Positions 1 through 64,000 of a stretch of DNA of 64,000 nucleotides are shown here, piece after piece. The stretch lies in NCBI RefSeq assembly GCF_026248685.1, contig NZ_CP111041.1:310001-374000 (forward strand). Reading direction: 5' to 3'. The stretch is from Haladaptatus caseinilyticus (GTDB lineage Archaea > Halobacteriota > Halobacteria > Halobacteriales > Haladaptataceae). Both the position numbers and the translations under genes were made by a program. The notes beneath the pieces are model-generated. The model saw nothing but the letters and a program-made list of their open reading frames with translations, was not told where the DNA came from and did not search any database. The stretch's first letter is position 1. The number at the start of each line of letters is the position of its first letter.

Positions 1-568
1 GCGCGTTACCAACAGGTAAAGGCCGTCAAACACACACTGAGAGTACAGTTTCGGCGACTACAGATGACCTTTCGTAAGTATTCGAGTTTGTCGGGAGATC
101 CTCGGCAAGAATGTCCTTCGGGGATCGGTCAGAGACTCACTTACGTCCTTTCTACGTAGCGGAGACGATCGTAGGGGATATATCCGACAATCTCATTTTC
201 CTCGTTACGCAGCTGTAAACCGTTATCCCCTTCTTTTATATTGTGACACTCTATCTCCTTGTTATCTGTCGTAATCGCTACTAACTTTCCCATGGATCAA
301 GAGGCGAGTTCAGAGCTATTGAAGGTTTTCAGCATGTAATTCTCTGCTACACGATGGTTCAGGATTGGCTCCGACAGTTGAGACAACTGCATAGATCGGT
401 CTGTTCTAGTGGTCCTTTCTCCATCGTCAAGCACCACATAACAATACCCGAAACACGCATTAGAAAAACTGCGAGCGTCGCACTACACTAGTCAGGTCAC
501 CATGTCATGCGACGCTCGAGCATCGTCAAAAACAAACGCCGTGTCTGATGCCCAACATCCATGCGTGG
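1..568. other. No gene recognised
   Basis: I see no reading frame with protein character on either strand and no recognisable repeat or mobile element before the tRNA-like gene. It may be non-coding or the decayed edge of a neighbouring gene. Confidence 0.4.
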
Positions 569-575
569 TTATACC
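569..575 (+). promoter_or_regulatory. TATA box of the tRNA-like gene
   Basis: TTATACC lies about 26-28 bases before the first base of the tRNA-like fold, the usual archaeal TATA-to-start spacing. It supports transcription of that element, but a single short match could be chance. Confidence 0.4.
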
Positions 576-598
576 ATACACCACGCACCGTTTACCAA

Positions 599-688
599 GA
601 ACGGGTTGCTTGTTGGTAGAAGCACCATCGACTTGATGTCGGTGGCGGCCACTTCGTGGCCCCGGTGGTTCGATTCCACCCCCGTTCG
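599..688 (+). tRNA. Class-II tRNA-like gene, possibly tRNA-Ser(UGA), non-canonical
   Basis: A 90-base cloverleaf folds by eye: perfect 7-bp acceptor stem (599-605 with 681-687), D-stem GCTT/AAGC, long variable arm (647-652 with 656-661, 3-base loop), T-stem GGTGG/CCACC and canonical T-loop TTCGATT. The discriminator base would be G688, as in archaeal tRNA-Ser; no CCA is encoded. The 7-base anticodon loop 632-638 is CTTGATG with U33 present, giving anticodon UGA (reads UCA, Ser). Oddities are U at position 37, two extra bases (625-626) between D-stem and anticodon stem that can extend that stem to 7 bp, and a short D-loop. It could be a functional extra tRNA, a degenerate copy, or a tRNA-like element such as a mobile-element landmark. 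Confidence 0.55.
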
Positions 689-710
689 TCGATTGCAATG
701 TCTTTCGTGA

Positions 711-753
711 CTGCTTGGAGATCGGATTACGAATTAAAAGTGCCTCCAAGCAG
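711..753. repeat. 10-bp perfect inverted repeat downstream of tRNA-like gene
   Basis: CTGCTTGGAG at 711-720 is the exact reverse complement of CTCCAAGCAG at 744-753, with a 23-base AT-rich spacer. It can form a long hairpin 23 bases after the tRNA-like 3' end. Role unknown: processing or termination structure, or remnant of an integration event. Confidence 0.55.
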
Positions 754-1062
754 GATGAGTAGCACATCAGTCACCATCACCGAAACCATATATTTTGGGC
801 AATAACCTCAGCTAGATTTTTCGTAACAAGCCTATAGATCCCCATAACTACGATTCTGTGCTAGAACACACTCTTTGCACGAAGCCGGTAAATCTGGGCA
901 ATGCGGTCACCAATATCCCCCAATCACTCTCTCGAAAGTGAGGATCGAATTTTTATTCTATATTTCGTATTGCTTTATATGATACTTTGAGGGATGCAAA
1001 GCCTTATTTGGCATGGTACTACTTAACATAATAGGGAAAATGTACACCAATTACACGCCATA
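754..1062. other. Intergenic, AT-rich, no gene seen
   Basis: This stretch before the symporter operon is AT-rich and has no supportable reading frame on either strand. Confidence 0.4.
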
Positions 1063-1070
1063 TTTAAATA
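1063..1070 (+). promoter_or_regulatory. TATA box of the symporter operon
   Basis: TTTAAATA lies about 60 bases before the microprotein start at 1126, predicting transcription from around 1092-1096. A purine-rich GAGGTGA at 1114-1120 sits six bases before the ATG and can act as ribosome binding site. Confidence 0.45.
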
Positions 1071-1125
1071 ATGTACTTCACAGACGGAGGAAATGGGGAA
1101 ACAATCTAGGCCGAGGTGAGATCAA

Positions 1126-1269
1126 ATGATTCCCGGGCTTGGCCTCAAACCAGCGATCCTTCTCTTTGGCTGGATACCCTTCTGGTGGTGTGTTGCTCTT
1201 ATTTCACTCTACCGCATGAAACGAAACGACGAACAAACTGCACGACAAAACGAGGCCGATAGCGTATGA
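1126..1269 (+). CDS. 47-aa membrane microprotein coupled to sodium symporter
   Basis: The product begins MIPGLGLKPAILLFGWIPF: one hydrophobic helix (about residues 8-29) followed by a basic then acidic cytoplasmic tail rich in Arg, Asn, Glu and Gln. Its TGA overlaps the symporter ATG by four bases (ATGA), so translation is coupled. Sodium:solute symporters of bacteria and archaea are often preceded by a small DUF3311/DUF997-type partner of unknown function, usually longer with two helices; this is a likely shortened relative. The ATG is preceded by a purine-rich binding site and a TATA box further upstream. Being short, it is easily missed by gene callers. Confidence 0.75.
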   Translation: MIPGLGLKPAILLFGWIPFWWCVALISLYRMKRNDEQTARQNEADSV

Positions 1270-2870
1270 ATTGGGTACTCATCGTCCCCTTTGTCGTCTA
1301 CCTCCTTGGACTCCTCATCTTCGGTTATCTCGCTAGCAAAAAACTAGACGACTTGAGCGACTATTTACTCGGCGGCCGCACGATCGGAAGCGGCGTCACA
1401 GCACTCACACTTCAAGCAACTTCCATGAGTGGTTTCATGTTCATGGGCGGCCCTGCACTCGCATTCAAACAAGGACTTTGGGCGCTCTGGTACGCTGCTG
1501 GCGACTTCGGTGGTGGCCTTGTCAACCTCGCCGTCCTCGGCCGAAACCTCCGGCGAATTACCGAAGCACTCGGCTCACTCACACCAATCGAATGGCTCGA
1601 AGACCGCTATCCCCACCCCAGTATCAGAATCGCTGGCGCGACTATCTCGATCGTTTTCCTCGCTGCATACGTCTTCGCCCAATTTATCGCAGCGGGCAAA
1701 GCAATCGAATCCATTAGCGGACTGCCGTTTATCTATGGTCTTCTCATTGGTGCGGGAATCATTATCTTGTACACTTTCGTTGGTGGTTACCTTGCCGTCG
1801 CCTGGACGGACGCCTTCCAGGCAATCGTCATGGCCGTCGGCATCAACATCATCCTGGTCGCGGCGATACTCGAAGTAGGCGGGATCAGTGCTCTCTTCGC
1901 TGAGATCGCTACAACGGATCCGACTTACCTTTCGATCTGGGGGAAAGGCCTTGAACACGTCGGTGAGTGGGGCGTCGTTGCTGGTGCTGTGCTCATCTAT
2001 GCGATCGGATACATGGGGCTTCCGCATGCAGTCGTCCGCCATCTCAGCATGGATAATCCAGACACCGCAAAGAATGCAACAATCTGGAACGTCTTCTACA
2101 ATACCTTCTTCGTCTACCAACCGTACATTCTCGGACTCGTTGCCATTGTCCTCCTCCCGAATCTCGATGACCCTGAGATGGCAATTCCTCGCCTTGCACT
2201 TTCACTCCTCCCAGGAATCGCTGCCGCAGTGATTCTGGCTGCACTCATGGCTGCAGTCATGAGCACTGCCGATTCACTTCTCATCATGGCGGGGTCGATT
2301 CTCGCTCGAGACGTCATTCAACGGTTCGGCAACGACAACCTTACCGACGATCAGATGTTTATCTGGTCGCGACTCCTTGTTCTCGTAATCGGAATCATCG
2401 GAATCATCGTCGCTGCCGTTCAGCCACCAGGTATCTTCGAACTCGTCATTTTCGCCTTCGGTGGCTTGGGAACTGCATTTCTCATTCCGAACGTCGCTGG
2501 TGTGTATTGGGATCGAGCGAATTGGAAGGGTGCACTTGCCGGGATGGTCGGTGGTGCATCCACGAACATCGTCTGGACATCCCAAGATCTACAAACCACT
2601 ACCGCTATCCATCCGTTCTTCGCAGGACTCATCGTCTCGGCATTCCTGCTCGTCACTGTCTCGCTGCTGACAAAGCCACCGACAGGGGACGCAGTCGCTA
2701 TCGTGCAGCGTGTTCGCCGATCCGGCACCGCACCATCAGGTACAGTCCAACAGTCAGCGCGATCGCTCGCTCCCGAAGCTCGTGCTATCGGTGAGCACCT
2801 CGCTGCTGATTCGTCCACATCACGACCGTCAGACACCTCGACGATCGATGTCCAACCGACAGACAGCTAA
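1266..2870 (+). CDS. Sodium:solute symporter (SSS family)
   Basis: A 534-residue polytopic membrane protein of the SSS/PutP-PanF superfamily that couples sodium entry to solute uptake. The N-terminus has the family pattern: first helix, then the loop with SDYLLGGRTIGS, then the substrate/sodium region with ATSMSGFMFMG. About 13 helices can be followed to residue ~470; a hydrophilic Ser/Thr/Asp tail of about 60 residues ends the protein. Length is normal. Substrate (proline, pantothenate, acetate or another small acid) cannot be assigned from sequence. It overlaps the upstream microprotein by four bases and is followed nine bases later by an unknown soluble protein, so the three probably form one transcription unit. 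Confidence 0.9.
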   Translation: MNWVLIVPFVVYLLGLLIFGYLASKKLDDLSDYLLGGRTIGSGVTALTLQATSMSGFMFMGGPALAFKQGLWALWYAAGDFGGGLVNLAVLGRNLRRITEALGSLTPIEWLEDRYPHPSIRIAGATISIVFLAAYVFAQFIAAGKAIESISGLPFIYGLLIGAGIIILYTFVGGYLAVAWTDAFQAIVMAVGINIILVAAILEVGGISALFAEIATTDPTYLSIWGKGLEHVGEWGVVAGAVLIYAIGYMGLPHAVVRHLSMDNPDTAKNATIWNVFYNTFFVYQPYILGLVAIVLLPNLDDPEMAIPRLALSLLPGIAAAVILAALMAAVMSTADSLLIMAGSILARDVIQRFGNDNLTDDQMFIWSRLLVLVIGIIGIIVAAVQPPGIFELVIFAFGGLGTAFLIPNVAGVYWDRANWKGALAGMVGGASTNIVWTSQDLQTTTAIHPFFAGLIVSAFLLVTVSLLTKPPTGDAVAIVQRVRRSGTAPSGTVQQSARSLAPEARAIGEHLAADSSTSRPSDTSTIDVQPTDS

Positions 2871-2878
2871 CCAAAACG

Positions 2879-3397
2879 ATGGCTGGCATGCATACCCAAC
2901 AGTCAATTACGGTATTTGACACGGCCGTCTCCGCAGAAGAGGCAGAGCAGTCGCTGCTAAAGTCGGATACAGATATGGCTGAAACAACCGCTGACAGGCT
3001 CGTCTATTATCCATATCGCGTCTTTGGATTCGATCTTCACGCAGAGGCGTTCCTCGATGAGTTCACCGACCGCGTTTACTGTGGTGTTGATCTCTGCAAT
3101 GGCAAGGAGGTGTTCATCGAAGAGGCTCCGAAGACGACCGACAAAGTCGTCGATGCAGACCTGATCGTGCCGGTTACAGACGAGATCGAAGACGCACAAC
3201 GAATCGCACGATACTATCTCCTCGAACTCGTACGGAAAGAGTTACGCGTTGGCTCTCCACCCGACCTTCACCCCGTTGAGGACCGTCGGATCTATCGTCC
3301 TTTCCATCTCGTCGACTGTACTACATCGGACAAAACGTCTCTTATGTACATCGTCGATGGTGTGACTGGCGACTTCCATCGCATCTATCTCCACTGA
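2879..3397 (+). CDS. Conserved-looking hypothetical protein, symporter operon
   Basis: A 172-residue acidic soluble protein with no family I recognise. It has no signal peptide or membrane segment. The segment LVYYPYRVFGFDLHAEAF and the C-terminal part ending in GDFHRIYLH look like beta-rich folded sequence. Codon use and Asp/Glu content are typical of a haloarchaeal gene. It starts eight bases after the symporter stop, with an alternative ATG at 2888. Position suggests a role linked to the transported solute, but this is inference only. Confidence 0.75.
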   Translation: MAGMHTQQSITVFDTAVSAEEAEQSLLKSDTDMAETTADRLVYYPYRVFGFDLHAEAFLDEFTDRVYCGVDLCNGKEVFIEEAPKTTDKVVDADLIVPVTDEIEDAQRIARYYLLELVRKELRVGSPPDLHPVEDRRIYRPFHLVDCTTSDKTSLMYIVDGVTGDFHRIYLH

Positions 3398-3411
3398 CGG
3401 CTCCCGACGCG

Positions 3412-3576
3412 ATGAGTAAAGATGCGGATTTCAATTCGGCTATCATCACTGGTGACGTTTACTGCGGCTTGACCTACAATCGCCAGAAGCTCGGCAGGAG
3501 AAGAAATTTTAAAACAATGCTATGGGATGTCCAACCAGACTCTATTTGGCGTCACATCCGTGGAACGTGCTATTAA
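3412..3576 (+). CDS. Possible 54-aa protein
   Basis: An ATG 15 bases after the preceding stop opens a 54-codon frame (MSKDADFNSAIITGDVYCG...). The middle is rich in Arg/Lys, unlike typical acidic haloarchaeal proteins, and no family is recognised. It may be spurious or the remains of a downstream gene. Confidence 0.2.
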   Translation: MSKDADFNSAIITGDVYCGLTYNRQKLGRRRNFKTMLWDVQPDSIWRHIRGTCY

Positions 3577-3832
3577 ACGGAAACCACTCAAAGTAGGCGC
3601 AGCAACCAACCCATTCGAAAGGATGCATCCGTAGACAATCGTCTTGCCATCGATGACGATCCACGATACATTTCAGGACGATACAGAATCGATAGCAAGC
3701 AAAGGGATGAACCACTCCTCTGTGAGCACATAGTTGCGAGCTTACGATGGCCCATTAGGACAGCCCTACTTTCGATGCAGATCGGGCTGAGATTCTATAA
3801 CTAAGTTCCAGTTATGCGTTAGGTATGTTGAC

Positions 3833-3943
3833 ATGGAACAAAGACGATCCAAATTCCGACTGCGAGCATTCCTGTTCTTCCAATTACTCGCCTGGTTCGT
3901 GCTCATTACACTCGCCTGGATAATTGGGAGTTTGCTCTCCTAA
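3833..3943 (+). CDS. Possible 36-aa single-pass membrane microprotein
   Basis: The frame begins MEQRRSKFRLRAFLFFQLLA: a basic N-terminus followed by one strongly hydrophobic helix to the end (LITLAWIIGSLLS). This charge/hydrophobic layout is what a small inner-membrane protein looks like. The AT-rich block about 30-40 bases upstream (ATTCTATAACTA) could be its promoter. No homologue is recalled. Confidence 0.4.
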   Translation: MEQRRSKFRLRAFLFFQLLAWFVLITLAWIIGSLLS

Positions 3944-3993
3944 CGTGAGTACACTATTCCATTCGTAGCTCGCGCTCACCACCAATAACTGTG

Positions 3994-4308
3994 TTATCCT
4001 TCGCTACTGGGGATCAGCAGTCGGAGGTAGGAAAAACGCTCTCGATGATGGAGGTCCACAAACGGTTGAACGACGCTGACGAATAACCAACGGCCACGCT
4101 CGAGCGGTATAGTTTGTTGAGTAACTGATTCAGGGTCCAGAGTCGCCAGTTCGTCCGGCGTCCGATCAATCCAGAGCACGAGGGCTGGCGGGTCGTCGCC
4201 AACGATGAGGACCCGGTCGAGTTCGACGGTCGTTGAAGGGACGGCTACTGCTGTGGGGACGACCGGTAGTCCCGGTGTGTCAACATAGCAGGTAATTTCA
4301 AGCGACAT
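3994..4308 (-). CDS. Possible N-terminal fragment of an HTH_10-type regulator
   Basis: A 104-residue protein (MSLEITCYVDTPGLPVVPTA...). The pattern of a beta-rich start, LPVV-TAVAVPSTTVELDRV and a later acidic segment resembles the N-terminal input half of haloarchaeal HTH_10 (bacterio-opsin-activator-like) regulators, which normally run past 200 residues and end in the HTH_10 domain. No HTH is present and reading on past the stop does not recover one, so it is either a stand-alone sensory module or a truncated gene. Confidence 0.45.
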   Translation of the reverse strand: MSLEITCYVDTPGLPVVPTAVAVPSTTVELDRVLIVGDDPPALVLWIDRTPDELATLDPESVTQQTIPLERGRWLFVSVVQPFVDLHHRERFSYLRLLIPSSEG

Positions 4309-4648
4309 GATGCCAGCTAGGTCGGGGGAGAATTAGCTTTTTTGACCAGACGTGGCAATGACCGACACTCATTCGTTCAAGGTCTGTCTGGTTGCCCTCG
4401 TCCTGTTCAGAATGGAGTCAACAGAATCCCACGCAATGGGTAAATATAGTAGCCGGGAATAGTGCTATCGAGTTTTTGAATCGACTGATCTCGGCAGTTT
4501 CGCTGGTTTTCGGCCGTTGGTTTTGCATGTTTGTAGTAAAGCGCGCAAATTTGACCAATTTCGATCACATCGTCAACGGCCTAGTGGTTACTGGCAGTCG
4601 CACCCTACGAGACAAGGAGACTTTACCGGTAGCAATAGGAATTCTGCT
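4309..4648. other. No supportable gene
   Basis: Short frames exist here, one of about 96 codons beginning at 4392, but their composition is neither acidic nor domain-like. I see no RNA or repeat. Confidence 0.3.
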
Positions 4649-4936
4649 TCATTTCTTGCGATGGTATTCTGAGAGCCTCTGAGCTTCTTCTTGGATTTGG
4701 GCTATCTCACGGTCTCCTCCGGGATTGCTTCCTCCATGTGAGTATCGTACAGAAAAATCAAGGACAGAGGGGATGAATCGACTATTTTCCCCCTCTTCGT
4801 CATCGGCAGCACTATGTTGCTTAATGTGGGCAGTGAGCCGAGCCAGAAGACCACGGAACATAGCCTGACCTATACTTTCTGTAAATATAAACGTAATCGA
4901 GGGGATGCCGAAATCGAACGTTATAGAGCTGGTCAA
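4649..4936 (-). CDS. Hypothetical 95-aa protein, weak
   Basis: The C-terminal half (SAADDEEGENSRF ... GDREIAQIQEEAQRLSEY) has haloarchaeal acidic composition and a possible short amphipathic helix; the N-terminus is hydrophobic and atypical. No family recognised. It could be a real accessory gene or a chance frame. Confidence 0.3.
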   Translation of the reverse strand: MTSSITFDFGIPSITFIFTESIGQAMFRGLLARLTAHIKQHSAADDEEGENSRFIPSVLDFSVRYSHGGSNPGGDREIAQIQEEAQRLSEYHRKK

Positions 4937-5185
4937 TACGCATCATGAACCGCGTACAGGTTGATTCGATGGTAACAGGAGTGATCCACTTCTGCTAATA
5001 ATTTCAAACGACAGTAAACGTGACCTACGTACCGATGAAGAGCCCATCAATCAGCTGTATCGGCTCCTTCGACCCCTCAGCAATTGGCGAAGAGTCCCTA
5101 GTCGGTATTTTCGTTTCTAAGGTATGAAATCATCAAACAGGCCATTGAGAACAAAGCTTATGCCACTTGATATCTAATTAAAATT
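4937..5185. other. Gene-poor spacer before the broken lipoprotein gene
   Basis: Only a 30-codon frame at 5035 is visible, with no supporting signal. The AT-rich TATCTAATTAAAATT just before 5186 is the likely promoter region of the next gene. Confidence 0.3.
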
Positions 5186-5746
5186 GTGACATATACGGAT
5201 AGATCTCGCCGTGCAGTTCTCACTGGAGCAGCAGCGCTCGGAATATCTTCACTAAGCGGCTGTGCGAATCTTTCACTCGGTGCAACTGAAGGACCGACGT
5301 TCAGCCGCGGTTCGCATATGTCTCTCGATGAGCAGCCACTCACCAATACGTCTTCCTCGACTGATGCGGTGTCACTCCATGCGGCAGTGTTCACAGCAAA
5401 GCAGGACGTCCAACAATGAATTAACTGGAGTGCGCTTCCGGAGACAACGCGGCATCTGCTTCGGACAACCGACTATTCAACGCATTTCATCGCGACACTG
5501 ATCGCCGATACGCAGCTGGTTTCGCCAACCACGAACACTAGTTGGTACCCCACCTCAAGCGTTGACGGTGATCAATTCGTCTTTCAGCTACCAGTGAAAC
5601 AGTGGCCGACGCAAAAGGCGCTAAAAAGTCCGTCGCTGGTTGGCGGGTTCGAACAATGGAAGAGAGGCGATGGTACTGCTCCGTCTCGAGCAATTGTTGA
5701 ATTAGAGTTCCTGGCACCAGATGAAGACAAAACGTGTGGTGAGTAA
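5186..5746 (+). pseudogene. Tat lipoprotein gene interrupted by one in-frame TGA
   Basis: A GTG start opens MTYTDRSRRAVLTGAAALG, a textbook Tat signal (SRRAVL) ending in a lipobox-like SLSGC. The frame stops at TGA 5417-5419 after 77 codons, but the same frame then stays open for another 108 codons to TAA 5744-5746, with coherent haloarchaeal sequence (INWSALPETTRHLL... ending EFLAPDEDKTCGE). The intact protein would be 186 residues with one changed codon, for example CGA or TGG to TGA. It is most simply a recent nonsense mutation or a read error; functional readthrough cannot be excluded. Family unknown; the product would be a membrane-anchored extracellular protein. Confidence 0.75.
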
Positions 5747-6284
5747 CAATCTATTCAAATATTACAGCCCTGCATATTCGGTGGTGATTCCAGTGAGGAC
5801 TCATTTTTGGACATTCGCGTCGCAAGACCCTGCATCACTCTCGTCTTGTGTTTCAACCACGATAGCAACCACGCTCTAGAGCGCATCGAAGAGAACCGTC
5901 TCACGGAGCATACCAGATACTTCGCGAGAACCCACCGTGAAGAATTGCCAGCTAGATTGAACGGGGATACATCCAAGGTAGTATCATCTACTAACCTCCA
6001 CGAGTTCCTGTACGGTTCGAAAAACGGAGAATGAGAAACAGAGGGAGGGCCAAAGCGTCAGAGGGTCCTAAATGTCGTCAAGGTCGGCGGGGAAATCAAT
6101 CAGCCACTCACCGGGCGACAATGAATCAAGGCCCAGAGCGTTGATTAACTCCGTCATGTGTCCGATCTGCTTTCGGCTCTCCGACCCCTTGTTGAGTAGA
6201 TGTCGTGTTCATGTCAGAGGGAAGATAGCACTACTGAATGTGGTCATCAGAAGGATTGGGAGCTCCGAAGGGTCTCTCTGGTGC
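5747..6284. other. Decayed region with a minus-strand C-terminal remnant
   Basis: On the minus strand, 6072-6200 reads as a coherent tail (HLLNKGSESRKQIGHMTEL then LGLDSLSPGEWLIDFP) ending at a TAG, but going upstream it soon meets a TGA. It looks like the last ~45 codons of a lost gene. A plus-strand frame at 5807-6034 has no domain character. I see no other gene here. Confidence 0.35.
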
Positions 6285-7487
6285 TTATTCGTTCAGGCGT
6301 CGTCTAAGCGCAGCTGCACTCCCAATACCGACAAGTGCTGCAATCCCTTCGAACCCAGGTTGATTCGTTTCCGTCGTTGTAGCTTGAGCGGTCGACCCAT
6401 CGTCTTCGCCAGACGCGAAACTATCGTCTGGTTGTGTCTTATTGATGCCACCTCCACTACTGCTCGTCTGCGATATATCAGTGGTTGACGCTCTCGAAGA
6501 GTTGGTCAGTCCAAGGTCAGTAAGTGCATCGCGCAGTGTGACGATATCGATGTTTCGGTCTTTTGCCATCTGGATCGCCATTCGGATTCGGCTTGGCGGG
6601 AGCCGTTCTTGCCACCAACTGTGCCCTCCCAGAATGCCGAGTGTATCAGCGGTAGCTACTTTGTCAAGGAACGTTCCGAGCTCCGCCTCCGTCATTTCTC
6701 CTTGGCGGAACATCGCTCTCGAAAGGTGGGGTAGCTGGATCGTGTTCGCCTGATGGATTTGGGCTCGTCCACCGATTGCGAGCCCCCCGTTCGCAACCGC
6801 GGTGTAGTACTCTCCGGCGAGTTCCTGAGTTCGTTTCCCGTACCCTCCATACGGCATGACGATATTTGTGACCGTAACACCGTGTTGTTCGAGTTGCTGT
6901 CTCGACTCGCCAAGTGCATACCGTAGTATATCGTCGGTGTAGCGTTCAGTGACACCATCGCTGGCGGTAAACGCCTGCCCGACCGGTGAATCGAGTTTTA
7001 CGAATTCCCCGTGATCATCGGAACCGTTCCCTGCAACCGTGACGGTCGTTGATTCGGATCCATCGCTGACGATGAGCGTATCGTCCGGAATCTTCCCATG
7101 AACATTCGTCTTCACGTAGAGTTTCTGATCAGCTGGGTCGATATCACGCGTAATCTCGATGTCCCCCAAGGCACGGTGCCGAGCTGAGTGAGACATGATT
7201 TCCCAGCCTGCGTCCTCGAGAGTTCGGAGCTGAGCGGCACTGAGCTTCTCGTTCTGCCCGACACTGGCCGCCGGAACGGCTGAACAGCCAGGAACGCCTT
7301 CTTTGCGGTGGGCTTTCTGATACGTGTGCGTGAAGTCCTTGATGGGACCGTCGTCGTAGGTGAATACGAGCTTGCCGTTCGTTTTGGCGGCCGTAGCAGG
7401 TGACCCAGCAACGAGTGTGGCACTGGCGACGGCCATGCCGTTCCGGAGAACTGCACGACGTGTCGTCATTGGCGTGTTTTTGCTCAT
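6285..7487 (-). CDS. Tat-exported polysaccharide deacetylase-fold protein with PGF-CTERM anchor
   Basis: A 400-residue secreted protein. It starts with a Tat signal (TTRRAVLRNGMAVASATLVAG), continues with the NodB-type motif FTYDDGP and a second motif MSHSARH supplying the metal-binding His pair, and carries an inserted beta-rich segment (~residues 110-175) between the two halves of the barrel. The last 30 residues are a Thr-rich linker, PGFEG, a hydrophobic helix and RRR, the PGF-CTERM signal processed by archaeosortase A, so the mature protein should be lipid-anchored at the cell surface. Predicted role is de-N-acetylation or related trimming of a surface or extracellular glycan. Its ATG overlaps the stop of the next minus-strand gene by four bases, so the two are co-translated. 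Confidence 0.88.
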   Translation of the reverse strand: MSKNTPMTTRRAVLRNGMAVASATLVAGSPATAAKTNGKLVFTYDDGPIKDFTHTYQKAHRKEGVPGCSAVPAASVGQNEKLSAAQLRTLEDAGWEIMSHSARHRALGDIEITRDIDPADQKLYVKTNVHGKIPDDTLIVSDGSESTTVTVAGNGSDDHGEFVKLDSPVGQAFTASDGVTERYTDDILRYALGESRQQLEQHGVTVTNIVMPYGGYGKRTQELAGEYYTAVANGGLAIGGRAQIHQANTIQLPHLSRAMFRQGEMTEAELGTFLDKVATADTLGILGGHSWWQERLPPSRIRMAIQMAKDRNIDIVTLRDALTDLGLTNSSRASTTDISQTSSSGGGINKTQPDDSFASGEDDGSTAQATTTETNQPGFEGIAALVGIGSAAALRRRLNE

Positions 7488-8332
7488 TCGCGCTCACTCC
7501 GGGGAGTGCCGGTGCCCGCGAGCGTACGGAGCGCTTGGACAATACGCGTTTGCTCGGCGACGTGGCCACCTGTCTGTTGAATGGCGTGAACACCGCCCAC
7601 CAGTGCTTTACCGGTTTCCGCGGCGAGGTCCCAGCTCGGTCGCTCGACGCGTTGGAAGTGAGATGTCGACCACCGACTGGGATGTGCAAGCAGATAGACA
7701 GCAGAACAGTCACCGGATTCGAGTGCACGAATTACGTCATCAGTTTCATGGATTGCACCGATACCAGGAACGGATGCATTCCAGTCTCGGCCAGTATCGG
7801 AGAAGTACACCCGATCATCGGACCCATCGGCAGCGGCCTCGATATCGTACGCTTTCCCAAGAAGGTCGTAATCGGCTGGCGTCCGGGCATCCTTCCACAT
7901 ATCCGTATTCAGATGGGGGGAAAGCGGACTCCCATGTGAACAGATAGTTTCGATACTAACGTGTTGGCGGAACGACTCGAGGTTGGCCGCGAACCGGGCG
8001 TGTGATCGGTTCACGTTGCCACGGGCTTTTGCCAAATCTTCGTAATGATATCCGACTTCGTGACCCTCTGTTTCCATCCGACTAGCGATGGAAGGTTCGA
8101 ACGTACTCGTCCGGAAGTAGTACGTTGCATCGATGCCGAGTTCGGTTTCGAGTTCGGCCATTGCAACCGCATTCCCGACGCGTCGATCCACATCGTGGCG
8201 GAGCACGATCGACGGGGATTCGATGGAGTCCGCGGTGAAGTACTCCGCCACGGTGTAGAAGTTGTAATTCTGTTCGAGGGCCGTTTCTAACAGGTGCCTA
8301 TAGTCCAGTAGGCTGAAGCCGGCTAATTGCAT
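7484..8332 (-). CDS. Cytoplasmic polysaccharide deacetylase-like protein
   Basis: A 282-residue soluble protein without signal peptide. It has the variant deacetylase signature of cell-surface carbohydrate clusters: VLRHDVDRRVG near residue 45, a following GYHYEDL with the metal-binding His, and a C-terminal barrel segment ending around LLAHPSRWS. This subgroup sits in exopolysaccharide and N-glycan clusters. It is the first gene of a two-gene minus-strand unit with the secreted deacetylase. Substrate is unknown. Confidence 0.8.
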   Translation of the reverse strand: MQLAGFSLLDYRHLLETALEQNYNFYTVAEYFTADSIESPSIVLRHDVDRRVGNAVAMAELETELGIDATYYFRTSTFEPSIASRMETEGHEVGYHYEDLAKARGNVNRSHARFAANLESFRQHVSIETICSHGSPLSPHLNTDMWKDARTPADYDLLGKAYDIEAAADGSDDRVYFSDTGRDWNASVPGIGAIHETDDVIRALESGDCSAVYLLAHPSRWSTSHFQRVERPSWDLAAETGKALVGGVHAIQQTGGHVAEQTRIVQALRTLAGTGTPRSERE

Positions 8333-8955
8333 GAATATATTCCAAAATACATTGATGGCTTAATTGTTATGTGTCCTGTACTAACGAATTAAGTTTTCTC
8401 TACACACCAGATGCCATTTCTTGAGGCCGCAACTAACTGTATAGGTGCAGTCTTCTTTGCTCAATTTATTCTTTCAGGAGTCAAATATCTGATTTATCTA
8501 TTTCTACGATCGCTCTGTCAATTCATTCAACCTGCCGCTAACTGTGGAGGGTTTCTGTTCCCTTCCGAATTAGGTTCAGCGCGATAGACCGAATTCGAGT
8601 CACTAGAGCACCGATTGTACGAAAACACGCACGATATCAAAGTGCCATTGTATTTCGTCATACTCCCTGAATATCCCCCGATAAGGAAATATTCAGATCC
8701 GCATCGAATGAGACGATCCCATCGTAGAGAACTGCGACCATAGTTCAGCTATCGAGACTGCTCGAAATCGGTATCTTAAGTTGGGCGGTAACGAACTCTA
8801 CAGCGTCCCTAGCGCTTCACGGTATCGGTTGTCCGCAGATACACTGAGAATAGCTCTCGGATGCCGATCCGAAGTTTCAATTATGGATACAATGTGAACA
8901 CATTGTATTTATAAATATCAGGGTAGTCCAACATCGCCCGATAAGTGGGAATGAA
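8333..8955. other. 620-base spacer between deacetylase operon and flippase
   Basis: AT-rich with no convincing frame on either strand. It must contain the promoter of the minus-strand deacetylase unit near 8340-8400 and the 3' end signals of the flippase transcript. Some of it may be a deleted glycosyltransferase gene, since flippase clusters usually carry one, but no residual motif is readable. Confidence 0.4.
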
Positions 8956-10428
8956 TCAAGAGATAGCTGAAACTACGGTCCTGATATCGAGAAGACCACT
9001 CGCAGTTACCAATCCTCCCCAGACAGCCATCCCAAGCAAAATAACCCCTGTAAGCGAGGGAATCCCGGAGATGTACTGAGTGGCAATTACGACAGCGATA
9101 CTCATCCCAACGGTAACCGCGCTGATAGTGCTAATCGGTTGTAGGAGGCGGCCGATGGAAAGTGACACCTCACAATGCATAATATAGAGATTCGCCAGCG
9201 TATAGATACTGAATGTAGCGACGGTGGCTATAGCGGCCCCTGCCACTCCAAACTCCGGAATGAGCAGCACATTCAACCCACAGTTGGCAATGGCCGTGGC
9301 CATTTTAGCAATCGCCCGTGAACGTGCTTGTCCGAGATAGTCGAGAGCGTCCGTCGTAATGCTGTTGAGGGCGCGTAAGACGATGTACGCACTGAAGATT
9401 TGGAGTACAGGAACGGCGCCGAGATACTCCTGGCCGAAAATTAAGCGAACGGCAGGTTCAGCAACAAGAATGATCCCGGTTGCAGCAGGCACATACAGGA
9501 CGAGGGTATGTTGAAGTGTCGTTTCATACAGACGAGCTGCCTGCTCGAGTTGGTCGTTGGCCTTCTGTTTTCCATACGTCGGCGAGATAGAGAACCCGAG
9601 CGATCCCGCAGGAACAAGCATTGTCATCGAAATTTGTTTTGCTAAAGTGTAGTAGCCAACAGCGACCGGATTGAGGAAAAATCCGATAAGAAGCGTGTCA
9701 ACTTTGTATGTGAGAACGTTTGCACTCCGAGTCGCTGTAAGTGGGATGCTGTATTCGAGGATTTTTCGGGGAAGTCCCGGTTCAGGAGACTCGGCTTTCT
9801 CGAATGCGGTGTAAAACCGCGTATACAGGATGAAGAAAGCAGTAGCCGCAGCAAGGGCCGCAGCGATTATATATCCCACTAGGACGCCGATTCCACCCAG
9901 TCCAAAACCAAGAACAAGGATGAGAGCAAAAATAACGCGACACACGTGTTGGACGGTTTGTGTGCTGGCGCTCCAGACAACGCGGTCGAACCCTTGGAAG
10001 AGAACGCTACTGAACGCCGTAAATGAATGGAAACCCATGTAGAGAATACCGAGCAGCAGGAAGGGTGTCAAGGCGGGGGTGTCGAAAAACGATGCGATAT
10101 GGGTGTGCACCAAGAGAAAAATGAAACCAACGATAGTGAACAGAAGCAGTCGATATTTGAGCGCAGTTCGGAGAATATGCGGAATTTGTGTGGGATCCGT
10201 TTCCTTGAACTCGGTAACGTAGCGGGCAGCTGATTTTGCGAGACCCAAGTCACAGAACAATTGAAATACACCAAGAATAGCGAGTGCAAGAAAGAGTAGC
10301 CCATACTCTGCCGGTCGCAGAAGGAACTGTGTCAATAGAACCATCAACAATCCATTGGCGGCGATGCGCACGACACGCGCCGCGAATGTCATTTTCAAGC
10401 CGGTGTCGATATGATCTTTGAGCGTCAT
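8956..10428 (-). CDS. Oligosaccharide flippase (Wzx/MATE-like)
   Basis: A 490-residue membrane protein with about 12-14 helices, matching the polysaccharide transporter (Wzx/AglR-like) branch of the MOP exporter superfamily, which flips lipid-linked oligosaccharides across the membrane. I take the start at MTLKDHIDTGLKMTFA rather than 55 codons upstream, because the upstream extension is basic and unlike a membrane-protein N-terminus, while family members begin immediately before the first helix. The arrangement FLNPVAVGYYTLAKQI in the middle and a Gly/Ala-rich C-terminal helical bundle are typical. With the deacetylases it suggests a surface glycan or exopolysaccharide pathway, although glycosyltransferases are absent from the window side. 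Confidence 0.88.
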   Translation of the reverse strand: MTLKDHIDTGLKMTFAARVVRIAANGLLMVLLTQFLLRPAEYGLLFLALAILGVFQLFCDLGLAKSAARYVTEFKETDPTQIPHILRTALKYRLLLFTIVGFIFLLVHTHIASFFDTPALTPFLLLGILYMGFHSFTAFSSVLFQGFDRVVWSASTQTVQHVCRVIFALILVLGFGLGGIGVLVGYIIAAALAAATAFFILYTRFYTAFEKAESPEPGLPRKILEYSIPLTATRSANVLTYKVDTLLIGFFLNPVAVGYYTLAKQISMTMLVPAGSLGFSISPTYGKQKANDQLEQAARLYETTLQHTLVLYVPAATGIILVAEPAVRLIFGQEYLGAVPVLQIFSAYIVLRALNSITTDALDYLGQARSRAIAKMATAIANCGLNVLLIPEFGVAGAAIATVATFSIYTLANLYIMHCEVSLSIGRLLQPISTISAVTVGMSIAVVIATQYISGIPSLTGVILLGMAVWGGLVTASGLLDIRTVVSAIS

Positions 10429-10802
10429 TTTATGAATTGGCGATATGACGATGCTTGCATCTGATCTCAGTACGGACTGCGACGCAAAGGCACGGAGATG
10501 TGAGTACCGGAACCCGCTGGAAGAGGCTCGAAATTTTACCTCTGCCGGGATGTGTCGCCCAAGTATTGAATGGGGGAGTAACCAAGTGAACAAAATGTGG
10601 AATCCAGCTATCGAAGGATAGCTGAGCGCTCGTTCGTTGCATCGTCTCGAGTAATATTGTAATTACTTTCCAGTTTGTTATGAGGTTCCTACGCTCTGGC
10701 TAGAATCAGGTTGCAACGATATTTCGACAACAGAAGAATAGAAATTATAGAATATGCAAAACCAAATGCGCAAAAATCGACACAATATTGTTGGGTCTCG
10801 CG
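10429..10802. other. Spacer between divergent flippase and regulator
   Basis: No gene seen. The block 10740-10800 is AT-rich and may carry promoter elements for both directions; the 33-base dyad element of the regulator follows immediately. Confidence 0.35.
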
Positions 10803-10835
10803 ATACATTGAGAGAGTCAGTCTCAACTTCTATTC
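10803..10835 (+). promoter_or_regulatory. Dyad element copy 1 (TTGAGA-N7-TCTCAA), upstream of zinc-ribbon regulator
   Basis: TTGAGA at 10808-10813 and TCTCAA at 10821-10826 form a perfect 6-bp dyad with a 7-base spacer. Conserved flanks ATACA (before) and CTTCT.TTC (after) are shared with the second copy at 14112-14144. It lies about 67-85 bases before the chosen start at 10893, upstream of a possible TATA (GATATTTTTC), fitting an operator for the adjacent regulator. Confidence 0.6.
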
Positions 10836-10892
10836 AGTCTTGTGAGTTACAACGATAGATATTTTTCATTCAAAACACGAACGAGAAAGTCA

Positions 10893-11798
10893 ATGGACGA
10901 TTCGTCTGTCCCATCCAGAACCGAAGCCAAACGACTTGGCCCAGCCACGGCCTTCTCACTTCTTGGCGATCCATTACGATTGGACATCATTCGTGTGCTC
11001 TTCGAGGCTGGACGAAGCAATCCAGTTCCGTTCTCAGAGCTGTATGAAGCGGTCGATGTGGGTGACACTGGACGGTTCAATTACCACCGAGACAACCTCG
11101 TTCCCCACTACATCCGAAAGACTGACGACGGCTATCTGCTCACAGAGGTAGGCAAGCGGGTCGCCCGGGCAGTCAATGCTGGCGCCTACACTGAGTCGCC
11201 CGAACTGGAGGAATTCGATGTTCGAGGTGAGTGTTATGCGTGTGGCATTGCCAATCTGAAAGGCGAGTACGTCGGTGAGCGATTTCGAATTGACTGTCAG
11301 GGCTGCGGAAATCGAGTGTTGAATGTCGGCGTTCCGCCATCTATTGTCCGCAAGCGCGATCCTCGTAAATTCGTCAACGCATTCGAATATTGGGCTCGAG
11401 CACAGGTTGAACAAGCTTCCAACGGACTCTGCCCAGAGTGTGGCGGGTCAGTCGATCCCGGAGTTAGTACCGCTACTCGAGACACTTTTGATACCAAATA
11501 TCAAGCCGTCTTTGACTGCGTTGTCTGTGACCGGCGCATCGTTACGAGCGTTGGTTCGCTAGCGTTCCAGCACGAGGCTATCGAGCAGTTCTTCCGCGAT
11601 CGCAACGATGCGCTCACCGAGCGTCCGTATTGGGCGGTTAAACAGATAATGACTGATGAATACACTCAGCTCTGCACGGACAGCCTGGTCCGAATCCGCG
11701 TTACTTTCCGAGCTAGTGGTGACACCTGCCACATCGAGTTCGATGACAACCTGACCGTCGTAGACCTGACTGTTGAATCCAACGAGAATCGAGCGTAA
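10893..11798 (+). CDS. ArsR-fold winged-helix regulator with zinc-ribbon domain
   Basis: A 301-residue protein. Residues ~15-110 form an ArsR-type winged helix (ATAFSLLGDPLRLDIIRVLF ... GRFNYHRDNLVPHYI), followed by two cysteine pairs, CYACG and CQGCG around residues 115-145, and a second set CPECG and CVVC around residues 195-225, i.e. two zinc-ribbon-like modules. This architecture is a large haloarchaeal regulator family of unknown ligand. I start at MDDSSVPSR, which gives a length equal to its paralogue at 52968-53855; a longer start at 10842 is possible. The dyad upstream suggests autoregulation, and the same dyad near 14.1 kb suggests it controls the following MFS/membrane-protein locus. 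Confidence 0.8.
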   Translation: MDDSSVPSRTEAKRLGPATAFSLLGDPLRLDIIRVLFEAGRSNPVPFSELYEAVDVGDTGRFNYHRDNLVPHYIRKTDDGYLLTEVGKRVARAVNAGAYTESPELEEFDVRGECYACGIANLKGEYVGERFRIDCQGCGNRVLNVGVPPSIVRKRDPRKFVNAFEYWARAQVEQASNGLCPECGGSVDPGVSTATRDTFDTKYQAVFDCVVCDRRIVTSVGSLAFQHEAIEQFFRDRNDALTERPYWAVKQIMTDEYTQLCTDSLVRIRVTFRASGDTCHIEFDDNLTVVDLTVESNENRA

Positions 11799-11944
11799 TC
11801 AGCGATCTAGTCGATCTTGGAGAGCGAGTCAACGGACTCACCGGTAGGTTTGACTCCAATTATTGGTGACTCCTTCTTATAATCTCTATTGCAAAAATTA
11901 TTTTCTCAGAAACCTGATGTCCTGAATGCTCGAGTACCCATGCA

Positions 11945-13162
11945 ATGCGTGATACAAGACGAACGCTCCTCCTCTATTACGTCTATCAAACAACGACATC
12001 AAACGGGTTCTGGATGCCATACGCCTACATCTACTTGCTTGAGCAGGGCCATAGCGAAACGGTGTTTGGACTCGCAAATGCAGCATTTCTCTTCACAATG
12101 GTCGCGATGGAGATTCCTGCGGGCTACATCGGTGATCGATATGGCCGCCGGACAAGTCTTGCTATCGGGAACGCGATCGCAACAGTGGTATTTGGTCTAT
12201 ATGCTTTCGCCGGGAAAGCATGGCAGGTCATAGGGCTATTCACGATTTGGGGTGCCGGATATGCCTTCCACTCAGCAACCGGAGAGGCGTGGCTCTATGA
12301 CTTACTCGCTGGATCGAACGGGGAGAAATCAACGGCGGATTTCGCGCGCGACAGCGGCCGCAGCAAGACAGCCTCTTTGTTGACCTCTGCCTTCGGCGCA
12401 CTAGCGGCAACTCCATTGTATTTGCTCAACCCCAAACTTCCGTTCCTAGCAAATGCGGTCCTTAGTGTAGTTGGAGTACCCCTCTTAGGACTACTACCAG
12501 CAACCCGTACTGACTTCGAGCCCAATTTTTCGGTTCGAAAGGCAGTCAAGACGCTTCGGATTCAAATAGGACGGCCAACAGTCCGCTGGTTGATTGTCTA
12601 TATCTCTCTGTTCAACCTGCTGCTGTCAATGACTCGTTGGCTTGAACAGCCAGCATTGAAGCGTGCGGGCGTTCCGTTGATTTGGTTTGGGGCACTGTAT
12701 GCGTCATTCCAGCTCGTTTCCACAGCGGGAACGTCGATGACGGGATGGATCCAAGAACACCTCGGCCCGCGGTGGTTCTTCCTGATGCTGGCTCCATTGG
12801 TTGGCACCGTCTACGGGCTGCTGGCGTTCGTTCCGGCGATGGTTTTCCCAGTCATCTATCTTCGTCGAGTGCTCTCTCGAGTAATGAGCCCAATCATGAA
12901 CCAGTATCTCAATGATCAGCTGGACGGAGGCGGCCGTGCAACGGTACTGTCAGGCGCATCCATGGTACTAACCCTTACCAGTGGGATTGGTGCGGCCGTC
13001 TTCGGCCCCGTATCTGAGGCGATGGGGCCACTGTCGTTCCTACCGCGAGCCGGTATCGCTGTTGTCTCTGTCGCGGTACTTCTTTGGGCCGTTACGTCGC
13101 CAGTCCGGTCTCTTGAAGAGAATGACACAGATTCCGTCATAAAGGCTACTGTTGATGAGTGA
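11945..13162 (+). CDS. Major facilitator superfamily transporter
   Basis: A 405-residue, 12-helix MFS protein. The loop between helices 2 and 3 carries the motif-A signature GDRYGRR (about residue 63). The N-terminus is very short before helix 1. Specificity is not readable; relatives are annotated as drug or metabolite effluxers. It follows the zinc-ribbon regulator by 146 bases and converges on an unknown membrane protein. Given the nearby arsenic genes, an export role for a metabolite or toxicant is possible but unproven. Confidence 0.85.
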   Translation: MRDTRRTLLLYYVYQTTTSNGFWMPYAYIYLLEQGHSETVFGLANAAFLFTMVAMEIPAGYIGDRYGRRTSLAIGNAIATVVFGLYAFAGKAWQVIGLFTIWGAGYAFHSATGEAWLYDLLAGSNGEKSTADFARDSGRSKTASLLTSAFGALAATPLYLLNPKLPFLANAVLSVVGVPLLGLLPATRTDFEPNFSVRKAVKTLRIQIGRPTVRWLIVYISLFNLLLSMTRWLEQPALKRAGVPLIWFGALYASFQLVSTAGTSMTGWIQEHLGPRWFFLMLAPLVGTVYGLLAFVPAMVFPVIYLRRVLSRVMSPIMNQYLNDQLDGGGRATVLSGASMVLTLTSGIGAAVFGPVSEAMGPLSFLPRAGIAVVSVAVLLWAVTSPVRSLEENDTDSVIKATVDE

Positions 13163-13209
13163 ATGAATCTGATAACCCATGCGTTGAGCACGCCAGGCGC
13201 AACTTCCAC

Positions 13210-14019
13210 TCAAATCGTTCGTCCGATACGATACCCAACTAAGCCGAGTGGGATCCCATCGACGAAACCGATGAACATGACCGTGCCAATGGCGATAAGC
13301 GATGGACTAGCTTCCATTCCCATCTCAAGCGTGCTGAATCCTTGCGTAAACAATCGGATACCTACACTAACGCCGATACCACCAGCGATGGCCGCCGCAG
13401 GAGCTCCTCGGGCACGATAGCCGAGTATTGCGGCCACCACAAGTCCAGTAGCGGCAGGTACCGGTGAGAAAGCGACCGACGAGAGCATTGCGGACACCGG
13501 GAGTACCGTCCAAAGTACAGCAACCCCTAGCGCGATGAAACTCCAGACGAGCAGTGGACCGTATTGATTTCGATCGACACAAAAGTGTGAACGCACTGAT
13601 TCGCCACCGGACGGTGAACTCCTGCCGAGAGCGTAACCAAGTGGCCCGACAACCAGCACTGCCACTCCAATAGTATACCATGCAGAACTCCGTACGGCGC
13701 GAATTGCTAGGTCAAGAGAGATAGGTTCGAGGATGGCAGTCGATGCAGTGTTAAGGGCAAAGACTGGGATGGCAGCTGCGAAAATCCCAACAAGTACGCC
13801 TCCCTTGTAACGGCCGACAGCGACCGCGAGGAAGAACCCAACAACTGCAGCGAGAAGTGAAAGTTCTGGACCAAGCAATATCGTTGGAGAGACGAATCGC
13901 AGGGTTACCGCCAATCCAGTGATCACGAGTCCAGCAACCAACGCTCGGACGCTCGTCCGAGGATTGTCGCCGAGAATGAGGGTTCGTGGGAGGGTCGACG
14001 TACTCATGGTTACATACAC
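13210..14019 (-). CDS. Multispanning membrane protein, unknown
   Basis: A 269-residue protein with about 7-8 hydrophobic helices separated by short Gly/Ala-rich loops, one polar cytoplasmic loop around residues 135-155 (SSPSGGESVRSHFCVDRNQYG), and a small basic C-terminus. No family recognised. An alternative start at MSTSTL (14007) is equally good. It converges with the MFS gene, and a copy of the dyad element lies about 100 bases upstream of its start, suggesting control by the same regulator. Confidence 0.75.
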   Translation of the reverse strand: MYVTMSTSTLPRTLILGDNPRTSVRALVAGLVITGLAVTLRFVSPTILLGPELSLLAAVVGFFLAVAVGRYKGGVLVGIFAAAIPVFALNTASTAILEPISLDLAIRAVRSSAWYTIGVAVLVVGPLGYALGRSSPSGGESVRSHFCVDRNQYGPLLVWSFIALGVAVLWTVLPVSAMLSSVAFSPVPAATGLVVAAILGYRARGAPAAAIAGGIGVSVGIRLFTQGFSTLEMGMEASPSLIAIGTVMFIGFVDGIPLGLVGYRIGRTI

Positions 14020-14111
14020 TGCATAAGCGACCTTAGTATTTCCTCAGACTAATCAATTGAGATTGTACATTAGAACCGAAGTTTTCACCAGTACGAATAT
14101 AACCGACCGCT

Positions 14112-14144
14112 ATACATTGAGAACAGCAATCTCAACTTCTGTTC
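14112..14144 (+). promoter_or_regulatory. Dyad element copy 2 (TTGAGA-N7-TCTCAA)
   Basis: TTGAGA 14117-14122 and TCTCAA 14130-14135 repeat the element found before the zinc-ribbon regulator, including the flanking ATACA and CTTCTGTTC; only the spacer and one flank base differ. It lies upstream of the minus-strand membrane protein. A further TTGAGA half-site is at 14057-14062. Confidence 0.6.
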
Positions 14145-14223
14145 GCGGTGGAAGATGAAACTACACCCAGTATAAATGATCCAAAATGCACGATTCCGGC
14201 TGATTCATCGATCTGCAACCATT

Positions 14224-14478
14224 TCAGACCGAAATATATTTCCAACTAGTTCGTAATCTAGTTTCCAGAATTTTCGGACCGTTTGAGCCAACGCTGTGGC
14301 TCATCCTCGGGCGTCTTGTAAGCTCCACCTGTTTTTCGATGACTCCACACGAGAGAAGCTTGTCGATACCTGCGTGGACGGTGCTTCGAGAGAGCAACGT
14401 CTTCTCATGCAGTTCTAACTGAGTCAGCCGTCCTTCTTGCTGCAAAATCAGATAAACGAGTTTGGCACTTGGTTCTTG
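14224..14478 (-). pseudogene. Remnant of a PSAKLVY-type winged-helix regulator
   Basis: Reading the minus strand after a TAG near 14479, the frame gives QEPSAKLVYLILQQEGRLTQ then LELHEKTLLSRSTVHAGIDK and LLSCGVIEKQ, the start of a small haloarchaeal winged-helix family usually beginning PPSAKLV and having LTQ and TLL.RTV signatures. No ATG or GTG precedes the conserved part, and after EKQ the reading drifts into sequence with no match, so both the start and the C-terminus are damaged. It sits directly beside arsC. Confidence 0.55.
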
Positions 14479-14512
14479 CTAGCGACATATTGCTGCTCGA
14501 TTCGTCCGCTAC

Positions 14513-14953
14513 TCATTCAAGGTCGGCTTCAATCTCATCGAAGAGTGCAACCACTCGTTGTTCGATGTCGTCGCGGATCTCGCGGACTTGATCGAGGTCT
14601 TGTCCATCGGGGTCGGCAAGCGCCCAATCTCGAACATCGACATCTGCGGAGGTATCGAGTTCGAGCGTCGAACATCCCATCGTCGCGACGTAGTCGCAGG
14701 ATTCGAGTTCATCAGTCGTGATGGCTTGTGGCGTCCGACCCGAGAGGTCAAACCCTTCTTCGTCCATGACTTCGACAACAATCTTGTGGACGTGAGCTGC
14801 AGGATGCGTCCCACCGGTCACGATTTCCACGGCGTTTTCAAGTCCACGTTGCTTACGCTCCCGCTCTGCAAACGCCGTCGACATTTGGCTTCGGCCGGCA
14901 TTCTGTACGCACATAAACGCAACCGGGATAGTCTGAGTAGATGTTTGGCTCAT
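14513..14953 (-). CDS. arsC: Arsenate reductase, low-molecular-weight phosphatase type
   Basis: A 146-residue cytoplasmic enzyme reducing arsenate to arsenite. The P-loop CVQNAGRSQ gives the CX5R signature (Cys15-Arg21), and the acid loop containing the catalytic Asp lies near DWALADPDG (about residues 108-116). The two resolving cysteines typical of thioredoxin-linked enzymes can be matched to C86 and C94 (ESCDYVATMGCS). It is divergent from arsR at 15249 and forms the arsenic module with the genes to 17450. Confidence 0.9.
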   Translation of the reverse strand: MSQTSTQTIPVAFMCVQNAGRSQMSTAFAERERKQRGLENAVEIVTGGTHPAAHVHKIVVEVMDEEGFDLSGRTPQAITTDELESCDYVATMGCSTLELDTSADVDVRDWALADPDGQDLDQVREIRDDIEQRVVALFDEIEADLE

Positions 14954-15248
14954 CGATGATCAATTGAACAACTCTTCTATTAAAGTTTCGAAGTCTACGG
15001 CTATATTTGGGACAAATATGAACTGAGGAGACAGTCCTGATAATAATGCCACAGTACCTCACAATATATGGAGAGGGCAAGTTCAAACGGAGAAGGAGTC
15101 AATCTTGGAAAATTTGCAATGTAGTCTGGAGCCGATGTTACAGCAAATAACCAAAAGGGGAACGAACACACAAGAATTCGATTCAAAGACTCTCCACGGA
15201 CTCTGGACTCCAGAACTCTTATTGAAGCGTTTGCTCAAATGTACGGTA

Positions 15249-15641
15249 ATGGCGACCAACGACCGACTTCGACGCTATCTCACCGATGAGTTGGGCGAGT
15301 GCTGCGAGGAAGACGTCGAACAACGCGTCGACGAACTCGAAATTCTCGGTGCACAGACTGACGAGACGACACTCGAATCCGACGTCCGAGTTCTTTCTGC
15401 ACTTGCTAATCAGACACGCTACAAGATCGTTCGGTTACTGCACGCGGCCGATGGTGAGCTCTGTGTCTGTGAGTTCTCACCGCTACTCGACGTCAGTGAG
15501 AGTGCCATCAGCCACGCACTGTCGGATTTGACGGAAGCGGGGCTGGTCACGAGACGCAAAGACGGAAAGTGGCGAATGTATCGAACAACGGGGCGTGCAA
15601 CCGCCCTTCTCGTTGCACTCGACGGCACGAAGACAGCTTGA
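15249..15641 (+). CDS. arsR: ArsR-family metalloid-responsive repressor
   Basis: A 130-residue winged-helix repressor. Helix 3 region carries ELCVCEFSPLLDVSESAIS, where the CVC pair is the classic arsenite site of ArsR proteins, and a GECCEED pair sits near the N-terminus. A TATA-like CTTATTG at 15218-15224 lies about 27 bases before ATG 15249, so a leaderless transcript supports this start over the longer frame from 15105, which has non-acidic sequence. It is divergent from arsC and presumably controls the module. Confidence 0.88.
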   Translation: MATNDRLRRYLTDELGECCEEDVEQRVDELEILGAQTDETTLESDVRVLSALANQTRYKIVRLLHAADGELCVCEFSPLLDVSESAISHALSDLTEAGLVTRRKDGKWRMYRTTGRATALLVALDGTKTA

Positions 15642-15747
15642 CAGCAATCGTTGGATTTCCTCTTCTTCGCTCAAAATCGTAGTACGGAGTGAGAACTACT
15701 CGAGATTGCTCCTCAATAGTCGATTGGGCGTGCTCACCGCAACGATT

Positions 15748-15780
15748 ATATGAACAACCGTACATATGAGAATGTGTTCA
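15748..15780 (+). promoter_or_regulatory. Candidate ArsR operator overlapping TATA box
   Basis: ATATG at 15748-15752 pairs with CATAT at 15763-15767, and TGAACA at 15751-15756 pairs with TGTTCA at 15775-15780. The left arm overlaps the likely TATA (ATTATAT), and the right arm ends two bases before the ATG of the second arsR. Repressor binding here would block initiation. The spacing is close to known ArsR/SmtB dyads (TGAA..TTCA). Confidence 0.5.
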
Positions 15781-15781
15781 G

Positions 15782-16156
15782 ATGAAAGGCAGACAATCAA
15801 CACAATCGGTGTCCAACAGCCAGCAACCGATAGACGGAGACTGTTGTGCGACAGAGCAGCCCCTTTCGGAGAGCGACCTCCGAGACGACGTGACGCTTCT
15901 CTCGGCAACCGCGAACGACACCCGGTACGAAGCCCTCCGACTTATCGCCGCGAGCGATGATGGGATCTGTGTCTGCGAACTCGCACCCTCACTCGGGGTG
16001 AGCCAAAGCGCGGTCAGCCATGCACTTTCGCGCCTGCACACGGATGGACTGGTCACTCGGCGGAAGGAGGGCCGGTGGCGATATTACGAAACCACAGAGC
16101 CAGCAGTAACGCTTCTGAACGCACTCGATGCGATTCGACACGATACCCATGAGTGA
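15782..16156 (+). CDS. Second ArsR-family repressor
   Basis: A 124-residue winged-helix protein, closely similar to the preceding arsR in its recognition region (GICVCELAPSLGVSQSAVS) and again with a CVC arsenite-type site plus an N-terminal CC pair (GDCCATEQ). Its last eight bases overlap the arsM start (ATGAGTGA), coupling regulator and methyltransferase. The dyad at its own start suggests autoregulation. Two similar repressors in tandem may divide control of reduction and methylation. Confidence 0.87.
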   Translation: MKGRQSTQSVSNSQQPIDGDCCATEQPLSESDLRDDVTLLSATANDTRYEALRLIAASDDGICVCELAPSLGVSQSAVSHALSRLHTDGLVTRRKEGRWRYYETTEPAVTLLNALDAIRHDTHE

Positions 16157-16976
16157 CACCACCAACTCCGAACGAGACGATGCAACGATCGTCGATGCCG
16201 AAACCCAACGACAAGCGGTGCGAGAACGATACGGAACCATCGCGACCGACGAATCTAGTTGCTGTGGTGATTCACTCTCGTGCTGTAATGATACCGAACT
16301 CGAGGGGCGAACGGAACAACTCGGATACACGGCCGACGACATCGATTCGATCGCTGACGGCGCCAATCTCGGGCTTGGCTGTGGGAATCCTAACGCTATC
16401 GCGTCACTCGAAGCAGGAGAGACGGTCCTCGATCTCGGCTCCGGTGGCGGATTCGATTGTTTCCTTGCCGCGGAAGAAGTCGGTGAGGAGGGTCTCGTGA
16501 TTGGTGTCGATATGACCCCGGAGATGATCGAACGTGCCCGATCGAACGTCGACAAGAACGATGTGACCAATGCGGAGTTCCGTCTCGGTGAAATCGAACA
16601 CCTGCCAGTAGCGGACGAGAGCGTCGACGTCATCATTTCGAACTGCGTAATCAACCTCTCACCGGACAAACCGCAGGTCTTCCGCGAAGCCTATCGCGCA
16701 CTTCGTCCCGGTGGGCGTCTTGCGATTTCCGACGTCGTGATGACCGCACCGTTGCCCGCCGTCGCTCGAAACGACATCGAATCCCTTACGGGCTGTATCG
16801 CGGGTGCGGCGACGATCGAGTCGCTGCAAACGATGCTCGCGGATGCTGGGTTCGAAGAGGTACAGATCGAACTGAAAGAGGAGAGCGACGAGTTCATCCG
16901 AGAGTGGGACGACAGTCGCGATTTGAGTGACTACGTCGTGTCAGCAGCGATTGAAGGTCGAAAACCCCTGCAGTGA
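16149..16976 (+). CDS. arsM: Arsenite S-adenosylmethionine methyltransferase
   Basis: A 275-residue class I methyltransferase. The SAM motif VLDLGSGGGFDCFLAA and VIGVDMTPEMIERAR are clear. Conserved arsenic-binding cysteines are present: a CC pair near residue 38-45 (SSCCGDSLSCC), one in the family motif SNCVINLSPDK, and one in SLTGCIAGA. It methylates As(III) with SAM, giving volatile or less retained methyl-arsenicals. I start at MSDTTNSERD, which overlaps the repressor stop by eight bases; the seven-codon longer frame lies inside arsR. With no arsenite pump seen here, methylation may be the main detoxification exit. Confidence 0.93.
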   Translation: MSDTTNSERDDATIVDAETQRQAVRERYGTIATDESSCCGDSLSCCNDTELEGRTEQLGYTADDIDSIADGANLGLGCGNPNAIASLEAGETVLDLGSGGGFDCFLAAEEVGEEGLVIGVDMTPEMIERARSNVDKNDVTNAEFRLGEIEHLPVADESVDVIISNCVINLSPDKPQVFREAYRALRPGGRLAISDVVMTAPLPAVARNDIESLTGCIAGAATIESLQTMLADAGFEEVQIELKEESDEFIREWDDSRDLSDYVVSAAIEGRKPLQ

Positions 16977-17000
16977 ACGAACGATTTCGATAAGACCACT

Positions 17001-17450
17001 ATGAGCCAAAACGAACGTGGGCGACTACTCCCGGCGACTGAAGACCGACTGGACTACATTCGTCGACTCCTCGAGGAGCAAGATCTACCCACAGACGATA
17101 TCGAAGCACAGCAAGACTCCCTTTTCGTATATACTGTTGATTCCACCCAAGTCGGTGTTGGTGGTCTCGAATGTTATGAGTCGGTCGCGTTGCTTCGCTC
17201 CGTAGCAATTGAATCGTCAAAGCAAGGCGAGGGGTATGGTCACTCATTGTGTCATCAGTTGTTCGAACAGGCGGCTACTTCTAGTGTAACCGAACTCTAT
17301 CTCCTCACAACGACTGCCGACGAATTTTTCGCTGATCTTGGCTTTCGCGAAATTCAACGGGAAGACACACCGTCAGCGATTCAGCAAACGGCCGAATTTC
17401 AAGACCTCTGCCCTACAGCGGCAACATGCATGCTGAAACAGCTTCCCTGA
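17001..17450 (+). CDS. arsN2: ArsN2-type GNAT acetyltransferase
   Basis: A 149-residue GNAT-fold protein. The acetyl-CoA segment is readable as LLRSVAIESSKQGEGYGHSL, and the following LYLLTTTADEFFADLGF is diagnostic of the ArsN/ArsN2 subgroup found in arsenic operons, whose members acetylate organoarsenicals or are of uncertain substrate. It starts 24 bases after arsM and is co-directional, supporting a single module. Confidence 0.85.
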   Translation: MSQNERGRLLPATEDRLDYIRRLLEEQDLPTDDIEAQQDSLFVYTVDSTQVGVGGLECYESVALLRSVAIESSKQGEGYGHSLCHQLFEQAATSSVTELYLLTTTADEFFADLGFREIQREDTPSAIQQTAEFQDLCPTAATCMLKQLP

Positions 17451-17758
17451 ATTCTTCCGTGCTTTCCACGTCTGGTAGTACTTGTCCACTGTCACCATTC
17501 ATTTCGTCGTGTCGGGTGTCGTGCTCGTCAAACGACATTGCAGAATTGGTACTCGTAAGCCATCGGTTTTCGAATACGGACGCTTCTATCGAGCGCCCCC
17601 GCATCCCTTGGAGACCGAAAACTCCAGGAGAGTCGTTTGATACAGGATATCTGTATCTCTTAAGGCACTACTTTCGACTCTGTCACACCGTGTGATTTAA
17701 TATAAGATTGAGAATAGGCCGTATTTTTTATTGCGTTGAGTCAGAGAGGACAGATAAG
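17451..17758. other. Spacer after arsenic module
   Basis: No convincing gene. A TATTTTTTATTG stretch at about 17721-17733 is AT-rich and about 30 bases before the zinc-ribbon microgene, plausible as its promoter. Confidence 0.35.
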
Positions 17759-17908
17759 ATGGCACTCCCAGGTATAGTACGGCAGTGGCTCTCAATAAAT
17801 GAAAATGTTATTCGCGAGTGACGCCACTGCGGGGCGTCACTCGAGACAACCGAACAGCTATGCCCCACCTGTGGATCAACTGAAGCTGTAGAATTCGATG
17901 TCTCCTAA
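17759..17908 (+). pseudogene. Zinc-ribbon microprotein with TGA at a zinc-ligand position
   Basis: The frame reads MALPGIVRQWLSINENVIRE, TGA (17819-17821), then RHCGASLETTEQLCPTCGST and EAVEFDVS. Haloarchaeal one-domain zinc ribbons of about 49 residues have the order ...RECRxCG...CPxCGS...; here the TGA occupies exactly the first zinc-ligand cysteine. TGC or TGT to TGA is a single base change. Everything else in frame is intact. Simplest reading: recent nonsense mutation. Alternatives: read error, or UGA recoding (selenocysteine or cysteine), which would be exceptional in a haloarchaeon. Confidence 0.7.
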
Positions 17909-18185
17909 CTCCGGTTTAACGTAGGTGGGTGCAGATGTGGTTCCCAAAACCAGTCGTGGTTGCATGTCAAAACACTACCATCAAACAAAATCAATAATAC
18001 ATGTTCTGATACAGCTTGGTCGAGGATTCTGTTGGATAGTAGCGGTCATAGATGAGAACCTTGCACATGCAACGAACAGACCGACTGATCGGCGGTAACT
18101 AACACCTAGTAGAGAGGGTGGAAACCGCTTCGATAGTATTCCGAGATCGCTGAAGCATCCAAATCCTCCAGAATGAACGATTACA

Positions 18186-18386
18186 ATGTCTGTACCACAG
18201 TTTAACACCGACGAAATGGTTGAACAGTGTGAAAATTGTGCGGCAAAGACACACCACAATGTGTCGGTCGAACTCGTCACAGAAAGTAACAAAACGGAGA
18301 ACGCTGCGTTCTCACGGGAACCGTACCGAATAACAGAATGCACGCGGTGTGGAGCTAAAACCCGCCAGCGGATGAACGACGCCTGA
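18186..18386 (+). CDS. Zinc-ribbon microprotein (DUF7835-like)
   Basis: A 66-residue protein with CENC near residue 15 and CTRCG near residue 52, forming one treble-like or ribbon zinc site, and a basic C-terminus (KTRQRMNDA). This is a common haloarchaeal microprotein family with no known function. It is followed 16 bases later by another zinc microprotein in the same direction, so both are probably co-transcribed. A T6 run just after its stop may be a weak terminator. Confidence 0.75.
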   Translation: MSVPQFNTDEMVEQCENCAAKTHHNVSVELVTESNKTENAAFSREPYRITECTRCGAKTRQRMNDA

Positions 18387-18402
18387 AAACGTTTTTTCAA
18401 CC

Positions 18403-18609
18403 ATGCATCAGCCACAACGAGCGATCCAAGGGAACGCCGGTCATAATGAGCGTCGATGTCGGAGCTGTGGTTCGTTTGTAACGCCGGAATTCACCCGTGT
18501 TTTCGGGAACAACGACGACGAGGTGTTCGGCTGTCTCGATTGTATGTCGGCAACAGCAGTGCGGAACGGGAACGCCCGCACCCAAACCACAGATAAGTCT
18601 CTCAAGTAA
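18403..18609 (+). CDS. Zinc-ribbon microprotein (DUF7563-like)
   Basis: A 68-residue protein with CRSCGSFVTPEFTRVFG followed by CLDC, the signature of a small haloarchaeal zinc-binding family in which the CxxCG-x-VT-x-xF-RVFG core is strongly conserved. Function unknown; these microproteins are thought to bind DNA, RNA or partner regulators. Three zinc microprotein genes lie in a row from 17.76 to 18.61 kb. Confidence 0.8.
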   Translation: MHQPQRAIQGNAGHNERRCRSCGSFVTPEFTRVFGNNDDEVFGCLDCMSATAVRNGNARTQTTDKSLK

Positions 18610-18964
18610 CGACCGTGAAACGGTTCGTAAACATGCGCGGTGTGACGACGATCCATTCGCTTTTGTGTCTCACCCTACGTTGCCTGACCCCCTCAGTAGT
18701 GATCGTTAGACGGAATGTCCCATAATTGCTCGTCGGCATTAAGCACGTGGCTGAGGTATTCACGATTGCGAATCGCATCGCCAAATTCGGTGTATAAAGA
18801 GGGCGACGGACCACGATACGCACCGAGGTTGCTAACCCATTTCTGTATCTACCGATCCAAACGAATTGCTAGGAAATTTTATATCTCTTCCCACACAGGT
18901 CGTACGAAGGGCCACCCGATAGCAGAGGAGATCGCGATTGTCTGAAGTCGGTGCTGAACCATGA
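18610..18964. other. No gene seen
   Basis: Frames of 70-76 codons exist on both strands but have basic, non-haloarchaeal composition. TTTTTATC at 18965-18972 marks the TATA of the oxidoreductase gene. Confidence 0.35.
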
Positions 18965-18996
18965 CTTTTTATCATCGAAGTTCGTTATCACTCGTA

Positions 18997-20664
18997 ATGC
19001 TTCATGCGAAAGGATCCCTCCTCACCATCGACGTAAGCGATCGATCTACATCGACAACCAATATCGAAGATGTCCTCGCACAGTTCATGGGCGGTCGAGG
19101 AGTTGCAACAATACTCGCTCACGATCGCATTCCGTTTGACGCTGAGCCGCTTGGACCGAAAAATCGTGCATACATTTCGGCTGGTCCGCTCCAGCAGTCG
19201 CAGATGAGTTTCACCGGTCGGATGAATATGACTGGACTGTCACCACTGACCGATGGATTACTGTCTACCAACGCGGGCGGCTATCTCTCGCGGAATTTTG
19301 TCGGATCTGGCCACAGTGTTGTCGAGATAACCGGTGCGAGCGATAAGCTACTCGCGATTCATATCACTGACGAGGGCGTTGAGTTCGAGGAAGTACCCGA
19401 TCTCGCACAAGCGACCGTTCCTGAAGTCACCGACGCGATGAACGAGCGTCACGAACTTGAGAGTGAAAATCTTGTCACTATTGGCCCTGCCGGTGAGAAT
19501 CTTGTCCGGTTCGCCTGTCCGATAACCTACAACACCAGAGCCTTCGGCCGCGGCGGTCTCGGTGCCGTTCTCGGTTCGAAAAACGTAAAGACAGTATCTT
19601 TCCGAGGCGATTCAACACCCCCTGTCGAGATCGATGAAGACGTCCAGTCGGAGCTTCACAAAGAGGCCGCAACCACCGATGACATGATGAAGCGACAGGG
19701 AACGACCGCAGGAACGGAGTTCATCAACGACAACTTCTCATTGCCGACGCGGTACTTCTCCGAGCAGTCCTTTGAACACGTCGAGGAGATCGGTGGAAAT
19801 GCTGTTGAGGAAAAAAAGTTCACGAAGGAAGCCTGCTCGGTTTGTGCTTTCGCCTGTAAACTACCAACTAGGGACGAGGAACGCGACATCGAAACCGAGG
19901 GCCCAGAATTCGAAACGGTGTTCTCGTTCGGGTCGAACTGCGGTATTGGCGCCATCGTCGACGTGATGCAGTCCAATAAGCTATGCGACATCTACGGGAT
20001 GGATACTATCTCGTGTGGCAATAGTGTCGCTGCGTACCTCGCGGCACACGATGAATTCGGCAACGCCGAACGTGTTCATGAACTGGTCGAAAAGATTGCC
20101 TACCGGAATGATGAAGGAGATTTACTCGCAGAAGGCGTCAATCGGGCCCACGATGAGCTTGATGTGAAAAACTTCACCGTAAAAGGCATGGAGTTTGCAG
20201 CCCACGATGGTCGTGCAATCCACGGACAGGGTCTCTCGTACGCTGTCGCGAATCGCGGGGCCGACCATATGTACTCGACGATGCTCGGTCTCGAGTACGA
20301 TGGTGAGATCAACCCTGACGGAACTGCCGGCAAGGCCGAAGTCCTCATCGAACAAGAGAACCATCACGCAATTCGTGACAGTGGAATTTTTTGTGCGTTC
20401 TCAGGTGACTACTTCACTGAAGAACAAAAGGAGACCATTCTTCGGGCCGATTATGAGGAGTTGCTCACGGTGGGGTCGCGGGTGATTGAACTCGAACGAC
20501 ACTTCAACAATCAACGCGGCATAGATGCAGACGAAGACCGTCTTCCCTACGAATTGCCGGATCTACAGGAATCGATCCAGGAGTACTACGAGCTACGAGG
20601 TTGGAACGACGATGGCACCGTCCCTGAGAGCAACGTTGATGGCTTTGTGACCGCAGACGACTGA
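18997..20664 (+). CDS. Tungsten-dependent aldehyde:ferredoxin oxidoreductase family protein
   Basis: A 555-residue cytoplasmic enzyme of the AOR family, which oxidises aldehydes to acids with a tungsten bis-pterin and a [4Fe-4S] cluster, passing electrons to ferredoxin. Present are the N-terminal pterin-binding domain with FMGGRGVATILAH and NAGGYLSRNFVGSG, and the cysteine group CSVCAFACK with a further C-terminal GIFCAF. I start at MLHAKGSLLTIDVSD because TTTTTATC about 27 bases upstream predicts a leaderless mRNA there; the track frame from 18961 adds an unlikely hydrophobic leader. Two ubiquitin-like proteins follow, as expected for pterin sulfur transfer. Physiological aldehyde unknown. 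Confidence 0.9.
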   Translation: MLHAKGSLLTIDVSDRSTSTTNIEDVLAQFMGGRGVATILAHDRIPFDAEPLGPKNRAYISAGPLQQSQMSFTGRMNMTGLSPLTDGLLSTNAGGYLSRNFVGSGHSVVEITGASDKLLAIHITDEGVEFEEVPDLAQATVPEVTDAMNERHELESENLVTIGPAGENLVRFACPITYNTRAFGRGGLGAVLGSKNVKTVSFRGDSTPPVEIDEDVQSELHKEAATTDDMMKRQGTTAGTEFINDNFSLPTRYFSEQSFEHVEEIGGNAVEEKKFTKEACSVCAFACKLPTRDEERDIETEGPEFETVFSFGSNCGIGAIVDVMQSNKLCDIYGMDTISCGNSVAAYLAAHDEFGNAERVHELVEKIAYRNDEGDLLAEGVNRAHDELDVKNFTVKGMEFAAHDGRAIHGQGLSYAVANRGADHMYSTMLGLEYDGEINPDGTAGKAEVLIEQENHHAIRDSGIFCAFSGDYFTEEQKETILRADYEELLTVGSRVIELERHFNNQRGIDADEDRLPYELPDLQESIQEYYELRGWNDDGTVPESNVDGFVTADD

Positions 20665-20943
20665 TTACCCGCCCTGAATCGATGGGGTGACACGAATTTC
20701 GTCATTTGCTTCTAGTTCCGTGTCGGGCCCATCTTGGTAGGTCACATGCGTGCCGTTTCGAGTGATCGTCATCGAGTCCCGTATCTCCTCGTCTTCGAAT
20801 AGCAATTTTTCGAGACCAGGATGGTCCGTAGCGATCGTCGTGAGAAGACTTTCAACGGTCGTTTCTGGGGTAACATTGTATTCGACGGTCTTCTCACCGA
20901 CTACCTCCCGAAGCGGCCCGAAGAAGTGACACCGTACATGCAT
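20665..20943 (-). CDS. MoaD/ThiS-type ubiquitin-like protein with C-terminal GG (SAMP-like)
   Basis: A 92-residue beta-grasp protein beginning MHVRCHFFGPLREVVGEKTV and ending IQGG. The exposed Gly-Gly is the site of adenylation by an E1-like enzyme, for sulfur delivery in tungsten/molybdopterin synthesis or for protein sampylation. It starts 46 codons inside a longer open frame; a TATA-like GTATAC on the minus strand about 29 bases upstream supports this. It converges directly on the AOR gene (stop codons adjacent), a recurrent arrangement with AOR. Confidence 0.85.
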   Translation of the reverse strand: MHVRCHFFGPLREVVGEKTVEYNVTPETTVESLLTTIATDHPGLEKLLFEDEEIRDSMTITRNGTHVTYQDGPDTELEANDEIRVTPSIQGG

Positions 20944-21027
20944 CGGGCCAAGGTTAGTTTTGCGAGCACTTGTATACCACCAATGGGCTTTCCGAACAAA
21001 CATGAGGTCTCCACTCAAAGCCCAGTC

Positions 21028-21273
21028 ATGCAGATCGAAGTCCGTACATACGGAACAGCGCGATTCGTACTGGGTGATAAACAACTCACCATATGTATTG
21101 ACGACGGAGCAACCATTGAAGACGTGCTAGCAGACTTGACGGAGGACTCTGATATCGACCCGAATGACCTCGTTGTTATGAAGAATGGTATTCATGCCCA
21201 ACAGCTAAGCAGCGAGGCAACACCGCTTGAAGATGGCGACCAGCTTGTCCTGGCAGATACGATCGACGAATAA
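21028..21273 (+). CDS. Second ubiquitin-like beta-grasp protein, without Gly-Gly tail
   Basis: An 81-residue protein MQIEVRTYGTARFVLGDKQL..., with the beta-grasp layout of MoaD/ThiS but ending VLADTIDE rather than GG. It is divergent from the GG-bearing paralogue across 84 bases. AOR-linked MoaD-like proteins lacking GG are known in archaeal gene clusters and may act as a structural or docking partner; this function is inference. Confidence 0.75.
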   Translation: MQIEVRTYGTARFVLGDKQLTICIDDGATIEDVLADLTEDSDIDPNDLVVMKNGIHAQQLSSEATPLEDGDQLVLADTIDE

Positions 21274-21394
21274 TACTCTCCGTTTCCATCAGGGACGTCT
21301 CCGCTTTTCCCATTATAACCCGTCGATGTGGGCTGTAATCGTATGTCTAGATCGTTATGGTCGCTCGATGCCTATCAATTCAATAGTAATTACA

Positions 21395-24175
21395 ATGCCA
21401 GAGTATTCGAACGCGAGCGTCGTGCGATGGTTCGAGGACTTGGACACCGACGATATCGGGGTTGCTGGCGGCAAGGGGGCGAACTTGGCCGCACTGTCAC
21501 GGGCGGGCTTTCCTGTCCCTCCCGGCTTCATCGTTACGACTGTTGCATACCGCGAGCTCATCGATTCACCGCAGATTTGCGAGACGATCGGTCGGCTAGA
21601 CGAACTCGATTCGGCCACCACCGACACACTCACCGCGATTGCGTCTGACCTTCGATCGGCTATTATGAATCGCAGCTTCAGTGTATCCACCGAAACAGCG
21701 CTTACCGATGCGATGGCAACGTTCGAGAATACTGATTCTTTTGCCGTCCGGTCGAGTGCTACGTCCGAGGACCTCCCAAGCGCGTCGTTCGCCGGTCAGC
21801 ATGAGACGTTCCTCGGCGTACAGGCAGATGCTGTCCTCGACCGCGTTCGCGAGTGTATGGCCAGTCTCTTTACTGACCGTGCGGTTGCCTACCGGGCGCG
21901 CAATGACATCACCCATGCTGACACGGAGATGGCCGTCGTCGTCCAACCGATGGTCGATGCGACAGCCGCAGGCGTCCTCTTCACCGCAGATCCGACGACC
22001 GGAAATCGTCACCTCTCGTCGGTCGATGCGAGTTTTGGTCTTGGAGAGAGTATCGTCGCCGGTGATGTCACGCCCGATCATGCTCTAGTGGACACCCGCA
22101 CCGACGAGGTCCGAGAATACGCCGTTGGCACGAAAGCGGTTGCTGTCGAGTTACAAGGAGACAGCACTGTTGGCGATGAGACGGAAAACAATGGACCCAA
22201 CGAGACACACCCCACCAAGAGGGGTGGAACTGTTCGGGTCGAACTTCCATCTGCCCGCCGAGAAATGCGTGTGCTCACCGATGACCAACTTCGCACCCTT
22301 GTCGGGCTAGGGGAGCGGGCAGAATCATTACTTGGAACACCACAGGACGTTGAATGGGCGCTTGTAAACGGCCAGTTCGTCCTGTTGCAGTCCCGCCCCA
22401 TTACGTCCCTGTTCCCACGACCATCGCCGGCACCCGACGACGGCAACCTTCATGTCTACATCAGCATGGGCCACATGCAAGCAATGCCGGAAGCGATGCC
22501 GCCGCTCGTCCAAGACGTTTGGCAAACCTACACTGGAAACGCACTGTCTGCCATGGGTCTTGGTGACTCCCTCGGTAACCCGACGGTTACGGCCGGGGGA
22601 CGGGTCTTTATCGATGTTACCCCTTTCTTACGCCGTCCCAACCTGCGCGCTTGGCTGATCGAGCGAATCGCCGCGATAAACGAACCAATCTCCGCCAGTC
22701 TCGACGATATTGTATCACAACGGCCTGAAGAATTCGAATCCCGTGGCATAACCGTCGGCGCCCTCCCGGGGTACATCGTGACCACCGGACGATTGGCTTG
22801 GCTGATCACCCCCGCGATCCCGCGCATCGTTCAGAACATCCTCGGTGCGCTAGCTGGCCGTGGGGGCCCTCTCGACGAGGAGTCGTTGGCTGGTATTGGC
22901 GAACTGTTCACTGGACAGGCCACAGCCGCTCGGTCTCCCGAAGCTCGTGCGCGGGCCGTGTTCGAGACCATCGACATCAGGCGGATCCTTCGTGAAGTCT
23001 ATCCGCAAATCAGCCCATTGTTTCTTGCATTCGCGCTTGGTGGCTGGCTCAAACGAACCTTCCCTAACCAGCCAGCCGACGTAAACGCGATTGGTCGAGG
23101 TTTCGAACGCGATGTCGTCACTCGCATCAATCTCGGTCTCGGAGATCTCGCTGACATTGCACGGGGCCATCCACCAGTCGCCAATGCTATCCGCGATGGT
23201 GCCACCCTCGCAGAACTCGAGGACGTAACGGGAAGCAAGACCTTTTGTGACGCGTTTGATGCCTTCCTCGATGAATTTGGTCACCGCGGAACCGGGGAAA
23301 TCGACCTCAGTAGGCCTCGTTGGCGAGAGAACCCGTCCATGCTCCTTGCAGTCATCCGGGCAAACCTCGCGGATGAATCTGCAGGCGACCATCGCAAACG
23401 TATCCGGCGCCTTGTAGATAACGCCGAGACGGCCGCAGGGCGTCTCGAGGCACATGCAGATCACGGTTTGTCCGGGCCATTTCGCCGCCGCTACGTTCGC
23501 TGGCTCATCCGCACTTACCGTGATACAGTTTATCTCCGAGAATATCCCAAACAGGAGGCTGCCCGGGCGTTCACCGCGTGGCGAATGGCGCTACTGGACG
23601 CTGGGAAACTGCTCGTCGCTACGAACCATCTTGATCGCCCGGACGATGTCTGGTATCTCTACCGGGACGAATTGTTCGATGCACTTGATGGCAAGCCAAT
23701 CGAGGTCGATATCGTCACTCGCCGACGAGAACACGAGCACAATGTCAACTTGGATGCTCCCCCCGTTTTGACAAGTGAAGGTGAATCCGTTCGTGGGCAG
23801 GCGGAAAAGAAGACGGTCTCCGATGGAACACTCGTCGGGACAGGTGTCTCGGCAGGCATCGTTGAGGGAGTCGCCCGCGTTATTCGTGATCCAAAGGTTG
23901 CGACGGTTGAACACGGCGAGATACTTGTTGCCCCATCGACCGACCCCGGGTGGACGCCCCTCTTTTTGAACGCCGCCGGGCTGGTTTCTGAAGTTGGTGG
24001 CTCGGTCAGCCATGGAGCGCTTGTCGCTCGTGAATACGGCTTGCCAGCAGTCGTTTCCGTGCTTGAAGCGACGAAGAAGATTCAAACTGGTCAATATATT
24101 CGTATTGATGGCACACAGGGTACTGTCGAACTACTCGATGCACAGCCGACAATCGACGATGGGGGAGTCTATTGA
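21395..24175 (+). CDS. Dikinase-type phosphotransferase, rifampicin-phosphotransferase-like
   Basis: A 926-residue protein. The N-terminal ~320 residues are a PPDK_N/PEP-synthase ATP-grasp domain (GGKGANLAALSRAGFPVPPGF; FAVRSSATSEDLPSASFAGQ; DVEWALVNGQFVLLQSRPIT). A ~420-residue helical middle domain follows, and the C-terminus is the swivelling phosphohistidine domain (GGSVSHGALVAREYGLPAVV, catalytic His). The His domain is C-terminal and no PEP-binding TIM barrel follows, so this is the order of rifampicin phosphotransferase (ATP, substrate, His), not of PEP synthase. Archaeal RNA polymerase is rifampicin-insensitive, so another hydroxyl-bearing substrate is more likely. Start chosen at MPEYSNASVV; earlier frame codons overlap the beta-grasp gene. 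Confidence 0.88.
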   Translation: MPEYSNASVVRWFEDLDTDDIGVAGGKGANLAALSRAGFPVPPGFIVTTVAYRELIDSPQICETIGRLDELDSATTDTLTAIASDLRSAIMNRSFSVSTETALTDAMATFENTDSFAVRSSATSEDLPSASFAGQHETFLGVQADAVLDRVRECMASLFTDRAVAYRARNDITHADTEMAVVVQPMVDATAAGVLFTADPTTGNRHLSSVDASFGLGESIVAGDVTPDHALVDTRTDEVREYAVGTKAVAVELQGDSTVGDETENNGPNETHPTKRGGTVRVELPSARREMRVLTDDQLRTLVGLGERAESLLGTPQDVEWALVNGQFVLLQSRPITSLFPRPSPAPDDGNLHVYISMGHMQAMPEAMPPLVQDVWQTYTGNALSAMGLGDSLGNPTVTAGGRVFIDVTPFLRRPNLRAWLIERIAAINEPISASLDDIVSQRPEEFESRGITVGALPGYIVTTGRLAWLITPAIPRIVQNILGALAGRGGPLDEESLAGIGELFTGQATAARSPEARARAVFETIDIRRILREVYPQISPLFLAFALGGWLKRTFPNQPADVNAIGRGFERDVVTRINLGLGDLADIARGHPPVANAIRDGATLAELEDVTGSKTFCDAFDAFLDEFGHRGTGEIDLSRPRWRENPSMLLAVIRANLADESAGDHRKRIRRLVDNAETAAGRLEAHADHGLSGPFRRRYVRWLIRTYRDTVYLREYPKQEAARAFTAWRMALLDAGKLLVATNHLDRPDDVWYLYRDELFDALDGKPIEVDIVTRRREHEHNVNLDAPPVLTSEGESVRGQAEKKTVSDGTLVGTGVSAGIVEGVARVIRDPKVATVEHGEILVAPSTDPGWTPLFLNAAGLVSEVGGSVSHGALVAREYGLPAVVSVLEATKKIQTGQYIRIDGTQGTVELLDAQPTIDDGGVY

Positions 24176-24311
24176 ACAGCCCACCTCCGATTCGAGGACC
24201 CTCGACTAGTTTCAATCTTGCGTCCAAAGCTCTTGACACTCCATCACTTACTCATGACAGCCGTCATGCTATCTTCGAATAAAACAAGTTGAATGGTACC
24301 CACCGGCTGTC

Positions 24312-27125
24312 TTATCGGAGCTCGCCCCAGGTACCGACGAGTTCGCCGTTTACATACCGGCGCTGCTCGAAGCCAAGCGCGTTGCAAATGAGGGAGTGTC
24401 CCATGAACGACAGAGTGTAATCGGCCATGCCAAAAGGATGGAGTTCCCGCTGGTTTGCCGGCGGCAAGACAGAACCAATCACGTTGATTTCTGCATCGCC
24501 GGCAGACAACATACCGGCGCCGACGTCACCGTCTTCCCCGAGGATGCCAGCGACAGTGCCGCCGGCGTCTGTGAAGGCATCACTGTCGACGGTCCAGACT
24601 GGCGAATCATCACCCGTCGTATATCCGAGCTGAGATATTTTCCAGATTTCCTGCTGGATTGGTCTGACGTCCGTCAGTAGCGGGTGGTCGAGATCTCGAT
24701 TCGTGAGGTTTGGGAAGTTCGTCGTCCCGTGTTCGATGTCGTCAGACTCGATCGCCGCGGCTTGGCCGACATCGAGACGCCCGAGAAGGTTCATCCCAGC
24801 GTCGGTGAGTACGAGGTTACCGCCGGCTTCGACAAAGTCCTCGATAGCCGAGACATACCGTTGATCGTCGACGCCGTCATCGTGAGCGATGACGAGGTTG
24901 TCGTACCGGCGCTTGCCGGAGTTGCCTCGCATTAAGCGGCCAATCCGCACGTCGTGGACGCGCAGGCCTTTGATCGTCCCCTCTTCGAGAAATGGCTCGA
25001 GATCCTCGAAGAACTGCATCGGGTTGACGACGTATTCGCGCTGAGAGTAGCCGAGAACCTCTTCGGGGTTTGGATATTCGTCCTCCGTCTCGAGGAGAAC
25101 CATCTCGACGTCGATGTCGGCATCACCATCATACTCGATCGACCAGTCGCCGTTATCCGGATCAGGGACATAGAAGTGACTCAGACCATCAGCAATCGGG
25201 CCGGCAAGATCGATTTCACGGACAGTTTGACCGCCGGGGTTGACCAGCTTGACGACACCTTCGTCGATGCCGTGGGCATCGAACTGTACCGCTAGTGAGT
25301 GCGTACTGCGATCCGACGATGCACTCGCACTCCCGCCCGGACCCGGGTGAACGGTCTCATGACGGCGTTGAACCCGGGTAGCACGGGGATTGCTCTTACC
25401 GTTGCCGTTGCCCTTGCCGGGGGTCTCGTCAGTATATGGGAGATCTGCCGATCGACGTGTCAGGACATCAGAGCCGACGTAGGCGGTGTTTTGTCCACCA
25501 GTCGCTACGGTTGCGTTGGTCTCCGCGGCAGTCATCTCGGCGTACTCGCGCATCGAGATACGGTAGGCCATTTCGAGGCGGCGTTCGATGAACGGCTTGA
25601 AATCATAGCCGTCTCGGAGCACCAGCTCGGGTGCAACCGTCACGGCACCGAGGCCACCGAACTCCTCGGGCTGTCCTGCCCAGCCAAGCAACCCGCCGGT
25701 GATCTGGTAACTCAGCGAATCGTAGATCGTCCCATAGTCCAACAATCGTTCCGGGACATATCCCTCGATGCCGTGGATAGCTTCACTGGCGCGAGACGTG
25801 TCGTTAGCGATTGACTCAGGGCTCTCCCAGTGATCCGTCATTCCGTCACCAATTCGGATATTGACCTCATCCAAGTTGTGGGTCCCGTTGTGGTCGTAGG
25901 GCGCATTGGACTCGAGGTTCAATACCATAGAATCCGACAGATCCATCATGTGATAGTCACAAAGGTACTCGACGTTGTCGTATCCCCGCAAGTGTTCGAC
26001 GACCGCCAACGCATCCGGAACCATGTCCTCGTATCCCCGACCTTGCGGGTCGTCAGGACGGACTTCGGGAGTATTTTCGGGCTCGGCGGGCCAGTATCCA
26101 GGATACACCCATCCCATTGTCGGGTACTGCCGGTTGGTGTCCCCGACGGCTGCGTTACCCCGATCATATCGGAACCGCTCCGTGCCGCCCCACCACGTCT
26201 CAAATTCGTACTGTGGCTTCCGGGCGACCCAGCCGTCCGGGTTGATAAAGACGAATACGATGACGATGTCGTCGAGAACGTCCTCGAAGTCGTCAGCGAC
26301 GCCCTTCGTAGCTTCCTCGATAATACGTGTGCCGGCCACGCGACCTGCAGGTTCGTCGCCGTGGATGCTAAGTGAGAAGACGACCTTGTCTTTCTCGGCA
26401 AATGACGCCTCGTCTTGAATATCTTTTGTCACTTCCGCAACGTAGACGTCTTTCGGGTCGGAATCTTCGTTCGTGTACAGGTTCTCCCACCCCGGACTGT
26501 GGCCGATAGCGTGCACTCGGAGCCGATCCGAGTACTCCGTAGCCAAATAATGGAGTCCTTGGTCCAGTTCGCTGTGGGAAACGAAATCGCGTGCATCCTC
26601 TACCTTTGGGAAAACACGGTCATTGTAGGCATCGCCGAGCTTCCAAAATGGGTTTGATCCCGGTGAGAAGTCGACATACTCGATGCCGCCGAGTTCGAGA
26701 GCATCCGTGAGCTCGGCGGTGGTGAGATAGGCGTGGGCTGCAGGTGTTGGCTTCTCGCGAGTCACAACTTTCGGGGGCAATTCGTCTTCCTCGATGTCCC
26801 AGTTCGGCTCACCATACTCGTCGTAGAACGCATTGAGGGAATCCGTATCCTCGAACTCGATGACCAGCGTTACTTGGTGGCCATCGGGTGCGGCGTTAAT
26901 GGCAAACTCTGCGAGGTCAGTCATCGCGCCGTCGGTGACCTCAGCCGATACCGCACTCGGCACGGTGAGCGCGGCACCGGTCGCAGCCGCGACGCTCAGA
27001 AACGTACGACGGCCGATCGAGCAGTCGTCGAACGCGGTCTTCTCGAGTTCCACTGCATCATCGACAGTGTATCGATCCGTTTCGTCGTGAGATTCAGGTA
27101 GTTTGTGCTGTCGGTCGTTGCTCAT
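24312..27125 (-). CDS. Tat-exported M14 zinc carboxypeptidase, multidomain
   Basis: A 937-residue secreted protein. After 38 polar residues comes a Tat signal (GRRTFLSVAAATGAALTV, cleaved near SAVSA). The peptidase domain has SLSIHGDEPAG (zinc ligands His and Glu), a third ligand in EYLCDYHMMDL, and substrate residues near NPDGW. A Gly/Asn/Lys linker (about residues 590-630) leads to a beta-sandwich domain (VKLVNPGGQTVREIDL), then a DJ-1/glutamine-amidotransferase-like Rossmann part (YDNLVIAHDDGVDDQ; EDFVEAGGNLVLTDAG). It is much longer than simple M14 enzymes (~400). Predicted extracellular peptide trimming. Start at MSNDRQHKL; the longer frame adds 24 unlikely residues. Confidence 0.9.
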   Translation of the reverse strand: MSNDRQHKLPESHDETDRYTVDDAVELEKTAFDDCSIGRRTFLSVAAATGAALTVPSAVSAEVTDGAMTDLAEFAINAAPDGHQVTLVIEFEDTDSLNAFYDEYGEPNWDIEEDELPPKVVTREKPTPAAHAYLTTAELTDALELGGIEYVDFSPGSNPFWKLGDAYNDRVFPKVEDARDFVSHSELDQGLHYLATEYSDRLRVHAIGHSPGWENLYTNEDSDPKDVYVAEVTKDIQDEASFAEKDKVVFSLSIHGDEPAGRVAGTRIIEEATKGVADDFEDVLDDIVIVFVFINPDGWVARKPQYEFETWWGGTERFRYDRGNAAVGDTNRQYPTMGWVYPGYWPAEPENTPEVRPDDPQGRGYEDMVPDALAVVEHLRGYDNVEYLCDYHMMDLSDSMVLNLESNAPYDHNGTHNLDEVNIRIGDGMTDHWESPESIANDTSRASEAIHGIEGYVPERLLDYGTIYDSLSYQITGGLLGWAGQPEEFGGLGAVTVAPELVLRDGYDFKPFIERRLEMAYRISMREYAEMTAAETNATVATGGQNTAYVGSDVLTRRSADLPYTDETPGKGNGNGKSNPRATRVQRRHETVHPGPGGSASASSDRSTHSLAVQFDAHGIDEGVVKLVNPGGQTVREIDLAGPIADGLSHFYVPDPDNGDWSIEYDGDADIDVEMVLLETEDEYPNPEEVLGYSQREYVVNPMQFFEDLEPFLEEGTIKGLRVHDVRIGRLMRGNSGKRRYDNLVIAHDDGVDDQRYVSAIEDFVEAGGNLVLTDAGMNLLGRLDVGQAAAIESDDIEHGTTNFPNLTNRDLDHPLLTDVRPIQQEIWKISQLGYTTGDDSPVWTVDSDAFTDAGGTVAGILGEDGDVGAGMLSAGDAEINVIGSVLPPANQRELHPFGMADYTLSFMGHSLICNALGFEQRRYVNGELVGTWGELR

Positions 27126-27470
27126 AGTCAATAATTGTGTGGAATTAAATCCCACACAAGATTGATTATATATCTGTATTCGCTTAATACCGAACAAATC
27201 CGTGCAACTTGTCCGAGAAACGAATGTTTATAATCATTCTATAATAATATGAACGGTTGGAAAAGCGGTTTGCGGGAATAGAGGAAATAATTGGTCTTGC
27301 TTATGTCGTGAGGGTCACCGACGGTGCCTATGAAGTGAAGTACTGTCGACTCGATCTTTCGGAGGTGCTTACGGAGTTCAATAGCAGAGATAAATGTGTC
27401 AGCTAATCGGCGGCCACGTTCTTCCATCGATTTACCCTGCTTCCAAATCCCATGACTGGGAAACGATTGA
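27126..27470. other. Spacer between carboxypeptidase and HTH regulator
   Basis: No gene supported. AT-rich bases 27150-27190 likely hold the promoter of the minus-strand carboxypeptidase. Confidence 0.4.
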
Positions 27471-27860
27471 CTATTTTGAAGAATGATCTTCGAGATACGT
27501 ATCACGGAACTCCTGTATAAGCTGTCCAGTTTCAGCATACCACTGGTTGAGCATTCGTTGGAGTTCGTCCGCTATCTCGTCCGGGTCGGAGACTCGATAC
27601 ACGTGGTGATAGCCTCCCTTTGGACAGCTTTCTTGTTCCTGCACAGCAACTCCTGCCTCCTCGAGCCGTTTGACCGAGCGGTACGCGGTCGTCCGCTCTT
27701 TATTGATAAACTCCGCAACGTGATCCACAGTAAGCGGCTCAGAAGATTCCGCTAACAGTCTAAAGACACCTCTGTCGAGCTTGTTCAACCCGAGCATACT
27801 GTCAAGAAGACCTTCCCACTCCCGCTCATTCTGGAGTTGTTTTTCTACGGCTTCTGGCAT
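27471..27860 (-). CDS. TrmB/MarR-like winged-helix regulator with single Cys
   Basis: A 129-residue protein: N-terminal coil, winged helix (LNKLDRGVFRLLAE ... VAEFINKERTTAYRSVKRLEEAG), then the conserved strip CPKGGYHHVYRVSDPDEIA and a C-terminal helix used for dimerisation (MLNQWYAETGQLIQEFRD). Haloarchaeal relatives of this form are found beside thiol, sulfur and redox genes; the Cys before KGGY could be a thiol switch. A perfect dyad 36 bases upstream and the divergent thioredoxin-reductase-like gene suggest local redox control. Confidence 0.83.
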   Translation of the reverse strand: MPEAVEKQLQNEREWEGLLDSMLGLNKLDRGVFRLLAESSEPLTVDHVAEFINKERTTAYRSVKRLEEAGVAVQEQESCPKGGYHHVYRVSDPDEIADELQRMLNQWYAETGQLIQEFRDTYLEDHSSK

Positions 27861-27895
27861 TGTTGTCGAGAATTAGTACTCCCCTCACATAAAGT

Positions 27896-27912
27896 TTGCA
27901 CAAAAAGTGCAA
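27896..27912. promoter_or_regulatory. Perfect operator-like dyad TTGCAC-AAAAA-GTGCAA
   Basis: TTGCAC (27896-27901) and GTGCAA (27907-27912) are exact inverted arms around A5. It lies 36 bases before the minus-strand HTH start, in the region shared with the divergent flavoprotein gene, and is the right size for a winged-helix dimer. Confidence 0.6.
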
Positions 27913-28080
27913 TAGTTTTCAGAAGTAGATATCTCCCGAGCAATCGGCCAGGCTCACCTGACACCAAATTCACTGTAGTATCATGCCGTTAAAGAGCCAT
28001 AGGGTTGCGATTCGGTTTGTTCAACGACTCTCGCCTCCGGCAACGACAACCTTATGACTGCCGCCCTCATTGCAGATTCT

Positions 28081-29028
28081 ATGCAAACAACTGATACCCG
28101 TGATTTTGAATACGACGTTCTCATCATCGGCGGTGGACCTGCGGGGTTGAGTGCCGCCCTCCAGTTAGGGCGCTCGCTCCGCAGTGTCTTGATCTGTGAC
28201 AACGGTGAACCACGTAATAGCTCCGCAGCTGAATCCCATGGGTATCTGACGAGAGATGGTATCCCACCGGAGGAGCTCCATCAGCTCGGTCGTGAGGAAG
28301 TTGTGAGATACGGAGGCGAGTTCCGAGACACGAAAGTAACGGATGTGAGTAGAGACACCAACGGATTCACCAGTACTCTGGATTCCGGCGAGACCGTCAC
28401 GAGCCGGAAGGTCGTATTAGGGACTGGTGTCAAGGACGGCCTTCCCGACACCGATGGATTCGAGGAGTTCTGGGGAAAGGGCGTACATCATTGTCCCTAC
28501 TGTCACGGCTACGAAGTTCGAGGTGACCCGCTTGGTGTGGTGGTTACGGACCAACACATGATCGAGTACGCGACGCTCATCTACAATCTGAGTGACGACC
28601 TCGTCGTATTCACCGATGGCCGGGACGTCTTCGATGAAGAAGCGCGATCGATGTTCATCGACAGAGGAATCGAGATCGAAGACGAACCGATCGTCGCACT
28701 CACTGGCTCGGATGGTGGTCTTGAACACATCGTACTCGCGGATGGGAATGAGGTCACTCGCCACGCCCTCTTCTACGGCCCACCGATACGCCAGCATAGT
28801 GCGCTTGCGGAACGACTCGGTCTCGAAGTCAACCAGGAGGGGCTCGTCGAAACGATGCAATCCCAAGATGGTATCGGATTCACATCAGTTGAGGGACTTT
28901 TCGTTGCGGGCGACGCCGCGAGCGGGTCTCCTGCCTCGATCCCGTCCGCCGTCGCCGATGGACACACGGTCGGCGCGACCGTGAACATGGAACTGTCCAA
29001 GGAAGACTTCGACGGGAGGTGGGAATGA
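28081..29028 (+). CDS. Thioredoxin-reductase-like NAD(P)/FAD oxidoreductase
   Basis: A 315-residue flavoprotein: FAD motif VLIIGGGPAGLSAALQLGR at the N-terminus, redox pair CPYC (Cys138, Cys141) in HHCPYCHGYE, and the second FAD motif near VAGDAASGSPASIPSAV. The CPYCHGYE variant is typical of a TrxR-like subgroup that lacks an obvious thioredoxin partner, acting instead on small disulfides or bacillithiol-like compounds in bacteria; in haloarchaea the gamma-glutamylcysteine system is a possible partner (inference). A TATA-like CTTATG 25-30 bases upstream supports this ATG over 28054. It overlaps the methyltransferase start. Confidence 0.88.
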   Translation: MQTTDTRDFEYDVLIIGGGPAGLSAALQLGRSLRSVLICDNGEPRNSSAAESHGYLTRDGIPPEELHQLGREEVVRYGGEFRDTKVTDVSRDTNGFTSTLDSGETVTSRKVVLGTGVKDGLPDTDGFEEFWGKGVHHCPYCHGYEVRGDPLGVVVTDQHMIEYATLIYNLSDDLVVFTDGRDVFDEEARSMFIDRGIEIEDEPIVALTGSDGGLEHIVLADGNEVTRHALFYGPPIRQHSALAERLGLEVNQEGLVETMQSQDGIGFTSVEGLFVAGDAASGSPASIPSAVADGHTVGATVNMELSKEDFDGRWE

Positions 29029-29702
29029 TGGACGAGCCTCTTGCGGACCTCGCCGATCGCTTCTCACAAATCGCCGATCATTACGACGACAAGCACGGCA
29101 GCCAAGAGAAGCCGATCTACAATGCGTGTGCCTCACTCGTCATCGAACTCGCAGACCCTCGCCCCGACGATGTCGTCCTCGATCTCGGAACGGGGACGGG
29201 CCTTATTGCACTCGCGTTGGCTGATGAGGCTTGTCACGTCGTCGGTCGCGATATCAGTGACACGATGATAGAACAGGCGCGGTCGAAGGCCTCCGACAGC
29301 CGTCTCGAGAACGTGGAGTTCGGCTACGGTGAGTTCCGCAACCCGCACTACGACGGAGAAGTAGATATCGTCGTCTCGAACTTCGCCCTACACCACCTCT
29401 CCGATGAAAAAAAGCGCGAGGCTATTGAGGCCATCGTCGATCTCGGCCCACGTCGGTTCGTTCTCGGGGACGCGATGTTCTTCGGCTCACCCGACCCTGA
29501 TGAACCGCTATTCGGCCACGGGGTCGATGCAGCTAGCGTCGGGATGCTCGTGAACGTACTCACTGATCTCGGAACCGTCGTTACGACTGTCGAGCGTGTC
29601 CACGACCAGGTAGGAGTCCTTGTCGCTGAACAGCTCGATGAAAACGGGGAACGAGATATCGTCTCAACGGAGTCCACGACTGACGGGGGCGCACACGAGT
29701 AA
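29028..29702 (+). CDS. Class I SAM-dependent methyltransferase
   Basis: A 224-residue methyltransferase with SAM motifs VVLDLGTGTGLIALALAD and VVGRDISDTMIEQAR, plus motif IVVSNFALHHLSDEKK. It overlaps the flavoprotein stop (ATGATGA), so the two are translationally coupled; an ATG three bases earlier is possible. Substrate unknown; UbiE- or arsenic-type small molecule methylation are options. No cysteine pattern of ArsM is present, so I do not assign arsM. Confidence 0.82.
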   Translation: MDEPLADLADRFSQIADHYDDKHGSQEKPIYNACASLVIELADPRPDDVVLDLGTGTGLIALALADEACHVVGRDISDTMIEQARSKASDSRLENVEFGYGEFRNPHYDGEVDIVVSNFALHHLSDEKKREAIEAIVDLGPRRFVLGDAMFFGSPDPDEPLFGHGVDAASVGMLVNVLTDLGTVVTTVERVHDQVGVLVAEQLDENGERDIVSTESTTDGGAHE

Positions 29703-30013
29703 AGAAACGTCCTTTTGCGCGGAGTTTACCAGCAGTTGAGGGGTCCAGCGTGTTAGATTCAGGGCGCGTATCTGGTACATCGGTCGCGCTCAATGGAGAG
29801 AAGGAAAGCTTGCGACGGAGAATTTCGAGCAGGTGGAGATTCGGCTCGAACACGAAAGCCATTACGACTGAATTACCTTTGTTCCGTTCCGGGATTCAGA
29901 TGCTGGTTCATTGACGAAGCACTTCGGGAAATTCGCTGTAGTATCGAACAGGGCTCATTGCCTAGCAGCCGTTTGTCGTGATTCGAGGTAAGTATTAATC
30001 AGATAATAGAAAA
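29703..30013. other. No gene seen
   Basis: A 62-codon plus frame at 29793 has basic composition and no motif. I see no other feature. Confidence 0.35.
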
Positions 30014-30454
30014 ATGCCAACCGTCTATATGAAGTGGAGGCCTGAGGGATCCAGTATACGCCGCCTAGATAGTCTCTTAGATCACGACGGAGCTACTGCC
30101 ATCCATTTCTCTTCCACATCGGTGATTTCGATACCAACCGATGCTACACTCCCAACGTCGGAGCCCTCGTTCGACACACTGTTTACATTCCTTGCTAATC
30201 AACAGCAGTGCTCTAACCTCTCCCCTCTCACGACAACGCAGGGAACACCGATTTTCCATCAGGCACTCGTTGATGTGCTTACGCACTCGCTCGCTGTCTC
30301 TCGCGAACGTCTTCGGCTGAATTTGTACTACCTCCCGAAGTTGGCTGATCACAACCTGCTCGAGTATGATTCGAAGGAGGAAGCGATTTAATATCGGAAC
30401 AACGACCGGCTTGAGGCACTTCTGGAGATTGGCCACCACTCGGCGCTGGAATAA
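30014..30454 (+). pseudogene. DUF7344-like regulator with in-frame TAA and degraded N-terminus
   Basis: The C-terminal part (LYYLPKLADHNLLEYDSKEE) is the winged-helix tail seen in haloarchaeal DUF7344 proteins. The frame stops at TAA 30389-30391, but continues in the same frame as YRNNDRLEALLEIGHHSALE to TAA 30452-30454, which is exactly the usual family C-terminus. One codon change (for example CAA to TAA) explains the stop. The middle of the protein (residues 55-75) also lacks the usual RRRYVL signature, so decay is probably advanced. Confidence 0.6.
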
Positions 30455-30624
30455 TTGCAGGTTGAGGTCTAGCGTCCGCTTCCGGTGGGGGTAGTGATGA
30501 ATGCTATTAGACAGAAAAGTTCCATTAATTTCTTAACCGTGGCCCCAGTCAGCCGACTCGTCAAGGGCAGTAGCGACAATAACACCCTGCCATATCAGGG
30601 CAGCTGTTCTTGTAGGAGGAACCA

Positions 30625-30909
30625 ATGAAAATGAACGCGACAGACACCGGAAATGGATCACTACGTGATAGTGCACCTCGTTCACTAGCCAACCAGATTC
30701 TCAATGCAATTACGGAGGTAGATGACCGCTCAGTCGACGACTTCGAACCATTGTACGAGGTGATCGATCCAGACGCCCTTGATGCGCTCTTTGCACCACA
30801 AGTCGATGGGTCGTCACGAGCAGTTGGTAACATCTCGTTTCAATATGCAGGTTACTGGGTGACCGTGTCGAGTGACGGTGCTGTTGAGATTGACCCCGAA
30901 AAGCGATAG
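30625..30909 (+). CDS. HalOD1 output-domain protein
   Basis: A 94-residue single HalOD1 domain, recognised by the N-terminal NQILNAITEVDDRSVDDFEPLYEVIDPDALDALF pattern (quoted only in part: LYEVIDPDALDALF) and the C-terminal strand ISFQYAGYWVTVSSDG. It is a haloarchaeal output or partner domain of two-component and HTH_10 networks; biochemical function unknown. GGAGGA lies six bases before the ATG, a good ribosome site in a clade where many genes are leaderless. Confidence 0.85.
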   Translation: MKMNATDTGNGSLRDSAPRSLANQILNAITEVDDRSVDDFEPLYEVIDPDALDALFAPQVDGSSRAVGNISFQYAGYWVTVSSDGAVEIDPEKR

Positions 30910-31052
30910 GTGCATGAAGGAGTGAGCAGTGATACTTCTCATTCTGTTGCTCGTAGCGTTTACTGGGATTTGTCCATTGCTTCGATCATAACGCATCTCC
31001 GTTGGCTTTCCAGCGGGGATTAAACTGCTCAGAGCGAACATCAGACGAATCA

Positions 31053-31721
31053 ATGGCAACTCTTGTTGATCTCTCACTTCCAGCGGCGGAGTTTCCCTCG
31101 GTCGGTTACTCACTGCAGAGACGGAGACACAAATCGAATTCGAGCGAATCGTCCCCATTGGAACGAATGCCATTCCCTTATTCTGGGCCAGAAATGCAGA
31201 TTGAGATGATTTCGAGCACAGTGTTTGGGCTCACGAGCAGGTCCAAGAGGTTGTTGTGATCGAAGAGGTTGACGATCGGCGATTGTATCTCCTGAATTGG
31301 GATGTACCTAATGGCGGATTTTTTGAGGAATTTACTGTCGCCGAGACGATCGTTCGAAGCGCCAATGCTACGACACTGAAACGTGCGGGTTCGAGATCCT
31401 CTTTCCTAATCCGGAAGAGCTCACCACGTTCCATAACCATTGCCGCGAGAACGATATTCAGTACACGATCAGTCAGATGCAGACGCTGACCGAGGCAGGT
31501 GATTATCTCCTAGGAGGTGTGCCCACCGAAAAACAGCGTGATGCACTGTTATCGGCCCTTCAACACGGGTACTTTCAGACACCTCGGCAAGTCACGCTGT
31601 CTGAATTGGCGGAGGTATTCGACATTGGCCTGCAGTCGCTCTCCGATCTAATTCGAAGTGGGATAAAGCACTACTTGAGCATGTGCTTCTGAACGCTTCT
31701 GAGTCGATACAACATGAGTAA
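31053..31721 (+). pseudogene. HTH_10 (bacterio-opsin activator-type) regulator, multiply broken
   Basis: Joining frames recovers a full-length family member: MATLVDLSLPAAEFP at 31053, frameshift, LLTAETETQIEFERIVP, an in-frame TGA at 31202-31204, then VDDRRLYLLNWDVPNGGFFE, a frameshift near 31370, CGFEILFPNPEELTTFH, and the HTH_10 domain QRDALLSALQHGYFQTPRQV with TLSELAEVFDIGLQSLSDLI, another frameshift near 31655, LLEHVLLNASESIQHE. At least three frameshifts and one stop make it a clear pseudogene. The intact protein would have about 220 residues. Confidence 0.8.
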
Positions 31722-31803
31722 GGCGTTCTGACACGGTTACACAAAAATACCTTGTTCGAACAGCCCCAGTACTTGTTCAATTCGTCCTGGTACGCCCAAC
31801 AAT

Positions 31804-32133
31804 ATGACCAAGCATGAGCGTCCCGTGCTTTCACCGAGTAAGGCGTGTCAGATATTGTCTAGCTCGTATCGACGTCACCTTCTCTCCTACCTCCAAACAA
31901 GGGATGCTGACGTCGCGGATTTTGACGAGCTTGTCACATACATTCATATGAAGAGTGAGAAGGAAGCGACAACTGAGCAGGTGCGAATCTTACTTCTTCA
32001 CATCCACCTTCCGAAGCTCGCTAAGTATGGGGTCATCGAATATGACCGGCAAAATAAGGACGTTCGCTACCATGATGACACGAATCTTGAAAGTGTTCTC
32101 GATATTCTCCCTCCGAGTAACGGCTCACTGTGA
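31804..32133 (+). CDS. DUF7344-like winged-helix protein
   Basis: A 109-residue protein with the family layout: start VLSPSKACQILSSSYRRHLL, middle FDELVTYIHMKSEKEATTE, and wing ILLLHIHLPKLAKYGVIEYD. Members are small haloarchaeal DNA-binding-like regulators that often sit next to HTH_10 or HalOD1 genes, as here. It appears intact, unlike its neighbour at 30.0 kb. Confidence 0.8.
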   Translation: MTKHERPVLSPSKACQILSSSYRRHLLSYLQTRDADVADFDELVTYIHMKSEKEATTEQVRILLLHIHLPKLAKYGVIEYDRQNKDVRYHDDTNLESVLDILPPSNGSL

Positions 32134-32434
32134 ATTCTCATTGGCGTGTTGCCTGTGTCCCCCTCCTCTCCGACCACAAATGCGGTGGCGGTTACAACGT
32201 CTCCCACTCCCACTGGTTTGTAGCCGAAAGCCGCCGATACAACTGCCGTACTTACGAGTAGCCGTACTGAGTCCGTTCCAAACTGAGTCAATTCGGGACG
32301 TCCACAACCGCGTTTGTGTGGGAGTTTGTGTGCGAAATGAGTTCCAGTGAGCCTGTTGCTCTCATGTGAATCGCATACTGAACCAGCTTCTGGCCGCCAG
32401 TAGTTTGATGGTACTGACTGGACTAGCAAGCCGT

Positions 32435-32596
32435 ATGCCACGACAATTTAGCTGTGTAGTCGAGGGATGTGACTTTACTGCGGAAGGAGTAACTGAAGAA
32501 GAGGTGCTTGAGGAGGTCCAAGAACATGCAAATACTGAACATCCCGATACGGATGTCGAAGAAAGCATGATTCGAGATAATATCGAGCAAGCATAG
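32435..32596 (+). CDS. DUF1059 small protein
   Basis: A 53-residue acidic protein (MPRQFSCVVEGCDFTAEGVT...) with Cys-x5-Cys and HANTEHPD, matching small DUF1059 proteins that resemble half of a zinc finger (two Cys, two His). Function unknown. The start at 32435 is preferred to 32366, which would add a hydrophobic leader not found in the family. Confidence 0.78.
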   Translation: MPRQFSCVVEGCDFTAEGVTEEEVLEEVQEHANTEHPDTDVEESMIRDNIEQA

Positions 32597-32717
32597 ATCG
32601 ATCATCCGTCGATCACCATTTCTTGTGTTTTTATGAGCATCCATTTTGTCCATTACTGTCGGTCGAACATTCCATCGGTATGGATTAAATTCGACCCAGT
32701 GAAGGATCGGAGGAACC

Positions 32718-34505
32718 TCACACGATTTCTTCCTCGGATGGTTTGTCGTCTGTAACGGCCGATGGTTGACTCGCCGGCGACTCTTTCCGCCAAATGTAGG
32801 TCGCAAAGAGGACGAATGCAGTTTCTATACAGAGCGCGACGATCGTTCCCCACGTCCATATTGGAAGGCCGAACGCAGCTCTCGCATTCCAACTTTCGGG
32901 CGCATACCACGGAACGAGAATCGCGATCACGATTCCCAGCCCGATCCAGAAGGATTTCGTCTGTGCGGGAAGGATATACTTCACCGTACCGGAAGTTGTC
33001 TCTTCGGACGGTTCCCGTGAGTTGAAATGGAGGATCTCCTTTGCTCGTTTCGTCTCTTCATCCGCTCCGGAGAGGTAGCTTCCTCCGATCATCACCACCG
33101 AATTGATGAGAAAACCGACGATTCCTGCGTGGATCCCGAATAGATCCGGATTCCCCGTCAGATATAGACCGACTGCGACAACACACCCAATGATCATCCC
33201 TGCAATTGCAGGATTGTTCTTGATTCGATGGGAGTAGAGCCCGAAAATGAACACCGGCGTCGCTTGGAGGAGAAACTCGAACTTGAGCTCCGTCCAGCCC
33301 CATATCGTAAGCGATGGTGAGAAGGCGACGCCGAGTGCCAACAACAAAAATAGCGCCAAAACGACCCTGCTCGCATTAATGACACGGCTGTCCGATGCCT
33401 CCGGGTTCACATACCGGCGATAGAGGTCTTTAGAGAGCACCATCGAAAGCACCATCACAGCGGCTCCTGCCGTCGAGAGCGTGGCCATGATTACACCTAG
33501 TGAAATCAACGATGGAAGAAGTGTTCCACCGTGAGATTGGACGAACGATCCCAATAGATACGGAACGAGTTGTTCGGATTGCGATTCTGTGAGATTTGGA
33601 AGTGCCCCGCTCCCGAACATGCCGATCAACCACAGGGTCAGCGCTGCGAAGAGGAAAATCGGTGCCTGCAGTCGAAACGTTCGACGGAGATCTTCCGCAT
33701 CACGTACGCCGAGATAGAATTGCTGAATGTGAATATACGTCGGGAGTCCTAACAATATCAGCACGATCGTACTGTACCAGCTCGTCATCGTCGACGTAGA
33801 CGGTAACGTTAGTTTATCAGGTGCCGCTTGCCATACGGTGTTCATCTGCGCAGTAAAACCGCCCAGCAGCCCGATTACGATGAGCATCATCGAGAGCGCG
33901 AAGATCATTAACGCTCCTTGGAGCGCCGCGGTCAGCGCCGTCCCTCTGAACCCACCAATGCCGACATAGAGTAAAATGATGAGGGCAAAGAGGATGATCA
34001 CCGCCTGATAGGGAAGTACTCCGCCGGAGGCAACGTGTCCTAGATATCCCATTGCGAAGAATTGTTCTGTGAACTGAACGAACGTACCCCACAAGAGAAA
34101 GCAGACTGCGAGGAGCGCCACCGTGGAGTTAAATCGATGTTCGAGATAATCGATTGGAGATGTATACTCCCATTTTTTCCCGAGATTTATGAGCGGTGGC
34201 GCAATTATGAGTGATCCGATTACTCCAGCGACCATGAATTGGGGATATACCAAGAACCACGCACCGGATCGATAGGTCTTCGCTGCATATCCGAGGAAGG
34301 AGTTTCCACTGTACGAATCCGCAAATATCGTGAGTGCGATAATCACGAATCCGAGTGATTTGCTTGCGGAGAAGAAATCATCAACGTCGACACCGATTCG
34401 TTTACTGTAGGAGTACCAACCAACCACTGCCATTGCTCCTAGCCCAAGAATAGTCAGAACCACCATTTCCCACCCTAAAGACACCGTTTGTGGTTCTATT
34501 GCCAT
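32718..34505 (-). CDS. Sodium:solute symporter (SSS family), second type
   Basis: A 595-residue, about 13-14-helix SSS transporter. Family signs are SYSKRIGVDVDDFFSASKSL after helix 1, the sodium-site region FADSYSGNSFLGYAA, and GGFRGTALTAALQGALM. The C-terminus carries one or two extra helices and an acidic tail, as in larger members. It is divergent from the HTH_10 regulator at 34824 (318 bases apart), which may control it. Together with the downstream catabolic genes it probably imports their substrate; the substrate is not identifiable. Confidence 0.9.
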   Translation of the reverse strand: MAIEPQTVSLGWEMVVLTILGLGAMAVVGWYSYSKRIGVDVDDFFSASKSLGFVIIALTIFADSYSGNSFLGYAAKTYRSGAWFLVYPQFMVAGVIGSLIIAPPLINLGKKWEYTSPIDYLEHRFNSTVALLAVCFLLWGTFVQFTEQFFAMGYLGHVASGGVLPYQAVIILFALIILLYVGIGGFRGTALTAALQGALMIFALSMMLIVIGLLGGFTAQMNTVWQAAPDKLTLPSTSTMTSWYSTIVLILLGLPTYIHIQQFYLGVRDAEDLRRTFRLQAPIFLFAALTLWLIGMFGSGALPNLTESQSEQLVPYLLGSFVQSHGGTLLPSLISLGVIMATLSTAGAAVMVLSMVLSKDLYRRYVNPEASDSRVINASRVVLALFLLLALGVAFSPSLTIWGWTELKFEFLLQATPVFIFGLYSHRIKNNPAIAGMIIGCVVAVGLYLTGNPDLFGIHAGIVGFLINSVVMIGGSYLSGADEETKRAKEILHFNSREPSEETTSGTVKYILPAQTKSFWIGLGIVIAILVPWYAPESWNARAAFGLPIWTWGTIVALCIETAFVLFATYIWRKESPASQPSAVTDDKPSEEEIV

Positions 34506-34823
34506 CGTTTTACCACCATTCTCATTGGCCGATGACTCGTTCTAGATCTCGGGTTTGTAGTGCTCCGTCTTTTTTTGTAACTGTTATTTCGTCCCATGGA
34601 TCCGAAAGTGGATTGCGAACATATCTCAAAGAGTGTTGTCCCACCGCTAATTGGGTGTTTAAATACATCGGACAACGAATCAGTACGACCTGGTGAAACA
34701 CTCGCTGTTGCTTATCGAGTGATAAGAGGACGATCAATGGCCTCTAACCCAATTTGTGTTCCGTTTAGCACCAACTCGGATTGCGCTAACGCTTATCATC
34801 ATCACTATCGATAGTGTATAACA
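34506..34823. other. Divergent promoter region of symporter and HTH_10 regulator
   Basis: No gene seen. The region must contain both promoters; CACTATCGATAGTG at 34802-34815 is a 14-base perfect palindrome just before the regulator ATG (34824), a possible operator. Confidence 0.45.
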
Positions 34824-35453
34824 ATGTACGAGGCAACGCTTCATCTTCAGCTCGAAGGGGACTGCGTGCTTTCAGAACTGGCGTCAAAAACAGATGACAC
34901 GATCGATATCGAGGTGTTGGAGCTTCACGATGAATTGGTGACGCTAATCGTTCAAGCGAAAGAACACGCTAGAGACTACTACGAGACACTCTCTGAAGCA
35001 GAGCAGGTCGAGCATGTCGAATTACTCGGCAGTGAAGCGATACTGGTGACGAAATCGTCTTGTGGTGCATATCCCGCAATTCATCGAAACAACGGCGTCC
35101 TTCGACGGCAGAATCGAATCGATAAACGTAGTCGCGTGTACCATATTCTCGCCTTTCAACACGAAGACATCACAAACATCATCAAGGACTTTCAGTCGTT
35201 TGGGACGGTTACCGTCGATGCACTCTCACAATTCCCAGGTGCTGATCCCGCGCTCACCTCTCGGCAACGAGAGGTGGTCGAGACAGCGTTGGATACCGGA
35301 TATTTCGAATGGCCTCGCCGAATATCGAGCGAGGAACTCGCGACAGAACTCGGTATTACACGGGGAACGTGTCTCGAGCATCTTCGCAAAGCACAGGCAA
35401 AGTTGCTCCGTGATGCCGTTAATTCCCTCGATGACCCCCAACTGTCGACTTGA
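34824..35453 (+). CDS. HTH_10-type transcriptional regulator
   Basis: A 209-residue bacterio-opsin-activator-type regulator: a ~140-residue N-terminal ligand/input domain (MYEATLHLQLEGDCVLSELA...) and a C-terminal HTH_10 domain (LTSRQREVVETALDTGYFEW; ISSEELATELGITRGTCLEH). The family regulates adjacent metabolic genes in haloarchaea. Between a divergent sodium symporter and a co-directional CoA-transferase/synthase pair, it is the probable local regulator of the 32.7-37.9 kb unit. The 14-base palindrome eight bases before its start may be its site. Confidence 0.88.
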   Translation: MYEATLHLQLEGDCVLSELASKTDDTIDIEVLELHDELVTLIVQAKEHARDYYETLSEAEQVEHVELLGSEAILVTKSSCGAYPAIHRNNGVLRRQNRIDKRSRVYHILAFQHEDITNIIKDFQSFGTVTVDALSQFPGADPALTSRQREVVETALDTGYFEWPRRISSEELATELGITRGTCLEHLRKAQAKLLRDAVNSLDDPQLST

Positions 35454-35566
35454 TCTCCATATGTTGAGTGGGTACTCCATTAGCGGTATATAAACAGCCA
35501 ACGCACGATGGAGCAACCTACTTTCCATCACACTCCCCGATACTACATACTCGGAAACTGAACATT

Positions 35567-36781
35567 ATGGCTTCGACAACTACAACTGGACCGCTGGACG
35601 GATTGCGGGTTATCGACTGCTCTGGAATGATCAGTGGTGGATTCGCGACGTGTCAGCTAGCCGATTTCGGCGCTGACGTGATCATGGTTGAACACCCCGA
35701 TCATCCGGATCCGCTTCGAGAATGGCCACCATTTGAGGATGATGTCTCGCTCTGGTGGAAATCGATCGGTCGCAACAAACGATGTGTGACGCTCGATTTG
35801 AGTACCGAGGAAGGTGCTGCACTCCTCCACGAACTCGTTGAAGATGCGGATCTCTTTTTCGAAAATTTCCGTCCGGGAACGCTTGAGCGGTGGAATATCG
35901 ACCCACCATCGTTACACGAAGTCAATTCGGAGCTGATCATCGTTCGCCTTTCCGGCTATGGCCAAACCGGTCCGAGATCGACAAAGCCAGGATTCGGGAC
36001 CGTCGCTGAAGGGATTTCCGGGTGGGCACACGCAAACGGATATCCCGACCGTGGACCGTTGCTCCCACCCATCAGTCTAGCCGATCTGACTGCTGCACAG
36101 TTCGCGGTACAGTCAGCAATGTTCGCACTTTTCGAACGGGATATCGGCCACGGGGGGAGTGGCGATGGTCAGGTAATCGATGTCAGTCTCTACGAACCGC
36201 TCTTTCGGCTGTTCATCGGCGATGTTGAAGCATTCGAATTCAAAGACAAGGTTCGAGAACGGACCGGAAATCGTCATCCCAATGCCGCGCCGCGCAACAT
36301 TTTTGAAACCGAAGACGGGCACATAACGCTCTCTGCCTCCTCCCAGTCGATTTTCGAAAACGTGATGCAAGCGATCGATCGACCGGATTTGATTAGCGAT
36401 CCACGGTTTTCGACCAACGAGAACCGCGTCGAGAATGCCGAAGCGCTCGACAGGATAATCGAAGAGTGGACTCGCCAACGGACGACTGCTCGGGCACTCG
36501 AGGAAATGGAAACTGCGGATGCGATCGTTGGTCCCGTCCACACCATCAGTGATATTTTTGAAGATGAACAGTATCGAGCTCGGAATGACATCATCGAAGT
36601 AGACGATAGCGACTTTGGATCACTGAAGACACACGCACCCATTCCAAAATTCTCCCGAACACCCGGTAGCGTTCGTCATACTGGGCCTTCACACGGGAAA
36701 GATAATCGGGAAGTATACTGTGAAGAGCTAGACCTTCCGACAGAAACGTTCGAACAACTCGTCACCGAAAACGTGATCTAA
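35567..36781 (+). CDS. Class III CoA-transferase (CaiB/BaiF family)
   Basis: A 404-residue enzyme transferring CoA between organic acids. Family motifs are GLRVIDCSGMISGGFATCQL, LADFGADVIMVEHP, and the segment before the active site FFENFRPGTLERW; catalytic Asp is expected in SLADLTAAQFA. Start at MASTTTTGPL rather than 33 codons upstream. Its stop is one base before the next ATG, so it is coupled to the following synthase. Substrate unknown: it likely activates a carboxylic acid imported by the symporter. Confidence 0.88.
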   Translation: MASTTTTGPLDGLRVIDCSGMISGGFATCQLADFGADVIMVEHPDHPDPLREWPPFEDDVSLWWKSIGRNKRCVTLDLSTEEGAALLHELVEDADLFFENFRPGTLERWNIDPPSLHEVNSELIIVRLSGYGQTGPRSTKPGFGTVAEGISGWAHANGYPDRGPLLPPISLADLTAAQFAVQSAMFALFERDIGHGGSGDGQVIDVSLYEPLFRLFIGDVEAFEFKDKVRERTGNRHPNAAPRNIFETEDGHITLSASSQSIFENVMQAIDRPDLISDPRFSTNENRVENAEALDRIIEEWTRQRTTARALEEMETADAIVGPVHTISDIFEDEQYRARNDIIEVDDSDFGSLKTHAPIPKFSRTPGSVRHTGPSHGKDNREVYCEELDLPTETFEQLVTENVI

Positions 36782-36782
36782 G

Positions 36783-37880
36783 ATGATACTTTCCGATGTT
36801 ACACTCCGAGAGGGTGACCAGATGCCCGGTCGGAACTATTCAGTCGAACAGAAGGTCACCGCAGGGAAGAAACTCGATGAACTTGGCCTTGCGTTCATCC
36901 AACCCGGGTTCCCGATCACTGGCGAGAAAGATCGGACGGCTATTCGCCGACTCGCGTCGACCACCGATGCCCAAATCGTCGCACTTGCACGGGCCGTCGA
37001 GGACGACATCGAAGCTGCAGCCGTCGCAGAGGCGGACGTCGCTGAAGTGATTATCCCAATATCGGATCTTCAGCTCGAATACAGTCTCAAAAAGCCACGA
37101 AACGAAGTCCTTAGATTGGCGCGAGAAGCAATCGACCTGGCGACGGAGCATGGTCTCGTGCCACATCTCACACTCATCGATGCGTTTCGTACGGAACCGG
37201 AGCATCTCAGCGAAGTAGCAACACGATTCAATGACGTAGATTTCGTGACCCTTGCTGACACCGTTGGCGCTCGGACGCCCGTCTCAGTTCGTGATCTGCT
37301 ATCCACACTGCAGGAGGACGTTGCGCTTTCTACGATTGGCGTTCACTTTCACGATGATATGGGAGTCGCAACCGCGAACGCATTAGCGGCTTACGAAGTC
37401 GGTGTTGGGAAGGCAGACGTTAGTGTTGCCTCCTTGGGTGAACGAGCGGGCAATGCAGCCCTCGAAGAAGTCGTCGCCAGTGGGGTTGTCGAACACGATG
37501 TATCATTTGGTGTTACCGAGGACAAGCTTATTCCGACGTGTCGATCGGTTCTCGATATTCTGGAGGAAGCCGACGCTGCTGGCCCGCGGAAAGCAATACT
37601 CGGGTCGGAAGTGACGGAACACGAATCGGGGATCCACACAGCAGCCATGCTCCATGAACCGAGTGTTTTCGAACCATTCAATCCCTATGTATTCGGTGGG
37701 CACCGTGAATTGTTATTTGGTAGGGGAACCGGTGCCTCTGGCGCTTCGACGTTGTTATCTCGTGCTAACATCGAACCGACGGACCAACGTGTTGAACGAT
37801 TTCTCGCGCTCCTCGCCGAAAAAGGGCCGATGAATGAAGCAGAGGCGCTGGCGCTTGCCCGATCGAGCATGGAAGAGTGA
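36783..37880 (+). CDS. Homocitrate/isopropylmalate-synthase-family acyl-CoA enzyme
   Basis: A 365-residue HMGL-like TIM-barrel enzyme. DVTLREGDQMPGR is the metal/2-oxo-acid motif, VHFHDDMGVATANALAAYE supplies the metal-binding His pair, and SLGERAGNAALEEVV is typical of homocitrate, citramalate and isopropylmalate synthases rather than HMG-CoA lyase. The C-terminal regulatory domain of isopropylmalate synthase is absent. It may condense acetyl-CoA with a 2-oxo acid or run in the cleavage direction. It follows the CoA-transferase by one base, implying a shared CoA-ester pathway. Confidence 0.85.
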   Translation: MILSDVTLREGDQMPGRNYSVEQKVTAGKKLDELGLAFIQPGFPITGEKDRTAIRRLASTTDAQIVALARAVEDDIEAAAVAEADVAEVIIPISDLQLEYSLKKPRNEVLRLAREAIDLATEHGLVPHLTLIDAFRTEPEHLSEVATRFNDVDFVTLADTVGARTPVSVRDLLSTLQEDVALSTIGVHFHDDMGVATANALAAYEVGVGKADVSVASLGERAGNAALEEVVASGVVEHDVSFGVTEDKLIPTCRSVLDILEEADAAGPRKAILGSEVTEHESGIHTAAMLHEPSVFEPFNPYVFGGHRELLFGRGTGASGASTLLSRANIEPTDQRVERFLALLAEKGPMNEAEALALARSSMEE

Positions 37881-38909
37881 TGGCCCCGGAGATTGAGCGA
37901 AGGAGTTCCCAATACGACTAACACAAGATCATACTCGTCACCGATGAGCTCGTCGCCCTCAATTCGGTTGACACACCACCGATGTTCTTCACGGCTTCGA
38001 GAACAATTCTATCGCAGCTGCATAACGTGACCAACTTCTCTCGGTATTCACGGTTAATGCGTTAGCAAATAGTTTCTGTCTATGTAGAAACTCGAAGCGG
38101 GGAGTGTCCCAAAAGCGCAGGAAACCAGCGCCAGGACAGGTGATCAGTTATGACCCCCTCGAATGAAGACATCATATGAATACTGAATATGTATACAATA
38201 TACAAGCCGCTACAATCCTCGTTGTAGAACGAACGATTTCGAATATATTCTGCTCGAACCCAATGTGATCAGTAAGTACCATCATGTACTCATAGAATAC
38301 TTCCCGGAAAGAACCGTGACAGCGAGTATATTCTACACGGCTGAAGCGCAGCATATTACTATTGAGCCACTCTCTAAGCGTAAACTTGCTTAGCTTGCTA
38401 AGCACGTAGAGAGTACTGTTACCGAATCAGCCTCGTTGCTTGATCAGATTTTCCATAAAATTCGTCATCACAAGGAACCAAGACGAACTCATTACAAACC
38501 ACGAGTATACCAGCGAATCCAGCCTGGGCTGGTCAATTCTCGCAGATAAAACTCCCCATTCCCCCTGGTAATGCCCGTATCCGCGGGAACAGACCGTGGA
38601 GTATGGCGTCACCATGGTTGGTCGGTACCGCAACCTTTGTCGAAGGCGTCGAACACCATCTTTCCATCACCCGTTGGTTCGAAACTCTCGTTCACTGCGG
38701 CCTTGGACATGATTCCATCCGATCTCACAGTAGGTCTCGTTATGATATCTACTTCCTTTCCCTCTCATGAATCTCACCATAAACTACATATCTTTATTAT
38801 GATTGTGGTCGTACATGTATGGGAGGAGAAGCGAGGACGAAGTCTTCTACAACTCCTATAATTGACAGGTGAATCGGGAGGCGGACAGTCTCGTAAAGGG
38901 GGTGTGCCG
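37881..38909. other. 1-kb region without a convincing gene
   Basis: Frames up to 96 codons (for example 38571-38861 plus strand) lack acidic character and motifs. The minus strand at about 37920-38000 reads HRWCVNRIEGDELIGDEYDL, protein-like but without start and preceded by a TAG, probably a remnant. A leucine/lysine-rich minus frame at 38172-38405 is also unconvincing. Confidence 0.4.
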
Positions 38910-39125
38910 ATGAGCGATTTGAGGGTGGAACCAATCCCAGAGGAGTCACACCACAATGTGGTTACTGGCAATGACAGGCGGGCGACGACCACAAGCCGGA
39001 ATTCAAGGGCAATTCCGGCACGTACCCACGATCTGTATACGCTCACGAACGCTTGTACTCCGTTTAGTGAGAAAGGATATGAAACCGAATTCGATGTCTT
39101 TGATCGAATAAGTACGACGAGGTGA
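38910..39125 (+). CDS. Possible 71-aa protein coupled to membrane protein
   Basis: MSDLRVEPIPEESHHNVVTG... has no recognised domain; Arg/Ser/Thr-rich middle suggests disorder. Its TGA lies six bases before the ATG of the next gene, so it may be translated with it. Weak. Confidence 0.3.
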   Translation: MSDLRVEPIPEESHHNVVTGNDRRATTTSRNSRAIPARTHDLYTLTNACTPFSEKGYETEFDVFDRISTTR

Positions 39126-39130
39126 TAGCA

Positions 39131-39628
39131 ATGGAAAACAGACGAAACGACGATTCTCCAGCGGAAGATCCCCGGTCTGAGTTCGACAGGGGATTCGATG
39201 CGGGAGTAGAACAGGAGCGTGAATTCTACGAACGAAACCGACCGTACGAAAAGCGACGAAATGGATTGAAAGCAGTAATCGGTATCCTCTTGTCACTGCT
39301 TAGTTTCCTGCTCGTAGCGATACTTGCGATCGGGATATTGTTCCTCCTCTTCATGGGAGGTGTCTGGTTAGGCGCACTTGCAACGCCCGATCTAGGGGAT
39401 GTCCCGGTTGCCCCGGTCGTGCCTCAATCGGGAGTCGATGGGGATGTTACCGTAATTGACGGTGATACGACGGTCACCGTTGCCGGTAGTGGTGGGGTGA
39501 ACGTACCCGTTCCGGGCTATGGTGGTGTCGCGGTGTACATCGAACCAACTGCAATCACGGTGCCAACAAATGGAGATTTAGCCGGAATCAGTATTCGAAC
39601 CGGAGGCATCTCCGTGCAACAAACCTAA
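39131..39628 (+). CDS. Single-pass membrane protein with beta-rich exterior domain
   Basis: A 165-residue protein: charged N-terminus (about 45 residues, acidic then basic), one long hydrophobic helix (VIGILLSLLSFLLVAILAIG), then about 80 residues rich in Val, Gly and Thr with repeated DGDVTVIDGDTTVTV-type strands, which should be outside. It resembles haloarchaeal small surface-exposed membrane proteins but I cannot name a family. It precedes the gamma-glutamyl-type cluster by 243 bases. Confidence 0.6.
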   Translation: MENRRNDDSPAEDPRSEFDRGFDAGVEQEREFYERNRPYEKRRNGLKAVIGILLSLLSFLLVAILAIGILFLLFMGGVWLGALATPDLGDVPVAPVVPQSGVDGDVTVIDGDTTVTVAGSGGVNVPVPGYGGVAVYIEPTAITVPTNGDLAGISIRTGGISVQQT

Positions 39629-39843
39629 TCGGCATTTCAAATTACCTGCCTACCGCTGGGGGTTTAAACGGGGGACAAGGGTAGGACCATGCAGCAAAGA
39701 CAATTCGTTAGAATCGGATAGCACCCGATATACAGATTTGGCGATTTACGAAGGCGTACGTCAATGTATACAATGAGCTCCCGTCGTGTGATGCTTCGGC
39801 CGCTGAACTATCTACTTACCTGAGCCCATCCGCAGGAAACATT

Positions 39844-39852
39844 CTTAATAAT
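39844..39852 (+). promoter_or_regulatory. TATA box of the ligase-hydrolase-peptidase operon
   Basis: CTTAATAAT lies 24 bases before the ATG at 39872, which predicts a leaderless transcript beginning at or next to the start codon of the first glutamine-synthetase-like gene. Confidence 0.45.
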
Positions 39853-39871
39853 CTCGCCCCATTGCGTATCC

Positions 39872-41218
39872 ATGTCAACACATGACGAGGTGATCGAAAC
39901 TTGTTCTTCAACCGATGTCGAGCTGGTACGATTGCTTTACGTTGGAAACGACGGTGTTCCCCGCGGTCGTGTCGTGGATGCCGATCAAATCGAATCGACA
40001 CTCGCTGGCGGAATAAATCTCTCATCTGCGATGCAGTCGTTCAATTCACTCGACCACCTCGCGCCGGGTGGTATGTTTGGCGCTGCAGGTGAAGTCCGGA
40101 TGGTACCTGACCCGGAGACGTTTCGGGTACTTCCGTATGCAGACCGGGCAGCAGTCATGCTTTGTGACCTCTACGATCTCGACCAGAGTCCGTGGAACGC
40201 TGATCCGCGGAATGCCCTCACATCGTTTCTCGACGAAATACCCTACGATGTAAATGCTGCATTCGAAAGCGAGTTTTATCTCACGCGAGAGTCGGATGAC
40301 GGCGAGATGATCCCCTTCGATCAGAGCGTCTGTTTCGGCGCGGACGGAATGCAGAACACAAACGACATCATCCTCGACATGACCGATGCGCTGAAAGCCC
40401 AAGATATGGACATCGTGGCGTACTACCCAGAGTACGGTCCCGGCCAACAGGAACTCGTTGTCAAGCACGCACCCGGACTGCGAGCCGCCGACAATCACGT
40501 TCTGTATAAGCAGACGATCAATGGCGTCGCGTCAAATCATGGTGTTGACGCCACGTTTCTTCCGAAACCCTTGCCGGATGCCGCTGGTTCCGGATGCCAC
40601 ATACACGTCTCTCTGTGGGATGACGGGGAAAACGCGTTCTATGACCCTGACAGCGATGGACAGTATGGCCTCAGTGAAACGGCTCGCCATTTCATCGGTG
40701 GAGTGCTCGATCACGCACCTGCACTCGTTGCTCTCACGGCCGCGACCATCACTTCCTACCGCCGACTGCGCCCGCACATGTGGGCATCAGCATTCACCTG
40801 CTGGGGACAGGACAACCGTGAAGCGATCGTCCGCGTACCGTCCTCTCAGTGGGACGATCCGAGCGAGACGACACGGTTGGAATTCAAGCCTGCGGACAAC
40901 ACAGCCAATCCGTATCTCGCAGAACTCGGTTTGCTCGCCGCCGGGATGGATGGAGTCCAACGTAAACTCGATCCAGGTGATCCAGTAAACGAAGACCCGG
41001 CCGAGATGGCTCCCGACGAACGAGAGAGCCGAGGGATTCGGCGACTTCCCGAAACGCTGGGTGAAGCCATCACCGAACTTGCGGCTGACGACGTACTCGC
41101 GAGCGCCTTTGGAGAGACCCTCTTTCAATCGTACCTCGAAGTCAAGCGCAGCCAGTGGGACGAATTTACAGGGACAGTTACTGAGTGGGAACGTGAAACG
41201 CTCACTCGATCGTTCTAA
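39872..41218 (+). CDS. Glutamine-synthetase-family ligase 1 (gamma-glutamyl ligase candidate)
   Basis: A 448-residue GS type I fold protein. Motifs: ESEFYL (metal Glu), PEYGPGQQELVV, GSGCHIHVSLWDDGENAF (metal His), TCWGQDNREAIVRVP (Arg for glutamate/phosphate), and RLEFKPADNTANPYL. Canonical GS has R where this has K in the ELKP/EFKP motif, and the N-terminal domain is of the short GS-like type. Such GS-like enzymes ligate glutamate (or another acid) to amines such as putrescine, ethanolamine or alkylamines. Its last base is shared with the next start codon, so ligase and cysteine protein are coupled. It is not likely the housekeeping glutamine synthetase. Confidence 0.87.
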   Translation: MSTHDEVIETCSSTDVELVRLLYVGNDGVPRGRVVDADQIESTLAGGINLSSAMQSFNSLDHLAPGGMFGAAGEVRMVPDPETFRVLPYADRAAVMLCDLYDLDQSPWNADPRNALTSFLDEIPYDVNAAFESEFYLTRESDDGEMIPFDQSVCFGADGMQNTNDIILDMTDALKAQDMDIVAYYPEYGPGQQELVVKHAPGLRAADNHVLYKQTINGVASNHGVDATFLPKPLPDAAGSGCHIHVSLWDDGENAFYDPDSDGQYGLSETARHFIGGVLDHAPALVALTAATITSYRRLRPHMWASAFTCWGQDNREAIVRVPSSQWDDPSETTRLEFKPADNTANPYLAELGLLAAGMDGVQRKLDPGDPVNEDPAEMAPDERESRGIRRLPETLGEAITELAADDVLASAFGETLFQSYLEVKRSQWDEFTGTVTEWERETLTRSF

Positions 41219-42159
41219 TGACTGACCTTCCACCGCTGTTCGACGGATTCGACTTCGACGTGTCGGTACTACCAGGGTTTCCGGACGTCCATGAAGCCTA
41301 TCGGGTGCTTCGCGACCAGAAGGACATGGTCTGTGGCGCCTATGCGCTCACATACCTGCTTCGAGCCCACGGTATCACCAGTCGTGGAACTGACTTCGAC
41401 TATCTGACGGTTGACCACGTGGCCGAGGCAGCCGGTACTGCACTCGAACCGCATAACGCCGAGCGCCAAAACCGAGTCGAAGAGCTAATCTCGACGGATG
41501 AAATTCCGGCTGACCGTGCGTCCACTTGGTTCATGCACGACTACTTCGATACCAACCTCTCCGTCGTCGAAGACGAAGGAGGAACGAGTCCCGACGGTCT
41601 CGTCGTGGCATGCAAAGCCGTTTCCGAAGGGAAAATCGAAGCGATTCCTGTGCCGGCCGTTCACGATAACGCAGTCCAACTGAACGCTAGTCGCTTCGAA
41701 TCCCTCTTGGATGCGATGATGGGGGGCGACCTTCCCGTACAGCCCATCTGTAACTACAACCTCGGCCATACGCTCGCACCAGGTGGGCTTCTCGGACACA
41801 AATACAATCTCGTGGCCTTGCTTACACAGTGGGACGATCCATCGTACTTCCGAACGCTGGACTGGGATGTCGGGCACTTCACAACGATCGCCGGACGTAT
41901 AACACGGAGCGGCAGCGAGGAACGGTATCTCGCGATCCGAGATTCCTACAAGACGTTCGGATGGGATGGCTATCATCTCCAGCCAGAGTCGTACATCCGA
42001 CAGGGCCTCGTCCGAGCCGATGACCATAGGGACGGTGGTGTCCTCTTGGTAACTCCCGCAGAGGACAGTGATGACGTTCGTGATTGGCTTGCTGCACACG
42101 ATCTCGAACCTGGACTCTGGGACAATGGGAGTGCATACACCGGGGAAAACGATGACTGA
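41218..42159 (+). CDS. C39/papain-like cysteine protein, uncharacterised
   Basis: A 313-residue soluble protein. Candidate catalytic residues are Cys39 in KDMVCGAYALTYLL (helix-capping Cys-Gly), His220 in DWDVGHFTTIAGRI and Asp242 in YLAIRDSYKTFG: the spacing and context (GHFTTIAG then an RDSY strand) match a C39 or BtrH-like papain fold. It lies between a GS-like ligase and an M20 peptidase with overlapping genes at both ends, so it should act on the product of the ligase, either as an amidase/peptidase or acyltransferase. No export signal. I do not know a named family for it. Confidence 0.72.
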   Translation: MTDLPPLFDGFDFDVSVLPGFPDVHEAYRVLRDQKDMVCGAYALTYLLRAHGITSRGTDFDYLTVDHVAEAAGTALEPHNAERQNRVEELISTDEIPADRASTWFMHDYFDTNLSVVEDEGGTSPDGLVVACKAVSEGKIEAIPVPAVHDNAVQLNASRFESLLDAMMGGDLPVQPICNYNLGHTLAPGGLLGHKYNLVALLTQWDDPSYFRTLDWDVGHFTTIAGRITRSGSEERYLAIRDSYKTFGWDGYHLQPESYIRQGLVRADDHRDGGVLLVTPAEDSDDVRDWLAAHDLEPGLWDNGSAYTGENDD

Positions 42160-43675
42160 ACTGACCAGCAGTGAACGAGCGGTCGTCGAGGCCGGCTGTT
42201 CGTGGATCGACGACAATGCGGACGTACTCATCGAACTCCTAGGTGATCTCGTCGCACGTCCAAGCCTCTCTGGCAGCGAAGGAGTCCACGACGACGATGA
42301 AACGACCGTCGGTCATCTCTGGTCGTTTCTCGCCGACCGTGCCGACACGTTCGACGTCGCTACCCAGCCGATTCCATCCACGAGTGACTACCGGCAGGAC
42401 ACACGAGAGAACGTCTATACGACCCTCACTGGGGAAGGAGATTCCGGCTTTGTCGCTACTAGTCACACGGATGTGGTTCCCCCAGGGTCAGATGACGACT
42501 GGCCGGAAGGCGATCCATGGACGATGCGCGACGCTGTCGTTCGGCGCACTGGTGACTGTACGGTTGAGGTTACCGTTGGTGACTGCGTTGAAGAACGAAC
42601 CATCCGTGATCGGATGGACCGCATCTGGAAACTGCGCGGTATCGACGAGGTAGATGCGCTGGTTGGGCGAGGCGTCTACGACAACAAGGCATCCATCGTT
42701 TGTCTCGTCGGGAGCGTACTCGGCCTCGATACCGCACTCAGTGAGACACCGTCGTCACTCGGCGGAGACGTTGTTCATGGCCATCTCGTGGGTGAAGAGG
42801 TCTACCAGGTAGGGGCGAAAAACATGGTTGGCTGGGGTGCGGGAGAAAACTGGCTCGGCGAGCGCTACGATTCCTACGATGATTGGACTGCGGCGGTCCT
42901 CGAGGGCTCGTATGGCTTCGTACCGGTAGTCGGCCATCGTGGACTTGTGTGGGTAACGCTACGTGCTCGTGGCGAGTCCGCGCATGCATCAACGCCCGAA
43001 CTCGGTCGAAACGCTGTACTCGGGATGGCAAAGGCACTTACGGAGACGGAGACCGATGTGTATCATGAGAGTATCGCCGATCTGTTCATCGACGACCCTC
43101 TCCTCGGTGACCTTACCGTGGCACCGGGGACAACTATCGTCGGTGGCGGTATCGAACACGTTGACCACAAAACAGGGGAAATCGACCGTGGCGGTGTGAA
43201 CACCATCCCGGACTGGTGTGAGGCGACGTTCGATATCCGGATTCCGCGTTGGGAGGGATTCCCCGACGGGGTAAACGATCTCCAAGAAACGCTTTGCGAA
43301 GAGATCGAACGACGTGCGACCACCGTTGCCCCCGATGTGAAATTCGAGGTTACAATCGGGGAACACGAATTCTTCCCGCCAGTAGCACTCGCCACAGACC
43401 AGGAGGCTACTGCTGACCACTCGCTCGTTCGGACCGCGGCATGGGCGGCCACGGACACAGTAGGATATGACCCCGGAATTGACGTTGCACCGGGAGTAAC
43501 CGATGCTGCGTTCGTCTATAATGGAACACACATTCCGACACTCGTCGAGTACGGGCCAGCCGGTGCACTCTCACACGAATCGTTAGAGTTCGTCGAGCGC
43601 GAGCAGGTAATTGCAGGTGCAAAGGCAATGCTCAAGTTCGCCGTTGCAGAGGTCGGACTAGCAGAACAACGATAG
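42152..43675 (+). CDS. M20-family metallopeptidase (dipeptidase/deacylase)
   Basis: A 507-residue M20 enzyme: VATSHTDVVPPG (metal His and catalytic Asp), ALVGRGVYDNKASI (bridging Asp), HLVGEEVYQVGAKNM (catalytic and metal Glu), central dimerisation domain with SAHASTPELGRNAVLG, and final metal His in GALSHESLEF. An extra ~55-residue beta segment is inserted between the first two metal motifs (about residues 125-185), as in some larger M20 members. It overlaps the previous stop by eight bases. Predicted cleavage of an N-acyl, gamma-glutamyl or dipeptide bond made or released by its partners. Confidence 0.88.
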   Translation: MTELTSSERAVVEAGCSWIDDNADVLIELLGDLVARPSLSGSEGVHDDDETTVGHLWSFLADRADTFDVATQPIPSTSDYRQDTRENVYTTLTGEGDSGFVATSHTDVVPPGSDDDWPEGDPWTMRDAVVRRTGDCTVEVTVGDCVEERTIRDRMDRIWKLRGIDEVDALVGRGVYDNKASIVCLVGSVLGLDTALSETPSSLGGDVVHGHLVGEEVYQVGAKNMVGWGAGENWLGERYDSYDDWTAAVLEGSYGFVPVVGHRGLVWVTLRARGESAHASTPELGRNAVLGMAKALTETETDVYHESIADLFIDDPLLGDLTVAPGTTIVGGGIEHVDHKTGEIDRGGVNTIPDWCEATFDIRIPRWEGFPDGVNDLQETLCEEIERRATTVAPDVKFEVTIGEHEFFPPVALATDQEATADHSLVRTAAWAATDTVGYDPGIDVAPGVTDAAFVYNGTHIPTLVEYGPAGALSHESLEFVEREQVIAGAKAMLKFAVAEVGLAEQR

Positions 43676-43743
43676 GGCCGACCGGGGCCTTGTGAGGGTA
43701 CACTAATCGGAAAGTGCGTCTCTGAGCAGCAAAATCCAGCAGA

Positions 43744-43750
43744 ATATTTA
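43744..43750 (+). promoter_or_regulatory. TATA box of APC permease
   Basis: ATATTTA lies 40-46 bases before the permease ATG at 43790, predicting a short leader of about 15 bases. Confidence 0.4.
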
Positions 43751-43789
43751 ACTATATGTGCTTGAGATTGTGACACACAGAGGGATACA

Positions 43790-45181
43790 ATGTCAACAGA
43801 AACGGATATTGCTGAATCGAAAGGACTGGCAAAACAACTCGGGTTCTGGCATCTGTGGGCAATCGGTGTCGGCTCTGTAGTCGGGGATGGGATCTTTCTA
43901 CTTCTGGGGGACGGCATCGCCACCGCAGGTCCTGCCGCACTACTAGCGTACGTGCTTGCCGGCCTGTTTATGCTCTTCATTGCGCTTGCAGTTAGCGACC
44001 TTGCGGTCGGTCTCCCGAGCGCAGGAGCGATGTGGATTTGGGGTCGCGAGCTTCTCGGCGATTATGCAGGATTCATTAGCGGACTCTCGTATGCTATCGG
44101 GTGGATCATTGCTGGTGGTAGCGTCGGACTTGCGATGGGCCGAATCACACAGTTTTTCGTACCGGGTCTCGGCATCCCGGCTGCCATGTGGGGGATCATC
44201 TTCGTATCGATCTTCGCGGTCATCCAGCTGGGCGGTGTGTTCTTTTCAAGCAGAATCCAACTCGGGACTGTCCTCATATTGGTCGCAATCGTGCTGATAT
44301 TCGGCGTCAGCACCATCGTGAGCGGCGATTTCTCCAGCCAACGATTCACACCATTCTTCCCCAATGGGGTCGGAAGCGTTTGGGCCGCAATGGCGTTTGG
44401 CATGTATGCCTACATGGGACCACTTACCCTCACGACGGGTGGTGACGAGGCAAAAAACGTTAGTGACATCCCCCGGGCACTCGTCGTCGCCTGTCTCACC
44501 TTCCTCTTTATCTACACGCTCGCAATGGTGGGTATGATCGGTCTGATGGGATACGAACAGTTTACCTCGCTCGAATCGCCGTTCACTACGACTGCACAGA
44601 TGGTCTGGGGGTCAAACGCAGCGCTCATCATCAACTTCGCGGCGTGGATCGCTGCGTTCACTAGCTTGTTCATGGGAACGATGTATTCCGCACCCCGAAT
44701 GCTTTACAAAATGGGTGAGATGAAAGTCCTCCCAGACATCTTTGGGCAGGTGTATCGAGAAACCCGTGTTCCACTTTTCTCGACACTGTTTGTCTGGGCG
44801 TGCAGTGTTTGTCTCCTCCTTATCGCTCACTTCGAACTGCTCGACTACGGTCAACTTTCGCTGCTGTTAGTATTCGCGTGGGAAATCACGTGGGGCATTG
44901 CGATCATTGCAGCCATCAAATACCGTCGTGACCATACCGGGCACGTCAACGACCAAAGCTGGAAACAGCCACTCTTCCCCTTGTTCCCGTTGCTTGGAAT
45001 CATTGGTGTCCTCTTCATCCTCTATGGCACGTTCAAAGGTGCCGTAGAATCGTTCGGACTCGGAATCGCCTTCCTGATCGGTATCTCTGCTATCTACTAC
45101 TTCTACGGTCGTCAACGAATGGACGAGGCTCAGATCCCGACGGTACTCGATACTGACGCCCAACCGAGTGCAGACGACTGA
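43790..45181 (+). CDS. APC-superfamily amino-acid/polyamine permease
   Basis: A 463-residue, 12-helix APC transporter. Helix 1 has the unwound region GVGSVVGDGIFLLLG, and helix 6 has MAFGMYAYMGPLTLTTGGDEAKNV with the substrate-site backbone. This subgroup carries amino acids, amines or small peptides. It sits between the ligase-peptidase operon and the amidohydrolase/GS pair, so it is the likely importer for that pathway. Its own promoter is visible, so it is separately transcribed. Confidence 0.88.
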   Translation: MSTETDIAESKGLAKQLGFWHLWAIGVGSVVGDGIFLLLGDGIATAGPAALLAYVLAGLFMLFIALAVSDLAVGLPSAGAMWIWGRELLGDYAGFISGLSYAIGWIIAGGSVGLAMGRITQFFVPGLGIPAAMWGIIFVSIFAVIQLGGVFFSSRIQLGTVLILVAIVLIFGVSTIVSGDFSSQRFTPFFPNGVGSVWAAMAFGMYAYMGPLTLTTGGDEAKNVSDIPRALVVACLTFLFIYTLAMVGMIGLMGYEQFTSLESPFTTTAQMVWGSNAALIINFAAWIAAFTSLFMGTMYSAPRMLYKMGEMKVLPDIFGQVYRETRVPLFSTLFVWACSVCLLLIAHFELLDYGQLSLLLVFAWEITWGIAIIAAIKYRRDHTGHVNDQSWKQPLFPLFPLLGIIGVLFILYGTFKGAVESFGLGIAFLIGISAIYYFYGRQRMDEAQIPTVLDTDAQPSADD

Positions 45182-45213
45182 ACCGATTTTCGGATTTCTG
45201 CTTTTGATTGCTG

Positions 45214-46314
45214 TCAGAGGTCGTAGAGCCGAACGGCGTTCTCACGGAGAATACTACGAGCCACTTTTTCGGCATATTCTTCGGTCATAAAGCCGTCTTG
45301 GTGGAGTCGTTCGAGAACACTCGTGAGGTCAGCACGGAACCGACGTTCCGCAAGCAAGTAGAGTTCCGGGACGGAAAACGCGTCCGAAGCGTAGAGTAAC
45401 TTCGTCGTCGGTGCCAGTTCGAGCGCTTGTGAGATGAGCGGTTCTACACCGTGCTGGATGAACGGCGTGGCGAGTGAGAGGTCGAGGTAGACGTTGTCAA
45501 GTGTTGCGGTGACGTATCCGGCTGCCCGGGTGTACGGGTAGCCACCATGGAGGAGGACTATCGGTGTATCCGCATGCGTTCGGAGGAACTCGTAAAGGTA
45601 GGTCGGGTCGACGAATCTGGGGTTGGCATCGGCGTCACCGAATCCAGTGTGAAACTGCAGCGGTACATCGTGGCGTGCAGCGGCCTCTGCTGCGAGATGG
45701 ACGATGTAGTCGTTGAGGACAGGGTGTTCAAGTCGCCCACTCCATTTCTTACGGACATTTTCGTATGCAGTTCGAAGCGCATCACGATCATGTTCGTGTA
45801 TATCAAGGCCCGTGCGATACGCGACGACCGTTTTCAGCGCGACGAATTCTTCACTGAGGACGTCGTCCAAATGAGCTACGAACGCATCTTCGAACGAGTC
45901 GACCGAATTGTAATTCGGAATCATCGCTTCGGCGGCGTTCTCGATCCGATGAATGGGTTTGATCGCAACGTCCGTGTACGTCGCAAATTCCGAGGGTGAG
46001 ACATCCGGGAATCCATCGTCTACGAGGATGTACTCCGTATTCGTCTGTGAGAGAAGTGCCTGTGTGTACTCCCCGAGGTCGACGTCCGCTCTGCATTCAA
46101 GCAGTGTTTCCTCGTCCTTTCCATCGAACTGTTCACCAAGGAGATCGAGTACTGACCGGTAGTTCAGCGTATGGCGAGCATTCTCCTGTGAGAGATTGCC
46201 CTCGGTAAAGAAGCTCGCAAACGACTGGGTGACTGTTTCATGTGAGAGTGGTTCAACGGCGTGTGCGTGATTGTCGATGAGTGGCGTGGATTCGACAGTC
46301 TCCCGAATTGGCAT
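45214..46314 (-). CDS. Amidohydrolase (FluG N-terminal / amidohydrolase_2 type)
   Basis: A 366-residue TIM-barrel metal hydrolase: PLIDNHAHAVEPL (metal His-x-His), QFHTGFGDADANPR (metal His), VLLHGGYPYTRAAGY (second His), and LLYASDAFSVPELY (catalytic Asp). These motifs are those of the amidohydrolase half of fungal FluG and its bacterial relatives. It follows a GS-like ligase (46407-47750) 92 bases downstream on the same strand, giving the two halves of FluG as separate genes. Predicted hydrolysis of an amide or cyclic linkage; the natural substrate is unknown. Confidence 0.88.
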   Translation of the reverse strand: MPIRETVESTPLIDNHAHAVEPLSHETVTQSFASFFTEGNLSQENARHTLNYRSVLDLLGEQFDGKDEETLLECRADVDLGEYTQALLSQTNTEYILVDDGFPDVSPSEFATYTDVAIKPIHRIENAAEAMIPNYNSVDSFEDAFVAHLDDVLSEEFVALKTVVAYRTGLDIHEHDRDALRTAYENVRKKWSGRLEHPVLNDYIVHLAAEAAARHDVPLQFHTGFGDADANPRFVDPTYLYEFLRTHADTPIVLLHGGYPYTRAAGYVTATLDNVYLDLSLATPFIQHGVEPLISQALELAPTTKLLYASDAFSVPELYLLAERRFRADLTSVLERLHQDGFMTEEYAEKVARSILRENAVRLYDL

Positions 46315-46406
46315 GCCGGACGTGGAACGGCCGTCTAGATAAGCATTCGTACCACTTCGAGGATAGTAGAGCCTAATTGAACGACAATATCGAGTTCGTC
46401 CTGTAT

Positions 46407-47750
46407 CTAGTACAATCGAGTATAGGTCTCAACGTCCCAGTCAGTTACTGCGCTCATTGCGTCTTGCCAGGTTGCTCGTTTCACCGCGAGGTACGTTCGA
46501 TGGAGTTCGCTCCCCATTGCCTGCTTGAGGACGGCATCGTTTTCGAGTTCGTCAAGCGCCTCGCCGAGCGACTGTGGGAGACGCTCGATATTACGGCGGC
46601 TCCGCTCCGATTGAGAAAGGTCACCAGGATTGACATCGACTGGCTTGCCGGGATCGAGTTCACGCTCGATTCCATCGTGACCGGCAGCCAGAGTTCCGAG
46701 GAGCGTCAAGTAGGGATTCGCCGTGTTATCAGCAGCTTTGAGTTCGATTCGTGTAGTCTCGGCCGGTGTCGTCCACTGAGATGAGGGGATTCGAACCATC
46801 GCCTCGCGATTGTCGTATCCCCATGCCGTGTAAGCCGATGCCCACGCATCGGGCTGGAGTCGCTTGTATGAAACGACGGACGGTGCTGTTAGTGCAACGA
46901 GCGCTCTCGCATGGTCAAGGACACCTCCAATGAACTGTCGGCACGTCTCAGAGATACTGTAGTTGGACGTGCTATCCGAATCGTAGAACCTGTTTTCGTC
47001 TCCATGCCAGAGTGAAAGGTGGAGATGACAACCACTGCCTGCGTGCTCCGGAAACGGCTTCGGAGAGAACGTCGCTCGAAGGTTGTGATTTTTGGCGACT
47101 GCTTTTACTGTCTGTTTGTAAAACGTCTGATTGTCACCTGGCGTGAGCCCATCGCCATGCTTGATTGCAATTTCCTGCTGTCCAGGACTGTATTCAGGGT
47201 AATAGACCGATGTCTCCATGCCTTGAGCAGAGAGGCCGTTGACAATCTCGAGAATGATATCATGCGCATTCTGTATGCCATCTGCCGTATAACAACCGCT
47301 CCGATCGAATGGTTCGAATCCGTCTTCCGTCTTACGGACGAGATACCATTCCGGCTCGAATGCAGCACGCGTTTGAGACTCGAACGTGTCGAGGAACGTT
47401 TGTAGGCGTGATCGAGGATCGATTGGCCACGGCGTTTGATCGAGTTGATAGAGGTCACACATCATCGCGGCCCCACGGTCTGCATATGGAAGAAGCCGGA
47501 ACGTCTCGGGGTCGGGGATGAGTCTGACTTCTCCGACACGGCTAAGCGGGGCGTTTTCCGTCGGATAGTCGGTGTCGGTAAATGCCTGCTGTGCCTGTGC
47601 GATGTTGGCACCATTGGCGAACACACTCTCAATATCGTTCGCGTTGACGACTCGTCCACGTTCGACGCCCGCATTGTCAACCCAGAAGAGACGAACTAGC
47701 TCGACATCGTGGCGCTCACATTTTTCGATGACTTCTGATTTGTTGGGCAT
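46407..47750 (-). CDS. Glutamine-synthetase-family ligase 2 (FluG C-terminal type)
   Basis: A 447-residue paralogue of ligase 1 with matching order: FEPEWYLVRK, PEYSPGQQEIAIKHG, AGSGCHLHLSLWHGDENRF, AWGYDNREAMVRIP and RIELKAADNTANPYL. Both share the K in place of the usual Arg and the QQE form. It heads the minus-strand unit with the amidohydrolase. Two such paralogues in one island suggest two related amine or amino-acid substrates, or a heteromer. Confidence 0.88.
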   Translation of the reverse strand: MPNKSEVIEKCERHDVELVRLFWVDNAGVERGRVVNANDIESVFANGANIAQAQQAFTDTDYPTENAPLSRVGEVRLIPDPETFRLLPYADRGAAMMCDLYQLDQTPWPIDPRSRLQTFLDTFESQTRAAFEPEWYLVRKTEDGFEPFDRSGCYTADGIQNAHDIILEIVNGLSAQGMETSVYYPEYSPGQQEIAIKHGDGLTPGDNQTFYKQTVKAVAKNHNLRATFSPKPFPEHAGSGCHLHLSLWHGDENRFYDSDSTSNYSISETCRQFIGGVLDHARALVALTAPSVVSYKRLQPDAWASAYTAWGYDNREAMVRIPSSQWTTPAETTRIELKAADNTANPYLTLLGTLAAGHDGIERELDPGKPVDVNPGDLSQSERSRRNIERLPQSLGEALDELENDAVLKQAMGSELHRTYLAVKRATWQDAMSAVTDWDVETYTRLY

Positions 47751-48184
47751 GCTACCTCCCGAAGAGAACGGTAACGAACCATATCATTATTTTCTCTACG
47801 AAAGTCTACCCAGCTGACTTTCGAATACTATCTATACTTGCTTTCCTCGATGACCGCCAATTCGGGAAGATTGATTCCTAAAACGGTTCGCGAGCGCTCA
47901 ACACCTACAACGAGAAGTCGATGGACGACAAAACGCAAACTATCCACATCTACAACCGGTCCAACGATAGGAACGAGCAGATCGACGATTGGCGCTACCC
48001 GGAGGATGAAGGAGAGACAACTAAATCATCCAGATAACGGGTTTCTCCGTAAGTTCTTTTGAGCATCATCATCGTTCACAATCTCATTCAAAACCTCATA
48101 TGTCGTTCGACGTGTCCACCTAAGCTCCTCCGCACTATCGTTCCTCACAAATTGTTCGAACGATTCGATGATCCGTTGTACGAC
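47751..48184. other. Gene-poor spacer with weak 38-aa frame
   Basis: The frame at 47921-48037 (MDDKTQTIHIYNRSNDRNEQ ... RYPEDEGETTKSSR) has protein-like composition, and the same frame is open upstream from about 47800 through VYPADFRILSILAFLDDRQF except for TAA 47879-47881. It may be the relic of a roughly 80-residue protein. No other feature is visible. Confidence 0.35.
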
Positions 48185-48415
48185 TTAGAGCGAGTCTTCG
48201 TATTGGCCGGCCGGATCCTGCTGGTCATCGATTGCCTGCGTAAACAGATCTTCGGATAGTTCATTTTCGGATCCATCTCCCGTTTCTTGGGCCGAAATAC
48301 CGAGTGTAAGGAGTTCCTCGATCGCTTGTTCTCGGTTCAGAAAATCACCCTGCTCGACGAGGCGGTCGATATTACTCTCGATACGGTCGGGCAGTGTTAC
48401 CTCAAACGTAGCCAT
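48185..48415 (-). CDS. Ribbon-helix-helix protein (antitoxin-like)
   Basis: A 76-residue protein: beta-strand FEVTLPDRIESNIDRLVEQG followed by helix NREQAIEELLTLGI, then an acidic tail, the layout of haloarchaeal RHH/DUF7120-type proteins. It could be a CopG-like regulator or lone antitoxin; no toxin is visible within 1 kb. A start two codons upstream is possible. Confidence 0.75.
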   Translation of the reverse strand: MATFEVTLPDRIESNIDRLVEQGDFLNREQAIEELLTLGISAQETGDGSENELSEDLFTQAIDDQQDPAGQYEDSL

Positions 48416-48776
48416 ATGCACAATATTTTCTGTAGATTGATTAAGTCTTGCATTACCCGCACACCACGGAGTCGTGCCATTCTACGGACAGGGCGCCCCG
48501 AGTGTCTCGAGGCGTGACCTTGAGACGGTTCACGGGGCTGCGTACGGACAGATTCGATTATCACACTGATCAAGAGGTGGACGACGCGTCAAAGTCCCAT
48601 ACTCCGATTGCAAGCCAATCCCAGTTATAGGCTCCACCTTACACACCACTGAACGAACTAAAGGGCGAGATGTTCACTCTCAACATCTCAGCATCGGGTC
48701 TATTCATCCGAAGTGTTTTATCGATTCTCGCTCTTCATTCTCTTCAACGAACGGTGTTACGTCACCACATACCACT
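48416..48776. other. Upstream region of sensor-regulator
   Basis: No gene supported. It holds the promoters of the divergent RHH protein and PAS/GAF regulator; I see no clear operator. Confidence 0.35.
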
Positions 48777-51254
48777 ATGACCCACCAGCCTGATCACGAC
48801 ACAAATGCTGAGGAGTTTGCAGCACACATCGGTACTGAGACCACCTTCTTTCGTGACCTCGTCGAACATGCACTCGATGGATTTCTCACCCTCGATCCGG
48901 ATGGAACCATCGTATTCTCAAATCGCGCGGCTGAACGTCTTTTTGGATGGTTTGACGATGGTCTTGTCGGTCAATCGATACTGAAATTGTTTCCGGAGCG
49001 TCATCGGGAAGCGTATTTTGACTCGTTTTATCGACGCGTGGGTGATGGTACGCGGGAGGTAGATCGCGAGTACGTCGAACGAGTCGGGTTACATGCAGAC
49101 GGATCTGAGCTCTCGTTGGCGTTCTCATTCTTTGAATACGAGTATGATGGACAGCAACTTTTCACGGCGATTATCCGTGACATCACGGAGCGAAAGCAGC
49201 GAGAAAGAGAACTCGAGAATACCAAGGAGAAGTACAAAAAACTCGTCGAAACAGCTCCTGATGCGATCTTCATCGCAGACGCCGAAACAGGAACGATCGA
49301 GGACGTCAATCAGGCTGCAGTATCACTCACGGGCAAATCACGTGGAGAACTCTGTGAACTGCATCTGTCGGAGTTGCATCCCTCAGAACAGGCCAACCAA
49401 TATACGGAAAACTTCCAAGAGCTCGTCAAGCGTGGTAGCGTCCCCGGTGATTCGACAGGTGTGATTCGCCACGATATGAATCATCACATTGCCCACGACG
49501 ACGGGTCTCGCCTCCCTGTCGAAGTTAGCTCCGGTATCACAGAATTAGACGGGAAAACAGTCATACAGGGGATCTTCCGAGATATCTCTAAACGACAAGA
49601 GCGGGAAGAAGAGCTCCGACAGGAGCGAGATCTCACCGAACGTATTCTCGAAACAAGTCCGATTGCAGTTGGCGTCTTCACACCAGATAGGCAACTCGTT
49701 CGCGCGAACGAACAAGTCGAAGAGATCCTTGGGTTGTCAGTCGATCAGTTGACGAGTCTCTCTACCTTGGATGAGGTGTTTACCCTGTACGATACCGAAA
49801 ATCGACCCATAGATCCAAGCGACGGTTTAATCGCAGAAGTCATCGATACGGGGAACCCTATCTATGATTATGAAGCGCTGCTCGAGCGACCCGACGGAGA
49901 GCGGTATTGGATTTCATTACATGCTGCTCCGCTCAGGTCCCTAGATGATGAACTCGAATACATAGTTCTCATTGGCGAGGATATCTCTGAGCGAAAAGAA
50001 CGTGAAAGCGCTATCGAAGAGCACCGTGACCGCCTCGAAACGCTCAATCGAATCAACCGACTCATTCGCGAAATCAACCAAACGCTCGTTCGAACGACGA
50101 CGCGGGACGAAATCGAGGCCAGCGTCTGCGAACGGCTCGCTGCGTCCGATCTCTATCAGGACGTGTTCATCGGTGAACAGTCGTTACCGAGTGGCGGAAT
50201 TGAACCCCGCACCAGTGCAAACGTCGATTCGGACTACATTGCCCGACTTAGCAGGACGGATTCGGCCGAGACGAGCACCGGCGGTGCTGCCGAAGCACTA
50301 CGAACGCAAGAACTTCAACTAATCACCTCGGTCGAATCCGATCCCCGATTTCCCGACTCATTGCGAGACGAAGCACTTGCACGTGGCTTTTGTTCCGTGC
50401 TGTGTATTCCACTCGTCTATGGCGAAACAACGTATGGGGTGTTGGTTGTCCCTGCATCTCGGTCTGATGCATTCAGCGAGCGAGAACAAGCAGTCTTCGA
50501 GGAACTAGGTGAGACGATTGGATACGCGATCCATGCCGCGGAGAGTAAGAAGCTACTCCATACGGATAGTCACTACGAACTCACATTCGACCTTACCGAA
50601 ACGTCAGCGTTCTTTATCACTGCATCCGCTGATTTGCAGTGCTCGATCACGCTCGAAGACCTCGTTCCATCCACGAACAAAGAACTGCTCTACTATATCA
50701 CGCTAGAGAATGCCCCAGTCGACTCATTTCTCGAGTTGGCACGCCGACAACCGATCGTTAAAAAGGCCCGCTGTATCAGTACCGAATCGGAGGCCAGTTT
50801 GCTTGAAATCGTGTTTGTGGGAGCATCGACTTCCCCACAAGTGCTCATCGAACGGGGTGCCCGCATCAAACACGCGGAGGTGGTGGACGGAAGAGGGGCG
50901 TTCGTCGCTGAAGCCCCGGCTGATGCTGATATCCGAACGCTCACCGATGCTGTACAATCGGTTCATCCAAACGCTCGCCTCACGATGAAACAAGAAGTTA
51001 AGCGTTCTGTCCAGCCGCTCCGAAGGCAACATGCGCGCCTCAGGAGTCAGTTAACTGACCGCCAGCAAGCGTCCTTGACCGCAGCTTATAATGCCGGATT
51101 CTTCGAGTGGCCGCGTGAGAGTACTGGTGAAGAGGTCGCAGATTCACTCGGGGTTTCGGCACCCACGTTCCACCAGCATCTGAGAGCCAGCGAACGCAAA
51201 CTGTTAGCAGTGTTCTTCGGGAAAGCAAAAGCGATGGAGTCGAATCGTTCCTAA
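48777..51254 (+). CDS. PAS-PAS-PAS-GAF-HTH_10 sensor-regulator (Bat-like)
   Basis: An 825-residue soluble one-component regulator. PAS 1 (about residues 25-140, LVEHALDGFLTLDPDGTIV), PAS 2 (155-280, LVETAPDAIFIADAETGTIE) and PAS 3 (290-415, TSPIAVGVFTPDRQLVRAN) each end in the DISERK-type coiled linker. A GAF domain follows (about 425-590), then the bacterio-opsin-activator region (FDLTETSAFFITASADLQCS) and C-terminal HTH_10 (LTDRQQASLTAAYNAGFFEW). It resembles Bat, which controls opsin genes by oxygen/light, but carries three PAS domains. No transmembrane segments or histidine kinase. Target genes unknown; the DUF7344-like gene lies 46 bases downstream. Confidence 0.92.
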   Translation: MTHQPDHDTNAEEFAAHIGTETTFFRDLVEHALDGFLTLDPDGTIVFSNRAAERLFGWFDDGLVGQSILKLFPERHREAYFDSFYRRVGDGTREVDREYVERVGLHADGSELSLAFSFFEYEYDGQQLFTAIIRDITERKQRERELENTKEKYKKLVETAPDAIFIADAETGTIEDVNQAAVSLTGKSRGELCELHLSELHPSEQANQYTENFQELVKRGSVPGDSTGVIRHDMNHHIAHDDGSRLPVEVSSGITELDGKTVIQGIFRDISKRQEREEELRQERDLTERILETSPIAVGVFTPDRQLVRANEQVEEILGLSVDQLTSLSTLDEVFTLYDTENRPIDPSDGLIAEVIDTGNPIYDYEALLERPDGERYWISLHAAPLRSLDDELEYIVLIGEDISERKERESAIEEHRDRLETLNRINRLIREINQTLVRTTTRDEIEASVCERLAASDLYQDVFIGEQSLPSGGIEPRTSANVDSDYIARLSRTDSAETSTGGAAEALRTQELQLITSVESDPRFPDSLRDEALARGFCSVLCIPLVYGETTYGVLVVPASRSDAFSEREQAVFEELGETIGYAIHAAESKKLLHTDSHYELTFDLTETSAFFITASADLQCSITLEDLVPSTNKELLYYITLENAPVDSFLELARRQPIVKKARCISTESEASLLEIVFVGASTSPQVLIERGARIKHAEVVDGRGAFVAEAPADADIRTLTDAVQSVHPNARLTMKQEVKRSVQPLRRQHARLRSQLTDRQQASLTAAYNAGFFEWPRESTGEEVADSLGVSAPTFHQHLRASERKLLAVFFGKAKAMESNRS

Positions 51255-51300
51255 CTGTTTAGGGCAACTGCTTTTTAAGAGTGGTTTACAATGTGGATCC

Positions 51301-51645
51301 ATGAAAACCGGGAAATCGACGAATTCGGGACACCCTTCCGAAGAGGAGGCAGTAGACCTACTGCGACATGAACACCGTCGTGCAATCATCACGTATCTCG
51401 ACCAGAAACCGATCGATTGCGCCAGCTTTGGCGACCTCGTTGAATGTATCATCTCTTCGGGGTCGAAGAGAGAAACAACGTTAGATGAGCGCCGTGAGCA
51501 GGTTGCAATTGGCTTACTCCACAATCACCTGCCGAGGCTAGCGGATGCTGATGTGCTTGAATACGATCAGCGAAGTGAGACGGTTCGCTATTGGGGAGAT
51601 TCTCGATTTGAATCGATCCTCGAGACGGCCAACAATGCCGAATAG
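51301..51645 (+). CDS. DUF7344-like winged-helix protein
   Basis: A 114-residue protein: EEEAVDLLRHEHRRAIITYL, a loop, then VAIGLLHNHLPRLADADVLEYD, matching the family also seen at 30.0 and 31.8 kb. It lies 46 bases after the sensor-regulator and may be co-expressed. Confidence 0.82.
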   Translation: MKTGKSTNSGHPSEEEAVDLLRHEHRRAIITYLDQKPIDCASFGDLVECIISSGSKRETTLDERREQVAIGLLHNHLPRLADADVLEYDQRSETVRYWGDSRFESILETANNAE

Positions 51646-51806
51646 AGAGTCGAAACCGGCTGTTTTTCTCTTCTGCGTCTATGAGCGCGGTTTGTAGCTT
51701 CGTATCGCTTTTCCACGGGGTGACCAATCACTCACGTCTCTCGTGTCTGGTTGTATTACTGAAACGTTATCATATTTCGGAGCGTCAGGTACAACGGGGA
51801 ATCAAC

Positions 51807-52211
51807 ATGGCAGCTACAGCAACCGACAACGTCGAACTCGTTCGGGGAATCTACGAATCCTTCAATCAGGGTGATCTCGACGATGTGCTGGCCAGGATGG
51901 CCGACGATGTGACGTGGATCGAACCCGAAGGGGATCCACTCTTTGGCGGCACCTACCGCACACCCGACGATGTTCGAACACACGTGTTCATCCCAGCAGT
52001 CGAAGAATACGACGACTTTACGGTTACCCCGGAGCGCTTTATCGACGGCGGTGACACCGTCGTCGTGGAAGGTATATTCACGGGCACATCCAAGGCGGGA
52101 ACACCGTTCGAACTCCCGTTTGCCCACGTGTGTGACGTGCGGGACGGGAAGATCACGCGATTTGCCAACTACGAGGATACCGCACTCTCCCAACAGACGC
52201 GAGAGGAATAG
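51807..52211 (+). CDS. SnoaL-like (nuclear transport factor 2 fold) protein
   Basis: A 134-residue alpha+beta cone-fold protein: DNVELVRGIYESFNQGDLDD, ADDVTWIEPEGDPL, VVVEGIFTGTSKAG, HVCDVRDGKITRFANYED. The family includes ketosteroid isomerase-like and stress proteins with unknown small ligands. Start at MAATATDNVEL, not the upstream frame, which is basic. Confidence 0.85.
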   Translation: MAATATDNVELVRGIYESFNQGDLDDVLARMADDVTWIEPEGDPLFGGTYRTPDDVRTHVFIPAVEEYDDFTVTPERFIDGGDTVVVEGIFTGTSKAGTPFELPFAHVCDVRDGKITRFANYEDTALSQQTREE

Positions 52212-52260
52212 TCCCTCACGTTCCCGTTGCACCTTCTCGCTCGGACACTGGAGAGACGGG

Positions 52261-52653
52261 TTACGCGGCGTCAGTTGGGTCGTACGGGTGCGCGTCGTCA
52301 ACTGATGGTGCCCCGATCGCGAGGATACGTGTGGCCGTTTCGGCGGTTTCGGGATTGAACGCTCGCTGCGGGCTCCCGGGGTCGACGAACAGGACTTGAT
52401 CGGATTCCACAACATACGTCTCGTCGGGAGTTTCGACGTGAAGCGTCCCGTCGAGAACGTAGAATGCCTCGACTTGCTCGTCGTGGATGTGGTAGCTCAG
52501 CCCGGACTGCTCACCGGGCGAGAGTTCGTAGACCCGGAGACCGAGTTTCGAGTTCTGATAGTCGTATCCTGCGGCAACACTGAGCGACCGGACATCGGTC
52601 GGACGGTCGTCCCACTGGTCGAGGTCGGTCGGGTCGATGAGATGATATCCCAT
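52261..52653 (-). CDS. Cupin-domain protein
   Basis: A 130-residue single cupin: motif 1 GLSYHIHDEQVEAFYVLDG (metal His pair and Glu) and motif 2 VLFVDPGSPQRAFNP. It converges on the SnoaL-like gene. Likely a small-molecule binding or mannose-6-phosphate-isomerase-like cupin; function unknown. Confidence 0.85.
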   Translation of the reverse strand: MGYHLIDPTDLDQWDDRPTDVRSLSVAAGYDYQNSKLGLRVYELSPGEQSGLSYHIHDEQVEAFYVLDGTLHVETPDETYVVESDQVLFVDPGSPQRAFNPETAETATRILAIGAPSVDDAHPYDPTDAA

Positions 52654-52734
52654 ACCTATCGCTGACAGTGGTGCGTGTTTAAATGCTCGGACTAGTAGCT
52701 TGATCCCGAGTCGGTACTACGTTAGTATTGTATA

Positions 52735-52956
52735 CTAACTCAGAACCACACGATTACTGATCGCTCGCCAGATCATCTTCAGGATGGCCACGACTGATCC
52801 TTGGGCAAAACGCTCGCCGTTTTCCGACGACCTCCGGATTTCAATCGTGTGATCGTTTCCGGAAAACACCACCGTTGCAGTCACGTGATTCGGTAGAGAG
52901 GACACTGTGGCCGTTCGGAAATAGTGTTCATACCGTGGATGGATTTGATGTGACAC
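52735..52956 (-). CDS. Possible 73-aa protein downstream of regulator
   Basis: A GTG-started frame eleven bases after the ArsR/zinc-ribbon regulator stop. Composition is mixed and basic; the strand pattern TATVVFSGNDHTIEIRR looks folded, but no family is recognised. Weak. Confidence 0.3.
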   Translation of the reverse strand: MSHQIHPRYEHYFRTATVSSLPNHVTATVVFSGNDHTIEIRRSSENGERFAQGSVVAILKMIWRAISNRVVLS

Positions 52957-52967
52957 GAGTACTGTAT

Positions 52968-53855
52968 TTACATTGAACAGTCTGCTTCACTCTGGATTGA
53001 CAACACAGAAAGCGAATCATCAACAGTGGCGAGCAGTGTCCCCTCATCGGACTCGACCACCAGTTCAATTTGGAAAGGGCACTCGTGAACCGTGTAGTCG
53101 GGTGTTGGAAGCTCCCAATCGAATGTATCGACAGTTGCAATCTCTAACGTACGAAGAGCACACACAATCCGTACATCGTCCCTGATGGCGACGAGCGGAT
53201 CGATTGCAACTTGGAATGTACATTTCAAACATTCTATTTTCGCAAACACATCGGTTTGGCTGTCGCTCTGGCTGAGAATACTGGGTGTTCCAGTAACGAG
53301 GTCACGGGTAGTCCGGGCAGTACAGAAAGGACATTGTCCGTCTCGCGCGAGAGCGAGATGCGAACGCAGGCGTCGATGGAACGTCAACAAAACGTCTGTA
53401 TCACTTCGATCTGTGAGGCCGTTCGCTGGGAATGGATAGGTGTATCTGCTTGCCGGCGATTCGCAGCTCGAACATTGCACTGAAAGGAAGCCTCTTCGAT
53501 ACTCGACAATCAGTTTGCCATCACACGTCGGGCACGAGAAATCGACGTGGAGCGTCCGGTCAGCATCCTCCATCGGTCGGTTCGCTAGCACTGCCCGGTA
53601 GAGAGCCGTCGCGGCCGCTGTCGGAACATAGCCATCATCAACGCGTCGGATGTAACTGCCGCGTAACTCGTTGAGATGATAGTTGAACTGGCCGCTGTCT
53701 TCGATGCCAACGGTCTGCATCAACTCGGCGTAACCCCGTGGTTCCGTCCATTCGCCCTCCCACTTTTCGAACAAAGATAAAAGAATGTCTAAACGGACTT
53801 CATGGGAAAGAACGGAAAACGCTGCTCGAGGAGCAGCCAAGTCATCGGCCGTCAT
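52968..53855 (-). CDS. ArsR-fold winged-helix regulator with zinc-ribbon domains, paralogue 2
   Basis: A 295-residue regulator of the same architecture as that at 10.9 kb: winged helix (AAFSVLSHEVRLDILLSLFE; GQFNYHLNELRGSYIRRVDD) then cysteine pairs CPTCDGK, CSSC, CPFC and CLKC forming two zinc ribbons. I start at MTADDLAAPR, giving nearly the same length as the first paralogue; a nine-codon longer start at 53882 also exists. It is divergent from an M23 peptidase gene with a palindrome between them, the likely regulatory target. Confidence 0.82.
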   Translation of the reverse strand: MTADDLAAPRAAFSVLSHEVRLDILLSLFEKWEGEWTEPRGYAELMQTVGIEDSGQFNYHLNELRGSYIRRVDDGYVPTAAATALYRAVLANRPMEDADRTLHVDFSCPTCDGKLIVEYRRGFLSVQCSSCESPASRYTYPFPANGLTDRSDTDVLLTFHRRLRSHLALARDGQCPFCTARTTRDLVTGTPSILSQSDSQTDVFAKIECLKCTFQVAIDPLVAIRDDVRIVCALRTLEIATVDTFDWELPTPDYTVHECPFQIELVVESDEGTLLATVDDSLSVLSIQSEADCSM

Positions 53856-53896
53856 GGGGTTTAGATTCTTGGCGTGAATCAATGAGTGTGTGGGTC

Positions 53897-53914
53897 TGTG
53901 AACTGTGTTTCACA
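53897..53914. promoter_or_regulatory. Operator-like dyad TGTGAA-N6-TTCACA
   Basis: TGTGAA (53897-53902) and TTCACA (53909-53914) form an exact dyad in the gap between the divergent regulator and the M23 peptidase. It ends five bases before a TATA box (AATATA, 53920-53925) that lies about 26 bases before the peptidase ATG at 53949, so the peptidase is probably leaderless and controlled here. Confidence 0.55.
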
Positions 53915-53948
53915 AAAAGAATATACCCTGCATTATCCATCCGGCACC

Positions 53949-54980
53949 ATGGAAGAACATGCGGTGGATACAAGCGACGGTCCTGCCTCAGCAGTCAGAT
54001 CCCTCCCGCGACGCTTACTCATTCGTCTGACTAATGTGAATATTTGGATGCTAATGGGTTTCTGGTTCACACTCGGGGGGCTCTCGCATTATCTCGGTGG
54101 ACCCTGGTGGCTCGGATTTCTTTGTTTCCTCCTCGCGGGAATCCTTCCGATCGTTCTCCAAACCGTTTCTATTGAAGAGGATGATACCGAATACGAGATT
54201 ACGAACCGAGAACGGGCTGTCTATGTACTTTCCGTCCTTTCTTGGTCGGTTACACCCTGGGGCGTTCTCACTCAAATCCTCCAGCTTGGTGGACAACTCG
54301 TTGCCTATGCCCGGTACCGAGGCGGGAAACCGAGTCCAGAGATTCATACACCTGAGACGGCGCTCAATCTCCCTTTCGATGGTGAGTGGACCGTCGTCAA
54401 CGGCGGTATCACCAAAGACACGTCACACTCATGGGAGATACTCTCCCAGCGCTATGCATACGATTTTGTCATCACCGATGAGGATGGTAACACCCATACT
54501 GACAACGGCGAGGAATTAGACGATTACTACGCTTTCGGAAAACCAATCCGTGCGCCTGCGGATGGTACCGTAGTCGCAGTGAGTGACCGACGCCGTGACT
54601 TCCCCCACCCGGAGAGTGCGCGGATCGAGTGGCGCACGTGGGACATCGCAGGCAATCACGTTACGATCGAACACGAAGCTGGTGAATTCTCGTTCCTCGC
54701 GCACCTCAAGGCGGGAAGTACGACTGTTTCCGAGGACGATTCCGTTACGACAGGGGACGTAATTGGCCAGTGCGGGAACTCTGGACATTCGACCGAACCA
54801 CACTTGCACTATCAGTTACAGGACACCAAGAATTTCTGGACGGCCGCCGGGCTGGTCCCACGCTTCATTGACGTCGATATCGACCGCGACGATGAGAAAG
54901 CGGTCAGTTATGAGCCCACCCATGACTCGAACGAGGGCGTTTATTTGTTTGCCAGTGACCGAGTAGGAGCCACAAAGTAG
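53949..54980 (+). CDS. Membrane-anchored M23 (LytM-like) metallopeptidase
   Basis: A 343-residue protein with two or three helices in the first ~110 residues (IWMLMGFWFTLGGL; LGFLCFLLAGILPIVLQ; and a third near VYVLSVLSW) and a C-terminal M23 domain: YYAFGKPIRAPADGTVVAV, GNHVTIEHEAGEFSFLAHL, GQCGNSGHSTEPHLHYQL with the HxH zinc motif. M23 enzymes cut Gly-containing peptide cross-links; haloarchaea lack peptidoglycan, so the target is more likely a surface protein. The leaderless TATA supports this ATG over 53886. Confidence 0.9.
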   Translation: MEEHAVDTSDGPASAVRSLPRRLLIRLTNVNIWMLMGFWFTLGGLSHYLGGPWWLGFLCFLLAGILPIVLQTVSIEEDDTEYEITNRERAVYVLSVLSWSVTPWGVLTQILQLGGQLVAYARYRGGKPSPEIHTPETALNLPFDGEWTVVNGGITKDTSHSWEILSQRYAYDFVITDEDGNTHTDNGEELDDYYAFGKPIRAPADGTVVAVSDRRRDFPHPESARIEWRTWDIAGNHVTIEHEAGEFSFLAHLKAGSTTVSEDDSVTTGDVIGQCGNSGHSTEPHLHYQLQDTKNFWTAAGLVPRFIDVDIDRDDEKAVSYEPTHDSNEGVYLFASDRVGATK

Positions 54981-55398
54981 CGTCTGCCCATAATTGATGC
55001 GCACGTGGGGTATTCCCCCGATGAATACCGATACTGAACCAACAGAGTCCAACTATAATGGCCGCAACGGTTTCCCGCGGTGGCCGTTCGTGCAGACGGA
55101 CACCGACTTGCCGAACTAACCACCGCAGTAACCGTTTTGCTGCAAAGTACCGTCTGTCAGTAGTCCTCACTAGGGACGACCACTATATCACTGTCAGACT
55201 GAAGCGATCGAGTGTAAACTCTCATGAGAGAGTACTCCGACGCTCGGTATCGAATCCGAGGTATCCGACTGTGGTGGCAACTCAACGAAATAACGCGATA
55301 CACATCCGCTAGTTTCGGCAAAAATCTCTCGCGATCTGAAGACGGTGTCGATACAGGCACTTAAGTAGATATTCGCTCGGAATCAATGCCCACATACG
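54981..55398. other. No gene seen
   Basis: Short frames on both strands are Arg/Cys-rich and unlike haloarchaeal proteins. Confidence 0.35.
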
Positions 55399-55497
55399 AT
55401 GCCACGTATACAGCTCAAAATCAACGCCGCTGTGTCACAGGACCGGCTGGCCGCTGCCTCTATAGAATTCCCGGATGAAGAGTCGGGTCGTTCATAG
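55399..55497 (+). pseudogene. N-terminal remnant of an HTH_10-type regulator
   Basis: MPRIQLKINAAVSQDRLAAA, then SIEFPDEESGRS and a TAG. The MPR-x-x-L-x-I start and the PDEE segment resemble the first 40 residues of HTH_10 regulators (MPR-KLRITLPE... PDA-FRVL). Nothing after the stop continues the domain, so it is likely a truncated relic. Confidence 0.35.
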
Positions 55498-55930
55498 TGC
55501 CACCACCAGTTTTGAAGAACGAACCAGCCTCAGTAAGCATGGTCTTGGCAGGAATGCACGTGAGTGTAGCGGTCATCAGCGTCATCCTATTGACTCGAAT
55601 ATCCGAAACCGCATCAGAATCCGGTAATCCTCGCTGAACAATATTTTTGTATTACTACATATCAATTTGCACCCATCGATCGAAATTCTATTTTAAAGTA
55701 CTTTTCCAGCCGTCAAAGCTGCCTTCGATTGTACCTGCTCTAATGCCCCCTCACTAAGGGCGCGCGCCGACATGACCGACATCCCTGGAGAGCGAGGCTG
55801 TCAGGCCGAGTAAGTCGGCGTAGTCGCAAAGTAATAAACGGAGGAGTGAAAGTCGTAATGAGGGTTCGGCATGGTTGATCCCTGTTATTATTGGATAGGG
55901 GTTTTTCTCCGCCGACATCGTGGAGGGGTT
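55498..55930. other. Spacer and promoter region of nitrile hydratase operon
   Basis: No convincing gene; a 32-codon hydrophobic frame begins at 55539. GTGGAGG at 55920-55926 sits four to five bases before the beta-subunit ATG as a strong ribosome site. TATTATTGGATA at 55883-55894 is a possible promoter. Confidence 0.4.
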
Positions 55931-56602
55931 ATGGATGGCATCCACGACCTCGGTGGGATGGACGGGTTCGACGACCTCCCACCAGACGAACCCGACGATG
56001 CATCACCGTTTCACCAAGACTGGGAGGGACGCGTCTACGCACTGTTCGTCACCGGTATCGCCAGTGGTGCGTTCAATCTAGACGAGTTCCGCTACACGCT
56101 CGAACAGCACAATCCCGAATTTTATCTGGAAAGGTCGTACTACGAGCGCTGGCTCACAGGCATTGAATCGCTCCTCCTCGACGCTGGCGTCATCGACCGT
56201 GGCGAACTCGCAGACCGAGTAACAGCGTTCGAGTGTGGAGAGGCCGAGATTTCCGACAAACCCGGCCCGTCTCTGGACGAACTCACCGAAGGAGTCGCTA
56301 AGGTCTACCAATCGGGACGCGTACGGGAAACCCCTGTGTTTGAACCCGGTGACGAGGTCGAAGTCCGAAATGACCATCCGAAGGGCCACACCCGGTGTCC
56401 GAGGTACATCCGTGGCATCCGGGGAACGATTCATGCCCATCGAGGAACTCACGTCCTACCGGACGCGAGTGCCCACGGAGAGGACCGTGCGGAACCACTC
56501 TACAACGTCAAATTCGACGCCGCCAACGTTTGGGGTGCCAACCATACCGATGCCGACGCCGTCCACATCGAACTCTGGGAAAGTTACCTTAGCAAACCAT
56601 GA
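55931..56602 (+). CDS. nthB: Nitrile hydratase beta subunit
   Basis: A 223-residue subunit of the nitrile hydratase heterodimer, which hydrates nitriles to amides. The N-terminus is typical (MDGIHDLGGMDGFDDLP), followed by the helical region WEGRVYALFVTGIA and YERWLTGIESLLLDAG, and the C-terminal SH3-like barrel (FEPGDEVEVRNDHPKGHTR; GTHVLPDASAHGE; YNVKFDAANVWG). The start at 55931 matches the family MDG-start and the ribosome site. Its stop overlaps the alpha start by four bases. Confidence 0.95.
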   Translation: MDGIHDLGGMDGFDDLPPDEPDDASPFHQDWEGRVYALFVTGIASGAFNLDEFRYTLEQHNPEFYLERSYYERWLTGIESLLLDAGVIDRGELADRVTAFECGEAEISDKPGPSLDELTEGVAKVYQSGRVRETPVFEPGDEVEVRNDHPKGHTRCPRYIRGIRGTIHAHRGTHVLPDASAHGEDRAEPLYNVKFDAANVWGANHTDADAVHIELWESYLSKP

Positions 56603-57216
56603 CAGACACATCAGATTCCACCACCGAGACGAACGACCTTCATGACCACGACCCCGAGGCCCGAGCCAGGGCACTCCAATCACTGCTGACTGAGAAGGGA
56701 TTGTTGAGCACCGATGCCGTAGACGACGTGATTTCTACGTATGAGGAAGCGGTCGGCCCGTTGATCGGCGCAAAAGTAGTCGCGCGGGCTTGGACCGGCC
56801 CAGACTTCAAAGAGCGTCTCCTCGAGAACGGAATCGAGGCAGTGGCCCACCTTGACGTGGCGGTCAGCGACGAGGTGATGGAACTGCGAGTCGTCGAGAA
56901 TACACCCAAGACGCACAATCTCGTGGTTTGTACGCTTTGCTCGTGTTATCCGTGGGCGGTCCTTGGACTTCCCCCCACCTGGTATAAAACACCGGCTTAC
57001 CGCTCGCGGGCCGTCGACGAACCCCGAGCGCTGCTTCGCGAGGAGTTCGATACCGAGATTCCCGGCGATGTCGAGTTGGAAGTGTGGGACAGTAACTCCG
57101 AGATTCGGTATATGGTGTTACCCCAACGCCCACCCGGAACCGATCAGCTGAGCGAAACCGAACTCCGGGACATCGTGACGCGCAACGCCATGTTGGGGGT
57201 GGAGCGGCTCGTATGA
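56599..57216 (+). CDS. nthA: Nitrile hydratase alpha subunit, cobalt type
   Basis: A 205-residue catalytic subunit. The metal claw is VCTLCSCY (Cys111, Cys114, Cys116), whose Thr before Leu marks the cobalt type rather than the iron type (CSLCSC). Cys114 and Cys116 are the residues oxidised to sulfinate and sulfenate. The surrounding YPWAVLGLPPTWYKTPAYRSRAV is diagnostic. It overlaps both neighbours by four bases. Gene order beta-alpha is that of cobalt enzymes. Confidence 0.95.
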   Translation: MTDTSDSTTETNDLHDHDPEARARALQSLLTEKGLLSTDAVDDVISTYEEAVGPLIGAKVVARAWTGPDFKERLLENGIEAVAHLDVAVSDEVMELRVVENTPKTHNLVVCTLCSCYPWAVLGLPPTWYKTPAYRSRAVDEPRALLREEFDTEIPGDVELEVWDSNSEIRYMVLPQRPPGTDQLSETELRDIVTRNAMLGVERLV

Positions 57217-57638
57217 CTGATTCCACGCCAGAACCCGGTGACGAGGCACCGACGTTCGACGCCCCGTGGCAGGCACGTGCGTTCGCCCTCGCAGTTGCCC
57301 TCACCGACGAACTCGGCGATGAGACCCTCACCTGGGAGGAGTTCCAGACTCGTCTCATCGAGGAAGTGAACGCCGACCGGGAGAACGGCGAACCGAATAC
57401 GGTCTACTACCGCCAATGGTTAACCGCGCTCGAACGGTCGTTGGTCGAACGAGGGATTCTCGACTACGGTGATCTCGCGGCCCGCGTCGCGGCGTTCGAA
57501 AACGGTGACCGAGACGGCCACGAGTTCGTCGAAGGGGACCCCCACGCTCATGCAGACCGCCTGCCAGATGGCCACGCCGAAGGAAATCATCACGACCACG
57601 AAATTACCGCGAATAAAAGCGATAGGCAGCCACACTGA
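57213..57638 (+). CDS. Nitrile hydratase activator/accessory protein with His-rich tail
   Basis: A 141-residue homologue of the beta-subunit N-terminal half (WQARAFALAVALTDEL; YYRQWLTALERSLVERGI; DLAARVAAFENG), the family of the cobalt-enzyme activator P14K, which swaps with alpha to insert cobalt. Its last 45 residues are unusual: HAHADRLPDGHAEGNHHDHE is a dense His cluster, presumably a cobalt store or donor. It overlaps the alpha gene by four bases, completing an operon. Confidence 0.9.
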   Translation: MTDSTPEPGDEAPTFDAPWQARAFALAVALTDELGDETLTWEEFQTRLIEEVNADRENGEPNTVYYRQWLTALERSLVERGILDYGDLAARVAAFENGDRDGHEFVEGDPHAHADRLPDGHAEGNHHDHEITANKSDRQPH

Positions 57639-57954
57639 AGTTCAGGTCACGATGTTCTACTCTCCGAGGACGGGTCGGGTGGGAACGGTATTACTGGGGC
57701 CGCAAAACCTGCTAGTATGCCCGACCGATGGACAGTCGGTCTATATTCGCTAGGAGAACAGTCAGCCTGCAGAAACAGGGTACCCACCTCGACGTCAAAC
57801 ACCCCGTCCTTCAAGTGGTTCCGACAGTGGAAAGAGATCAACATTAGCCAGCCTGAAAGTACACGTCGCACGTCCAGTTCTAACTGTTCGGTTTCTCCGA
57901 CAACGATGCTAAGCCACTGTGTAGCATAGAGAATAAACGGGGGTGAATCATCCG
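57639..57954. other. Spacer before alpha/beta hydrolase
   Basis: No gene seen apart from a 70-codon frame of basic composition. Confidence 0.35.
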
Positions 57955-58788
57955 ATGGCAGACACAACACTACCACATTCAGGTGGAGAGACGGAAATCG
58001 TAATCTCAGCGGATAGTACGCCAATTGCATTCGAACGAACGGGGAACGGTCCACCGCTCGTACTCGTGCACGGGGTTACCCATGTTCACGAGTTCTGGGA
58101 CTTGACCGGCGTTCGATCTGCCTTTGCAGAACACTTCACGGTCTACGCACTTGATCGACGTGGTCGCGGTGAAAGCGGCGACGCCACCGAGTACGACCTG
58201 GCACGGGAAGCTGAGGACGTAGTTGCGGTCGTCGATTCGATCAGCGAACCAGTAGTTCTGCTTGGCCATTCCGGTGGCGCCCTCTATTCGCTGGAAGCGG
58301 CCCTGCGAACCGACAACCTACGCAAACTCGTTGTAAATGAACCACCAATACAGATCAGCGAACAGGAACTTGAGGTCAAAGAGGTGGTCGATGAAATGAA
58401 TCGGTTGTTGGACGACGGTAAAAATGAGCAAGCGCTCATGCTGTTCCTGCAGGCAGAAGCCCACCTTACACCGAACGAAATCGACGTGGCTCGCTCGGCT
58501 CCGATCTGGCAGGATATGGTAGACGCAGCTCATACGTTGCCCCGCGAGTGGCAAGCGATCGCGGAGTACGAGTTCAATCCTGCTCGGTTTGCGGACGTGA
58601 CCACGCCGACCCTAGTGTTGGGCGGTGGCGAAAGTCCCCCATTCTACAAGCATGCGACGGAAGCAGTCACCGAGGCACTCCCGAATAGTCAGCTCATTAG
58701 GTTCGACGGGCAATCACACGAGCCGATGAACACCGCGCCAGACCGCTTTATCGAGGAGGTACTCACGTTTATCCGTGACTCGGACTAA
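57955..58788 (+). CDS. Alpha/beta hydrolase
   Basis: A 277-residue soluble hydrolase: oxyanion-hole motif LVLVHGVTHVHEFWDL, nucleophile elbow GHSGGALYS (Ser), acid near PTLVLGGGESPP and catalytic His in GQSHEPMNT. Substrate unknown. It is 316 bases after the nitrile hydratase operon on the same strand; no amidase is present there, but this fold is not a typical amidase, so a link is only possible. GTG at 57943 is an alternative start. Confidence 0.85.
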   Translation: MADTTLPHSGGETEIVISADSTPIAFERTGNGPPLVLVHGVTHVHEFWDLTGVRSAFAEHFTVYALDRRGRGESGDATEYDLAREAEDVVAVVDSISEPVVLLGHSGGALYSLEAALRTDNLRKLVVNEPPIQISEQELEVKEVVDEMNRLLDDGKNEQALMLFLQAEAHLTPNEIDVARSAPIWQDMVDAAHTLPREWQAIAEYEFNPARFADVTTPTLVLGGGESPPFYKHATEAVTEALPNSQLIRFDGQSHEPMNTAPDRFIEEVLTFIRDSD

Positions 58789-59825
58789 CGTTTCGGTGAT
58801 CGATCGTCTCCTCGTTTCGACATCGATTTGACAAGTAAATCTAGTATAGATGGTCGAGAATAGGTACCGCGAATAGACCACTCCGTCGCGATGAATTCGG
58901 GTTGATATCTGATGTACTTTTCTTGCCAGATTACCAGCGGAAACGTCCAACAGCTGGGTCGTCAACTCAGAACACTTCTGCACGTTCTCAAGCAAACCGC
59001 TCTCAACGATTCCGATCGAGAGATATCGATCACACCGTTGTAATAGAGGCGAATCGAAGGATCGTCCCCTCTCTCGCAGAAAAAGACGCATTCCACTGTA
59101 ACTAATCGATTACCACTACCATGTGCCATCGGCAATGCAGTGTGAATATCGAGTGGTGGCGTTGCCGAAGTAGGGAGAATGATGGCATTCATTACATGAC
59201 CGGCGGATTTCGTCCTTGGTTACGAACAGATGAGACAGGCGTGGTCAGTATAAACACAAAGGACGATATTCGAACACGGAAGTATCAAATCGTCGGGACG
59301 CTCGACGCGTCCATCCGAGGACGAGTCGATCCAGAAGACTGCGATTGCGATGGCCTCGGTGACATCCCGCGCAGATCGTGCGGAGAAAAGGACGGATTTG
59401 CTGAACTAACCATCGTTCATTCGGTTTCTCGAATTTTACCGAATGGCTGTCACCAGCCCAGTAAAAATTATTTCCCATCGGTGGGTTTGATGAAACATCT
59501 TCACTTACACTCCACTTGGCGCTACTATTTCTTCACTGCGAACCTAGGCTATAGTGGAGGACTGGCCTCCGAAAGGGGCACATAGCATGAGTAACAAAAA
59601 AAGGTCGAGAGAGATAACTACCGTTCCAGAAACGCGAGTGAAACCTGCCGCTTGGGCATGGCGGGCGCACTCGGAAAGTAGAGTCAGGCCACGAGAACGG
59701 CTTGCGGAGGATGAAGAGATAGCCCAGAACGCATTAAACCACGTGCGACCGGTCGAAATGGCGCCGTCCGCCCCGCTGAACCTTCAGGATTGTATAATAG
59801 ATACGATACAGATGAGGACGACGAA
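58789..59825. other. 1-kb region without a convincing gene
   Basis: Frames up to 154 codons (59121-59585 plus) lack domain character and are rich in Arg, Cys, His and Trp. A minus frame 58714-59091 contains ECSELTTQLLDVSAGNLARK-like sequence (actually KCSELTTQLLDVSAGN) that may be a relic. TATAATAG at 59793-59800 is the likely TATA of the ABC exporter, with GATGAGG before its ATG. Confidence 0.4.
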
Positions 59826-60788
59826 ATGACGTACGCAATTGAGACCTCCGGTCTGCGCAAGTCATTCGGGGATACACTCGCCGTAGATTGCATCGACCTC
59901 CAGATACCCCGTGGAACCGTGTTCGGTCTCCTCGGTCCCAATGGTGCTGGAAAAACGACGACGATTCGAATGCTCGCGACGCTGCTCCGCCCAGATTCGG
60001 GCACCGCAACCGTTCTTGGACACGACGTCGTACAGGATGCGGCTGCGGTTCGCGGGAAAGTAAGCCTCACTGGCCAGTATGCTTCCATCGACGAGGAGCT
60101 GACTGGGCACGAAAATCTTGTCCTCGTCGGGCGCCTGCTCGGTTTTTCGTGGCGCAGCGCCAGTAAGCGCGCCGACGAGCTACTCGCCTCCTTCGGCCTC
60201 ACCGAGGCCGCCGGACGCCAGGTGCGGACGTACTCCGGCGGCATGAAGCGCCGACTCGACGTCGCTGCGAGTTTAGTCGTCACTCCCGAAGTGCTTTTTT
60301 TGGACGAACCGACGACGGGTCTCGACCCCCGTAGCCGGAACCAAGTCTGGGCGATCATCCGTGCCATTGCCGCCGAGGGAACGACCGTACTCCTTACTAC
60401 GCAGTATCTGGACGAGGCGGATCGGTTGGCAGACCGGCTCGCCGTGATCGACAACGGGCGAGTTATCGCCGAGGGAACGAGCCGCGAGCTGAAAGCTGCC
60501 ATAGGCGCAAGCACGCTCCACATACGTCTGCACAACCCGGAACAGCAGGCGGAGGCTAAGACCATTCTTACGGATCTTCTCGGCGTGGAGATTCTCGACG
60601 GAGACGACCGTGACACGCTTTCTGCCAGCGTCATGGATGACGAGAGCGCGGCAGCGGTGCTCCCGGCGCTTGCGCACGCCGAGGTACGTGTCGCTGAGTT
60701 CTCCCTTGGACAGGCTAGTTTAGACGAGGTGTTCCTTGCCCTGACTGGGCATCCCGCGAAGAACCAAACCGAAGAGGTAGCAGCATGA
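59826..60788 (+). CDS. ABC exporter ATP-binding protein, DrrA-like
   Basis: A 320-residue ATPase: Walker [17 protein letters not shown]-loop [17 protein letters not shown], signature [15 protein letters not shown], Walker [18 protein letters not shown]-loop [11 protein letters not shown], and a C-terminal ~90-residue domain typical of the daunorubicin-resistance DrrA family. The [11 protein letters not shown] form and the fusion tail are especially close to actinobacterial DrrA proteins, suggesting acquisition by transfer. Start at [14 protein letters not shown]; partner permease overlaps by four bases. Confidence 0.92.
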
Positions 60789-61624
60789 GCACCGAGACCA
60801 GGGAGACGTCGGTCATTACGGAGGAGGATCTGGCTGATGTCCTCTCACACGATGAACGTCCGCCACGTGCTGGCCCCGTCTCTGCATCGGTGACACTCGG
60901 GTGGAGAGCCCTCTTGAAGATCAAGCATGTCCCATTTCAGTTGTTCGACGTCACGGCGTTCCCGCTTATGTTCACGCTGCTGTTCACCTTCCTCTTTGGT
61001 GGCGCTCTCGCGGGGTCGCCACGCGAGTATATCCAGTTTCTCTTACCAGGTATCCTCGTACAGTCCATCGTCTTCATTACAGTCTACACTGGATTTGGGC
61101 TCAATACGGACATCGATAACGGCCTGTTCGACCGCTTTCAGTCGCTCCCAATCTGGCAACCCGCACCTATCGTTGGCGCTCTCTTAGGCGACGTCATGCG
61201 CTACTCCATCGCTGCGGCAATGGTCATCGGGCTCGGCGTCATACTCGGCTTCAGGCCAGGGGCCGGTATTGTGGGCGTGCTACTCGCGATGGTGCTCGTC
61301 CTCGTGTTCGCGTTCAGCCTCTCTTGGATCTGGATCGTCGTCGGGTTGACCGTCGAAAAGCCAGAGTCAGTCATGACTATGAGCTTCCTCCTCCTATTCC
61401 CGCTCACGTTCGTATCTAACATCTTTGTCGACCCCGCGACCATGCCGGGGTGGCTTCAGATCGTGGTCGACATCAACCCGGTTACACATCTCGCGGACGC
61501 TACCCGTGGTCTCATGCATGGCGGCGTTGAGTTTGTGGATATTGCATGGGTACTTGCCGCCTCCGCTGTGATTGTCGCTGTCTTCGCACCGCTTTCGCTC
61601 CGGAAGTACCGCGAGGAGCGGTAG
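60785..61624 (+). CDS. ABC-2 type permease, DrrB-like
   Basis: A 279-residue membrane subunit with a ~45-residue cytoplasmic N-terminus and six helices, ending in a short basic tail (RKYREER). Motif region [20 protein letters not shown] and [20 protein letters not shown] are typical of the ABC-2/DrrB group (FRSLPM.R and the PxxMP..L...NP...). It overlaps the ATPase by four bases. The pair would export a hydrophobic metabolite, lipid or drug. Confidence 0.9.
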
Positions 61625-61914
61625 CTTCGATTCCGGGCGAGATCACTTCCTACGACTCTGTTGGCTCGCCGGGCACGAGGTGGTACACAAGAAATCATGA
61701 ACTAGCTGGCGATTGGTAGCTATTGTATTTATTTTTGTTTGGAAGGTTTATGTCAATTTTCAGATGTGTAGATCGCCCATCCCATAGTAAAGAACACGAT
61801 TAAATAGGTACATCGCCTAGGTGATAGAGCAAGCGAGAAACGGCTGCGATACTACCATTTGTACACGATTGGTCCGTTTAGTATCGCAGTTAGAGTTAGG
61901 TGGGGGTAGAAATT
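61625..61914. other. Spacer before phosphoglycerol cluster
   Basis: No gene seen. GATTAAATAGG near 61798 is a possible TATA, and GGTGGGGGTAG before 61915 gives a ribosome site. Confidence 0.35.
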
Positions 61915-62907
61915 ATGGTTCAAATACTATATGTTATAGAGCAAAAATTCATGCGGAAAACGTTCGAATCGATCGACAGGCACGTCGACGTCTCGTCGGC
62001 ATATATGCCAGTCCATCCGGAAGCTCGCGATTGCAGCGATAGTATTCCACAGATAGACGTCGATGAGGTGATGGATATCGACCGAAACGTACGCGACATT
62101 GATCCGGCGGTTGTCGTGTACAACCATCGTTATCGAATCGAGGATATCGATTTTTACGACGAGTACCCTCTCGTCCATATCCGCCACGGTGCATCCATTG
62201 GACGCGGAGAAGTAGACGTAACTGTCGCATCGATCGGTCACGCTATCGATGTCGCCCTTGCGCCGGGTGAGCGGTGGGCGCGGCGATATCGAGAAGCGTT
62301 TCCCGACGACGTTCGCGTCGCGGTCGTTGGTATTCCGGAAGCCGACGACTTGGTTGCCGCGGAATCACCCCGTCAAAAACGGGTGCTATACGCTCCAACC
62401 AATCACAACTACGGCGGCGGTTCGTACCTCGCCACTGCGGAAACGGTCCTCGATACGTTTGCAGACACCGAATACGAGCTTCTCTTTCGGCCCCATCCGA
62501 TGGACCAGACAGAGGAGCCGGGTCGTTCGCTCACACAAGCCTGCAGGGAACGAATCGCGTCCCTTCCAAACGTGATCTTCGACGAACACTCGACGCCGGG
62601 TGAGAGTATGCTGAATGCCGATATACTCATCTCCGATTATTCCGGAATCGTCGCCGAATGGCTACACACTGGACGTCCGCTAATACAGTTTACCGACATC
62701 GCTGCTGAGGATAATACCGTCCCCGAAATCGGTAATGTGATGAGTATCGCTGACTTCGACGTTTCGGTTATTGACGATCTCTACAACCATGGCTCATCGA
62801 AACCGGTCGCCAAACGCGAAGCAGCGTTTCGCGCGGAACTCGGGATCCCAATGGACGGGCATGCCGGTGAACGTGCCGCTACGGAGGTAATCGCATGCAC
62901 GCGGTAA
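61915..62907 (+). CDS. CDP-glycerol glycerophosphotransferase-like enzyme (TagB/TagF family)
   Basis: A 330-residue GT-B-fold transferase. Its C-terminal half has the family signatures KRVLYAPTNHNYGGGS, LLFRPHPMD and ADILISDYSGIVAEWLHTGRP. In bacteria such enzymes build poly(glycerol phosphate) from CDP-glycerol. Here the N-terminal half is soluble and short. A product start at MVQILYVIEQ is preferred to the five-codon longer frame. It overlaps the nucleotidyltransferase by 13 bases. A phosphoglycerol or related polyol-phosphate glycan is suggested. Confidence 0.85.
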   Translation: MVQILYVIEQKFMRKTFESIDRHVDVSSAYMPVHPEARDCSDSIPQIDVDEVMDIDRNVRDIDPAVVVYNHRYRIEDIDFYDEYPLVHIRHGASIGRGEVDVTVASIGHAIDVALAPGERWARRYREAFPDDVRVAVVGIPEADDLVAAESPRQKRVLYAPTNHNYGGGSYLATAETVLDTFADTEYELLFRPHPMDQTEEPGRSLTQACRERIASLPNVIFDEHSTPGESMLNADILISDYSGIVAEWLHTGRPLIQFTDIAAEDNTVPEIGNVMSIADFDVSVIDDLYNHGSSKPVAKREAAFRAELGIPMDGHAGERAATEVIACTR

Positions 62908-63566
62908 TCTTGGCGGCCGGTTGTGGGAGTCGAATGGGAGACTCGACGGCAGACATTCCAAAGGCATTCCTCGAGATTCACGGTCGGACGCTTTTCGATC
63001 GCCAACGAACAGCGCTTCGCGACCGCGTTGACGGACTTACGATCGTACTTGGGTATCAATACGAAAACATTGTCGACGATCTTACCGCAGTCGAAGCTAT
63101 CGTCTTGGAGCAGTGGGAAGAGTACGAAAACGCCGAATCGCTTCGATGTGCTCTCGAACGCATCAATGACGACGTTCTCGTGCTGAACGGTGACGTCGTG
63201 GTCGCACCGTCAGTTCTCGACCGATTACTGCGACGGTATGCGGCGTTGAACGGCCGGTACAACGTCGTGGTCTGTCTGCCGGGTATCCAGAATGACCACA
63301 CTGCGATTCAATGTGATGAAACAGGGACCGTTATCGGCTACGGAATGATACCCGGATATCGACATGCCGGCGTCGGAATCGTTAGTCAACGGTATCGACA
63401 TGAAGCGATGGATTTCCTCGCTCAAAATCAAACTGAATGGTATCCGCACATTTACCATAAACTTCCAACGAAGGGACTATTCATTTCCCCTACCAGCCAT
63501 ATAGAAATCAACAGGCCGAAAGACCTCAGAGTAGCCCACGATCGGATGCCTTCCCTCGAATACTGA
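62895..63566 (+). CDS. Nucleotidyltransferase (sugar-/polyol-phosphate cytidylyltransferase-like)
   Basis: A 223-residue Rossmann-type NTP transferase: AVILAAGCGSRMGDSTADIPKAFLEI (nucleotide loop quoted in part: LAAGCGSRMG), LVLNGDVVVAPS (metal Asp) and EINRPKDLRVA at the end. The closest type is choline/glycerol-phosphate cytidylyltransferase-like LicC or similar enzymes that make CDP-polyol donors, fitting the overlapping glycerophosphotransferase. Sugar specificity cannot be read. Confidence 0.85.
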   Translation: MHAVILAAGCGSRMGDSTADIPKAFLEIHGRTLFDRQRTALRDRVDGLTIVLGYQYENIVDDLTAVEAIVLEQWEEYENAESLRCALERINDDVLVLNGDVVVAPSVLDRLLRRYAALNGRYNVVVCLPGIQNDHTAIQCDETGTVIGYGMIPGYRHAGVGIVSQRYRHEAMDFLAQNQTEWYPHIYHKLPTKGLFISPTSHIEINRPKDLRVAHDRMPSLEY

Positions 63567-63600
63567 CGTTCACTAACACAACTTCAAAGCGGTAGACTTA

Positions 63601-63609
63601 TTTTAAATT
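63601..63609 (+). promoter_or_regulatory. TATA box of phosphodiesterase gene
   Basis: TTTTAAATT lies about 26 bases before the ATG at 63631, predicting a leaderless transcript. Confidence 0.45.
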
Positions 63610-63630
63610 GCCCTATGAAACCCGTAAGTC

Positions 63631-64000
63631 ATGGAACTCATCGCCCATCGAGGGTGCGCAGAACAATATCCAGAGAATACCGTCTACGCGGTTGAGCAAG
63701 CATCGGCTCGTTTTTCGACCATCGAGATAGACGTCCGTCGGTGCCGATCGGGAGAAATCGTTGTCTTTCACGACAAAATCCTCGAGCGCGTGACCGACGG
63801 AAGTGGCTCGATCGCTAGAATGGAGTGGAACCAACTACGAGAACTCGAAATCCTAAACTCCGGCGAACGAATTCCGCTACTATCCGAAGCGCTTACTGCA
63901 ATTCCCTCGGGTGTGCATGTTCAGATAGAACTTAAACAGACGGGAATCGCGGCCGATGTGCTACGGCAAATTGAAAACATCGGCGTGAATGCACGTGTCA
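63631..64000 (+). CDS. Glycerophosphodiester phosphodiesterase (GDPD), C-terminus beyond window
   Basis: The frame is open to the window edge (123 codons seen). MELIAHRGCAEQYPENTVYA carries the catalytic HRG...PEN motif, EIDVRRCRSGEIVVFHD the metal Glu/Asp and catalytic His, and HVQIELK a third metal-site residue. Family length is about 220-250 residues. It hydrolyses glycerophosphodiesters to glycerol-3-phosphate and an alcohol. Next to a glycerophosphotransferase and a cytidylyltransferase, it may trim or recycle a glycerol-phosphate polymer or lipid headgroup. Confidence 0.9.
   Translation, partial: MELIAHRGCAEQYPENTVYAVEQASARFSTIEIDVRRCRSGEIVVFHDKILERVTDGSGSIARMEWNQLRELEILNSGERIPLLSEALTAIPSGVHVQIELKQTGIAADVLRQIENIGVNARV

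Follow-up and report, generated by a model that had tools for sequence, protein, structure and literature searches.

Among the closest known systems are the cobalt-type (Co-type) nitrile hydratases (NHases) of Rhodococcus rhodochrous (nhlBAE type) and Pseudonocardia thermophila (1ire). Subunit swapping has been shown for the activators NhlE and P14K, and the activator of R. rhodochrous J1 acts by self-subunit swapping. Most Co-type NHases have the gene order beta-alpha-activator (PMC7193024), whereas Fe-type NHases carry the motif CSLCSC (PMC2667541) and rely on activators that are unrelated COG0523 GTPases (PMC2770081). A survey from 2009 counted zero archaeal NHases (PMC2667541), and halophilic archaea were listed among NHase holders in 2023 (PMC10098168).

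Here, we analyzed a locus of Haladaptatus caseinilyticus within a 64,000-nt stretch of DNA (the window) and found that its three-gene operon is a real, intact and ordinary member of this known enzyme family, with orthologues automatically annotated in sister species. Specifically, plasmids of H. salinisoli PSR8 (NZ_CP085329.1) and H. halobius PSR5 (NZ_CP085339.1) carry the same three genes with the same lengths and overlaps (alpha 91–93% and beta 88–89% identical to those of the window), although their flanking genes are unrelated to the window's and their placement differs. Gene order and a small beta-like activator are shared with the R. rhodochrous and P. thermophila systems. The Co-type NHases of Bacilli (PDB 1v29, 2dpp; Parageobacillus thermoglucosidasius plasmid NZ_CP063415.1) likewise combine CTLCSC with the order beta-alpha-activator, at ~60% alpha identity. 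In Parageobacillus, however, the operon is linked to amidases and a cobalt ECF transporter, neither of which is present in the window, and the activator is without a His-rich tail; the window alpha is also more acidic than that of the Bacilli comparison (pI of 4.5 versus 5.9). The alpha of R. rhodochrous BX2, where a HoxN-type transporter and an amidase are linked, is ~55% identical to the window's. The features of the locus are as follows.

55836..55930, (+) strand: upstream leader, ~77% identical to the two Haladaptatus plasmid copies; the three-copy homology starts here (blastn, alignment).
55931..56602 (ATG 55931, TGA 56602), (+) strand: NHase beta subunit, 223 aa; Pfam NHase_beta_N and NHase_beta_C; TIGR03888, 210 bits; PDB 1v29_B, E-value of 1e-43.
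56599..57216 (ATG 56599, TGA 57216), (+) strand: NHase alpha subunit, 205 aa; Pfam NHase_alpha, 258 bits; TIGR01323, 260 bits; Co-type NHase structures as top PDB matches.
57213..57638 (ATG 57213, TGA 57638), (+) strand: P14K/NhlE-type activator, 141 aa; TIGR03889, 65 bits; NHase_beta_N, 42 bits; tail composition.
57537..57635, (+) strand: His-rich activator tail DPHAHADRLPDGHAEGNHHDHEITANKSDRQPH, 7 His in 33 residues; sequence composition, clade comparison.
57639..57665, no strand assigned: 3′ end of the conserved cassette; plasmid-copy homology ends at 57658 or 57665.

An earlier note on this DNA had claimed a complete beta-alpha-activator operon with 4-base overlaps, and the open reading frames and the beta/alpha and alpha/activator junctions (each an ATGA overlap) are exactly as it gave them. 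GGAGG lies immediately 5′ of the beta ATG at 55931, and the leader (55836..55930) is presumed to be the site of the promoter and Shine-Dalgarno sequence. A longer in-frame beta start at ATG 55871 is less likely than 55931, because MDGIHD is the conserved family N-terminus and annotated orthologues begin there. An alpha/beta hydrolase gene at 57943-58788 was considered as an operon member and ruled out, being ~300 bp distant and beyond the conserved cassette.

All three products scored above the respective NCBIfam cut-offs: beta reached 210 bits with TIGR03888 (nitrile_beta; cut-off, 152.2), alpha 260 bits with TIGR01323 (nitrile_alph; cut-off, 249.85, passed by a narrow margin) and the activator 65 bits with TIGR03889 (nitrile_acc; cut-off, 46). 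The Pfam matches of the operon proteins (E-values of 1e-10 to 1e-77) agree, bearing out the claim of an NHase operon in a haloarchaeon. The Co-type motif VCTLCSC that the earlier note had read in alpha is indeed there, with CTLCSC at residues 111–116 and the ligand residues Cys111, Cys114, Ser115 and Cys116; CTLCSC was found in 37 of 37 haloarchaeal alphas. In a PDB search, the top solved-structure relatives of alpha were Co-type NHases, while those of beta included Bacillus 1v29 and Co-type 3qxe. Alignment of beta with these two structures revealed both conserved arginine motifs, DEFR and GHTR..RY. The arginines of DEFR and GHTR are the two conserved beta arginines near the active site. In the literature, beta Arg56 is described as an active-site arginine (PMC7193024).

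Taken with the motif, the type of activator points to cobalt as the probable metal. The activator gene adjoins alpha and encodes a small, beta-like (P14K/NhlE) protein with a beta-like N-terminal domain and a His-rich C-terminal tail, which supports cobalt; it is not a COG0523 GTPase. Searches of the genome for the cobalt transporters CbiM, CbtA and NicO gave no match (three families, each with positive controls), and this shortage of a recognised cobalt importer is what would favor an NHase running on iron. We consider such an enzyme very unlikely, since alpha carries CTLCSC instead of the Fe-type CSLCSC (PMC2667541), the activator is of the beta-like Co type, and CbiM is missing in 27 of the 33 searched haloarchaea that have the operon, so that another kind of transporter is likely.

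Next, we weighed whether the enzyme is a thiocyanate hydrolase (SCNase), a homologous cobalt enzyme that converts thiocyanate to carbonyl sulfide and ammonia. The window alpha matches the SCNase gamma model (174 bits) as well as PDB SCNase gamma chains, and halophilic archaea with SCNases are also on record (PMC10098168). However, 174 bits is far under the gamma equivalog cut-off of 291.45, whereas the NHase cut-off was passed, and the window has a single, undivided beta of 223 aa that contains both domains, unlike the three-subunit SCNase with its gene order alpha-beta-gamma-activator (PMC7193024). Together, these two points make this identity extremely unlikely. Separately, Gloeocapsopsis and Microvirga plasmids (L099, L104) carry an NHase alpha with two small separate SH3-like genes replacing beta, i.e., a three-subunit form.

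We favor, with a probability of roughly 0.87, a functional Co-type NHase operon (nthB-nthA-activator) that probably descends from a single bacterial acquisition and is mobile as a cassette inside Haladaptatus. According to this model, alpha and beta make up an enzyme that would convert R-CN into R-CONH2, with Co(III) bound by alpha Cys111, Cys114, Ser115 and Cys116. By analogy with NhlE and P14K, the activator would bind alpha, admit cobalt and pass alpha to beta via subunit swapping, and its His-rich tail may help gather cobalt. The amide would probably be cleaved in trans by one of the genomic amidases to carboxylate and ammonia, and the predicted pathway could serve nitrogen or carbon scavenging or detoxification.

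The earlier note had also stated that no amidase or nitrilase lies nearby and that no natural partner pathway could therefore be named. The first part holds, as the 64,000-nt window contains no match to Pfam Amidase or CN_hydrolase; the nearest such genes on the same contig lie ~116 kb (Amidase) and ~59 kb (CN_hydrolase) outside it. The second part fares less well. The genome search for amidases that the note had proposed found seven amidase-signature genes, none of them beside the operon; one is GatA, leaving six non-GatA genes. There are also five CN_hydrolase genes, one of which is NAD synthase, and one formamidase/acetamidase (FmdA-like) homologue located away from the operon. Because the genome has the non-GatA amidase-signature genes and the formamidase/acetamidase homologue, the amide can, as far as gene content indicates, be used in trans. 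Bacterial plasmid NHase operons in our search often had a linked amidase and cobalt transporter; unlike many of these, the window operon has neither gene linked, which we counted against the favored model, as we did the narrow margin of alpha and the missing CbiM, CbtA and NicO matches. A search of the genome for aldoxime dehydratase gave no match, but the control sequences gave none either. As a side observation, window 45214-47750, ~8 kb 5′ of the operon, holds a glutamine-synthetase-like gene that comes near gamma-glutamylputrescine synthetase (634 bits; cut-off, 650) and, adjoining it, a gene whose start resembles an amidohydrolase but which matches no NCBIfam model.

The operon is located on a secondary replicon, a 557-kb contig of the 4.8-Mb, seven-contig genome. 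Its G+C content is 60%, compared with 53% for the window and 61% for a stretch of the largest contig. A block of ~1.83 kb (55836 to 57658/57665) shares 90% identity with both Haladaptatus plasmid copies, spanning from ~95 bp 5′ of beta to ~20–27 bp 3′ of the activator on all three replicons. Beyond it, the flanks are unrelated among the three replicons, and those of the window are absent from both plasmid copies, which have ~225 bp of additional upstream homology in common. Within Haladaptatus, the operon is a compact, bare cassette that probably moves between sites. By comparison with the plasmid copies, dN/dS was 0.10–0.22 for alpha and beta and 0.2–0.43 for the activator; such low values indicate that the operon genes are under purifying selection. 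A rival reading, in which the secondary replicon carries the operon as a passenger that is decaying or silent, draws on its patchy spread (three of nine Haladaptatus genomes), its lack of conserved partners and flanks that differ from species to species. We give this reading hardly any credence, given three open frames with intact active-site motifs, dN/dS well under 1 and a leader that is conserved together with the coding sequence in each of the three copies.

Unlike in Haladaptatus, the operon occupies a syntenic place in the genomes of a single group (family f5, mostly genus g35), where the neighbors inspected have no evident nitrile role; across haloarchaeal lineages, no conserved genomic partner of the NHase operon was found. 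Flanking repeats were considered as transposition marks in the window and rejected: only weak two-copy repeats are present, explicable by chance. Repeats were observed beside the plasmid operons. On the H. salinisoli plasmid (L090 ~19142-19198 and ~21080-21135), ~57 bp 5′ of beta is repeated ~75 bp after the activator, and this repeat is 86% identical to the upstream copy of H. halobius. In H. halobius (L091 21030-21156), an interspersed repeat directly follows the operon; several copies of it lie in the vicinity, close to SWIM zinc-finger genes, and it also occurs elsewhere in the H. caseinilyticus genome. These repeats may help cassette mobility.

To the earlier note, a salt-adapted archaeal NHase was notable. 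The subunits are acidic (pI of 4.4–4.6), but the implied rarity is weakened: of 391 sampled Halobacteria genomes, 31 (about one in twelve) carry NHase alpha, and these come from 18 of 86 genera, halophilic archaea are among the listed holders (PMC10098168), and the Haladaptatus plasmid copies are annotated. Outside Halobacteria, a wider draw from the phylum Halobacteriota turned up nothing but short, incomplete matches, confined to three genomes. These loci (L108, L109, L110; family f13, genus g134) hold short NHase-alpha-like ORFs that cover only profile positions 21–93 and may encode NHLP-type RiPP leader peptides. Halalkalicoccus sp. CGA53 (L048, L077; genome G257) has two NHase operons, one from each haloarchaeal lineage, with one on a plasmid and the other on the largest contig. 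At L073 10866-11469, a haloarchaeal beta matches as two pieces in different frames, reflecting either a frameshifted gene or a sequencing error.

The alpha phylogeny that had been proposed as a check was built from 50 alphas (37 haloarchaeal rows, and a few bacterial rows from plasmids and one genome contig). All 37 haloarchaeal alphas form one clade (support, 99/90), and the nearest bacterial row in this plasmid-biased sample is Parageobacillus (100/88), followed by Rhodococcus and Paenarthrobacter. This topology suggests a single acquisition of the haloarchaeal NHase genes from bacteria. Since the bacterial rows are plasmid-biased, placing the nearest donor group on the Parageobacillus/Bacilli side is provisional. 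The order beta-alpha-activator was present in all haloarchaeal loci examined.

The two halves of the haloarchaeal tree differ in the end of the activator. In the window's half, 27 of 27 activators carry a His-rich tail (with as many as 21 His in 64 residues), against none of the 10 in the other half; for two of these ten (L033, L049), the automatic tail anchor failed and the count was made over the final 30 residues. The branch uniting the 27 tailed members is weakly supported (85/42). Some bacterial activators (Thioclava, Streptomyces, Stutzerimonas) also have His-rich ends, so the tail is not unique to archaea. Eukaryotic beta-alpha fusion NHases have a His-rich linker (PMC3323583); there, as in the window's activator, the His-rich stretch lies beside a beta-type domain, but it joins beta to alpha instead of forming the C-terminus of a separate activator. 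In P14K, a positively charged, flexible C-terminus matters (PMC7193024). A word-based search of the open-access literature did not turn up any description of such a tail on an activator, and the tail is a little-described detail of the metal-loading protein. That it collects cobalt is our guess. It is a speculative and rather unlikely extension that the larger haloarchaeal lineage gained (or the other lost) a flexible His/Asp-rich tail as a built-in cobalt collector that replaces the positive tail of P14K and enables maturation without a recognised importer. The tail as a stand-in for missing CbiM was not supported, as all six CbiM-positive genomes fall in tailed clades.

Our finding leaves the understanding of NHase unchanged. 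It gives a salt-adapted NHase set for high-salt biocatalysis, and the 27 tailed versus 10 tailless activators, divided by a single split in the family tree, represent a natural comparison for cobalt delivery to the enzyme.
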